From positions 1-38,884 of the forward strand of contig JAFYDI010000090.1 in NCBI GenBank assembly GCA_017544835.1: a DNA stretch of 38,884 nucleotides, given 5' to 3'. This document shows, piece after piece, positions 1-38,884 of this stretch. Both the position numbers and the translations under genes were made by a program. This stretch comes from Lachnospiraceae bacterium (GTDB lineage Bacteria; Bacillota; Clostridia; Lachnospirales; Lachnospiraceae). How positions within the stretch are numbered: the stretch's first letter is position 1; each line of letters starts with the position of its first letter. The notes under the pieces are model-generated. The model did not search any database. It was not told the DNA's origin and was given only the letters and a program-made list of their open reading frames with translations.

Positions 1-44
1 CCGATGGTCTTTGCGTTTTCAAGTTCCTTACTCAGATTCACCAT
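1..44 (-). CDS. DHH-family oligoribonuclease/pAp phosphatase (NrnA-like), N-terminal fragment
   Basis: An ATG at 42-44 on the minus strand opens a frame that runs off the left edge. The visible residues are MVNLSKELENAKTI. It overlaps the last 17 bases of rbfA, so the two are probably translationally coupled. NrnA-type DHH phosphoesterases typically begin with a short helix followed by a stretch like KAKTIAI, and in Firmicutes nrnA commonly follows rbfA. The assignment therefore rests on gene order plus a weak N-terminal resemblance. Only 14 codons are visible, so another rbfA-linked gene such as truB is possible but fits the sequence less well. Confidence 0.5.
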   Translation of the reverse strand, partial: MVNLSKELENAKTI

Positions 45-396
45 TTGTTTTATTTACATCCTCTATAAGTTTAGACATGTTAACGCCATACTCTATGGAA
101 TTATCCATAATAAAGGTTATTGCGGGAGTATTGCGAAGGTTAATACGCTTTGCAAGCTGGCTTCTTATAAAGCCTTCCGCGCTCTTTAAGCCCTGATAGG
201 TGGACTTTCTTGCTTCCTCGTCGCCAAGGACGCTTATGTACGCCTTACAGGTCTTTAAATCGGGAGCCACCTCGACAGCCACCACACTGGTGAGGGGGCT
301 GATGCGAGGGTCCTTTATCTCTCCGCGAACAATGTTGGCAAGCTCTCTGTAGACTTCCTCATTGATGCGGATATTCTTAATACTGTTCTTTCTCAT
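28..396 (-). CDS. rbfA: Ribosome-binding factor A
   Basis: This 122-aa protein has the normal RbfA length and shape. RbfA is a small KH-fold protein that binds the 30S subunit during late maturation of 16S rRNA, near helix 1. Supporting stretches are an N-terminal INEEVYRELANIVRGEIKDPR, the central VEVAPDLKTCKAYISVLGD typical of the family's beta strands, and a C-terminal LRNTPAITFIMDNSIEYG. The ATG is preceded by AGGAAG. It lies 34 bp after infB, the conserved Gram-positive order, and its 3' end overlaps the next gene. It is very likely cotranscribed with the rimP-nusA-infB operon. Confidence 0.96.
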   Translation of the reverse strand: MRKNSIKNIRINEEVYRELANIVRGEIKDPRISPLTSVVAVEVAPDLKTCKAYISVLGDEEARKSTYQGLKSAEGFIRSQLAKRINLRNTPAITFIMDNSIEYGVNMSKLIEDVNKTNGESE

Positions 397-430
397 TATT
401 TACTTCCTGCCTTTCGCAGTGCTGTTCGTC

Positions 431-3304
431 CTAGCGAGGAACCTCTACCATTACGTATGCTTCTACGGTATCGAGTTCTTCGAACTTGTCAAAGCCTTCA
501 AATACAAGACCGCACTCGAAGCCTGCCTTAACTTCCTTGACATCGTCCTTAAATCTCTTAAGGGAAGCAAGAGCTCCTTCGAAGATAACGTCGTCGCCTC
601 TCTTGACGCGAACCTTGCAGTTCTTCTGGAACATACCGTCAAGTACGTAGGAACCTGCGATGTTACCGATTGCGGATGCTTTGAATATCTGACGAATCTC
701 GGCATGACCGATAATCTTCTCCTCGAATACAGGATCGAGCATACCCTTCATAGCGTTCTCGATATCCTCGATAGCCTGGTAAATTACCTTGTAGAGTCTT
801 ACGTCTACACCTTCACTGTCGGCGGCAGCCTTGGCAACGGGATCGGCCTTAACATTGAAGCCGATGATGATTGCGTTGGATGCGCCTGCAAGAGAAACGT
901 CGGATTCGTTGATGGCACCTACGCCGCCGTGGATACACTTAACAACAACTTCGTCGTTAGAAAGCTTGGTAAGTGACTGCTTAACGGCTTCAACGGAACC
1001 TTGTACGTCAGCCTTAACGATGACGTTGAGTTCCTTAAGGTTACCCTCGGAAATCTTGGTGAAGAGATCGTCAAGAGACATTCTTGATTTAATCTCTTCA
1101 AGCTTCTTCTCTTTGTTCTGAGCGACAAATGTCTCAGCGTAGGACTTAGCTGTCTTATCGGAATCGTGAGCGATGAATACTTCTCCTGCGTTGGGAACAT
1201 CGCTAAGACCAAGAATCTCAACTGGGATGGAAGGACCTGCGGTCTTAACGTTCTTACCCTTGTCGTTAATCATCGCACGAACCTTACCGTGGCAAGCGCC
1301 TGCGGATACGAAGTCACCAACCTTAAGAGTACCCTTCTGTACGAGTACGGTTGCAACGGGTCCGCGTCCCTTATCAAGTTCGGCCTCGATTACGATACCT
1401 CTTGCCTTACGCTTGGGGTTAGCTTTAAGTTCAAGCACGTCTGCGGTAAGAAGGATGGTCTCAAGGAGATCGTCGATACCGTCGCCGCGCTTAGCGGAAA
1501 TGTTAACAAATTCGGTGGTTCCGCCCCAATCGGTAGGGATAAGCTCGTACTCGGTGAGTTCCTGCTTAACCTTATCGGGGTTAGCTGCGGGTTTATCAAT
1601 CTTGTTAACGGCTACGATAACTTCAACGCCTGCGGCCTTCGCATGGTTGATAGCTTCAACTGTCTGAGGCATAACACCGTCATCGGCTGCAACTACAAGC
1701 ACTGCGATATCTGTGGAGTTGGCACCACGCATACGCATAGCTGTGAAAGCTTCGTGTCCGGGAGTGTCAAGGAATGTAATGTCTCTGTCCTTAACATGTA
1801 CTGTATAAGCACCGATAGCCTGGGTAATACCGCCGGCTTCCTTGTCTGTAACTCTTGTCTTTCTGATGGCATCAAGAAGGGATGTCTTACCATGGTCAAC
1901 GTGACCCATTACGCAGACAACCGGAGGTCTCTCAACGAGATCCTTCTCGTCCTCTTCGTCCTCCTTAAGGAGTTCTTCGATAACGTCAACCTTAACTTCT
2001 TTCTCACAGATGATTTCGTATTCGATGGCGATGTTCTCTGCTTCTTCAAAAGAAATCTCCTGGTTAACCGTAACGATCTTGCCTTCAAGGAAAAGCTTCT
2101 TAACGATGGCTGCCGGCTGAATCTTCATCTTGTCGGCAAGATCCTTGATGGTGATAGTCTCGGGAAGAGTGATAACCTTGATAGCTTCTTCCTCAACTAC
2201 AGGTTTAGCCTCGGGCTTAATGAACTTACCCTTCTTACGCTTAACTTCAAGGCTCTCCTCATCATCCACCAAAAGGTAGTTCTTGTTACCTCTGGTATCC
2301 TCCTTCTGGCTGCGACGGCTCTGCTGCTTGCCGCCGTCTCTGGTAGGATCGAAATTCTTATTGTTCTTAGACTTACCGTCTCTTCTGTCGCCTGAAGGCT
2401 TACCGGGCATAGCGGGTGCTGCGCCGGCAAAAGAAGAGTTACCACCTCTCTGAGGTCTGTCACCTTGAGGTCTCTGACCGTCTCTGTTAAAGGGAGGTCT
2501 CTGGCCGTCTCTTGCAGGTCTGTCTCCCTGAGGTCTTGCGGGTCTCTGACCGTCGCGAGGCTGACCCTGTCTGTCTCCGCGCTGAGGACGGTCGCCCTGA
2601 GGTCTCTGACCGTCTCTGTTAAACTGAGGTCTCTGACCATCTCTGCCGGGACGATCACCCTGAGGACGGTTGGTGTCTTTTCTTAAGTACTCCTTCTTGG
2701 GAGCTTCCTCAACAATAATGGATACGTTCTTTGCGGGCTGGGGCTCGGGCTTAGCTACAGGAGTTACCTCCTTAACTGTCTCGGGCTCTGCTTCGAACTT
2801 ATCCGGAATCTTTCTGTTAATAGCCTCAGGTCTCGGCTTAATCAAATGATTGCTGTAAGCGTTACCGGAAATAGTGCCACGTCTTTCACCTGCGGGCTTC
2901 TGGTTGCCGTTACCCTGAGGACGGTTGCCCTGTCCCTGCGGTCTCTGACCGTTACCGCCCTGAGGACGATTGCCGCCCTGTGACTGACCGGGCATTTTGG
3001 AATTGTGAGGGTTGTTTACAAATATGATTTTCTTTTTCTTAACAGGCTGAGCGTCACCTGCGGGAGCGGGCTTAGTCGCTTCGGTCTTAGCCTCGGTCTT
3101 CATAGGCTCAGCTTTAACAGGCTCAGCCTTGGGAGCTTCAGCCTTTGCTGCCTCTTTCTTAGAAAATTTCTTGCGGACAGCTGCAACAGCGTCGTCATCG
3201 ATGCTGCTCTGCGCTGCCTTTACCTCTATTCCCTTTTCGTGTAAAAAAGTCAAGACGTCCTTGCTCTGAACATCCAACTCCTTTGCTAATTCATGTACTT
3301 TCAT
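431..3304 (-). CDS. infB: Translation initiation factor IF-2, long form
   Basis: This 957-aa GTPase positions initiator tRNA on the 30S subunit and promotes subunit joining. In order: a first IF2_N helical module (about 1-53, [18 protein letters not shown]); a long disordered, Gln/Gly/Pro/Arg-rich region (about 54-345) containing a 44-aa tandem duplication; a second IF2_N module (about 378-430); the G domain with G1 GHVDHGKT near 466-473, then DTPGHEAF and NKIDKP; and the beta-barrel and C-terminal fMet-tRNA-binding domains. At 957 aa it is much longer than B. subtilis IF-2 (about 716 aa), and the excess is the basic linker. The ATG follows AAAGGTGAG in the ylxQ 3' end. It is part of the rimP operon. 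Confidence 0.97.
2466..2623. repeat. Direct repeat within infB (44-aa duplication of RG/GQRP linker)
   Basis: A 26-bp stretch is repeated exactly at 2466-2491 and 2598-2623, a period of 132 bp or 44 codons, so the frame is kept. It encodes the FNRDGQRPQ start of each unit. Related degenerate copies of RDGQRP and PQGDRP fill the interval, and a second Gly/Gln/Pro-rich block lies at about 2880-2995. This is a coding repeat that adds length to the disordered IF-2 linker, and the sort of sequence that can expand or contract by slippage or unequal recombination. Confidence 0.85.
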
Positions 3305-3315
3305 TCTTTAACCAC

Positions 3316-3639
3316 TCACCTTTCCTGTTCGCTGCATTCATTTAAAAGTTTCTCCAAAGAACGCGCGAATCCTTCGTCACAAACCGTCACAGAGGTCCGT
3401 TCTTCTTTGCCTATCGCACGCCCGAGATTGTCCTTGTCGGAGTACTCGTAGCATGACACTTTGTAAAAAGAACACATATTGAAAACATCCTTTTTACTGT
3501 TATCCGAAGCGTCTCCCGCCACCAACACAAGCCGGGCCTTGCCGCCCTTGACGGCTTCGTCGGTCTGAAAAGAGCCGCTTTTAATCTTTCCTGCCTTTTG
3601 TGCGATTGACAAAAGGGATAAAACTTTGTCTTTAATCAC
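3316..3639 (-). CDS. ylxQ: L7Ae/L30e-family RNA-binding protein (YlxQ)
   Basis: This 107-aa protein belongs to the L7Ae/L30e/S12e/Gadd45 family, whose members bind kink-turn RNA. Family features are the N-terminal VLSLLSIAQKAGKIKSG, the ARLVLVAGDASDNSKK core (the usual VLLAxDAS motif) and the C-terminal VCDEGFARSL. The start is GTG at 3637-3639 with AAAGGAT 7 bases upstream. It lies between ylxR and infB, as in most Firmicutes. It is probably an accessory ribosomal or RNA-binding protein; its exact cellular RNA target is not visible from sequence. Confidence 0.9.
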   Translation of the reverse strand: MIKDKVLSLLSIAQKAGKIKSGSFQTDEAVKGGKARLVLVAGDASDNSKKDVFNMCSFYKVSCYEYSDKDNLGRAIGKEERTSVTVCDEGFARSLEKLLNECSEQER

Positions 3640-3661
3640 TAAAATCCTTTCATCTGTGAAA

Positions 3662-3922
3662 TCAGTCTTTAAATTGTTCCTTAAGACGATTTATGACTTC
3701 TTCGGAAATACTCATCTTGAAGGCGCGTTCCAAGCCTTTGTTCTTAAATGCCTTTGTGAGGCATTCGGGATTCTTGCACAGATATGCGCCTCTTCCGTTC
3801 ATTTTTCCTTTAAAATCAAGGGTAATGTCGCCTTCGGGAGTGCGTACCACACGAATCATATCACGTTTATCACCTTTTGAGGCGCAACCTACGCACTGCC
3901 TTATTGCAACTTTTCTCTCCAT
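3662..3922 (-). CDS. ylxR: YlxR/RnpM family RNA-binding protein (DUF448)
   Basis: This 86-aa basic protein shows the DUF448 hallmarks: an N-terminal RQCVGCASKGDKRDMIRVV (usually R-x-C-x-x-C) and a central GRGAYLCKNPECLTKA. The family has been reported as a modulator of RNase P (RnpM) and as a nucleoid or transcription-associated protein in Firmicutes; I take that from family knowledge. It begins 3 bases after the nusA stop and ends 22 bases before ylxQ, so it sits inside the nusA-infB operon as expected. Confidence 0.93.
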   Translation of the reverse strand: MERKVAIRQCVGCASKGDKRDMIRVVRTPEGDITLDFKGKMNGRGAYLCKNPECLTKAFKNKGLERAFKMSISEEVINRLKEQFKD

Positions 3923-3925
3923 TAC

Positions 3926-5068
3926 TTATTCTTCCTCTTCGATGGGAGCGTCTTCGTATTCGCCCTCTTCATAATCTTCGTAATCGTCGTATTCTTCATC
4001 ATCAAGGTAGTCTTCAAGGCGGAAGCCGTATGCATCCTTAGCCTGAGTCTCGGACTTGATATCAATCTTATAGCCTGTAAGTCTTGCAGCAAGGCGGGCG
4101 TTCTGACCTTCCTTACCGATTGCAAGAGAAAGCTGATAGTCGGGAACTACAACCTTAGCGGTTCTCTCGTCGGGATCTGCAAATACGTTAACAATCTTAG
4201 CGGGCGAAAGAGCGTTCTGAATAAGGTTGCCGGGGTTCTCATCCCAGTTGATGACGTCAATCTTCTCGCCTCTTAACTCTTCAACGATAGCGTTGACTCT
4301 TGCACCGTTCATACCTACGCAGGCGCCTACAGCGTCAACGTTGGGGTTGTTGGACCAAACCGCAATCTTGGTGCGCGACCCTGCTTCACGGGCAATGCTC
4401 TTAATCTCTACGGTACCGTCCTGAATCTCTGCTACTTCAGATTCAAAGAGTCTCTTAACGAGTTCGGGATGGGTACGGCTTACAAGGATACGGGGTCCTT
4501 TGTTGGTGTTCTTAACTTCTACAATGTAAAGTTTAACGCGTTCGGTGGGACGAAGGTTCTCGCCCTTAACCTGCTCGGATTCGGCAAGGATAGCGTCAGC
4601 CTTACCAAGGTCGATGCTGATGTTGTTGCCGATGTATCTTTGAACGATACCGGTTACGATATCGTGTTCCTTCTCATAATAAATGTTATAAACAACGCTT
4701 CTCTCTTCCTCACGAATCTTCTGTGTGATTACGTTGCGGGCGTTCTGCGCTGCGATACGACCGAATTCCTTGGACTTGATATCAACCTTAACGATGTCGC
4801 CAAGCTTATATTTGGCTTTAATCTTTCTGGCGTCCTCTAAAGAAATCTGAAGTACGGGATCCTCTACTTCCTCAACTACTTCTTTTTCTGCGTATACTTC
4901 AAAATCGCAGGTCTCTTTGTTAATCTCAACCTTTACGTTGTCGGACTTGCCAAAGTGATTCTTGCAGGCTGTGATAAGGGAGTTCTCAATTGCCTCGAAT
5001 AATACGTCACGGCTGATCTGTTTCTCCTTTTCAAGTAAATCCAGCGCTAACATTAATTCCTTGTTCAT
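3926..5068 (-). CDS. nusA: Transcription termination/antitermination factor NusA
   Basis: This 380-aa protein binds RNA polymerase and nascent RNA to control pausing and intrinsic termination. Domains: an N-terminal RNAP-binding domain (1 to about 125), an S1 domain (about 135-200, ending ILVSRTHP), KH1 with VGMNGAR (251-257) and KH2 with GKEGQNARLAARLTG (318-332). It then ends in a very acidic tail (about 355-380, Asp/Glu/Tyr-rich). There are no C-terminal acidic AR repeats as in E. coli, so the short length is normal for Gram-positives. The ATG follows AAAGGATA. It is the second gene of the rimP operon. Confidence 0.97.
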   Translation of the reverse strand: MNKELMLALDLLEKEKQISRDVLFEAIENSLITACKNHFGKSDNVKVEINKETCDFEVYAEKEVVEEVEDPVLQISLEDARKIKAKYKLGDIVKVDIKSKEFGRIAAQNARNVITQKIREEERSVVYNIYYEKEHDIVTGIVQRYIGNNISIDLGKADAILAESEQVKGENLRPTERVKLYIVEVKNTNKGPRILVSRTHPELVKRLFESEVAEIQDGTVEIKSIAREAGSRTKIAVWSNNPNVDAVGACVGMNGARVNAIVEELRGEKIDVINWDENPGNLIQNALSPAKIVNVFADPDERTAKVVVPDYQLSLAIGKEGQNARLAARLTGYKIDIKSETQAKDAYGFRLEDYLDDEEYDDYEDYEEGEYEDAPIEEEE

Positions 5069-5085
5069 TTTCTTTTATCCTTTCA

Positions 5086-5550
5086 TTATAAATCAAGAGC
5101 CAGTTTAATAAGTGCTATGTCGGAGCGATTGAAAACTCTCTCTCCGCCATCGGTTTCAATCGTTATGTCTGAAGCGGTAAAGCCTTTAAGTATACCCGAG
5201 AATTCCTTAACCTTGTCGATAGGCTTGTAGGTTTTAATCTCTACTTCCATACCTATACTCTTCTCAAGGTGTGAATCCTTCTTAAGCGTGCGCCCGAGTC
5301 CCGGGCTTGAAACCTCAAGATAATAAGCATCGTCGATAAAATCGTCGGCATCGAGTGCATCGGAAAAAGCACGGCTGACTGCCTCACAGTCTTCAATGGT
5401 CACTCCGCCTTCCTTGTCAATGTAAGCTCGCAAGTACCATTCGCCCGCTTCATTAACATACTCAACGTCGTAAATCTCCACACCGTTAGCCTTGCAGATA
5501 GGCTCAAGCATAGATGTGGCCTTGGCTTCGTAAGTCTCTCTTTTGGACAT
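5086..5550 (-). CDS. rimP: Ribosome maturation factor RimP
   Basis: This 154-aa protein assists 30S assembly. It carries the RimP signature region ANGVEIYDVEYVNEAGEWYLRAYIDKEGGVTIEDC (partly paraphrased by position, residues about 20-57), the family's ISPGL-type motif as VSSPGLGR, and a C-terminal SH3-like barrel. It is the first gene of the operon, with a GAGGTGAG ribosome-binding site before the ATG at 5550. The promoter at 5628-5656 and the leader hairpin at 5584-5605 lie directly upstream. Confidence 0.95.
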   Translation of the reverse strand: MSKRETYEAKATSMLEPICKANGVEIYDVEYVNEAGEWYLRAYIDKEGGVTIEDCEAVSRAFSDALDADDFIDDAYYLEVSSPGLGRTLKKDSHLEKSIGMEVEIKTYKPIDKVKEFSGILKGFTASDITIETDGGERVFNRSDIALIKLALDL

Positions 5551-5583
5551 AACTCACCTCATAATATTCATTTACATAATAAA

Positions 5584-5605
5584 AGTGAGCTCCTCAAAGC
5601 TCACT
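5584..5605 (-). promoter_or_regulatory. Leader hairpin upstream of rimP
   Basis: AGTGAGCT (5584-5591) and AGCTCACT (5598-5605) form a perfect 8-bp stem with a 6-nt loop. On the minus strand the stem is followed by TTTTATTATG. It lies between the promoter at 5628-5656 and the rimP start, about 34 nt upstream of the ATG. It could be a weak terminator used as an attenuator, or a structured leader for the operon. On the minus strand the loop and stem contain TTGAGGAGC, which resembles a sequestered Shine-Dalgarno. Confidence 0.6.
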
Positions 5606-5627
5606 CTCAACTACATATTACGGTTAA

Positions 5628-5656
5628 AGAATAACACGCATTTTTTCTTTTTTCAA
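5628..5656 (-). promoter_or_regulatory. Sigma-A promoter of the rimP-nusA-infB operon
   Basis: On the minus strand, -35 TTGAAA (5651-5656) and -10 TATTCT (5628-5633) are separated by exactly 17 bp. The start would fall near 5621, giving a leader of about 70 nt that contains the hairpin at 5584-5605. This is the only strong promoter-like sequence upstream of the operon. Confidence 0.75.
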
Positions 5657-5870
5657 GTATTAATTACTTTAATTGTGACAAAAATGTAAGTTAGACACCC
5701 CTAAATGTAATAAAAAGCAATGGAAGACCACAAGATATTGCTTTAGACTTTCTTTAGAATCGTTTACAAAATCTTAACGATTATATGCATTTCATCTTTA
5801 TTTGCGAAATGTATGATGCGTTTGTAAATAGAAAACAAGCGTAAAAATGAGAATGATAAGTGAGGGAATC
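5657..5870. other. Divergent intergenic region between rimP and the glycosyltransferase
   Basis: This is AT-rich non-coding DNA. The octamer AAATGTAA occurs twice (5682-5689 and 5703-5710) at a 21-bp spacing, two helical turns, on the same face of the helix. A weak plus-strand promoter candidate is TTGCGA (5802-5807), 17 bp, TAAATA; the -10 is poor. No ORF, tRNA or recognised riboswitch is visible. Confidence 0.4.
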
Positions 5871-6926
5871 ATGAACATTTTGATATTAACGGGACGCTTC
5901 GGCATGGGGCATGTTAAGTGCGCCGAAGCCATCAAAGAAGAAATCAAACATAAATATCCAAACTCAGACGTAACCGTAATCGACTTCTGCGATTACTGCT
6001 TCCCCAGAGCTTCCAAATATATATATAAGGGATTTGAGCTTTGCGTATTTAAATTCTACGACGCATACAATAAGCTTGCGAAGTTTAGCAATCACTTAAA
6101 CTGTGTGCCCTTTAAGCGTATGATTTACAATCACATGGAGAAGCTTATGTGCACCTACAATCCCGACCTTGTGGTTGCGGATCTTCCGATGTGCGTTCAG
6201 TACTTCTCTTCTTTTAAGAAGAAACACCGCGTGAAAGTTCCTTTCTATGTATATATAACCGACATCACAATTCACAAAGATTGGATATCGAAAAACGTCG
6301 ATAAGTACTTCGTAGGCGACAGAATCTGCAAGCGCGAGCTCATCGACAACGGCATCGTTGATAGCAAGATTCACGTATGCGGCATTCCCGTAGCACGTTC
6401 TTTTGCAGGCGGTCAGGCCAAGGCCAAGCGTGAGAATAACGTACTTATAATGGGTGGCGGACTTGGGCTCATCCCTTGTCAGGATACAATCCTCTCCGCT
6501 CTTAATAAGGAAGAAGGAGTAACGACCACCATCATCTGCGGCAAGAATGAAGCGCTCCGTCACGAGATTATTTCCAAGTACAAGAACATCAACGCCATCG
6601 GTTTTACCGACAGAGTAAGCGATTACCTTAAGGAAGCGGACGTAATTATCACCAAGCCCGGCGGAATTACCACCTTTGAAGCCATTAAGGCGCGCACTCC
6701 GCTATATGTTATAGAGCCTACCCTCGAGCAAGAGCTTGGTAACTCCCGTTTCATCAAAAGAAAGGGTCTCGGCGTAATAGTAAGTAACCACGAAGACTTT
6801 AACATACAGGCACTTCTTGAATTCGTGCACAACACTGACAGGATTAACAAGATTAAGGACAACATGCGTGTTCTCTCCGAGCGATTCGAAAGTGCGAACC
6901 CCGTAGATTATTTAGAGGTAGCATAA
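5871..6926 (+). CDS. MGDG synthase-like glycosyltransferase (GT28 type; diacylglycerol or polyprenyl acceptor)
   Basis: This 351-aa protein resembles processive diacylglycerol glucosyltransferases (UgtP/MGDG synthase group) and MurG-type GT-B enzymes. The N-terminal MGDG-synthase domain begins MNILILTGRFGMGHVKCAEA, with the GxGH acceptor-side motif. The C-terminal sugar-nucleotide domain has LIMGGGLGLI near 190 and a GFTDRVSDYL...IITKPGGITTFEA block near 243-270. It likely transfers a sugar from a UDP-donor to a membrane lipid on the cytoplasmic face. I chose the ATG at 5871 because GAGGGA lies just upstream, whereas the in-frame ATG 8 codons earlier has no ribosome-binding site. Its stop overlaps the next start by one base (TAATG). 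Donor and acceptor cannot be read from sequence. Confidence 0.85.
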   Translation: MNILILTGRFGMGHVKCAEAIKEEIKHKYPNSDVTVIDFCDYCFPRASKYIYKGFELCVFKFYDAYNKLAKFSNHLNCVPFKRMIYNHMEKLMCTYNPDLVVADLPMCVQYFSSFKKKHRVKVPFYVYITDITIHKDWISKNVDKYFVGDRICKRELIDNGIVDSKIHVCGIPVARSFAGGQAKAKRENNVLIMGGGLGLIPCQDTILSALNKEEGVTTTIICGKNEALRHEIISKYKNINAIGFTDRVSDYLKEADVIITKPGGITTFEAIKARTPLYVIEPTLEQELGNSRFIKRKGLGVIVSNHEDFNIQALLEFVHNTDRINKIKDNMRVLSERFESANPVDYLEVA

Positions 6927-7489
6927 TGAAAAAACTTTTTCTTACATTTGACGACGGCCCCAGCGCCGAATATACTTTGGAATTACTTAACCTTCTCGAT
7001 GAAGCGGGCATCAAGGCAACCTTCTTTGTGGTAGGTGAATTTGCCAAGGCTCATCCCGAAATTATTGAGGAAGAAATCAAGCGCGGTCATCAGGTGTGCC
7101 TGCATGCGAACCGCCACATAAGCTCCTGGCTTATGACCAGAAAGACTTATACTGAGGATATGGACACAGCTCTTGAGACTCTCGAGGGCATGGGAATCCG
7201 ACCCCACTACTATCGTCCCCCGTGGGGCATGACACGTCGCTTCTCCCGCTACGAAGCAAGCAAGAGACATATGCATCTTATAAAGTGGGACGTTATGGCT
7301 GAAGACTGGAGAGCTCACACGACTCCTTCCGAAATCTGCCGTAAGATACTGGATCGTTCTTTCCCCGGCGCAGTTATCTGTCTTCACGACGGACGCGGCC
7401 GTAACAACGCTCCTTCCCGCACCATCGAAGCTTTAAGAACCGCAATCCCTAAGTTAAAAGAAAGAGGATATACCTTTGAAACCCTGTAA
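6926..7489 (+). CDS. Polysaccharide deacetylase family protein (CE4), no signal peptide
   Basis: This 187-aa protein is a minimal NodB-homology domain. Visible motifs: TFDDGPS with catalytic/metal Asp at 9-10; HANRH giving the metal His pair 60 and 64; RPPWG (97-101); W121 in WDVMAEDW; and LHDG with the catalytic His154. All metal and catalytic positions appear intact. CE4 enzymes remove N- or O-acetyl groups from sugars. Most bacterial examples are exported, but here the catalytic motif begins at residue 7 and there is no signal or anchor. The enzyme should therefore act in the cytosol, for example on a lipid-linked sugar made by the upstream gene. It overlaps both neighbours. Confidence 0.88.
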   Translation: MKKLFLTFDDGPSAEYTLELLNLLDEAGIKATFFVVGEFAKAHPEIIEEEIKRGHQVCLHANRHISSWLMTRKTYTEDMDTALETLEGMGIRPHYYRPPWGMTRRFSRYEASKRHMHLIKWDVMAEDWRAHTTPSEICRKILDRSFPGAVICLHDGRGRNNAPSRTIEALRTAIPKLKERGYTFETL

Positions 7490-8549
7490 CAAGAAATCAG
7501 TTTATATCGGTGCCGCACTTATTGTTTCGCTCGCGGCGCTTACCGTATATATAATCGCCAAGGAATTCGGCATATCTTCGGTTATCTCTGTGTTAAAGAG
7601 CATTAACCCCGTATTCTTAATTCCCGCCATAATCTGTATGCTTATGTTCTCCGTCGGAGAGGCACTCAATATCAGGCTGGGACTTAAGCTCTCGGGCTAC
7701 AAGACCGGCTTCTTCAGTGCACTTAAGTATGCCTACACCGGTTTCTTTTTCAGCATGGTAACGCCTTCCGCATCGGGAGGACAGCCCGCGCAGATATATA
7801 TGATGCATAGAGACAAGATTAAAGTATCTCACGCTTCATTCTCGCTGCTGTTAGAACTCATCGGCTACGAAATTGCATCGATATCGATTGCTTCTGTCGG
7901 TGTTATTGTGTCACTCGTCTCTCCTCTTAATCTTTTTGAGGGAATAAGCATCGGATGGGTGTTAATCCTTGGATTTTTGGTTAACTTCGCGCTGTTGACG
8001 TGCTTACTTCTTATTATGTTTTCAAAGCGCGCTGTTAAAGTGTTAGCCGGCATAGCAATCAAGCTTGCATCGATTTTTTGTAAAAAGAAAGATACCAAGA
8101 CAAAGATTTTAAGAACCTTCGCAGAATATAGAATAAGCGCTAAACGCCTCAAGGGAAATCGAGGGGTACTTGTGAGGGTGATATTGATTTCCCTTGTGCA
8201 ATTTAGCGCTTATCACGCAATAACTTATTTCTGTTATCGCTCCTTCGGTCTTAGCCAAAGAAGCTTTATAGAGGTAATGAGTCTTCAGGGACTACTGTTT
8301 ACCGCTGTCTCATGCATTCCTCTTCCCGGAAGTGCGGGGGCAATGGAAGGGGGCTTCAGCCTGCTGTTTAAGAAGATCTTTCCTGAAGGAATGTTGGGAA
8401 GTGCAATTATATTATGCAGACTTATAAGTTTTGCATTGCCCCTTCTGCTGTCCGGTCTCTTCCTGCTCATCGCAGGAAGAATCAGTAATTCAAAAAGGGG
8501 AATTGGAGTTAACAATATTGATTCCGATACTGCCGAGAGAGCCGCTTAG
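7476..8549 (+). CDS. Flippase-like LPG synthase transmembrane domain protein (UPF0104/YbhN type)
   Basis: This 357-aa integral membrane protein has about eight hydrophobic helices and no soluble catalytic domain. Motifs typical of the LPG_synthase_TM/UPF0104 group include SGYKTGFFSALKYAYTGFFF, TPSASGGQPAQIYMM (about 95-109) and PLPGSAGAMEGGFSLLF near 277. This fold is shared with the flippase half of MprF and is often found beside glycolipid glycosyltransferases. It begins at a TTG (7476-7478) with AGAGGA upstream and overlaps the deacetylase by 14 bp, implying coupled translation. It ends inside a terminator hairpin. The likely role is moving the product of the two upstream enzymes across the membrane; this is inference. 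Confidence 0.82.
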   Translation: MKPCNKKSVYIGAALIVSLAALTVYIIAKEFGISSVISVLKSINPVFLIPAIICMLMFSVGEALNIRLGLKLSGYKTGFFSALKYAYTGFFFSMVTPSASGGQPAQIYMMHRDKIKVSHASFSLLLELIGYEIASISIASVGVIVSLVSPLNLFEGISIGWVLILGFLVNFALLTCLLLIMFSKRAVKVLAGIAIKLASIFCKKKDTKTKILRTFAEYRISAKRLKGNRGVLVRVILISLVQFSAYHAITYFCYRSFGLSQRSFIEVMSLQGLLFTAVSCIPLPGSAGAMEGGFSLLFKKIFPEGMLGSAIILCRLISFALPLLLSGLFLLIAGRISNSKRGIGVNNIDSDTAERAA

Positions 8550-8564
8550 GTTCTCTCGGTTTTT
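8533..8564 (+). terminator. Intrinsic terminator of the glycolipid cassette
   Basis: CCGAGAGA (8533-8540) pairs with TCTCTCGG (8552-8559) around an 11-nt loop and is followed by TTTTT. The stop codon of the upstream gene lies in the loop, so terminator and coding end overlap. There is no T-run in the minus direction, so it should act only on plus-strand transcripts. Confidence 0.88.
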
Positions 8565-8576
8565 CGTGTATTTACA

Positions 8577-10067
8577 TTAAGAGTTCTTGTCTTCGCTTGA
8601 GCCTTTGCCGCCTTTGCCGCCGCCAAAGCCGCCGGGAGGTGTCATACCTTCGGGAGGATTAAAGCCTTCGGGAAGATTACCGTCGAATTCCTCGGGAAGT
8701 TCACCGTCAAAGCCTTCGGGTAACTCAAAGCCTTCGGGACGTTCTCCGCCGAAGTCACCGCCCGGGCCCATGCCTTTTCCAAAGCCTTCATTGCCGCTTG
8801 CGTCGCCAAAGTCAGGTCTTTCGCCGGGGCCACTGAATCCACCGGGGCCTCCGAAGCCGCCAAAGCCTTTGGCAGTGCTTTCTCCTGCAGTAACGGTTTC
8901 TGAGTTGTCACCCACCTTAAGGGTATATTCCTTACCGTCTTTAAGCTCGGCTGCCGTAATAAGAATACTGTTGGCATTCTTAAGTACTTCAAATTCCACA
9001 ATAACTGTATTTCCGTCATAGAGCGCACACTTGGTGCCTGCTTCTATAGTGGTACCGGGCATGTAGTCTATTACGTAATTACTTGAGCCGTTGGTTACCG
9101 ACTGATACATCCCCGACATTCCGGTAGAAATAAGGGTTCCGCCGTTAGCCATAAAGGTTCCGTCATAGTCTACTGACGCATTTCCGTCATTGGCGGCTCC
9201 GCTTACATATACGAAGCCTCCGTTAAGCTCGATGTTGCCGTTTGAGTCAAGGCCGTCGCCGTTTGAATTAACGGTTACGGTACCGCCGTTGATAGTGATT
9301 ACAGGTGTTATTTCATCGGATGTGGCGTTAATACCGTCATCCTTGGCAGTCACATCGATGGTACCGCCGTTTATGGTGATAAGTTCTGCTTCAATACCTT
9401 CGTTGGACTCTTTTATCGTGATGGTTCCTGCGTTGACGGTAAGTGAATCTCCGCCGTGAAGTCCGTCCTTCTTGGCCGATACTTCAATGGTTCCACCGTT
9501 TATATACAAATTATCCTTTGAAACAATTCCGTGCTTCTTGTTGCTGTTTATAACGAGTGTTCCGGTACCTTCAATCGTCAGATCGTTCTTACAGAACAGT
9601 GCGCCTGTAGGAGCGCTGTCTGAAGTATCCTCATACTCAGCAGCATCGGTAAGTGTATTAACTGTTCCATCCACAAGGTATACAGTTAAACTTTTACACT
9701 TAGAAGCGCATATTGCGGGGCCGTCTTCGGATGTAACGGTTGCTCCGCTTAGGATAATGATTACATCGTCTTCTTTGTCCGCTTCAACCGTAACGGTCTT
9801 TGTGTATTCACCGCTAAGTACATAGGTGCCGGCCTTGGTAATCTTCTCGCCGTCTTTCACTGCTGTAGCGTTCTTAATGTCCTCCTCGGTAATAGATGTC
9901 TGAACAATCGATACGCCTTCGCTGTCCGATGTCTTAACAACAGACACAGTACTTGTACTGTCGTTATCAAGTGTAATTGTTACTGTCTCGCTCTTTCCTA
10001 AGGAGCATCCCTGTATCAGCAATGCGGCCAAAGAAATTGCCAGTAAAGAAGTCTTTATTTTTCTCAT
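8577..10067 (-). CDS. Carbohydrate-binding domain lipoprotein (DUF4353/Cthe_2159-like beta-helix)
   Basis: This 496-aa protein has a signal peptide with lipobox LIQGC (Cys21), so it should be a lipid-anchored surface protein. Residues about 45-370 are a run of beta-helix rungs rich in INGGTI, LNGGF and TVNAGTI, ordered as in the DUF4353 family. A family member from Clostridium thermocellum (Cthe_2159) was described as a polysaccharide-binding parallel beta-helix. The C-terminal 90 residues are a Gly/Pro/Glu low-complexity tail with repeated PEGF and GGFGG. It starts 12 bp after DUF4956 with a strong AAGGAGGGG site and is the last gene of the VTC operon. Its role beyond surface binding is unknown. 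Confidence 0.85.
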   Translation of the reverse strand: MRKIKTSLLAISLAALLIQGCSLGKSETVTITLDNDSTSTVSVVKTSDSEGVSIVQTSITEEDIKNATAVKDGEKITKAGTYVLSGEYTKTVTVEADKEDDVIIILSGATVTSEDGPAICASKCKSLTVYLVDGTVNTLTDAAEYEDTSDSAPTGALFCKNDLTIEGTGTLVINSNKKHGIVSKDNLYINGGTIEVSAKKDGLHGGDSLTVNAGTITIKESNEGIEAELITINGGTIDVTAKDDGINATSDEITPVITINGGTVTVNSNGDGLDSNGNIELNGGFVYVSGAANDGNASVDYDGTFMANGGTLISTGMSGMYQSVTNGSSNYVIDYMPGTTIEAGTKCALYDGNTVIVEFEVLKNANSILITAAELKDGKEYTLKVGDNSETVTAGESTAKGFGGFGGPGGFSGPGERPDFGDASGNEGFGKGMGPGGDFGGERPEGFELPEGFDGELPEEFDGNLPEGFNPPEGMTPPGGFGGGKGGKGSSEDKNS

Positions 10068-10079
10068 ATGAGCCCCTCC

Positions 10080-10760
10080 TTAAAGTTCCTCGGTGGAACT
10101 TGATACTCTTGCGCACAGCACCGGAAGGTTGCCGTTACGTACGCGAATTTCGTCTATAAGTTCTTTTTCCTTGCTTTCGTCTTTAAGTCTGATGCGGTAA
10201 GACACTTCAAACATGGATCCTAAATTCGTAGTCTTAACCTTTTCAATCGATACTTCGCTTAATAATTTCTCGAATAAATCGTCAAACATTCCGCTGTAGT
10301 TAAGGTTCTCGGGAATAGTAACCTTCAAATTCTTGCAGCCTGCGTTGTTGCCACCGAAGTTAGACTTCGAAAGCACAATGTATAAAAGTGCCACGACTAC
10401 GGTTACAATTGCCGCAAAGCCTATATAACCCATACCGGTAGCAAGGCCTACAGTCATGGCAAAGAATACCGCGCCTATCTCTCTTGCGCTTCCTGCCGCG
10501 CTCCTGAATCTGATGAGGCTGAACGCGCCCATGATAGCTACGCCAGTTCCCAGGTTTCCGTTTACCATCATTATTACAGCCTGAACAAGAATCGGCAATA
10601 CCGCAAGTGTTACCACGAAGCTTTTGGAATACTTGTCGCTGCAATACATGTAGCAGGCAGCTATTGCAATTCCTAACACCAGCGATACTATAGTGCACAG
10701 TGCCATCGATCCCATATCAAGTGAAGTTGTAGTTGTAGTTTCCAATATACTTGTAAGCAT
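10080..10760 (-). CDS. DUF4956 domain membrane protein
   Basis: This 226-aa protein has four predicted membrane helices in the first 125 residues (for example MALCTIVSLVLGIAIAACYM and AVIMMVNGNLGTGVAIMGAF) followed by a soluble C-terminal domain. The AFSLIRFRSAAGSAREIGAVFFAM stretch (positions about 79-102) is characteristic of DUF4956. The family is often found next to VTC-domain proteins. The start overlaps the VTC gene by 44 bp but has its own AAGGAGG site, so its translation need not depend on coupling. No enzymatic function is established. It may form a membrane partner for the VTC protein, by analogy with yeast Vtc complexes. Confidence 0.85.
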   Translation of the reverse strand: MLTSILETTTTTSLDMGSMALCTIVSLVLGIAIAACYMYCSDKYSKSFVVTLAVLPILVQAVIMMVNGNLGTGVAIMGAFSLIRFRSAAGSAREIGAVFFAMTVGLATGMGYIGFAAIVTVVVALLYIVLSKSNFGGNNAGCKNLKVTIPENLNYSGMFDDLFEKLLSEVSIEKVKTTNLGSMFEVSYRIRLKDESKEKELIDEIRVRNGNLPVLCARVSSSTEEL

Positions 10761-11487
10761 TTTTGTGTTCCTCCTTATTGAGTTCTGAGTTTCTTTTTGC
10801 GTATGCCGAGTACAAATTCATTGCCTCGGCATACTTGGAAAAAGAATGAGGGTATATATTAAGTTCCGTTAAAGCATTGGTGAGCCACAAGGGCATGTTT
10901 CCGAGAACTTTTATCTCCATGAGATATTCGTTCTTTCGGGTAATAGGCTTATCTACGCTTGTTTCAAGCAGATTCTTTTTATTGAATGCTGTTCGTAAGT
11001 TGGCGTCGAAGGTGATTCGAAGCTCCTTGTCTTCTCTACCGAACATTGCCATGCGGTCGTAAGCGATAAGGGTTCCGGTCTCGGGGTGATTCATAATTAA
11101 GAAGTAATCAATTTCCCTAAGTATCTGTGAATCGTACTTTTCGGGGTAGATTCCTCTTTCTAAGTAATCCGAAGCTACTTTAATGGGAAGCGATATTCTT
11201 CTTTTGTATACGACTCCATCGTACTTCTTCTTAAGTTCCAAGAATACCGTCGAGTCCTCGGTAATGTTGCCATAAGCTCTGAGTCTTAACTTTTCCTTGT
11301 ACACCGGCTTCTCCATCGATGTTCTTATTAAATCGTAGTTGGCGGTGTCGTAATATATGCTTGAAATGGTACTGAGACCATATTCATCAACCTGCATGTA
11401 CGGCTCGAGCTTAATTCTTAAAGCATCGTATTGTTCCTTAGTCAGCAAATATTTAATTTCAACTCTTTCAAAAATGTTTCCTGCCAT
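10717..11487 (-). CDS. VTC-domain protein (polyphosphate polymerase-like)
   Basis: This 256-aa protein is a VTC domain of the triphosphate-tunnel superfamily. It begins FERVEIKYLLTKEQYDALR, with the ExK-type motif, and continues with ISSIYYDT, KEKLRLRAYG, FLELKKKYDGVVYKRRI and a late YLMEIKVLGNMPLWL. These Lys/Arg/Glu strands line the tunnel in yeast Vtc4, which polymerises inorganic polyphosphate from ATP. The protein is cytosolic. Activity in the bacterial proteins is inferred from the fold, and some members may bind rather than make polyphosphate. It is the first gene of the VTC-DUF4956-DUF4353 operon. Confidence 0.87.
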   Translation of the reverse strand: MAGNIFERVEIKYLLTKEQYDALRIKLEPYMQVDEYGLSTISSIYYDTANYDLIRTSMEKPVYKEKLRLRAYGNITEDSTVFLELKKKYDGVVYKRRISLPIKVASDYLERGIYPEKYDSQILREIDYFLIMNHPETGTLIAYDRMAMFGREDKELRITFDANLRTAFNKKNLLETSVDKPITRKNEYLMEIKVLGNMPLWLTNALTELNIYPHSFSKYAEAMNLYSAYAKRNSELNKEEHKNAYKYIGNYNYNFT

Positions 11488-11525
11488 AGGGTGTTCTCCG
11501 TTTCTATGGCTCTAGATTACAGTGG

Positions 11526-11576
11526 AATTGTGTCCAAATTGTGTTCTTGAAAAGTAGAAAATGTGAAAAATGTGAA
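11526..11576. promoter_or_regulatory. Paired direct repeats upstream of the VTC operon
   Basis: Two pairs of direct repeats lie 39-89 bp before the VTC start: AATTGTGT at 11526-11533 and 11537-11544 (11-bp period), and TGTGAA at 11562-11567 and 11571-11576 (9-bp period). In the minus orientation they read ACACAATT and TTCACA. Such arrays are typical of OmpR-family regulator boxes. I could not identify a convincing -35/-10 pair here; TAATCT at about 11513-11518 is the best -10 candidate. Confidence 0.35.
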
Positions 11577-11594
11577 CGCCGATTGCACGGCCAA

Positions 11595-11623
11595 AGAAAA
11601 AGGGCTGCATCACTGCAACCCTT
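11595..11623 (-). terminator. Intrinsic terminator of the 12260-11632 operon
   Basis: On the minus strand the arms 11614-11623 and 11600-11609 form a 10-bp stem (AAGGGTTGCA/TGCAGCCCTT, one G-U pair) with a 4-nt loop, followed by TTTTCTTT. It sits 8 bp after the stop of the 156-aa gene. Confidence 0.9.
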
Positions 11624-11631
11624 GAATCAGA

Positions 11632-12102
11632 CTATCGTCCTACGCGATTTAAGTACTTCTCCCAGGTAATGACTACACCTGAAGCCTCTATTGTAAGTAA
11701 ATAGCTGTTACCCTGAGTGCCGTCTTCCTCGGACATTTCTATCTCGACTGTATATGCTCCATCGCCTTTATCAAGTGCGGGAAGGTAATTGCCGTCGAAG
11801 GTCTTGATAAGGCTGTCCCACTGCAGCTCGCTTACGGGCTCATCGGGCACTTCCTTAATTAATCTTCCGTCGGCGTCGTAGTACTTAAAGCCAACCTTAA
11901 CTATATTATTAATCTTACCGCCCACGAACTTAATCGCCGTGGGGCCGGCATAACTCTCGGTGAAGTTGGTATTCTGAGAGTTATTCTCCTTAACTATTAA
12001 GGCCTCAACGTCAAATACAAGACCGTCCTCAGCCTTATTAATTCCCGCAAGGACACAGTCCTCGTAGGAAAACTTATCTGTTTCATCAATACTTTTAAAC
12101 AT
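11632..12102 (-). CDS. Hypothetical protein, 156 aa, beta-rich
   Basis: I do not recognise this family. The protein is acidic and soluble, with no signal peptide or membrane helix. Alternating strands and turns (FVGGKINNIVKVGFKYYDAD, GAYTVEIEMSEEDG, SYLLTIEASGVVITWEKYL) suggest a single beta-sandwich or barrel domain. It ends shortly after W148. The ATG is preceded by AAAGG, which overlaps the stop of the 49-aa gene 8 bp upstream, so the two are probably translationally coupled. It is followed by its own terminator. Immunity-like or small-ligand-binding roles are possible, but nothing in the sequence decides this. Confidence 0.72.
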   Translation of the reverse strand: MFKSIDETDKFSYEDCVLAGINKAEDGLVFDVEALIVKENNSQNTNFTESYAGPTAIKFVGGKINNIVKVGFKYYDADGRLIKEVPDEPVSELQWDSLIKTFDGNYLPALDKGDGAYTVEIEMSEEDGTQGNSYLLTIEASGVVITWEKYLNRVGR

Positions 12103-12110
12103 ACTAACCT

Positions 12111-12260
12111 TTACGCGGATGCCGCTGTCAGTCTCCTTATCTTTAAGAAGATCTTCTCAATCTCCGTACGTGGGAACTGAGGAAAACACTTAAGTATAGC
12201 CTCTAAATCCATACCACATCTGCAAAGTGACTCAACTGCTCTGACATCCTGTTCTTTCAT
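12111..12260 (-). CDS. Small protein, 49 aa, helical
   Basis: A short ORF runs from the ATG at 12258-12260 to a TAA at 12111-12113. It begins MKEQDVRAVESLCRCGMDLE and continues AILKCFPQFPRTEIEKIF before a basic end (LKIRRLTAASA). A strong GGAGGGG lies before the start, and an extended -10 promoter lies 63 bp upstream. The codon usage matches neighbouring genes. Two short helices separated by a turn suggest an HTH-like or coiled packing. Three Cys residues (13, 15, 25) are notable. It is probably the first gene of a two-gene operon with the 156-aa unknown. Function unknown. Confidence 0.68.
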   Translation of the reverse strand: MKEQDVRAVESLCRCGMDLEAILKCFPQFPRTEIEKIFLKIRRLTAASA

Positions 12261-12322
12261 CTTGCCCCTCCAAATATGCTGTTATCCCGTGCCCCGACTC
12301 AAACACAATCTCTTGTATCTTC

Positions 12323-12350
12323 AGTATAGCACAACTACTAAATAAGTGAA
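12323..12350 (-). promoter_or_regulatory. Extended -10 promoter of the small-protein operon
   Basis: On the minus strand, -35 TTCACT (12345-12350), a 16-bp spacer and -10 TATACT (12323-12328) preceded by TGC, which makes it an extended -10. It lies 63 bp before the 49-aa gene, after the terminator of the ECF gene. Confidence 0.6.
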
Positions 12351-12417
12351 TTGATAAAAATGCGCAAAAATAAAAATTAAATAGTGTATAAAATATACAA
12401 GAGCTGTTTGCAGGGCA

Positions 12418-12446
12418 AAGACAAAGGCGATGGAAAGTCCACCGCC
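12418..12446 (-). terminator. Intrinsic terminator of the ECF S-component gene
   Basis: On the minus strand GGCGGTGG pairs with CCATCGCC (8 bp, one G-U) around a 5-nt loop, followed by TTTGTCTTT. It begins 9 bp after the stop at 12455. Confidence 0.8.
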
Positions 12447-12454
12447 TCATTAAT

Positions 12455-13003
12455 TCATTCGCCTTTCTGTGGCTTGGATGCTGCATATGAAACACACAAA
12501 AGTGTTCCGACCACCGCTGTCGCCACCGCATTGGCGGCCGCGCAGAACGCGCCTTGCGTAAACGCCTCGCCCGCCGGCTCCTTGTACACAAGCACATCAA
12601 GTATCGGTGCAAGTACCATCCACGCCAGCACATGTATCAGAATCTGCGAAGCATTAAAATAGATAATCGCTTTCTTTTCAAACTCGCCGCTTTCCATATG
12701 AATCTTTAGCGCGGCCAATCCCATCACCAGTCCGAAGAACGCCGATGCGCCGATCCAGCTCCACCAGATTGTAGAACCGTCAGCAAGATGCTTGGTAAAA
12801 TCGATAAAGAAATGACCTATAAGTCCCGTAAAGAATCCCGCTATCGGTCCAAACAGCACCGACACAAAAGCAAGCACACCATACTGTATGGAAATAGTAG
12901 TATCAGGAATCGGACTCGGAATCGAAACAAATCGTCCCAAAACAAAGAACAATGCAGCCCCCACTACAATCGCCACAATCGTCTTAACAGAAAACTTCTT
13001 CAT
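12455..13003 (-). CDS. ECF transporter S component, UPF0397 family (riboflavin-type substrate binder)
   Basis: This 182-aa membrane protein matches the UPF0397 group annotated as ECF-type riboflavin transporter S components. It begins MKKFSVKTIVAIVVGAALFF, then VLGRFVSIPSPIPDTTISIQ, then FGPIAGFFTGLIGHFFIDF, and has five to six hydrophobic helices. S components capture a vitamin and dock with a shared energising module of two ATPases and an EcfT subunit. None of these is nearby, so it would rely on a housekeeping module elsewhere. I chose the ATG at 13003, preceded by GAGGTGAG; the upstream extension has no ribosome-binding site. No FMN riboswitch is visible upstream, so the substrate is uncertain. 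Confidence 0.85.
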   Translation of the reverse strand: MKKFSVKTIVAIVVGAALFFVLGRFVSIPSPIPDTTISIQYGVLAFVSVLFGPIAGFFTGLIGHFFIDFTKHLADGSTIWWSWIGASAFFGLVMGLAALKIHMESGEFEKKAIIYFNASQILIHVLAWMVLAPILDVLVYKEPAGEAFTQGAFCAAANAVATAVVGTLLCVSYAASKPQKGE

Positions 13004-13055
13004 AAAACTCACCTCAGGCAATCCGTATATGCGTATACAAATCCCACATATCAAC

Positions 13056-13074
13056 TAATTGTATCACACAATTA
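13056..13074 (-). promoter_or_regulatory. Inverted repeat overlapping a candidate extended -10 upstream of the ECF gene
   Basis: TAATTGT (13056-13062) and ACAATTA (13068-13074) form a perfect 7-bp inverted repeat around 5 bp. On the minus strand it covers TGATACAAT, an extended -10 (TACAAT at 13058-13063); a matching -35 is weak. It could be an operator overlapping the promoter. Confidence 0.4.
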
Positions 13075-13103
13075 ATCCAAAAAGAATAAGAAGTTGTCTT
13101 AAA

Positions 13104-14363
13104 TCAGTATACCGCCTTGAATATTTCCACCAGAGCATCAAACGCAGGCTTGGGATTATTATCCTTATCAAAGAGTCTTGCATTCGTCTTATCGCCCTCA
13201 GTGTAATGGTCCTTAAGGCCAAAGAAAGTCACACTCGTAATATTGCAGTTTCCGCCACCCTGAGTATCCAGTCCCTTTAAATACATAAAGATGTTCTTAT
13301 AGCGCTTAGCCTGCTTTTCAAACTCTTCGGGAGTCTCCTCGTCAACGCCTACAGAAAGCTCTGTAATCTGAATCTCCACATCAAGCTTTGAGAACATCTT
13401 AATGGTATCCACAATCGTAGTTGTGTTGGGATAATCAAGTCCCCAATAGCCCTGCATGCCGATACCGTCGATTAAGCCTTTAGCCTTCAAGTCTTCGCAA
13501 AGCTTATAAATATAACTGCGCTTTAAGGACTCGTAAGTATTAAAGTCATTATAGAAAAGCTTAACATCCGCATCCGCATACTGCCTTGCAAATCGGAAAG
13601 CCGCCTCCACATACTCGGGTCCGATGGTCATATACCAGGGATTCTCCTCGCCACCGTTTTCCGTACGGCACATAAAGAAGCTGTCCTTGTCGCCCTTGTC
13701 GGGATCCACCGCTTCATTAACTACATCCCAGCAATAAATTACTCCCGGGTAATTGGTCTGCACATGCTCAAGCACCTGCTTGATATAACTCTCCATGCGG
13801 GCCAGCATGGTTTCTTTGTCCACGTACTTACCGTCATCTTTGTAGCCCTCGCGGAAAAACCATCCGGGCGCCTGCGTATGCCACACAAGCGTATGACCGC
13901 GCATCTTCACACCATTGTCCATACACCACTGAAGCGTGTCATCAATCGTCGTGAAATCAAGCACCGGCATCCCGTCTTCGCTCGACTTGCTCTCCTCCTG
14001 CTTAAGAAGATAACAGGACTTCATAAGGTTCGACATCGTCACGCTGTTAAAATGCTTCTTAACAAGCGCCATATATTCCTCATCGTAGGTGGTCAGGTTC
14101 TCAAGGGTGCTGCCGTTGATGCCCACACCCAATAAGAAGTAGTCGGCACAACCGTCCTTAAGCGCGAAGTCTTCTTCTGCCTCGGGCTCCTCTACGCTTG
14201 TCGGCTCCACCGATTCGGTCTCGGGTTCCGCGCTTACAACCTGCTCCTCTTCAACTGTCGATACGCTCTCCGAGCTCACTTCATTACCGGTGCATGCGGC
14301 TTGCAAAAGAAAAAGCCCCGATAAACCGATAATTGCTATAGTTTTTACTAACTTTTTAAACAT
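13104..14363 (-). CDS. GH10 endo-1,4-beta-xylanase, lipoprotein
   Basis: This 419-aa enzyme hydrolyses internal beta-1,4 links of xylan by a retaining mechanism. A signal peptide ends at lipobox LQAAC (Cys24). A Glu/Ser/Val-rich linker follows to about residue 65, and the GH10 barrel occupies about 70-419. Catalytic acid/base is Glu217 in WDVVNEAVD and the nucleophile is Glu335 in EIQITEL; HTLVWHTQAPGW (157-168) is the usual beta-3 region. There is no carbohydrate-binding module. Lipid anchoring suggests it trims oligosaccharides at the cell surface. It has its own strong promoter (14403-14431) and an AGGAAA ribosome-binding site, and is transcribed separately from the hipBA region. Confidence 0.95.
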   Translation of the reverse strand: MFKKLVKTIAIIGLSGLFLLQAACTGNEVSSESVSTVEEEQVVSAEPETESVEPTSVEEPEAEEDFALKDGCADYFLLGVGINGSTLENLTTYDEEYMALVKKHFNSVTMSNLMKSCYLLKQEESKSSEDGMPVLDFTTIDDTLQWCMDNGVKMRGHTLVWHTQAPGWFFREGYKDDGKYVDKETMLARMESYIKQVLEHVQTNYPGVIYCWDVVNEAVDPDKGDKDSFFMCRTENGGEENPWYMTIGPEYVEAAFRFARQYADADVKLFYNDFNTYESLKRSYIYKLCEDLKAKGLIDGIGMQGYWGLDYPNTTTIVDTIKMFSKLDVEIQITELSVGVDEETPEEFEKQAKRYKNIFMYLKGLDTQGGGNCNITSVTFFGLKDHYTEGDKTNARLFDKDNNPKPAFDALVEIFKAVY

Positions 14364-14402
14364 AAAGTCTTTTCCTGCCTTTAAATCAAAAATACTTTAC
14401 TA

Positions 14403-14431
14403 ATGATACTCGCTTGAGGCTTATACGTCAA
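14403..14431 (-). promoter_or_regulatory. Sigma-A promoter of the xylanase
   Basis: On the minus strand, -35 TTGACG (14426-14431), 17-bp spacer, -10 TATCAT (14403-14408). It lies 40 bp before the start codon, with no other gene between. Confidence 0.8.
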
Positions 14432-14466
14432 AAGATATTTGCGGATTTATGGGGAAAAATAGGAGC

Positions 14467-14496
14467 AAAAAAAGATGTAGTCGAAACTACATCTTT
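14467..14496 (-). terminator. Terminator hairpin of far tRNA 3' remnant (copy A)
   Basis: Arms 14471-14481 and 14486-14496 form a perfect 11-bp stem (AAAGATGTAGT) with a 4-nt loop and T tracts on both strands, seven Ts on the minus strand. It could stop transcription in both directions, insulating the xylanase from hipBA. Confidence 0.8.
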
Positions 14497-14509
14497 TTAA
14501 GCAGCTGAT
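14467..14509. repeat. Direct repeat copy A: terminator plus 8-9 bp of tRNA-Glu 3' end
   Basis: This 43-bp segment matches 16362-16404 at 40 positions. It consists of a terminator hairpin and then AAGCAGCTGAT, whose minus strand ATCAGCTG is the acceptor-stem 3' strand and discriminator of the tRNA-Glu at 17256-17327. Identity stops right after GCTGAT. It looks like a decayed or very short displaced tRNA 3' end marking the left border of the hipBA segment. Confidence 0.65.
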
Positions 14510-14549
14510 GCGTTTATATTCTCTTTGCTCTAAAGTCAAGCGCATTTAT

Positions 14550-14565
14550 GTTTGATATATTTGAC
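14550..14565. promoter_or_regulatory. Upstream HipB operator-like palindrome (O1)
   Basis: This 16-mer differs from the perfect palindrome at 14581-14596 at three positions. The two are 31 bp apart, three helical turns. It overlaps the -35 element of the hipBA promoter. It probably binds the HipB dimer cooperatively with the downstream site. Confidence 0.55.
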
Positions 14566-14589
14566 AAATCTTGCTTTATGGTTTAATAT
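14561..14589 (+). promoter_or_regulatory. hipBA promoter
   Basis: A consensus -35 TTGACA (14561-14566), a 17-bp spacer and -10 TAATAT (14584-14589) lie 23 bp before the hipB start. Both core elements are overlapped by operator-like palindromes, as expected for an autoregulated toxin-antitoxin promoter. Confidence 0.82.
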
Positions 14590-14596
14590 ATTAAAC
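14581..14596. promoter_or_regulatory. Perfect palindromic HipB operator (O2)
   Basis: GTTTAATATATTAAAC is a perfect 16-bp palindrome that covers the -10 element. XRE-type antitoxins bind such symmetric sites as dimers and repress their own operon. Its position gives a direct steric block of RNA polymerase. Confidence 0.75.
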
Positions 14597-14612
14597 GTAA
14601 GAGGATGAAAAC

Positions 14613-14927
14613 ATGAGTAAAAAGACAACTATTGTATTTCCGGACACACAAAGAATACTTGAAAACATGGGTGAACAGATTAAACTGGCAAGGCTTCGCA
14701 GAAATCTATCCGTAGAACTTGTCGCCGAACGCGCCGGAATCAGCCGGGCAACTTTATGGGCTGTTGAGAAGGGCACTTCAACCGTAGCTATAGGTACATA
14801 TGCCGCGGTGTTACATGCCCTTGGCGGAATGGACAAAGACTTGGCGCTTATTGCCAAAGATGATGAATTTGGGCGAAGAATTCAGGACTTAAATCTTACT
14901 ACACCCAAAAGAGCAAAGCGAAAGTAG
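14613..14927 (+). CDS. hipB: HipB-family antitoxin, XRE-type HTH
   Basis: This 104-aa protein has an HTH_3/XRE domain at about 20-76: GEQIKLARLRRNLSVELVAE, then RAGISRATLWAVEKGTSTV as the recognition region. A basic tail (TTPKRAKRK) follows. It would bind the two palindromes in its promoter and sequester HipA. The short N-terminal extension (residues 1-18) precedes the HTH. The ATG has AGAGGATG upstream. It is followed by hipA after 7 bp, so the two form a single operon. The gene is a little more AT-rich than the housekeeping genes around it. Confidence 0.9.
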   Translation: MSKKTTIVFPDTQRILENMGEQIKLARLRRNLSVELVAERAGISRATLWAVEKGTSTVAIGTYAAVLHALGGMDKDLALIAKDDEFGRRIQDLNLTTPKRAKRK

Positions 14928-14934
14928 GCATTAA

Positions 14935-16197
14935 ATGGATACTTTAAATGAAATATATGTATATGAAAATTGGAAATCAGACACACCTTCTTTAATCGGA
15001 ACGCTGTATACAGAGGGTGGCAAGGGCAAGCAGGTTGTTTCTTTTGAATATGACGATGAATGGCTCAAAGACTTAAGCAACAATGTTTCTCTTGATCCTG
15101 ATTTAGGAATGTATAAAGGCCGCCAGTATGTTCCCGCAGACAAGCTGCTGTTTGGCGCATTTGAAGACTCATGCCCTGACAGATGGGGACGTTTGCTTAT
15201 GAAGCGGCGTGAAGCCATACTTGCCAGAAAGGAAGAAAGAAAGCCTAAAAATCTCACCGAAGCAGACTTTTTAATAGGCGTCTATGATGAAACGCGAATG
15301 GGCGGTCTTAGATTTTCAGCATCAAAAGGTGGCGAATTTCTATCCTCTGATAAAGAGTTGGCCACTCCGCCGTGGACTACTCTCCGTAAGCTTGAATCCG
15401 CATCATTGGCCTTTGAGAAGAACGATGACGGATTGGAAGAAAAATGGTTGAAGCAATTAGTTGCTCCCGGATCTTCACTTGGCGGAGCAAGACCTAAAGC
15501 TTCAGTTGTAGCACCTGACGGTTCTTTATGGATAGCAAAATTTCCTTCAAAGAATGATGAAATAAATGTCGGTGCATGGGAAATGGTAGTTCATGACCTC
15601 GCCATTATGTGTAATCTTAACGTCCCGGAGGCCAAGCTTGAGGACTTTTCCAAAAATGGCAGCACATTCATTACCAAGCGTTTTGACAGAGCAGGTGATA
15701 GAAGAATTCACTTCGCTTCTGCCATGACTTTACTCGGTCGTAACGACGGGGACGATTCATCATCGGGATTAAGTTATCTTGATATTGCATCTGTTATTAG
15801 AATGCGCAGTGTTACGCCCGATAAGGATACCCATGAGTTGTGGAAACGAATAGTGTTTAACATGGCCGTATCCAATACAGATGACCATCTACGAAATCAC
15901 GGTTTTCTTTTGGCCAAGGATGGGTGGACTCTCTCTCCTGTATATGATGTTAACCCCAATGTTTACGGCGATGCCTTATCGCTAAATGTAGACTCGAATA
16001 ATAACGTGATTGATTTCAATCTGGCACTGTCTGTTTCAAAGATGTATGGAATATCTGCAGAAAAAGCAAAGGAAGGAATAAAAGAAATATCAGGAACAGT
16101 TGAATCGAACTGGAAACGTATAGCCAAGCAATATGGAATCAGCAGAGGCGAGATTGAACAGATGGCTCCTGCGTTCGATATGGCATATAAATCATGA
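14935..16197 (+). CDS. hipA: HipA-family serine/threonine kinase toxin
   Basis: This 420-aa protein contains the N-terminal HipA subdomain (about 8-110) and the kinase-like C-terminal part. Visible motifs: the flexible Gly loop SSLGGARPKAS (180-190), in which Ser181 aligns with the autophosphorylated Ser150 of E. coli HipA; the ATP-binding Lys in WIAKF (202); the catalytic loop NTDDHLRNHGF (314-324) with predicted catalytic Asp316 and Asn321; and the metal-binding YDVNPN (337-342). All key residues appear present, so it should be an active kinase. E. coli HipA phosphorylates GltX, glutamyl-tRNA synthetase; the target here is unknown. It ends before a strong terminator. Confidence 0.93.
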   Translation: MDTLNEIYVYENWKSDTPSLIGTLYTEGGKGKQVVSFEYDDEWLKDLSNNVSLDPDLGMYKGRQYVPADKLLFGAFEDSCPDRWGRLLMKRREAILARKEERKPKNLTEADFLIGVYDETRMGGLRFSASKGGEFLSSDKELATPPWTTLRKLESASLAFEKNDDGLEEKWLKQLVAPGSSLGGARPKASVVAPDGSLWIAKFPSKNDEINVGAWEMVVHDLAIMCNLNVPEAKLEDFSKNGSTFITKRFDRAGDRRIHFASAMTLLGRNDGDDSSSGLSYLDIASVIRMRSVTPDKDTHELWKRIVFNMAVSNTDDHLRNHGFLLAKDGWTLSPVYDVNPNVYGDALSLNVDSNNNVIDFNLALSVSKMYGISAEKAKEGIKEISGTVESNWKRIAKQYGISRGEIEQMAPAFDMAYKS

Positions 16198-16223
16198 GCA
16201 AAATAAACTTACTGTAAAAAAGG

Positions 16224-16255
16224 GACTTGTCACAAAAACTGTGATAAGTCTTTTT
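16224..16255 (+). terminator. Intrinsic terminator of hipBA
   Basis: GACTTGTCACA (16224-16234) pairs with TGTGATAAGTC (16240-16250), 11 bp with one G-U, around a 5-nt loop and is followed by TTTTT. It lies 26 bp after the hipA stop. Confidence 0.9.
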
Positions 16256-16360
16256 CTTATTATGAAATTTTTGTTCCAATCTGCATTTTTTTCATGCAGT
16301 ATAGATTTCATAACTTGTAGCACCCTTGCCTGCACCCATTGCTGCCCGGATTCAAACAAC

Positions 16361-16390
16361 AAAAAAAAGATGTAGTTGAAACTACACCTT
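16361..16390 (-). terminator. Terminator hairpin of near tRNA 3' remnant (copy B)
   Basis: On the minus strand AAGGTGTAGT pairs with ACTACATCTT (10 bp, one G-U) and is followed by eight Ts. The same hairpin in copy A has a Watson-Crick pair where this one has G-U, so pairing in the minus-strand transcript is kept. This indicates it served as a tRNA terminator on that strand. Confidence 0.75.
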
Positions 16391-16404
16391 CTTAAGCAGC
16401 TGAT
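16362..16404. repeat. Direct repeat copy B
   Basis: This 43-bp segment matches copy A at 14467-14509 with three substitutions. Its right end runs directly into a longer copy of the tRNA-Glu 3' end. Copies A and B flank hipBA in direct orientation, 1,895 bp apart. Confidence 0.8.
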
Positions 16405-16432
16405 AGGGGAATCGAACGAAGATTACCCTATC
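16396..16432. other. att-like site: displaced tRNA-Glu 3' end with inverted half-sites
   Basis: Bases 16396-16417 are identical to 17255-17276, the acceptor 3' strand and T-arm 3' half of tRNA-Glu. Past the identity, CCCTATC (16426-16432) mirrors GATAGGG (16402-16408), and AA/TT extends the symmetry with one mismatch. The result is two inverted half-sites around about 11 bp. This is the geometry of core-type sites bound by tyrosine recombinases that use tRNA T-arms. It marks the end of an element that entered the tRNA gene. Confidence 0.65.
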
Positions 16433-16469
16433 GAAAAGCCGCATAAATCCAGTGTTTTCACTAATATCT

Positions 16470-16488
16470 TGGTCCACCTGTGGTCCAC
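16470..16488. repeat. 8-bp direct repeat, possible arm-type site
   Basis: TGGTCCAC occurs at 16470-16477 and 16481-16488, an 11-bp period. With the flanking G each copy is close to the palindrome GTGGTCCAC. Paired short direct repeats near an att core are typical of integrase N-terminal-domain (arm) binding sites; that reading is inferred. Confidence 0.5.
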
Positions 16489-16574
16489 TAAAATAAAAGG
16501 AAAGGAAAACAATATCTTAACTACTCTTCTAAAGAAGAGTAATACCTCTTCGTACAGCCCAATAATATATCCAA

Positions 16575-17048
16575 TTATTTCTTATTCAAATATTCTTGTT
16601 TGAACAAAACCTCATCAACATAGCAAATAGCTTTCTTAACATCAGCAGTTATATTTTTGCCTATAGATTGATACCTGTTATCAAATACGTTCCTTAGCCA
16701 GCTCATAAAATAATTCTGATTATCTTTTATAAAAGATTCATCAATGGTGCGTATGGCGATAGAGGCATATTTTATATCATCATCCGACAAATCTGCACCT
16801 ATTTCTTTCAATTTCAAAAAAGAATCTCTGAATTCCTTCTTCTTTTGAAACGCCCACGACCCTGTATCCTTTAATTCTTCTCTGTATATTGACTGCTCTA
16901 TCCGCCTTTTTACATGGTCTTTGGTGCTTCTCAACCCATTCATATTTTCAATTGAAAAGCCATGTGTATTAATCAAAAAGTAGAACAACGGCAAATTTCT
17001 TGCCTGAGAGTTGATTATAAATTTAATATATTCCGTGCTATCAAACAA
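16575..17048 (-). CDS. Hypothetical protein in the att-bounded segment, possibly 5'-truncated
   Basis: I do not recognise this protein. The 157-aa reading begins at TTG (17046-17048) with AGGAG only 3 bases upstream, an unusually tight spacing. The same frame stays open for another 22 codons upstream (to 17114), reading plausible protein such as LNVFNKGIECFIHQEK, without any ATG or GTG. So either the TTG is the real start or the gene has lost its beginning. The protein is Lys/Asp/Glu-rich and mostly helical, with no membrane segment or known motif. Base composition is more AT-rich than the neighbours, consistent with horizontal origin. Confidence 0.55.
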   Translation of the reverse strand: MFDSTEYIKFIINSQARNLPLFYFLINTHGFSIENMNGLRSTKDHVKRRIEQSIYREELKDTGSWAFQKKKEFRDSFLKLKEIGADLSDDDIKYASIAIRTIDESFIKDNQNYFMSWLRNVFDNRYQSIGKNITADVKKAICYVDEVLFKQEYLNKK

Positions 17049-17131
17049 TTTCTCCTGATGTATAAAGCACTCTATCCCTTTGTTAAAAACATTTAAGTCC
17101 TTTATAGACTCAGATTACTATTATACAAATC

Positions 17132-17174
17132 AAAAAAGACTACGAAGCACAGATTAAATCTGCTATCGTAGTCT
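17132..17174 (-). terminator. Intrinsic terminator without an assigned gene
   Basis: On the minus strand the 9-bp perfect outer stem AGACTACGA/TCGTAGTCT (17166-17174 with 17137-17145) encloses a bulged inner stem and is followed by six Ts. No ORF lies between it and the tRNA-Glu terminator 52 bp away, so it may end a small RNA, be a backup tRNA terminator, or act as a leader of the downstream ORF. Confidence 0.75.
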
Positions 17175-17189
17175 ATCCATTATCTATTG

Positions 17190-17221
17190 TTGGTCGACCA
17201 AATGATCTCCTCGACCAAATG
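17190..17221. repeat. Palindrome and 11-bp direct repeat beside tRNA-Glu
   Basis: TTGGTCGACCAA (17190-17201) is a 12-bp perfect palindrome. TCGACCAAATG occurs exactly at 17194-17204 and 17211-17221, a 17-bp period. It lies on the element side of the tRNA 3' end, so like the repeat at 16470-16488 it may be a recombinase or excisionase binding site. Confidence 0.5.
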
Positions 17222-17225
17222 CAAT

Positions 17226-17251
17226 AAAAAAACCCTTGATTTACAAGGGTT
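17226..17251 (-). terminator. Terminator of tRNA-Glu
   Basis: On the minus strand AACCCTTG and CAAGGGTT form an 8-bp stem with a 5-nt loop, followed by TTTTT. It begins 5 bases after the tRNA 3' end. Its sequence differs from the terminators attached to the two displaced tRNA 3' copies. Confidence 0.88.
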
Positions 17252-17255
17252 TGCG

Positions 17256-17327
17256 CAGCTGATAGGGGAATCGAACCCCTGTTTCCGCCGTGAGAGGGCG
17301 GCGTCTTAACCGCTTGACCAATCAGCC
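17256..17327 (-). tRNA. tRNA-Glu (anticodon CTC)
   Basis: This is a 72-nt cloverleaf without encoded CCA. Acceptor stem GGCTGAT/ATCAGCT has a terminal G-U pair, as is usual in tRNA-Glu, and discriminator G. D-arm loop contains GGTCAAGCGGTTAAG. The anticodon stem CCGCC/GGCGG holds loop CTCTCAC, so the anticodon is CTC, decoding GAG. T-arm is AGGGG-TTCGATT-CCCCT. It is an isolated single tRNA gene with its own promoter (17359-17387) and terminator (17226-17251). Its 3' end is the source of the duplicated sequence at 16396-16417. Confidence 0.96.
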
Positions 17328-17332
17328 ATGAT

Positions 17333-17356
17333 ACAAGCGCTCTCGCGAGCACTTGT
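17333..17356 (-). promoter_or_regulatory. Hairpin between the tRNA-Glu promoter and the tRNA 5' end
   Basis: On the minus strand ACAAGTGCTC and GAGCGCTTGT form a 10-bp stem (one G-U) capped by GCGA, a GNRA tetraloop. It ends 5 bases before the tRNA 5' end. It could guide 5' processing or be an operator; no T-run follows it. Confidence 0.5.
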
Positions 17357-17358
17357 AT

Positions 17359-17387
17359 ATATTATCGTATGTTACAGGAAATTGCAA
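17359..17387 (-). promoter_or_regulatory. Promoter of tRNA-Glu
   Basis: On the minus strand, -35 TTGCAA (17382-17387), 17-bp spacer, -10 TAATAT (17359-17364). It lies about 32 bp before the mature tRNA 5' end. Confidence 0.6.
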
Positions 17388-17413
17388 GTACTTTTTTAAA
17401 TTTTATTGAAGCA

Positions 17414-17436
17414 GAATAAATCCCATGTATTTATTC
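17414..17436 (-). terminator. AT-rich hairpin after the BceB permease (weak terminator candidate)
   Basis: GAATAAAT and ATTTATTC form a perfect 8-bp stem with a 7-nt loop, 35 bp after the permease stop. No T-run follows, so its terminator role is doubtful. Confidence 0.25.
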
Positions 17437-17470
17437 GAAACCGACCGATAATTAATTGCTCGGCAATTCA

Positions 17471-19438
17471 TTATTGGGAGACAATTTCCACATATGATTT
17501 CACGGTTTTCTTGTACACGAAAAGGTAGAAAAGCGCAAAGACCGCAAAGCAAATCACATATGAAGCGATAAATACCGGAAGGTCGTTAAGTCCCAAGAGG
17601 AACAATAATTTACGTACGAGCGGCGCCGAGAAAGCAAGGTGCAGCGCAGCCAGTGCCAAGGGTGAGAAGAAGGTAATCAAAGTCTGTGAATTGATGCCTG
17701 CTTTGATTTCTTTGACAGTCATGCCGACGCTTCTCATGGTCTTATATGCGCTTGCGTCTTCGTAGCCTTCGGTGAGCTGCTTAAAGTAAATGATAAAAGC
17801 GCATGCGCCCATGAATACAATACTTAAGAATACACCGAGGAGCAATAAGCTTGCGTACATGTCTTTGAATTCAAGCTTCTCTTCTGCCTTGGAGATAACT
17901 CTGTGCATGCCGATATCGTGCCAGAGGTTGTTGGCCTTTTCTATTATTTCCTCATCGGGCAAATCGGTGTTAAATCCCCAGCCGGCGCTCAATGTAACCT
18001 GTGCTTTTATTGACATGGCGTAGTCATTAAGCTTCTTAATATCCTTAACCACCGCGCGATAGCTTCTGACTATATCGGTTCCGTAGAAAGGCGATTCGTC
18101 TTTTCCTACGACTTTGTACTTAAGTCCGTCAATATCGAACACTTCTTTCTCGAACTTGGCAGTGCTGGGAAGGAAAAATATTTCATCGTCTGCCAAAGAA
18201 AGGTTCGCATTATAAGCCTTGTTGTAATCGTCAAGCTCTGCGATTTCAACCATTGAATAATTGCTTACGTCACCGGGCAGAAGATTCTGGTCTTCTCTTA
18301 AAAATGTTACACCGTCTTCATTGGCCAAAGCTATGAAATCTTCATATCTTTCAAACAATACATCTTCAGGCTTAACTTCTTCAAAGTTAGCATGAATCTT
18401 GTCGTATAATTCTGAAGAATCAAGTGAAGCCCATGATTCGTATGTATCTATATAATTGGCGCTGATATACACATCTGTAGGAAACATCTTATCTATGGAT
18501 GAGTTCATTCCGATGTACAAAGAACTCGTCGCGCCGAGCATAACCATTACCATGGTAGCAAGTATACAGATTGTGGCAAGGCCGGCACCGTTTCTCTTCA
18601 TACGATAAATCATGCCGGAAACGGGTACGAAGTGTCTGGGATTGTAATAGTACTTTTTATTTTTCTTAAGCACCTTACAAATAAAGACGCTTCCTGCCTG
18701 GAACAACATATATGTTGCCACAATTACCGCTATTACTGCGATAAAGAAAATGTTAAATGACTCCACAGCATCCTGAATCTTAATCGCGTACCAGTAAGCC
18801 ACTCCGAGAATAACAATACCGCCGATGGCAAAAAGTACGTTGGTCTTGGGCTCCTTCTCTCCCGCGTTGGTGCTTCTCAGTAATTCGATGGGCTTGTTGA
18901 TGATAACCTTAGCGGCCGAGAAGATATAAAGGATCAGCATAATAACCGCATAGAAAACAACAATCATTCCTATCGACTTAGTGTCGAGATAAAAAGAATA
19001 ATCTGCGGGATATCCGCACATCTTTATAAGTATAAGTTCAAAAAGCTTTGACAAAAGAATACCTGCGGCAAATCCAAAGACAATTCCGAGTACGCCGACG
19101 ATAATTGTCTCGCCAAGAAGGATTCTTATGACGTTTTTCTTGTTCATGCCAAGGATGTTGTAAAGCGCAAATTCAAAATTTCTTCTTTTGGCAAGAAATG
19201 AATTGGTGTAAAGAAGGAATAAGCAGCTGAATACCACCATTACCAACTTACCCATGCCCATGATGGCATATAATACAGCGGCGCCTCGCATCCTGCTGAT
19301 GGCGGGTGACTCAACGAGGTAATAAACCACGTAGGAAATCGCTACCATGCCGGCAAGGGAAATAATGTAGGGTATATAGAGCTTTTTATTTTTCTTAATA
19401 CCGTCAACCGCAAGTCTTGTGAATAATCCGGTGCTCAT
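17471..19438 (-). CDS. BceB-type ABC transporter permease (FtsX family)
   Basis: This 655-aa protein has the BceB layout: ten membrane helices with an FtsX-like core after helix 1 (helices 2-4, about 60-175) and a large extracellular domain between helices 7 and 8 (about 312-526). A final FtsX-like helix group lies at about 527-650. BceAB-type pumps confer resistance to cell-wall-active peptides such as bacitracin or nisin, and the permease also signals to its partner kinase. The ATG follows GGAGGTAA embedded in the bceA 3' end. The neighbouring ATPase, kinase and regulator complete a Bce module. The specific peptide cannot be predicted. Confidence 0.92.
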   Translation of the reverse strand: MSTGLFTRLAVDGIKKNKKLYIPYIISLAGMVAISYVVYYLVESPAISRMRGAAVLYAIMGMGKLVMVVFSCLFLLYTNSFLAKRRNFEFALYNILGMNKKNVIRILLGETIIVGVLGIVFGFAAGILLSKLFELILIKMCGYPADYSFYLDTKSIGMIVVFYAVIMLILYIFSAAKVIINKPIELLRSTNAGEKEPKTNVLFAIGGIVILGVAYWYAIKIQDAVESFNIFFIAVIAVIVATYMLFQAGSVFICKVLKKNKKYYYNPRHFVPVSGMIYRMKRNGAGLATICILATMVMVMLGATSSLYIGMNSSIDKMFPTDVYISANYIDTYESWASLDSSELYDKIHANFEEVKPEDVLFERYEDFIALANEDGVTFLREDQNLLPGDVSNYSMVEIAELDDYNKAYNANLSLADDEIFFLPSTAKFEKEVFDIDGLKYKVVGKDESPFYGTDIVRSYRAVVKDIKKLNDYAMSIKAQVTLSAGWGFNTDLPDEEIIEKANNLWHDIGMHRVISKAEEKLEFKDMYASLLLLGVFLSIVFMGACAFIIYFKQLTEGYEDASAYKTMRSVGMTVKEIKAGINSQTLITFFSPLALAALHLAFSAPLVRKLLFLLGLNDLPVFIASYVICFAVFALFYLFVYKKTVKSYVEIVSQ

Positions 19439-19439
19439 A

Positions 19440-20198
19440 TTATTTACCTCCCTGCGAAAGAAGGGTCAGCGTATCGGAAATAGACTTATACATCTCCTCA
19501 AAACTCTTCTCCCCTCTGTAAAGCTCATGGAACACAACACCGTCCTTTATAAAAAGAACACGCTTCGCATGGCTTGCAGCCTTGGTGGAGTGGGTAACCA
19601 TGAGGATAGTCTGACCTGTTTTGTTGATGTTTTCAAATACTTCCAAAAGCTCGTCCGTAGACTTAGAGTCAAGCGCTCCGGTAGGCTCGTCCGCTAAGAG
19701 TAACTGAGGCTTTGTGATAATCGCTCTTGCCACTGCCGCTCTCTGCTTCTGTCCGCCGGATACTTCATAGGGGTACTTATCTAAAAGACTGCTGATTCCA
19801 AGTTCCCTCGCGATGGGCTCAAGCTTCTCGTTCATTTCCTTGTGCTTCTCTCCCTTAAGTACGAGGGGAAGGAAAATGTTGTCTCTTATGGAGAAGGAAT
19901 CGATAAGGTTAAAGTCCTGGAACACGTATCCTAAGTTGTCGCGTCTGAATACGGCCATATCGCTTTCCTTGATATCAACTACGTTCTTACCCTTAAGAAG
20001 AACCGAACCGCCGGTGGGCTTATCAAGTGCCGCAAGGATATTAAGAAGTGTGGTCTTGCCGGAACCCGACTCACCCATTATTGCAACGTATTCACCTTCT
20101 TCAACCGAGAAGAATACGCCCTTAAGCGCATCCACTCTGTTGGTGCCGAGGCGGCTTACGTATGTTTTCTTTAAATCATCTACTTTTAATATGTTCAT
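19440..20198 (-). CDS. BceA-type ABC transporter ATP-binding protein
   Basis: This 252-aa ATPase has Walker A GESGSGKT (42-49), Q-loop VFQDFNL, signature VSGGQKQR (146-153), Walker B LLLADEPTGALD and switch His in THSTK. It energises the permease encoded immediately downstream. I chose the ATG at 20196-20198, MNILKVDDLKK, because AGGAGG lies 8 bases upstream; a TTG two codons earlier would sit too close to that site. The region upstream holds a promoter candidate and a regulator-box-like palindrome, so bceAB is probably induced separately from the kinase and regulator genes. Confidence 0.94.
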   Translation of the reverse strand: MNILKVDDLKKTYVSRLGTNRVDALKGVFFSVEEGEYVAIMGESGSGKTTLLNILAALDKPTGGSVLLKGKNVVDIKESDMAVFRRDNLGYVFQDFNLIDSFSIRDNIFLPLVLKGEKHKEMNEKLEPIARELGISSLLDKYPYEVSGGQKQRAAVARAIITKPQLLLADEPTGALDSKSTDELLEVFENINKTGQTILMVTHSTKAASHAKRVLFIKDGVVFHELYRGEKSFEEMYKSISDTLTLLSQGGK

Positions 20199-20225
20199 TC
20201 TCAATTACCTCCTGTTTATGTACCC

Positions 20226-20254
20226 ATTCTACCAATGGTGAGCGTACGGCTCTA
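20226..20254 (-). promoter_or_regulatory. Candidate bceAB promoter
   Basis: On the minus strand, -10 TAGAAT (20226-20231) matches consensus at five of six positions. The -35 position at 17 bp holds TAGAGC, a poor match, which is usual for promoters that need an activator. Confidence 0.45.
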
Positions 20255-20272
20255 TCGATTCTCCTTACAATT

Positions 20273-20312
20273 AAAGGTTCAAATCTTACATAAACGTAAG
20301 AAATGAACCTTT
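20273..20312. promoter_or_regulatory. Long hairpin holding a BceR-box-like palindrome; also possible terminator of the kinase gene
   Basis: Outer arms AAAGGTTCA (20273-20281) and TGAACCTTT (20304-20312) and inner arms CTTAC/GTAAG (20285-20289, 20296-20300) give a nested inverted repeat. The inner part TTACA-TAAA-CGTAA (20286-20299) is one mismatch from the TNACA-N4-TGTAA box I recall for BceR-like regulators. It lies about 60 bp upstream of the bceAB -10 and 9-48 bp downstream of the kinase stop. As RNA it is a strong hairpin, but on the minus strand the following TTTAATT is a weak T-run. Confidence 0.55.
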
Positions 20313-20320
20313 TTGTGTCT

Positions 20321-21322
20321 TTACTCGTAAAAAGCAAGATTCCTCGGGAATGTAAGATACATCTTGGTGCCCACGTTCTCCTGCGATTCACAGCGAATAC
20401 CTATCTTTAAGTTGTCACAGATGCTCTTTACAAGGTACAATCCTATACCGCTTGAATGAGCCTCGCCGCGACCGTTAAAGCCGGTGTAGCCGCGCTCAAA
20501 TATGCGGGGAAGGTTGGTGGCGTCGATGCCTATACCCGTATCTTCTATCACAAGAAGGCTGTCTTCCGGCTTAAATGCCACGCGAATGTAGCCTTCCTTT
20601 GTATACTTAAGGCAGTTGGAAAGAATCTGTTCGATTACGATGAGTGCCCATTTTTTGTCCGTGAGAACGTCGGCGTCCTCTACTTCCATTTTGAAGCTTA
20701 GCTTCTTCTCTATAAAATCAAGGCGGAACTTTTTAACCGTAGTCGATACAAGTTCCTTGATGTTTTCTTTCTTAATTACGTAGTCGGTGTGCTCGGACTG
20801 AAGGCGTAAATAAGACATTACCATGTCCACATAGCCTTCGATACTCTGAAGATTGCGAAGCAGGTTGCGGGAATCGTCTGAGTCCATTGCCTGAAGGTTA
20901 AGGCGCATGGATGCTATGGGTGTCTTAATCTGATGAACCCATGTGGAATAATAGTCGGTGGTGTCTCGACTCTTCTTCTCATAAGAAGTAATCATGTCGG
21001 AGAGCTCGCCTATAACGTTATTTACTATAATATTGTAATCCTCTTCCAGTGTAGACTCGGGAATCGGAAGGTTCTCTGTTACACTTACCGCAGGAAGCTT
21101 GGCTACGTCTTTAAGCTTATTGTGCTTGGCCTTCTTACGGGCGTAGCCTATTACCAAAAGAATGATAAGATATGCAAGGCTGCACAGCGCAGGATAGATA
21201 ATTGCTTTAACCGGCAATGCATAAAGGTAAAAAATCAGCGCAAAAATGGCAACTACGCCGACAAATGCCAGAATCCCTATTCTGTGGCCTTTGACAGTAC
21301 GACGAAAATTACTCATTCCCAT
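20321..21322 (-). CDS. BceS-type sensor histidine kinase (intramembrane sensing)
   Basis: This 333-aa kinase has two N-terminal helices (about 14-36 and 38-61) with almost no extracellular loop, the architecture of BceS kinases that sense through the BceAB transporter. The dimerisation box STWVHQIKTPIASMR places the phosphorylated His at 130. ATPase motifs follow: LSNCLKYTKEG (N box), IEDTGIGI (G1), IFERGYTG (F box) and SSGIGLYLVK (G2). It overlaps the regulator stop by one base (TAATG). Its stop lies 122 bp before bceA. Confidence 0.93.
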   Translation of the reverse strand: MGMSNFRRTVKGHRIGILAFVGVVAIFALIFYLYALPVKAIIYPALCSLAYLIILLVIGYARKKAKHNKLKDVAKLPAVSVTENLPIPESTLEEDYNIIVNNVIGELSDMITSYEKKSRDTTDYYSTWVHQIKTPIASMRLNLQAMDSDDSRNLLRNLQSIEGYVDMVMSYLRLQSEHTDYVIKKENIKELVSTTVKKFRLDFIEKKLSFKMEVEDADVLTDKKWALIVIEQILSNCLKYTKEGYIRVAFKPEDSLLVIEDTGIGIDATNLPRIFERGYTGFNGRGEAHSSGIGLYLVKSICDNLKIGIRCESQENVGTKMYLTFPRNLAFYE

Positions 21323-21996
21323 TAACTCTCCACAATGTATCCCACACCGAACTTGGTGGTAATAAATCCTTCGAGTCCCGCAGCATCAAGCTTCTTACGA
21401 AGACGGTTCACGTTAACCGTAAGCGTGTTCTCGTCTACGAAGCTGTCGGTCTCCCAAAGCGCTTCCATAAGCTTTTCACGGCTTACGACAACGCCTTTGT
21501 TCTTAAGAAGTGTGAGTAAAATCTTAAACTCGTTACCGCTTAAGTCAATCTTTTCTCCGTTATATGTAAGGGAATTGTCACCCAGGTTAAGAATGGCACC
21601 TTTATGCTCCATGACAGGCACAGCCTCGCCGAAGTCGTAGGTGCGCCTTAAAAGAGCCTGAACCTTGGCGATAAGCACGTTACCGTCAAAAGGCTTGGCA
21701 ATAAAATCATCCGCGCCCATGTTCATGGCCATTACGATATTCATATTCTCGGCGGTGGAGCTTATAAAGATAATCGGCACCTTGGACTGCGCTCTTATCT
21801 GAGTACACCAATAATACCCGTCATAAGCGGGCAAAGAAATATCAAGAAGGACTAACTGCGGATTGTACTCCGCAAACTCTCCCATAACGTTTCTGAAATC
21901 TTTAACGGGTCTTACTTCAAGGTTCCACTGTGAAGCAAGCTTCACAACGCCCTCTGCAATGCCCTCATCATCCTCTACTAACAAAATCTTGTGCAT
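21322..21996 (-). CDS. BceR-type response regulator (OmpR family)
   Basis: This 224-aa regulator has a receiver domain with acidic pocket EDD (8-10), phospho-acceptor Asp52 in LLDISLP and Lys101 in IAKPF. A winged-helix DNA-binding domain follows (about 130-223), with NEFKILLTLL and the recognition region VDENTLTVNVNRLRKKL. It should bind the palindrome upstream of bceA. The start follows GAGGAGAG. It lies 34 bp downstream of the polC stop with no terminator between, so it could be read through from the polC operon. The kinase gene overlaps its end. Confidence 0.94.
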   Translation of the reverse strand: MHKILLVEDDEGIAEGVVKLASQWNLEVRPVKDFRNVMGEFAEYNPQLVLLDISLPAYDGYYWCTQIRAQSKVPIIFISSTAENMNIVMAMNMGADDFIAKPFDGNVLIAKVQALLRRTYDFGEAVPVMEHKGAILNLGDNSLTYNGEKIDLSGNEFKILLTLLKNKGVVVSREKLMEALWETDSFVDENTLTVNVNRLRKKLDAAGLEGFITTKFGVGYIVES

Positions 21997-22030
21997 ATCA
22001 GTACTCTCCTCACTTATCGTTACTATTATG

Positions 22031-25000
22031 TCACACTTTCATCATATCGAAAATACTTATTTGGTCTGTTTCCGGAATTGATCCCAAAATACCCAATTCA
22101 CCGAGTTTATCGGCAATAGTCTGCGACACATGTGCTCTTGACTTAAAGTCATCCTTGCTTGTAAAAGGTCCTACCTTGCAGGCTTCCACTATCGAATCTG
22201 CCGCGTTTTCACCAAGACCGTCTATGCTGGTAAAAGAAGGCATAATCTTATTGCCGACTATCGAAAAGAGTCTTGCCTTGGCCGTAAATAAGTCTATGGG
22301 CTCAAACTCAAAGCCACGCGCATACATCTCCTGCACGATACGCATATCTCTGATAGCGTCTTCGTCCTTGGGCGAAGGATTCTCAAGGTTTCTAAGCCTG
22401 TTAAGCTCTTCCTCAAGTCGCTCGCGACCAAAGCACATCGTAGCGTAGTTAAACGCCTTGGCTCTTATGGAAAAGAAAGCGGCATAATAAGCCAAAGGAT
22501 AATAAACCTTACAATAAGCGATACGCCATGCCATCATAACGTAAGCTGCCGCATGGGCTCTCGGGAACATATACTTAATCTTCTGGCATGACTCAATATA
22601 CCACTCGGGAACGTTGCAGGCGCGCATGTCTGCTTTCCATGCTTCCCACTTATCGCACTTGCCGGCCGCTACCTTACCCTTACGAACCATTTCCATAATC
22701 TTAAATGATTCCTCGGACTCAACGCCCATGTTGATAAGGTAAGTCATAATATCGTCACGGGTGCATATTGCGGTTGAAATAGTCGCTATACCGTCACGGA
22801 TAAGGTCCTGCGCGTTGTTAAGCCATACGTCGGTACCATGTGACAGACCTGCGATACGAATAAGGTCTGAGAAATACTTAGGCTTAGCTTCCTGAACCAT
22901 GCCCATGGAGAAGTCCGTACCAAACTCGGGAACGCCTAAGCATCCTATCTCTACTCCGCCGATATCGGAAGGCTTCACGCCGAGGGCTTCGGTTGATTCA
23001 AACAACGACATAACCTTAGGGTCGTCAAGCGGTATGGTTAAAGGATCGATACCCGTCAAATCCTGAAGCATACGAATCATCGTAGGATCATCGTGTCCGA
23101 GTATATCAAGCTTAAGTAAGTTATGGTCGATTGAGTGATAGTCAAAGTGTGTGGTTATAATATCTGTCTCGGTATCATTGGCGGGGTGCTGTACAGGGGT
23201 AAAAGAATTGATATCCTCACCCACGGGAAGCACGATAATACCGCCCGGGTGCTGACCCGTACTGCGGCGCACTCCCACGCAGCCTTGAACTATGCGGTCT
23301 ATCTCGCAGTTTCTTTTGCTGATACCTTTTTCTTCGTAGTATTTCTTAACGTAACCGAAGGCGGTCTTGTCGGCAAGAGTTGCGATGGTTCCGGCGCGGA
23401 AGGTCTGGCCGGCACCGAAAATTACTTCTGTGTATTTGTGAGCCTTGGACTGATACTCACCCGAGAAGTTTAAGTCGATATCGGGCTCCTTATCGCCCTT
23501 AAATCCAAGGAATGTTTCGAAAGGAATGTCGAAGCCGTCTTTCTTAAGTTTCTCTCCGCAGACGGGGCAGACTCTGTCGGGCATATCGACACCCGCCATA
23601 CCTCTAAACTTCTTAACCTCTTCGGAGTCAAAGTCGTAGAAATGACACTTCGCGCAGTAGTAGTGAGGTACCAGAGGATTAACCTCTGTAATACCCGCCA
23701 TGGTAGCCACAAAGCTTGAACCTACGGAACCCCGGGAACCTACGAGGTAACCGTCCTCGACAGACTTCCACACGAGCTTCTGGGCTATGATGTACATTAC
23801 GGCGAATCCGTTGGTGATAATTGAGTGAAGCTCACGCTCAAGACGCTCCTTAACTATCTCGGGAAGGTCAGGACCGTACATTTCATGGGCCTTGTTATAA
23901 CAGATGGTAGTAAGTATCTCGTCGGAATTCTCGATGACCGGAGGACACTTGTCGGGACGCACGGGGGACATGGACTCTATCTGATCGGCTATCATGTTGG
24001 AGTTGGTCACTACAACTTCCATAGCCTTGTCGCGGCCGAGGTAACCGAATTCCTCAAGCATCTCGTCGGTGGTGTGAAGATACAAAGGTGCCTGATTGTC
24101 GGCATCTTCAAAGCCCTGACCCTTCATGATGATACGTCTGTATATCTCGTCTTCTGGGTCAAGGAAGTGTACGTCGCAGGTAGCCACAACAGGCTTGTTG
24201 TAGACTTCACCGAGGCGCACTATCTCACGGTTTATGTTAAGAATGTCTTCTTCGGAATTAACGTTTTCAATCTTCTCATCTCTTATCATGAAAGCGTTGT
24301 TGCCGCGGGGCTGAATCTCAAGGTAGTCATAGAAATTGACTATTCTTGCAATCGTCTCATCGCTTCTCTCATCTAAAATCGCGCGATACAATTCACCCGC
24401 TTCGCAGGCACTGCCGATGATAAGGCCTTCTCTGTGCTTCATAATCTCGCTCTTAGGCATACGGGGACGCTTCGCAAAATAATCAAGGTGAGACTTGGAA
24501 ATAAGGGTATACAAATTAACTCGCCCGGTATTGTTCTTGGCAAGTATGATTACGTGATGGGTAGGAAGCTTCTTGATAACATCTGCCGAAACCTTGGTGC
24601 CTTCGTTGATGTCATTCATTGTGGCGAAGCCCTTTTCGCGGCACATCTTAAGTAACTTTATGAACGCGCCACCCGTAGCGGTAGCATCGTCAACAGCTCT
24701 ATGGTGTGTGATAAGGGTTACATTGAGTTCCTTACAAATTGTATCGAGCTTAAAATTGTGAAGCTTGGTCAGGAAATGCCTCGAAAGTCCAAGCGTATCC
24801 ACGCAGGTAAAGTCATAAGGTAATCCCAGTCTCTCGCAGTTAGCCTTGATAAAAGAAGTATCAAAGGTCGCATTGTGAGCAACAAGTATAGTACCCTTAC
24901 AAAACTCCAGGAACTTAGGCAGTATCTCTTCTATCGTGCCCGCATCCTTAACGTGCGCATCGGTAATGGTGGTAAGCTTCTGAATACGGTAAGGAATAGG

Positions 25001-26626
25001 AATCTCGGGATTGACAAACTCCGAGAACGTATCCGTAATCTCACCGTTTACTACCTTAACGGCACCGATTTCGATTATCTTATTCTTGGTAGCCGAAAAG
25101 CCTGTGGTCTCTATATCAAATACCACATAGTCGCTGTCTATGCTCTGGTTCTTAGAGTCAAGAACGGTCTCGATAAGGTCATCAACAAGATATCCCTCTA
25201 CGCCGTATATTACCTTAAAGAAGTCCTGCTTGTTGGGATTCTCGTCGCCGGCTTCGATTCTCTTTGCTTTTTCCTTCTTCCATAAATCTTCCCAGGTGTG
25301 ATTGGCATCGGGGAATGACTGAACTACGCCGTGGTCGGTAACAGCTATGGCTTTATGCCCCCAGGAATATGCACGCTTAACAATGTCCGACACCTCGCTG
25401 ATTCCGTCCATATCACTCATCTTAGTATGACAGTGAAGCTCAACTCGTTTAACGGGCGCAGTATCGACTCTGCCACCGGTTCTGAAGTCCTTACCTACCA
25501 TAACGGACTTAGGTGATGTTACGGAAAGCTCATGGTCAAACTTATCCTCCTGAGGCACACCCATTACGCGCACAAACTTACCGGGTGAAAGCTTGTCCAT
25601 ATAACTCGGCGCTTCCTCTGTAAGGCAGAAGAACTTAACCTTAATCGTATCCGTAAAGTCGGTTACGTTAAAAGAAATAATACTTCTGTTACCGCGTATA
25701 TCACGCTGCTCATTGGCAATAACCTTGCCTCTGAAGACTACGGTTGTAAAGTCTTCCACAAGGTCTTCTATCTTCGTAAATTCTTCTTCATCACTTATCT
25801 CGCCGCCGAATATTACATCGGGATTATCAGATTTCTCAGTGGCGCGGGGCTCACGTTTCTTAAACTCTTTCTTGAAGCCGCCTTTTTCGTATTTCTTCTC
25901 AAACTTCTTGCCTGAGTCGGAGCCGGACTTGGAAGCGGCTTTTTCTTTTTTCTCGGGTGCCTTGGCAGTTTCAGTCGGTTGTGAAGCGCCTTCCCTTGTA
26001 GTTGCCGGCGCACCCTCCTCATCCTTCTTAAGACTCTCAACATTGATGCGGCTTTCCACAAGCTTAGCAATCTTGTACTCGTCCCACTTGGTGCGCTCAG
26101 TCACATCGCCTGTTTCTTCGTGTCTGTAAGTTACGGTAAATAAAGCATCCGAAAGGTTAAACCTCTCGCATACCACTTTCCTGAAATATTCAAGTACTTC
26201 GCTTTCGCGTTTCTTGATAATCTCCGAATCCGGAAGAGAAAGCTCGATGTGATTCTTGTCAACTTCTGTAATCTCGGCTTTCTTGACTGTATTAAAAAGA
26301 ATGGGGCTAGTCTCTGAAAGTTCGTCGAAAATACTGTCCTTGTACTCATCGATAAGGCTGCTTACAGTGTAGCTTTCAGGCAGATGATAGTCCTCGATTA
26401 TATAGATTTCCATATTGACACCCGCAAACATCTGCTTGCGGATTTCTTTGATACAGGAATAGATATCCTTCTTGGGAATGATATGATTGCTCGAAATATA
26501 AATCTTAAGAACATCTCTGCGTTTATTGGAGGATACCTTGGTGACTGTCACCTCGTCAAACATATCCCTTAAACCGCTCTTTAATTCAAGAGTCTTAAAT
26601 ACTTCCAAAAACGCTTTCGGTTCCAT
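22031..26626 (-). CDS. polC: DNA polymerase III alpha subunit, Gram-positive PolC type
   Basis: This 1531-aa replicative polymerase has an N-terminal region (1 to about 250) including a charged low-complexity stretch (about 205-260). An OB-fold follows (about 285-370), then a PHP domain beginning at HCHTKMSDMDG (near 396). The DnaQ-like 3'-5' exonuclease with DIETTGF (near 500) is inserted within the PHP, the defining PolC layout. The palm contains EPDIDLNFSGEYQ (near 1050), and a C-terminal HhH segment contains GLGENAADSIVEAC. It synthesises chromosomal DNA with a built-in proofreader. It is slightly longer than B. subtilis PolC (1437 aa). It begins 3 bp after ispG, as in the usual Firmicutes cluster. 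Confidence 0.97.
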   Translation of the reverse strand: MEPKAFLEVFKTLELKSGLRDMFDEVTVTKVSSNKRRDVLKIYISSNHIIPKKDIYSCIKEIRKQMFAGVNMEIYIIEDYHLPESYTVSSLIDEYKDSIFDELSETSPILFNTVKKAEITEVDKNHIELSLPDSEIIKKRESEVLEYFRKVVCERFNLSDALFTVTYRHEETGDVTERTKWDEYKIAKLVESRINVESLKKDEEGAPATTREGASQPTETAKAPEKKEKAASKSGSDSGKKFEKKYEKGGFKKEFKKREPRATEKSDNPDVIFGGEISDEEEFTKIEDLVEDFTTVVFRGKVIANEQRDIRGNRSIISFNVTDFTDTIKVKFFCLTEEAPSYMDKLSPGKFVRVMGVPQEDKFDHELSVTSPKSVMVGKDFRTGGRVDTAPVKRVELHCHTKMSDMDGISEVSDIVKRAYSWGHKAIAVTDHGVVQSFPDANHTWEDLWKKEKAKRIEAGDENPNKQDFFKVIYGVEGYLVDDLIETVLDSKNQSIDSDYVVFDIETTGFSATKNKIIEIGAVKVVNGEITDTFSEFVNPEIPIPYRIQKLTTITDAHVKDAGTIEEILPKFLEFCKGTILVAHNATFDTSFIKANCERLGLPYDFTCVDTLGLSRHFLTKLHNFKLDTICKELNVTLITHHRAVDDATATGGAFIKLLKMCREKGFATMNDINEGTKVSADVIKKLPTHHVIILAKNNTGRVNLYTLISKSHLDYFAKRPRMPKSEIMKHREGLIIGSACEAGELYRAILDERSDETIARIVNFYDYLEIQPRGNNAFMIRDEKIENVNSEEDILNINREIVRLGEVYNKPVVATCDVHFLDPEDEIYRRIIMKGQGFEDADNQAPLYLHTTDEMLEEFGYLGRDKAMEVVVTNSNMIADQIESMSPVRPDKCPPVIENSDEILTTICYNKAHEMYGPDLPEIVKERLERELHSIITNGFAVMYIIAQKLVWKSVEDGYLVGSRGSVGSSFVATMAGITEVNPLVPHYYCAKCHFYDFDSEEVKKFRGMAGVDMPDRVCPVCGEKLKKDGFDIPFETFLGFKGDKEPDIDLNFSGEYQSKAHKYTEVIFGAGQTFRAGTIATLADKTAFGYVKKYYEEKGISKRNCEIDRIVQGCVGVRRSTGQHPGGIIVLPVGEDINSFTPVQHPANDTETDIITTHFDYHSIDHNLLKLDILGHDDPTMIRMLQDLTGIDPLTIPLDDPKVMSLFESTEALGVKPSDIGGVEIGCLGVPEFGTDFSMGMVQEAKPKYFSDLIRIAGLSHGTDVWLNNAQDLIRDGIATISTAICTRDDIMTYLINMGVESEESFKIMEMVRKGKVAAGKCDKWEAWKADMRACNVPEWYIESCQKIKYMFPRAHAAAYVMMAWRIAYCKVYYPLAYYAAFFSIRAKAFNYATMCFGRERLEEELNRLRNLENPSPKDEDAIRDMRIVQEMYARGFEFEPIDLFTAKARLFSIVGNKIMPSFTSIDGLGENAADSIVEACKVGPFTSKDDFKSRAHVSQTIADKLGELGILGSIPETDQISIFDMMKV

Positions 26627-26629
26627 TTA

Positions 26630-27688
26630 TCATTTTCCCCAATTCTTAAGTTCTTCTTCAAGTGCCGCAAATAACTCCGATTCGGGCATCTTTCTTATAA
26701 TCTCGCCTTTCTTGAACAAAAGGCCTTCGCCGTCTCCTCCGGCTACGCCAAGGTCGGCTTCTCTTGCCTCGCCGGGTCCGTTAACCGCGCAACCCATAAC
26801 GGCAAGCTTGATATTAAGCGGATAGCGTTCCGCAAGTTCCTCGACCTTAGTGGCAAGACCGATAAGATCTATCTTGGTACGTCCGCAGGTAGGGCAGGAA
26901 ATAACCTCGATACTCTCTTTTCTGAGTCCGAGAGTTCTTAAAATTATTCTTGCGGAGCGGACTTCGTCCACAACGTCACCCGTAAGAGATACTCTTATCG
27001 TGTCGCCGATACCCTTTGAAAGAATAAGTCCCAAGCCTATTCCGGACTTAATGTTACCGGAAAAAGCAGTACCGGACTCGGTAATACCTACATGCAACGG
27101 GTAAGGAATCTTGCCTGCAATCTTCTCATGAGCTTCCGCGCACATAAGAACATTCGTGGACTTAAGGCTTACCACAAGATTGTCATAGCCCATATCCTCG
27201 ATTCGACGAACGTTTCTTAAGGCACTCTCTACAAGTCCCTCTGCCGTAACACCGCCGTAACGCTTAACAAGGTCTTTCTCCATGGAACCCGAGTTAACAC
27301 CCACACGGATAGGTATATTACGCTCTCTTGCCGCCTTAACGACCTCTAAAAGCTTCTCATCGCTACCGATATTGCCGGGATTGATACGCACCTTATCAGC
27401 GCCGTTTTCAATCGCCGCAACAGCCATCTTATAGTCAAAGTGGATATCTGCCACAAGGGGTATAGATATCTCTTTCTTAATCTCCTTGATAGCCTTGGCA
27501 GCCTCAAGAGTCGGCACGGTTGAACGTATTATCTCGCATCCTGCCTCCTCAAGTCTGTGAATCTGCTCTACAGTGCTCTTAACATCCTCTGTCCTGGTAT
27601 TGGTCATGGACTGAATAAGGATAGGGTTACCGTGACCGATTACTCTGTTGCCTATATGTATTTCCTTGGTCGTATCTCTAAATGCCAT
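26630..27688 (-). CDS. ispG: 4-hydroxy-3-methylbut-2-en-1-yl diphosphate synthase (IspG/GcpE)
   Basis: This 352-aa enzyme catalyses the penultimate step of the MEP isoprenoid pathway, reductive ring opening of MEcPP to HMBPP, with a [4Fe-4S] cluster. The N-terminal barrel has GHGNPILIQSMTNTRTED and LVADIHFDY. The C-terminal iron-sulfur domain supplies the ligands in CPTCGR and MGCAVNGPGEA. It is the compact bacterial two-domain form with no insert. It lies between rseP and polC and works with dxr from the same operon. Confidence 0.96.
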   Translation of the reverse strand: MAFRDTTKEIHIGNRVIGHGNPILIQSMTNTRTEDVKSTVEQIHRLEEAGCEIIRSTVPTLEAAKAIKEIKKEISIPLVADIHFDYKMAVAAIENGADKVRINPGNIGSDEKLLEVVKAARERNIPIRVGVNSGSMEKDLVKRYGGVTAEGLVESALRNVRRIEDMGYDNLVVSLKSTNVLMCAEAHEKIAGKIPYPLHVGITESGTAFSGNIKSGIGLGLILSKGIGDTIRVSLTGDVVDEVRSARIILRTLGLRKESIEVISCPTCGRTKIDLIGLATKVEELAERYPLNIKLAVMGCAVNGPGEAREADLGVAGGDGEGLLFKKGEIIRKMPESELFAALEEELKNWGK

Positions 27689-27708
27689 AGTCTCTCGCTT
27701 TCGCTTAG

Positions 27709-28797
27709 TTATCTGAAAAATCTCATGATGTCGTTAAACAAAATAAATACTGTAAGTGCAAAGAACAGCACAATTCCGATAAGGTGAACAATGCCTTCCT
27801 TGTCCGCGGGAACGGGCTTACCGCGTACCACCTCGATAAATAAGAATACCAGTCTTCCGCCGTCAAGTGCGGGAAGAGGAAGTAAGTTAAGTACTCCGAG
27901 GTTAACGCTTAATAACATAGCGAGATTCATCATCGTAAGCACAATACTTGAGAAACCATATTGCTTAACCGAATTATAACTCTCGCCCACAATCTGAGCG
28001 ACACCTACGGGACCTGCCACGTCGTCCTTGGACAATCTTCCGAGCACAAGCTCCTTTAAACTCTTTAAAGTGTTTCTGAAATTAAACTCAAGCTCGTACC
28101 AGCTGTATTTAAAGAGATTCCATCCCTTACATTCGATAATGTTGTTGCCGCCTTCGATACCGATATAGTAACGTCCGTCTTCTTCACTGTACTGAGGAGC
28201 AAAAGAAACCGTACCCTTCACCCCGTCACGCTTATACTCAATGGTAAGTTCCTCGCCTCTGTTGAGTATCGAAATAAGCGTAATGTCTCGCCAGATATGA
28301 ATCTTCTCACCGTTAATCGCAGTAATCGTATCGCCGATCTTAAGTCCCGACTCAATAGCCGGACGGCCCTCGGTAAGATTGCTGACAGTAGGTAAATCGC
28401 TACCGCAATTGGCCACGATTATCATGGAGAAAATCATGGCAAGAATAAAGTTAAAGAAAGGTCCCGCAAACACTGCGGATATTCTGGCCCAGACTTTAGC
28501 CTCCCTGAAAGGAATGCCTGCAGGCTTCTCAAGCATCTCGTCTTCATCGCCCTTAAGCTCTGCATCCTTGTGGGGTTCAAGTGAGGCATCCGAATCAAAT
28601 ATGCAAGCGCCGCCGAAAGGAAGCAATTTGAGTGCAAACTTCGTGCCTTTCTTGGTGAAATGTAAAAGTGTAGGTCCGAAGCCCACATCAAACTCAAGTA
28701 CTCTTATACCGTTCATCCTTGCGACGATAAAATGTCCGAACTCATGTGAAATAACTATCACCGAAAGGATGATAATAAACCAAATAATCGATGCCAT
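27709..28797 (-). CDS. rseP: Site-2 protease, RseP/RasP family (M50)
   Basis: This 362-aa membrane zinc metalloprotease has the active-site motif HEFGH (18-22) in the first helix and the third zinc ligand in LPLPALDGGRL near 315. A PDZ domain lies between (about 130-205, containing LTEGRPAIESGLKIGDTITA). It carries out intramembrane cleavage of anti-sigma factors and of leftover signal peptides. It sits between dxr and ispG in the conserved cluster and starts with SD AAGGAT. Confidence 0.94.
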   Translation of the reverse strand: MASIIWFIIILSVIVISHEFGHFIVARMNGIRVLEFDVGFGPTLLHFTKKGTKFALKLLPFGGACIFDSDASLEPHKDAELKGDEDEMLEKPAGIPFREAKVWARISAVFAGPFFNFILAMIFSMIIVANCGSDLPTVSNLTEGRPAIESGLKIGDTITAINGEKIHIWRDITLISILNRGEELTIEYKRDGVKGTVSFAPQYSEEDGRYYIGIEGGNNIIECKGWNLFKYSWYELEFNFRNTLKSLKELVLGRLSKDDVAGPVGVAQIVGESYNSVKQYGFSSIVLTMMNLAMLLSVNLGVLNLLPLPALDGGRLVFLFIEVVRGKPVPADKEGIVHLIGIVLFFALTVFILFNDIMRFFR

Positions 28798-28821
28798 AAA
28801 TCAAAAATCCTTGTATATAAC

Positions 28822-29967
28822 TTATTTAAAGCGATTTTTCAGAATCTCATATACATGAGCCTCTGTATTAAGTATCTCTTCTACCGAAGGATTGTCGATG
28901 TTCTCAATCTCATCCATGGCAGCCTCGATATACTCGTATATTCCCGTAAATCCAATCTTCTTAGACAGGAAATCCTTAACCGCAAGTTCATTGGCCGCAT
29001 TGAATACGGTAGGCATAATGCCTCCCTCTCCGATAGCCTTGTAAGCATACTTAAGGCCTCTGAAAGTCTCAATGTCGGGCTCGTAAAATGTTATCTCACG
29101 AAGTTTAAAGAAATCTATCCTGTTACCGCTCATAGGTCTTCTGTCGGGGTAAAACAAAGCGTACTGAATAGGCAGCTTCATATCGGGAACCCCAAGCTGC
29201 GCAATTACAGAGCCGTCCACGTACTCAACCATTGAGTGAATAATGCTCTGGGGCTGAATCACTACCTGAATATCGGTAGCCTCAACATCAAAAAGCCACT
29301 TAGCCTCGATAACTTCAAGACCTTTATTGACAAGTGTGGCAGAATCGATGGTGACCTTCTTACCCATGCTCCAGTTGGGATGCTTAAGAGCATCTTCTAC
29401 AGTCATGGATTTAAGCTCTTCGAAGGTCTTACCTCTGAAAGGACCGCCCGAAGCGGTAAGTAAAATCTTGCTTAAGTTCTTCTTATTCTCACCGTTAAGA
29501 GACTGGAAAATAGCGCTGTGCTCTGAGTCAACGGGAAGAATGGATACACCGTACTCTGCGGCAAGAGGCATAATAATGTGGCCCGCCGTTACAAGTGTCT
29601 CTTTATTGGCAAGTGCAATAGTCTTATGCGCTTTAATAGCCGCAATCGTAGGCTGAATACCAATCATACCCACAAGCGCCGTTACCACAACATCGCCGCC
29701 CGGAGCCGAACAGATTTCAAGAAGTCCGTCCATTCCCTCAAGAACGTGTACGTCAACATCCTTCACGCGTTCTTTTAACTCTCTGTAAGCTGCGGAATCG
29801 TACATAACAGCATATGAAGGCTTAAATTCACGAATCTGAGCCTCCATTAAATCTACATTTGTGGACGCAGCCAGAGCAAATACCTTAAGCCCTTCCTGCG
29901 CTCTTACTATATCAAGTGTCTGAGTTCCGATTGAACCTGTGGAACCAAGTATTACAAGATTCTTCAT
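28822..29967 (-). CDS. dxr: 1-deoxy-D-xylulose 5-phosphate reductoisomerase
   Basis: This 381-aa NADPH enzyme converts DXP to MEP, the committed step of the MEP pathway. The nucleotide-binding motif GSTGSIG is at 8-14. The family motifs ALANKETLVTAG and LPVDSEHSAIFQ, and the metal and substrate loop in LTASGGPFRGK, are all present. HPNWSMGKKVTIDSATLVNKGLEVIEA (positions about 195-221) is highly characteristic. It follows cdsA with a 9-bp gap and precedes rseP. Confidence 0.97.
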   Translation of the reverse strand: MKNLVILGSTGSIGTQTLDIVRAQEGLKVFALAASTNVDLMEAQIREFKPSYAVMYDSAAYRELKERVKDVDVHVLEGMDGLLEICSAPGGDVVVTALVGMIGIQPTIAAIKAHKTIALANKETLVTAGHIIMPLAAEYGVSILPVDSEHSAIFQSLNGENKKNLSKILLTASGGPFRGKTFEELKSMTVEDALKHPNWSMGKKVTIDSATLVNKGLEVIEAKWLFDVEATDIQVVIQPQSIIHSMVEYVDGSVIAQLGVPDMKLPIQYALFYPDRRPMSGNRIDFFKLREITFYEPDIETFRGLKYAYKAIGEGGIMPTVFNAANELAVKDFLSKKIGFTGIYEYIEAAMDEIENIDNPSVEEILNTEAHVYEILKNRFK

Positions 29968-29976
29968 AAACTACCT

Positions 29977-30798
29977 CTATCTTCCGGCTACAATCCATAA
30001 CACCGCAAGAAAATATGTAATGGGTGCGGTAAATATCATACTGTCAAAGCGATCCATAACTCCGCCGTGACCCGGTATGCATCTGCCGTAGTCCTTAATG
30101 TCTTTATTGCGCTTAATAGCCGATGCCGCAAGATCGCCTACCTGAGCGATAATACCGCCGATAGCAGCCATTGCACACAAGAACCACTTAACATCGGGCA
30201 TAAAGAAATTGCCAAACACATAAGCAATAATGCCTGCGCCGATAACGCCTCCCACTACGCCCTCGATAGATTTCTTGGGGCTAAGCTTCGGAAGAAACTT
30301 ATGATTGCCTATGGTCTTACCCGTAAGCATGCCCACGCAGTAAGCACAGGTATCATATCCCCACGAGGAAATGATAATCATCCACGCTATCAGATGCCCG
30401 TCCTGAAGGTTTCTTGTAAGAAACACAAATGCTAACATCACAGGTGCATAAGCAAAAGAAAAAATCGCCGACATAATGTCTTCAACCTTATACTTGGGGA
30501 AGGTGAACACATAAAGGCACAAATACGCAATAACCATGAAGGTAGCTACCATACCGAGCAAAAATGTATCCTCGGTAAAAAGCAGCACCGCGTAATAAAC
30601 CACTATTCCCACGAACCCTAAGTTCATAAGAGAGCTGTTCTCGCCCTTCTTCTTAATGCCAAGCGCTTTCCCAAGCTCATAAAAAGCGGTCAGAGAAAGC
30701 AATAACAGTATACCCGCAAGGCTTACCCCTCCGAATACTATTACCAAAACTGCTATGCCCAGTAATGCGATACCGCTCAACAATCTTTTTACAAACAT
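29977..30798 (-). CDS. cdsA: Phosphatidate cytidylyltransferase
   Basis: This 273-aa membrane enzyme forms CDP-diacylglycerol from phosphatidate and CTP, the entry to phospholipid synthesis. It has eight or so hydrophobic helices and the CdsA signature near the C-terminus, ASAIKRNKDIKDYGRCIPGH followed by GGVMDRFDSM. The ATG follows AGGAT. It lies between uppS and dxr, as in many bacteria. Confidence 0.96.
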   Translation of the reverse strand: MFVKRLLSGIALLGIAVLVIVFGGVSLAGILLLLSLTAFYELGKALGIKKKGENSSLMNLGFVGIVVYYAVLLFTEDTFLLGMVATFMVIAYLCLYVFTFPKYKVEDIMSAIFSFAYAPVMLAFVFLTRNLQDGHLIAWMIIISSWGYDTCAYCVGMLTGKTIGNHKFLPKLSPKKSIEGVVGGVIGAGIIAYVFGNFFMPDVKWFLCAMAAIGGIIAQVGDLAASAIKRNKDIKDYGRCIPGHGGVMDRFDSMIFTAPITYFLAVLWIVAGR

Positions 30799-30827
30799 GA
30801 CTATCCTGCAATTCTCCGAATATAATA

Positions 30828-31538
30828 TTAAATCTGCTCTTCTGTCTTACCAAACTTTCTGGTGCGTCCCGAATAACTCTCGCAAGCCTTAATAAGCTCT
30901 GCCTTGTTAAAATCCGGCCATGCAACATCGGTAACGTAAAGCTCCGAATACGAAAGCTGCCAAAGAAGGAAGTTTGATAATCTTAACTCACCGCAAGTCC
31001 TGATTAACAAATCAGGGTCCATAATTCCCGCAGTATCAAGATTCTCGGATATCATCTGTTCCGTAATATCCTCGGGATTAAGCTCGCCCGCTTTAACCTT
31101 CTCGGAAAGCTTACGAACAGTCCTGGTAATCTCATCACGCGCACCGTAATTAATGGCTACCGTGAATTTAAGGCCTGTATTATTCTTGGTACCTTCTTCG
31201 AGATCAGCTATGCTCTTTTGTAAGTCTTCATCAAGTTTAGTCTTATCGCCGATTACACGAACTTTCATGTTGTTCTTGCCTGCGCGCTTAAGGCTTGTCT
31301 TCATGTAGTTACGAAGAAGCTTCATGAGAGCGTCCACCTCATCCTTGGGACGGTTCCAGTTCTCTGTGGAGAAAGCATACACGGTTAAGTATTCAATTCC
31401 TAAATTCCACGCATCTTCACAGATATCTTCAACTGCCTTGGCTCCCTGGATGTGTCCGTAATTGCGGGGCATTCCCTTGGCCTTGGCCCATCTTCCGTTA
31501 CCGTCTAATATTATAGCCACTGATTTGGGTATATTCAT
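30828..31538 (-). CDS. uppS: Isoprenyl transferase, undecaprenyl diphosphate synthase type
   Basis: This 236-aa cis-prenyltransferase extends FPP with IPP to make the C55 carrier for peptidoglycan and other surface polymers. Motifs: AIILDGNGRWAKAKG with the catalytic Asp, YAFSTENWNRP, and RTCGELRLSNFLLWQLSYSE, where Cys replaces the usual Ser of RTSGE. I prefer the ATG at 31538, which has GGTGA upstream, over a GTG three codons earlier with no ribosome-binding site. It belongs to the pyrH-frr-uppS-cdsA-dxr cluster; a hairpin lies just upstream. Confidence 0.95.
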   Translation of the reverse strand: MNIPKSVAIILDGNGRWAKAKGMPRNYGHIQGAKAVEDICEDAWNLGIEYLTVYAFSTENWNRPKDEVDALMKLLRNYMKTSLKRAGKNNMKVRVIGDKTKLDEDLQKSIADLEEGTKNNTGLKFTVAINYGARDEITRTVRKLSEKVKAGELNPEDITEQMISENLDTAGIMDPDLLIRTCGELRLSNFLLWQLSYSELYVTDVAWPDFNKAELIKACESYSGRTRKFGKTEEQI

Positions 31539-31578
31539 CTGTTTCACCGTTATTTAATAAAAATTTATTAACTAAAAT

Positions 31579-31606
31579 AGGCAGGAGACATGTTCCTCTC
31601 CTGCCT
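31579..31606 (-). terminator. Hairpin between frr and uppS (partial terminator or attenuator)
   Basis: AGGCAGGAGA (31579-31588) and TCTCCTGCCT (31597-31606) form a perfect 10-bp stem with an 8-nt loop, followed on the minus strand by ATTTTAGTT. Only about 40 nt separate it from the uppS start and no promoter is visible there, so it probably tunes read-through within the operon. Confidence 0.6.
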
Positions 31607-31620
31607 CTTAAAGTTGTCGA

Positions 31621-32172
31621 TCAAACTTTCAAAACGTCCTTACTCTTCTCTTCAACTGCAACATCAACGTCCTTAATGAACTTATCCGTAGCCTTCTGAA
31701 GTTCGTCCTCAAGCTTCTTAATCTCGTCCTCGGAGATTTCGGTCTTGGAAAGTTTCTTGAATGCATCGTTACCGTCACGTCTGATGTTACGGATAGCAAC
31801 CTTGGCATCTTCACCTTTCTTCTTAACTTCCTTAACGAGGTCTTTACGTCTTTCCTCAGTAAGTTCGGGGAATACAAGGCGGATTACGCTGCCGTCGTTG
31901 GAAGGTGTAATTCCTACGTCGGAAGCCATAATAGCCTTCTCGATATTCTTAATAAGGGACTTCTCCCAAGGTGCAATCTGAATGATGCGGGGTTCAGGAA
32001 CGGTAATGTTACCTACCTGCTGGATGGGAGTAGGAGTTCCGTAATAGTCTACGCGCACCTTATCAAGCACGTGGGGGTTGGCACGACCTGCTCTGATAGT
32101 AGCAAGCTCTGACTCCATAAAGTCGTATGCCTTCTGCATTTTCTCGTTGTATACTGATACTCTAGCGTCCAT
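31621..32172 (-). CDS. frr: Ribosome recycling factor
   Basis: This 183-aa protein splits post-termination ribosomes together with EF-G. The sequence runs through the standard RRF regions: TIRAGRANPHVLDKVRVDYY, TPIQQVGNITVPEPRIIQI, PWEKSLIKNIEKAI, and a C-terminal helix-rich SKTEISEDEIKKLEDELQKA. Length and order are normal. The start follows AGAGGT, 12 bp after pyrH. Confidence 0.97.
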   Translation of the reverse strand: MDARVSVYNEKMQKAYDFMESELATIRAGRANPHVLDKVRVDYYGTPTPIQQVGNITVPEPRIIQIAPWEKSLIKNIEKAIMASDVGITPSNDGSVIRLVFPELTEERRKDLVKEVKKKGEDAKVAIRNIRRDGNDAFKKLSKTEISEDEIKKLEDELQKATDKFIKDVDVAVEEKSKDVLKV

Positions 32173-32184
32173 ATGTACCTCTTT

Positions 32185-32874
32185 CTATGCCGTAACCTTT
32201 GTGCCGTTAAACTTACCGGACAAAGCGTTTACAATACTGTTTTCTTCGTTTAAGTCAAATACCAGGAAAGGAACCTTGTTCTCAAGCGCCAAAGCACTTG
32301 CGGTGGTATCCACTACCTTAAGGCCTCGCTTTACAAGTTCTTCAAGAGAAATCTCGTCAAACTTCTTGGCAAAAGGATTCTTGGCGGGATCGTCATCATA
32401 TACGCCGTCGATGGACTTGGCAAGAAGTACTGCCTCAGCCTCAATCTCAACTGCCTTAAGCACGATTCCCATATCAGTGGAGAAGTAAGGATGTCCTGTA
32501 CCGCCGGCAAAGAATACTACCTTACCTGCCTTAAGTGCCTTAACTGCCTCGTCCTTACTAAACTGCTTGGTAAATGTGGAGCAGATGAAGGGAGTCATAA
32601 TCTCCGTATCCATTCCTTCGCTTCTGAAAATCTCGGATACGTAGAGGCAATTCATGACGGTTGCAAGCATTCCTATCTGGTCGGCCTTAACTCTGTCGAT
32701 AGCCTCGCTGGTGCGTCCTCTCCAGAAGTTACCGCCTCCGATTACGATGGCAATCTCATTCTTACTGGAAATTTCCTTAATCTGCTTGGCCACGCCTCTG
32801 ACGGTTTCCTCGTCAAAGCCGGTCTTCTTCTCTCCGGCCAAAGCCTCGCCGCTTAACTTAAGTATTATACGCAT
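32185..32874 (-). CDS. pyrH: UMP kinase
   Basis: This 229-aa amino-acid-kinase-fold enzyme phosphorylates UMP to UDP in pyrimidine synthesis. Motifs: LKLSGEALAG (6-15), VIGGGNFWRGR, RVKADQIGMLATVMN, VVFFAGGTGHPYFSTD, LLAKSIDGVYDDDP and LKVVDTTAS. It lies directly upstream of frr as in most bacteria, but rpsB and tsf, the usual preceding genes, are not here; a bactofilin gene takes their place. Confidence 0.97.
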   Translation of the reverse strand: MRIILKLSGEALAGEKKTGFDEETVRGVAKQIKEISSKNEIAIVIGGGNFWRGRTSEAIDRVKADQIGMLATVMNCLYVSEIFRSEGMDTEIMTPFICSTFTKQFSKDEAVKALKAGKVVFFAGGTGHPYFSTDMGIVLKAVEIEAEAVLLAKSIDGVYDDDPAKNPFAKKFDEISLEELVKRGLKVVDTTASALALENKVPFLVFDLNEENSIVNALSGKFNGTKVTA

Positions 32875-32898
32875 ATATATAATAACCTTTCCTTACAA

Positions 32899-33558
32899 TT
32901 ACTTTTTATTTTTCTTAAATTCGTCAAAGAAGGATGTGGGGCTGACATCTGCGTAGCACTGTGAGCAGATACCTTCGATAACCGCACCGTTGTTAATCTG
33001 TACGGACTTAGACTTAATATTGCCCATTACGATAGCCGATGTATCAAGAACAACGGGACCCTTAACATCGATGTCACCCTTTACAGCGCCTGCGATAACT
33101 GCGCTTGTTGCAAAGATGTTACCGATGATGACTGTGCTCTGTCCTACCTTAACGGAACCTGTGGAATTAACCTCACCCTCAATCTTGGCGTTCTCCGCAT
33201 AAATTTCGGAAGCCTTGGAATCTCCCTGAACCGAACCCAAGATATTAAGCTTACCGCTGATTGTAATGTTACCCTTAACATTACCCATCAAATCAACGGA
33301 ACCACCGGAAGTGATATCACCCGTAATGTCCATTCCTGCAGTGATGGTAGCAACTTCGTCCGAGAACTTCGGAGCGGGCTTAAGAGCTACAGGGGTCTCG
33401 TTAACCTTTGCTACACTCTCATCAATATTATCAAGAAGAGCTTCCATGTCAAGCTTGGTCTCCTCTTCCTTAGTATCGGCAGTTGCCTCGCCGGCTTCGG
33501 GATTAAGCTCCGTTACCGCCTGATTAAGATCTTCCTTTAAATCTGAAAAAAATCCCAT
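32899..33558 (-). CDS. Bactofilin (polymer-forming cytoskeletal protein)
   Basis: This 219-aa protein has an acidic, Glu/Ala-rich N-terminal region (1 to about 70) followed by the bactofilin beta-helix domain (about 75-195). The rungs include GDITSGGSVDLMGNVKGNIT, INVLGSVQG-like turns and VKGDIDVKGPVVLDTSA. Bactofilins self-assemble without nucleotide and scaffold local cell-wall enzymes. The C-terminal tail is unusual, with a CSQC pair and a Lys-rich end (FFDEFKKNKK). It starts 20 bp after the membrane-anchored deacetylase gene, suggesting a shared wall-modifying role. Confidence 0.9.
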   Translation of the reverse strand: MGFFSDLKEDLNQAVTELNPEAGEATADTKEEETKLDMEALLDNIDESVAKVNETPVALKPAPKFSDEVATITAGMDITGDITSGGSVDLMGNVKGNITISGKLNILGSVQGDSKASEIYAENAKIEGEVNSTGSVKVGQSTVIIGNIFATSAVIAGAVKGDIDVKGPVVLDTSAIVMGNIKSKSVQINNGAVIEGICSQCYADVSPTSFFDEFKKNKK

Positions 33559-33578
33559 TTTTCATATCCTCCGTGTGT

Positions 33579-34562
33579 TTATTTATCTTCTTTAACCGAT
33601 AAAAACTGTATCGGGTCGGTTTCTCTTGTGATGGGAAGCATAACTGCGTCATCCATCGACTGAATATACTCGATGATGGCGGGAAGCGCCTCCACCGTGG
33701 TAGTCTTGGAACCAAGATCATGGAAAAGCACGATTGATTCCGTATGCTTGTTAATCTCCCTTGTAACGTTGTCTATAATCGCCTGTCTCGACACTCCTCC
33801 CGCGGTAGCATCTCTTGACGATACGTTCCAGTCAAAAAAAACTATTCCGTCGTCCGCAAGCGCTTTCGCAAATTCGTGCATATCCACCGTCGAAGCCCTG
33901 TTGGTGCTGCCACCCGGGAATCTGTAGATATCCGACTCCTTACCCGTTACAAGATATAGGAAATTACGAAGTGAATTGGTATCCTCCATAAAGGCATCCC
34001 GATTCGAGTATAAATCCGAATAAACATGAGTACATGAATGCATTCCGAGAGAATGTCCTTCATCTACGATTCTGCGATAAAGCCGCTCGAAGTTACGCCC
34101 TTCGTGCCTGACCACAAAAAAAGTTGCCTTAACATCATACTCTTTAAGTATATCAAGAATCGCATCCGTGTTGGAGCTCGGACCGTCATCGAAAGTTAAG
34201 TAAATCTTCCTGTAGCCTTCGTAAAGCTCCTCATCGCTTAAAGAAAGTTTCTTTATGTCATCGCTTGAGAGATTCTCGTGCTTCTTGACCGCGCTCTCGG
34301 CGGTTTCCGTAACAGCTGTTATCGCTGCCGGAATCTCTTCCTCGATAAAGTCCGCTTCGCTTCCAAGCTCCATATAGTAATTGAGCTCTTCTGTCTTGTC
34401 CTTAAGTGCCGCTTTGTACCTTGCTGCCTTAATCGCAAAGAAAATGCACAGAATCGACGGACCTATCATCAGCGTGAAAAAAGTCACTACGATAATCTTC
34501 TTAAGACGCTTAACTCGCCTCTGCCTTCGTGGGGATTTGACGGACTTATCATTAGAATCCAA
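33579..34562 (-). CDS. Membrane-anchored polysaccharide deacetylase (CE4)
   Basis: This 327-aa protein has a basic cytosolic start, one membrane helix (about 22-44), a short coiled-coil-like linker and a NodB/CE4 domain from about 118. Motif 1 is LTFDDGPS with Asp125-126; metal His175 and His179 lie in MHSCTH; motif 3 is RFPGGS; motif 4 is FDWNVSSRDA; motif 5 is VLFHDLG. It is likely a peptidoglycan N-acetylglucosamine or polysaccharide deacetylase facing outward. It starts at TTG (34560-34562) behind GGGGGAG, and has its own promoter at 34609-34636. It is cotranscribed with bactofilin. Confidence 0.92.
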   Translation of the reverse strand: MDSNDKSVKSPRRQRRVKRLKKIIVVTFFTLMIGPSILCIFFAIKAARYKAALKDKTEELNYYMELGSEADFIEEEIPAAITAVTETAESAVKKHENLSSDDIKKLSLSDEELYEGYRKIYLTFDDGPSSNTDAILDILKEYDVKATFFVVRHEGRNFERLYRRIVDEGHSLGMHSCTHVYSDLYSNRDAFMEDTNSLRNFLYLVTGKESDIYRFPGGSTNRASTVDMHEFAKALADDGIVFFDWNVSSRDATAGGVSRQAIIDNVTREINKHTESIVLFHDLGSKTTTVEALPAIIEYIQSMDDAVMLPITRETDPIQFLSVKEDK

Positions 34563-34608
34563 GATACTCTCCCCCTTACCTGATTCGGTGCTTGGTCACA
34601 CCAAAATT

Positions 34609-34636
34609 ATTGTATCACATAGGCATGAATTTTGAA
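34609..34636 (-). promoter_or_regulatory. Extended -10 promoter upstream of the deacetylase-bactofilin-pyrH operon
   Basis: On the minus strand, -35 TTCAAA (34631-34636), 16-bp spacer and -10 TACAAT (34609-34614) preceded by TGA, an extended -10. The start would be about 40 bp before the TTG codon. It lies directly after the GH95 stop, so it opens a new transcription unit. Confidence 0.65.
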
Positions 34637-34644
34637 AAGAATAT

Positions 34645-36912
34645 TTATCGTCTATAAGCCTTAAATTCGAGAGTCTCCCCCGCCATAAGCACAAGCTCCG
34701 TATCACCGTTATCAAGAGAGAATCCTTCGGGAAGCTCGATGCGCACATCTTTTCTGCCCTGAGAGTCCATTTTGACAGCAAAAGAATCCTTATCCTTCAC
34801 AAGTTCCTGCACTCTCACAACGCCTTTAAGACGAAGTCCCGTAACCTTTAAATTGTCAAAATCATCGCGCCATACAGGGAAGAACTTAACCCTGTCCTCA
34901 CCCGAATATGCGATCATCTCATACACCGCATTGGTAAGACCACAGTTGGCATCCATCTGAAAAAGAAAATGCTCATTGTGCGATGTAAACAGATTACCGA
35001 GGCTGAATACCGACACAAGGCGGTTGATAGCCTTGTACCAAAGTTCGGCATCCTGCAGGCGCGCGGAAATATTGGCAAGATGAGCAAGTCCCCAGCCGGA
35101 GATTGCTTCCACACCGTCTATGAGTCTGAAGCTTGCAGCCTTGTGGCAGGCTTCCATTAAAGCCTCGTCGCCCGACTCAATGGCTTCGTAGCCCGGAAAT
35201 ACCATGTAAAGGTGTGACGAATGTCTGTGATGATAGTCATCTTTAAGTTCTGCGGGAATCCATTCTTTGAGAGCACCGTCTTCATTGACTGCGTAGTCGG
35301 GAAGCTTGGCGCGTTCTTCCTCCCACTTGTCTATATTGTCCTCTTCGATTCCGAGAATCTTGCAGGCTTCAATCAAGTTAGTGTAAACTTCCTTGGCCAC
35401 CGAAACATCCATGGTGGCGTTAACCGTTACGGGTGAATCGTTGCCGAGAGGTGTGTTCTCGGGTGAATAGGAAGGCGCGAAGACATACTTGCCGTTTGCA
35501 TCCTCCACAAGGAAATCCTCGTAGAACAGCACTACTTCTTTCCAGTACTTAACGCCTCTTAAGAGAACGTTCTCATCACCTGTGTAGTCATAATATCTCT
35601 TATATTCACTTGAAAGCCAGCCTGCGCCCGCTGTCCAGGTAAGCATGGGCCACTGGTGGCAATAATGTCTGTGATAGCCGTCTGTAGTAACTCTCGGAGC
35701 CGAGAATACACCTCTGCAGCCGTAGTAGCTTTCAGCGTTCTTCTTAAAGTCTTCGGTGTAAGACTCAAGCCAGTCAAAGTACACTCTCGAGAAGCCGTTT
35801 AAGCCGCCGGGAAGCACGGGCCACATCATCATCTGAATATTTTCATCAAGCGTGTAATCGGAGCTCCACGGCGGGTTTACAAGACCGTTCCATACGCCCT
35901 GAAGGTTGGGCGGAAGCTTACCGAAGCTTGCAATATCCATATAACGACCCATGTCGCACATTCTTTCAAGAAGTAAGGGCGAAAGGGTATCTGCGGTACA
36001 TTTCTCTCTTAACTCTTCGTTGGTATATTCTGTCTCGTCGTCGCTGAAATCGACGGTAACTTTCTCGAATAAATCCTTGTGAATCACAACGTGTTCTTTG
36101 AACAATGCTTCGTAATCGGGAGTCATATCTCGAAGCACTCTTAAGAGCTTAACCTTCTCGGCTTCCATACGAAGACTCCAGGGCGCAAGCGTGTAGAATA
36201 CAAGCACATAATTGGCCTTGGTCACTTTCAAAGCATCCTCGCGGGCAACACTTAATTCACCGTCGGTAATGATTCTTGCGGCGGAAACGTAGCCTGACTC
36301 ATCCTCGGTATGAGTTGCCTCGCATACGATGTACTCGCCGTCAACCACCTTGGTAACGCTCTCCACATGATGAGCATCTTTAAAAGGCACCATGGAAATC
36401 TCTACGCTTAAAGGATTGCCGTCCTTCCTGATTTCGGTAGCCATGATGTCACGGCTTCTTGATACGAAGCTCTTTCTTACCAAAGACTCACCGTTATATG
36501 CAAAAGAAACCGTAGCTTCACCCGTTCTGAAATCAAGCTTCTGAACGTAATCCTCGACTTTGCCTTCCTCCATGTCAAAATGAAGCTGCGATGCGGTCTC
36601 AAAAGGATTGGTCCACACGATTGTCTCGTAAGGCGCACCGTCTTTCTCAAGTCCTCTTGTATAGTATTCAAAAGCCTCGCGATACTTGCCTTCAAAAAGG
36701 AGCTTACGCATACCTTCCACGTAAGGCTTGCCGTTATACGGATGGCTCTCGGCATTCTCGGGCATGGGAACAAAGAGCTCTTCGTGATTGGTAATAATCG
36801 TCTCGTGAAGAGGCTCGCCGAATACAAGCCCGCCGATGGTGCCGTTACCTATGGGAAGCGCCTCGTCCCAGTTTGCTGCCGCAAGGGTTCTTTTAAGTCC
36901 TTTAAACTTCAT
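34645..36912 (-). CDS. GH95-family glycoside hydrolase (alpha-L-fucosidase/galactosidase type)
   Basis: This 755-aa enzyme belongs to GH95. The N-terminal segment NWDEALPIGNGTIGGLVFGEPLHE is diagnostic (about residues 15-38). The central (alpha/alpha)6 barrel contains LPPNLQGVWNGLVNPPWSSDYTLDENIQMMMWPVLPGGL and FAPSYSPENTP, followed by HRHSSHLYMVFPG. GH95 members act on alpha-1,2-linked L-fucose or L-galactose by inversion. No signal peptide is present, so it likely acts on imported oligosaccharides. I chose the ATG at 36910-36912, with GAGAGGA upstream, over a TTG five codons earlier. It follows chorismate mutase by 27 bp. The sugar specificity is not certain. Confidence 0.9.
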   Translation of the reverse strand: MKFKGLKRTLAAANWDEALPIGNGTIGGLVFGEPLHETIITNHEELFVPMPENAESHPYNGKPYVEGMRKLLFEGKYREAFEYYTRGLEKDGAPYETIVWTNPFETASQLHFDMEEGKVEDYVQKLDFRTGEATVSFAYNGESLVRKSFVSRSRDIMATEIRKDGNPLSVEISMVPFKDAHHVESVTKVVDGEYIVCEATHTEDESGYVSAARIITDGELSVAREDALKVTKANYVLVFYTLAPWSLRMEAEKVKLLRVLRDMTPDYEALFKEHVVIHKDLFEKVTVDFSDDETEYTNEELREKCTADTLSPLLLERMCDMGRYMDIASFGKLPPNLQGVWNGLVNPPWSSDYTLDENIQMMMWPVLPGGLNGFSRVYFDWLESYTEDFKKNAESYYGCRGVFSAPRVTTDGYHRHYCHQWPMLTWTAGAGWLSSEYKRYYDYTGDENVLLRGVKYWKEVVLFYEDFLVEDANGKYVFAPSYSPENTPLGNDSPVTVNATMDVSVAKEVYTNLIEACKILGIEEDNIDKWEEERAKLPDYAVNEDGALKEWIPAELKDDYHHRHSSHLYMVFPGYEAIESGDEALMEACHKAASFRLIDGVEAISGWGLAHLANISARLQDAELWYKAINRLVSVFSLGNLFTSHNEHFLFQMDANCGLTNAVYEMIAYSGEDRVKFFPVWRDDFDNLKVTGLRLKGVVRVQELVKDKDSFAVKMDSQGRKDVRIELPEGFSLDNGDTELVLMAGETLEFKAYRR

Positions 36913-36939
36913 AACCGTTCCTCTCAATACATTTATATG

Positions 36940-37221
36940 TCAGTCCTTCTTAAGGGACTCCTGATATTCTCTTGAAACAGAGAAGATTGCGTCGTAAAGC
37001 TTATCGATTGATTCCTTGAAAGCCTCCGGAACGTTCTCTGTCAAACGTGCCTTGACCTCTTCTTCTCTTTTTACATTCAAAACAGGTAAGCCCGCCTCTT
37101 TCTTAAGAGAGCCGATCTTACCTGCCGTTTCCATTCTTTGTATGAAAAGCTTCACAAGCTTATCGTCGATTGCGTTAATGTCCTTGCGAAGAGCCTGAAG
37201 CTTAATATCTGTATCCGTCAT
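36940..37221 (-). CDS. Chorismate mutase, AroQ type
   Basis: This 93-aa all-helical protein is a stand-alone chorismate mutase, converting chorismate to prephenate for Phe/Tyr synthesis. The family pattern is clear: LQALRKDINAIDDKLVKLFI, with Arg and Asp of the first helix, then RMETAGKIGSLKKEAGLPVL, then NVKREEEVKARL. It lies alone between a response regulator and a glycosidase gene rather than with other aromatic genes. Its start is preceded by AAGGGG, immediately downstream of a perfect inverted repeat. Confidence 0.92.
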   Translation of the reverse strand: MTDTDIKLQALRKDINAIDDKLVKLFIQRMETAGKIGSLKKEAGLPVLNVKREEEVKARLTENVPEAFKESIDKLYDAIFSVSREYQESLKKD

Positions 37222-37230
37222 GTCTACCCC

Positions 37231-37269
37231 TTATAATGATTAAGATATTCTATATCTTAATCATTATAA
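37231..37269. promoter_or_regulatory. Perfect 17-bp inverted repeat between response regulator and chorismate mutase
   Basis: TTATAATGATTAAGATA (37231-37247) is followed after 5 bp by its exact reverse complement (37253-37269). One more pair can form in the loop. The right arm contains the stop codon of the response regulator, and the left arm ends one base before the SD of chorismate mutase. No T-run follows on either strand. It is too AT-rich and symmetric to be a standard terminator, so an operator, RNA-processing hairpin or tiny insertion are options. Confidence 0.8.
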
Positions 37270-38031
37270 ACCCTTTGCCTTCTGTGTTGCAAAGAAATTA
37301 TCGATAGATTCCACAATTTGATGCGGGGGCATGGATTTAAGGAGATATCCCTGCGGTTTAAGGCTTAATACCTTCGCAACGCTTTCCTTGTCCCCTTTGG
37401 AGGTTAAGAAAATTACGGGAACGTTCTCTGTCTTAATCTCCGAACGAATCATTTCAAGCATCTGAGGTCCCGAGCACACGGGCATCTCATAGTCAAGAAG
37501 GATGAGGTCGGGTTTATTGACCGCAAGAAAAGCAATCGCGCTGGTGGCGGAGTTGGCCATGGAAATGCGGTACTTATCCTGAAGCCAGCCTTTTATGGTG
37601 CGAAGCATGGTGCCTGAATCATCCACAAGAAGAATGTGTTTGCGACTTTCAAGCGACTCCTTGTTCTCCGCCGCATATAAAAGCGCATCGGCGATTTCTT
37701 TGACATTTATAGGGCGCTCGAATCGTCCTCCGAGGCATTCCGAAGGGAACATATCTTCAATTGCCTGAAGTTCCTCAGAGTAGCCGGCAAGGAACAGTTT
37801 TCTCTCTTCTTCCACGCAGATGTCGCGCACGTAGATAAGAGCTTCTTTTTCCTGAATGGTCTTCTCGTCTGCATAGATAAAGAAGAATTCGGGCTTGTCC
37901 GTTAGCCTGCTTATGTCAGTAACATCAAGCTTACAGAACAGACACTCAAAGCCCGGCTCCTTAAGGCCGTCCTTTAGTGCGTTTACAATAAATGAATTGG
38001 TTTCCCCAATAAATAACACTCGCTTATCCAT
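37264..38031 (-). CDS. Tandem receiver-domain response regulator (pseudo-REC plus REC)
   Basis: This 255-aa protein has no DNA-binding domain. Residues about 3-123 resemble a degenerate receiver (RVLFIGETNSFIV) that lacks the acidic pocket and phospho-Asp. Residues about 131-250 are a full receiver: VDDSG with Asp137-138, phospho-Asp180 in LLDYEMP, the Thr/Ser switch LTSKG (209-213) and Lys232 in LLKSMPP. It probably receives phosphate via the HPt domain encoded just upstream, 14 bp away. Output is likely protein-protein contact, as in PilG/PatA or CheY-like regulators. It starts at the ATG 38031 with AGGGGAA upstream. Confidence 0.85.
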   Translation of the reverse strand: MDKRVLFIGETNSFIVNALKDGLKEPGFECLFCKLDVTDISRLTDKPEFFFIYADEKTIQEKEALIYVRDICVEEERKLFLAGYSEELQAIEDMFPSECLGGRFERPINVKEIADALLYAAENKESLESRKHILLVDDSGTMLRTIKGWLQDKYRISMANSATSAIAFLAVNKPDLILLDYEMPVCSGPQMLEMIRSEIKTENVPVIFLTSKGDKESVAKVLSLKPQGYLLKSMPPHQIVESIDNFFATQKAKGL

Positions 38032-38045
38032 ATGGTTTCCCCTGT

Positions 38046-38884
38046 TTATATATTTTCTAATTCTAATAATATATCATCTCTTGCCACTTCCGCTACCAAG
38101 GTTTTAATTTTGGCGTATTTTTCACGGTAAGCTTCGGGCAAGGAATATTTTTTAAGTTCGTTCATCACGAAATCCACCGAGTCAAAATCAAACACTTCGG
38201 TAAATTCCCTGAGGCTCTTAAATGCGTCTCTCAAGCTGTCTTCGTCTATCGACGGTTTGTCATCGGCGTTGCCGCTTGCGGCGTCGATTTCCTGAACCAA
38301 CTCCCTGTAGAGCCTTAAGAGCTCTCCCGTAGCGTTCCTGATACGTACGAGGTCTTCGGCGTTGCCCGCTTCTTCCAGTGCTTCCGCGAGCTTAGACAGT
38401 TTCATGGCTCCCACTATTCTTGCCGATGATTTAAGAGCATGCACCTCGATGGTGTAGTTTCTTAAGTCTTCTTTTTCAAAGTGCATCTCTATATCGTCTG
38501 CCTTGGCCTTGCCGCTGTCGCAGAAGTCCGATACGGCTTTTTTGTAGATGTCGACGGAGCCTGAATTCTTAATACCGTCGTCTACACTGAGGATAGCTAT
38601 TTTTTTAAGTCTGTCTATGAATTCATCGCCCGAAGTCACCTGCTCCTGAGTCTTAGGTGCCGATGCCGGTTCCTGTTCCTGTTTCGGAGGTTCCACCGTC
38701 TTAGGCGTTGTCGCAACCGCTTCGACGGCCTTCGGAGGTGTCACATCTTCCGTCTTGGCTATAGGCTGTATATCAGCCTGCGGTTGTTTCGCGCGTCGTG
38801 CATCGTCCATTTCCTTATATCTGGCAATGGCATCTTCGCGCTTTCCCATCGGTGATGCATCCACGACCTTCTGCTTTACCAAGA
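38046..38884 (-). CDS. HPt-domain signalling protein, C-terminal part (continues past the window)
   Basis: The frame is open to the right edge, so the beginning is missing. The visible 279 codons start with a basic stretch (GKREDAIARYKEMDDARRAK), then a Pro/Glu/Lys/Thr-rich linker (about 30-82) and an HPt four-helix domain (about 85-205). The phospho-accepting His is in VHALKSSARIVGA (near 148 of the fragment). A further helical segment follows to the end. HPt domains relay phosphate between receivers; the missing N-terminal part may be a hybrid kinase or receiver. It precedes the tandem-receiver regulator, a likely partner. Confidence 0.8.
   Translation of the reverse strand, partial: LVKQKVVDASPMGKREDAIARYKEMDDARRAKQPQADIQPIAKTEDVTPPKAVEAVATTPKTVEPPKQEQEPASAPKTQEQVTSGDEFIDRLKKIAILSVDDGIKNSGSVDIYKKAVSDFCDSGKAKADDIEMHFEKEDLRNYTIEVHALKSSARIVGAMKLSKLAEALEEAGNAEDLVRIRNATGELLRLYRELVQEIDAASGNADDKPSIDEDSLRDAFKSLREFTEVFDFDSVDFVMNELKKYSLPEAYREKYAKIKTLVAEVARDDILLELENI

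Follow-up and report, generated by a model that had tools for sequence, protein, structure and literature searches.

A hipBA operon between two displaced tRNA-Glu 3′ ends marks a probable site of successive integration in a Lachnospiraceae bacterium

How did a toxin-antitoxin operon come to lie between two detached 3′ ends of one tRNA gene? The question is raised by contig JAFYDI010000090.1 of the Lachnospiraceae bacterium assembly GCA_017544835.1, positions 1 to 38,884 of which form the window analyzed here (38,884 nucleotides). The source is a rumen-type gut bacterium. An initial annotation placed hipBA between two displaced tRNA-Glu tails and proposed successive integrations at that tRNA. 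The arrangement is confirmed, one tail being an exact copy of 22 bp and the other of 9 bp, and the analyses below make it likely that small integrative elements used the 3′ end of tRNA-Glu as their attachment site and were added there one after another.

The intact tRNA-Glu(CTC), the putative integration target, occupies positions 17255–17327 on the minus strand according to ARAGORN (17256–17327 in the Rfam tRNA call). Directly behind it, on the same strand, lies a terminator hairpin designated type C (17225–17254; fold of −11.7 kcal/mol) that aligns in relatives. Two displaced 3′ ends are directly visible in the same orientation: copy B, 22 bp exact (16396–16417, from a repeat search) with a terminator hairpin at 16362–16395 (repeat search and folding), and copy A, the final 9 bp of the tRNA (14501–14509) with a hairpin at 14467–14500 (repeat search, folding, and genome pattern search). 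Both tails are fused to near-identical hairpins, as the initial annotation had stated, and folding confirms that the hairpin of the intact tRNA differs. Together they form a 43-bp direct repeat in which 14467–14509 pairs with 16362–16404 at 40 of 43 positions (93%); only 9 of the 43 bp are tRNA sequence.

Both repeats are well in excess of chance. Within 13000–19000, exact repeats reach 22 bp, whereas none of 300 simulated sequences exceeded 16, and 43-mers agree at up to 40 positions, a figure that did not rise above 30 in any of 60 simulations. The 9-bp tail is not significant by itself (AAGCAGCTGAT with one mismatch has three matches in the window, with a mean of 0.78 expected) and is counted as evidence because it lies in register inside the 43-bp repeat. 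A search of the 2.87-Mb genome with the hairpin pattern, allowing up to two mismatches, recovered only copies A and B (two forward matches, none in reverse; the reversed control pattern gave one match), and the 22-bp tail pattern matched only copy B and the tRNA itself. An ordinary dispersed terminator is thereby ruled out, since the hairpin occurs just twice in the genome, both times at the tRNA-Glu locus. Decayed copies of the whole tRNA were likewise rejected, as ARAGORN detected no tRNA body.

The tRNA-proximal segment (16396–17276), at whose far border 22 bp of the tRNA 3′ end recur as a direct repeat, is well supported as a decayed integrative element. The earlier statement that no integrase remains has to be revised: about 70 bp of a frameshifted tyrosine-integrase 3′ end, pointing at the tRNA, survives on the plus strand at approximately 17114–17185, as identified by homology to the relatives G013 and G001, reading frames, and alignment. 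Positions 17108–17409 match the DNA of these two genomes at 86–88%, overlapping a Phage_integrase fragment there, and the longer G013 homologue has a Phage_integrase match with E = 3.6e-13. On the minus strand, a 157-residue ORF (16575–17048) is related to the C-terminal part of a Schlafen/AlbA_2 protein and misses the N-terminal domain; the ORF itself has no Pfam match but shares 25% identity over 166 columns with residues 293–454 of a 458-residue ORF in locus L075, which contains an SLFN_AlbA_2 domain at residues 48–181. Putative recombinase arm-type repeats are present near the tRNA (17190–17221; a TTGGTCGACC palindrome and TCGACCAAATG twice) and at the distal end (16469–16488; TTGGTCCACC, and TGGTCCAC twice). 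The motif TTGGTCSACC, picked after inspection of the sequence, has three matches at the two ends of the element, two of them overlapping as a palindrome, with 0.13 expected.

Related integrases show a comparable placement outside the window. An integrase 3′ end adjoins the tRNA in G001, G011, G013, and G016, and among 36 loci with a related integrase a convergent tRNA lies 97–233 bp beyond the integrase match in 16 and a same-strand tRNA in none. Apart from the fragments at this site in G013, G001, and G011, integrase matches within the genus are weak (best E 1.4e-8). In the genome under study, the only match of an integrase protein search lies elsewhere (C102); the length of the window trace is insufficient for that search. 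The island in G013 carries a different motif at both its ends, likewise picked after inspection, G001 has its motif on the tRNA side only, and G016 (L024) has a similar motif behind the tRNA, with no integrase trace in the aligned stretch. Viral contigs yielded neither the exact 22-bp tail nor a relative of the integrase fragment.

The same locus is polymorphic among relatives, which supports successive integrations. With this polymorphism, and with repeats that are not dispersed, neither of the observations named in the initial annotation as refuting its reading was made. Three minus-strand genes flank the site: polC (22031–26626; Pfam, NCBIfam), which marks the orthologous tRNA-Glu and is present at 9 of 15 tRNA-Glu loci examined; a VTC-domain gene (10717–11487; Pfam), the neighbor of the tRNA in uninterrupted relatives; and a GH10 glycoside hydrolase gene (13104–14363; Pfam), common to G013 with 92.6% protein identity. 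The distance from the tRNA to the VTC gene is 42 bp in G014, 164 bp in G009, and 190 bp in G002, which represent the uninterrupted site, and 1.05 to 14.6 kb in other relatives. It amounts to 5767 bp in the window, a figure that also includes genes outside both segments. The 14.6-kb gap belongs to G013 (Lachnospiraceae bacterium YSD2013), in which a type I restriction island is enclosed by a displaced tail on one side and the intact tRNA on the other. Of the 18 genus genomes, two have extra tRNA tails, namely this one and G013, in each case at the tRNA-Glu/polC locus, and a tail search of 14 loci with up to five mismatches returned nothing beyond the tRNAs themselves and the tail of G013. The predicted empty site, with the tRNA body joined to the copy A terminator, was not seen among the 18 genus genomes, and neither an intact element nor an excised form was found.

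From these observations we infer recombinase action and an order of insertion. Each integration would give the tRNA a new 3′ end and terminator and displace the previous tail and terminator outwards. The tRNA would initially have been followed by terminator A; an element with the 43-bp repeat at its borders would then have left tail A, its interval now holding hipBA, either as original cargo or as a later entry; and a second element, equipped with a tyrosine integrase, would have left tail B. Deletion may later have cut this second element to 0.86 kb, leaving the Schlafen/AlbA_2-type gene fragment and the integrase 3′ end. The evidence is uneven, being stronger for segment 16396–17276 than for the hipBA segment.

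The hipBA segment is bordered on both sides by the attachment-site-like 43-bp repeat (40/43). Its plus-strand genes are intact frames: hipB (14613–14927) encodes a 104-residue antitoxin with an HTH domain in Pfam, its TIGR03070 couple_hipB match falling below the cut-off, and hipA (14935–16197) encodes a 420-residue toxin with HipA_C (E = 4.9e-50) and Couple_hipA (E = 9.8e-5) domains. The combination of HTH and HipA_C domains identifies them as a HipBA pair. Among 18 genus genomes, hipA was detected in this one only. Homologues of HipA at 73–80% occur in four other genera, and one viral contig (L205), on which there is no tRNA, encodes a relative at 63%. Among solved structures, only three distant HipT-like chains match at E ≤ 0.001, the best being HipT(Lp) with 7.3e-7. 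The suggested link between HipA and glutamyl-tRNA synthetase (GltX) at a tRNA-Glu locus is unsupported, with no evidence either way. The hipBA operon is intact, has a promoter region of its own, and probably persists as addictive or protective cargo.

It is possible, if rather unlikely, that only the tRNA-proximal segment is an integrase product and that the 43-bp repeat flanking hipBA has a different origin, for example homologous recombination with DNA of a relative carrying the same terminator or entry of the operon into a scar that was already present. Consistent with such an origin, the hipBA interval contains no integrase, hipB and hipA being the sole Pfam-supported genes in the interval scanned. 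Its ends have no common motif of at least 8 bp, which is only weakly informative because 307 of 500 shuffles did share an 8-mer. Moreover, the four other genera share the hipBA unit alone (14545–16195, 70–72% DNA identity), and no tRNA was found in their hipBA loci. Against this alternative, the 43-bp repeat breaks off within tRNA sequence and its two copies lie close on either side of hipBA, as attachment sites would, and terminators of the same general type lie behind the intact tRNA-Glu in G017 and G003.

The near-identical terminators of copies A and B could also reflect an old duplication of tRNA-Glu with its terminator, the extra copies having decayed to tails and hipBA and the ORF being unrelated insertions. 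This is highly improbable: tail B is tRNA-like for exactly 22 bp and then stops, there is no tRNA body beside either tail, and the integrase trace and the G013 island would become coincidences. An assembly or binning artefact, conceivable for a draft genome of 121 contigs with a contamination estimate of 3.61%, hardly deserves credence, as the DNA on either side is 85–91% identical to that of G001 and G013, and G013 independently shows the same kind of structure on a 194-kb contig.

Successive integration at the tRNA-Glu 3′ end is thus the reading we favor. The general mechanism is already well known, and this locus adds a clear new instance of it; for this group of gut bacteria, a narrow literature search yielded no tRNA-Glu site of the kind. 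The site would give a dated insertion order at one chromosomal locus, named relatives having it in empty, half-decayed, and filled states, and it displays turnover of toxin-antitoxin and restriction genes at the same tRNA. A further, doubtful idea is that hipBA is a minimal passenger that moves between tRNA-Glu sites without a recombinase of its own, through the integrases of co-landing elements, its toxin discouraging loss of the array. If so, tRNA-Glu/polC would be a shared landing site at which defense and addiction genes are traded within the genus. On a small scale, the locus makes it possible to test whether neighbors can move an operon that has no integrase.

Several known systems resemble the locus in part. 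CGI48/GI21 of Shewanella putrefaciens CN-32 is described as a composite island at a tRNA gene (PMC8978831). In its inner island, GI21, hipAB likewise adjoins an attachment site, a type I restriction system is present, and the inner attachment sites measure only 9 bp; as described there, GI21 is nested inside CGI48, and the two have working integrases and excise, whereas the segments here are tandem and decayed and hipBA lacks an integrase. The tandem ssrA islands of Dehalococcoides are similarly stacked, several downstream of one RNA gene with displaced 3′-end copies between them (PMC3146451). They differ in using a serine recombinase and a tmRNA target and in carrying reductive-dehalogenase cargo (PMC3146451); the present locus has a tyrosine-integrase trace, a tRNA-Glu target, and cargo of toxin-antitoxin or defense type. 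Some of those islands are without an integration module and are discussed as possible cis-mobilizable elements (PMC3146451). The hipBA segment resembles such elements, and accretion (PMC3146451), in that it has attachment-like repeats, no recombinase of its own, and a second element as its neighbor at the tRNA, but the integrase of that neighbor is broken and mobilization by it is putative. Finally, the operon follows the HipBA type II toxin-antitoxin plan, in which an HTH antitoxin gene precedes a HipA_C kinase gene, while its toxin stands apart from known HipBA systems in its distance from all solved HipA-family chains.

The tRNA-Glu(CTC) gene (17255–17327, minus strand) is intact, and the segment at 16396–16417 is an exact second copy of its last 22 bp. 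A direct repeat of 43 bp, containing a terminator hairpin and the last 9 bp of tRNA-Glu, is present at 14467–14509 and 16362–16404 with 40 of 43 positions identical. Folding assigned the intact tRNA its own terminator hairpin, unlike the hairpin in the repeat copies. In simulated sequences of the same composition, exact repeats reached at most 16 bp (300 runs) and 43-mer matches at most 30/43 (60 runs). Both observed repeats exceed these values, and the repeats seen in the initial annotation are real. The terminator hairpin pattern has two matches in the window's own genome, both at the tRNA-Glu locus, and a reversed control pattern has one.

The tRNA likeness of the displaced tail at 16396–16417 (copy B) stops in the T-loop part, and that of the tail at 14501–14509 (copy A) stops just 9 bp from the tRNA end, with a sharp break. 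Most likely, tyrosine recombinases used the tRNA-Glu 3′ end repeatedly. Given the unequal tails, either the two events would have taken different lengths of the tRNA or copy A would have eroded. The likeness of the two terminators implies that the first element brought in a close counterpart of the resident terminator; in genus genomes G017 and G003, the tRNA is followed by terminators of similar type.

The tRNA-proximal segment (16396–17276) is AT-rich, with a GC content of about 0.35 vs about 0.45 in its surroundings. The DNA adjoining the tRNA matches genus genomes G013 and G001 at 86–88%, and the homologous DNA there takes in the end of a Phage_integrase-domain gene fragment (E = 3.6e-13). 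The window keeps only about 70 bp of the integrase gene end (17114–17185), with the frame shifted, which corrects the earlier statement that no integrase remains. This identification rests on DNA alignment because a protein search with the G013 integrase fragment did not report the trace, its sole match in the window's own genome lying elsewhere. Related integrases were surveyed at 36 loci (20 of many family matches and 16 from the genus), leaving out the tRNA-Glu site's own loci and one further locus that had no match. A tRNA lies 97–233 bp past the integrase match in 16 of the 36, convergent in all 16; among the 20 best family loci, a tRNA lies beyond the match in 14. One such tRNA is tRNA-Glu(CTC), located 97 bp from an integrase C-terminal match in a genome of another genus (L067, G215:C38). 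Another contig of G215 encodes a 78% HipA homologue.

The motif TTGGTCSACC occurs in the window only at 16469 and 17190–17201 (a palindrome), and TTGATTGACY occurs in G013 only near both island ends; each was picked after inspection and gives 3 matches, vs 0.13 and 0.17 expected, respectively. G001 has an end motif on the tRNA side only, and G016 (locus L024) has a similar motif behind the tRNA, yet no integrase trace in the aligned stretch. These motifs resemble recombinase arm sites, varying from element to element. A hairpin, GAYTACGA...TCGTARTC, overlaps the integrase 3′ end in the window (17145–17180), G013 (twice), G001, G011 and G016. A T run follows it on the tRNA-reading strand, and a pair in the stem reads C-G in three of the aligned sequences and T-A in the other three. 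The hairpin may therefore be an additional terminator retained inside the integrase gene end. The cargo is a 157-aa ORF without a family match. It is 25% related to the C-terminal part of a Schlafen AlbA_2-domain protein of 458 aa and lacks the AlbA_2 region itself.

The tRNA tail pattern (at most one mismatch) is present in 14 of the 18 sampled genus genomes and absent from G004, G008, G010 and G015, which are 62–85% complete. Two matches were found in three genomes: the window's own, G013 and G016. Those in G016 (contamination estimate 6%) are whole tRNA genes on different contigs, so displaced tails occur in 2/18 genomes, both at the tRNA-Glu locus. PolC is near tRNA-Glu in 9 of 15 fetched loci (one of the 15 being from another genus), and the opposite flank of the tRNA has a VTC-domain gene (10717–11487 in the window). 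This gene is 42 (G014), 164 (G009), 190 (G002), 1052 (G016), 5537 (G001), 5767 (window), 6358 (G012) and 14649 bp (G013) from the tRNA. We take the short gaps to represent the site before any interruption. Some of the content of the long gaps has no tie to the tails: the window, G001 and G013 have in common a 156-aa gene and one for an ECF transporter, and the window and G013 share a GH10 gene (13104–14363). A second GH10 region in the window's own genome (L031, G000:C33:1–4000) shows 78% DNA identity to it over 1016 bp. In G016, a 1.05-kb insert between the tRNA and the VTC gene (L203, G016:C368, 2261–3312) has an integrase-end trace and, judged only by eye, a fragment of the HsdM N terminus; the tRNA's opposite flank carries a Fic gene (PF02661).

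Between the GH10 gene and the intact tRNA, G013 has, in this order, a displaced tail accompanied by the old remnant of an integrase end, a type I restriction system with HsdM, HsdS and HsdR domains, and an integrase fragment. The tail has 1 mismatch in 22 and retains about 26 bp of the tRNA. This restriction-modification island (L022, 3654–14283) additionally encodes a SEC-C/NERD-like protein and a further specificity-like protein.

In the hipBA segment (14510–16361), hipB (14613–14927) and hipA (14935–16197) are both intact frames, and the DNA outside the operon between the 43-bp repeats amounts to 35 bp and about 165 bp. The segment ends have no 8-mer in common. A hipA gene turned up in 1 of the 18 genus genomes (1 of the 6 with at least 90% completeness and at most 5% contamination), and a HipA match of some kind was found in 82 of 250 sampled family genomes. 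The four closest HipA proteins outside the genus in that sample are 73–80% identical; DNA similarity at their loci (70–72%) is confined to 14545–16195, and no tRNA was found there. A viral-collection contig (L205, IMGVR_UViG_3300038673_000675) carries a 63% HipA relative, around which several ORFs resemble large serine recombinases by eye. Judged from its sequence, the hipBA segment has element-like brackets but contains nothing able to move it.

The tail structure at tRNA-Glu is real and accounted for by a known process; hipBA may have entered as cargo or later. One literature search for genomic islands integrated at tRNA-Glu in Lachnospiraceae found no papers. The nearest published cases found are the Shewanella hipAB island GI21, which lies inside the tRNA-Trp island CGI48 and has 9-bp attachment sites (PMC8978831), and the tandem islands at ssrA in Dehalococcoides (PMC3146451).
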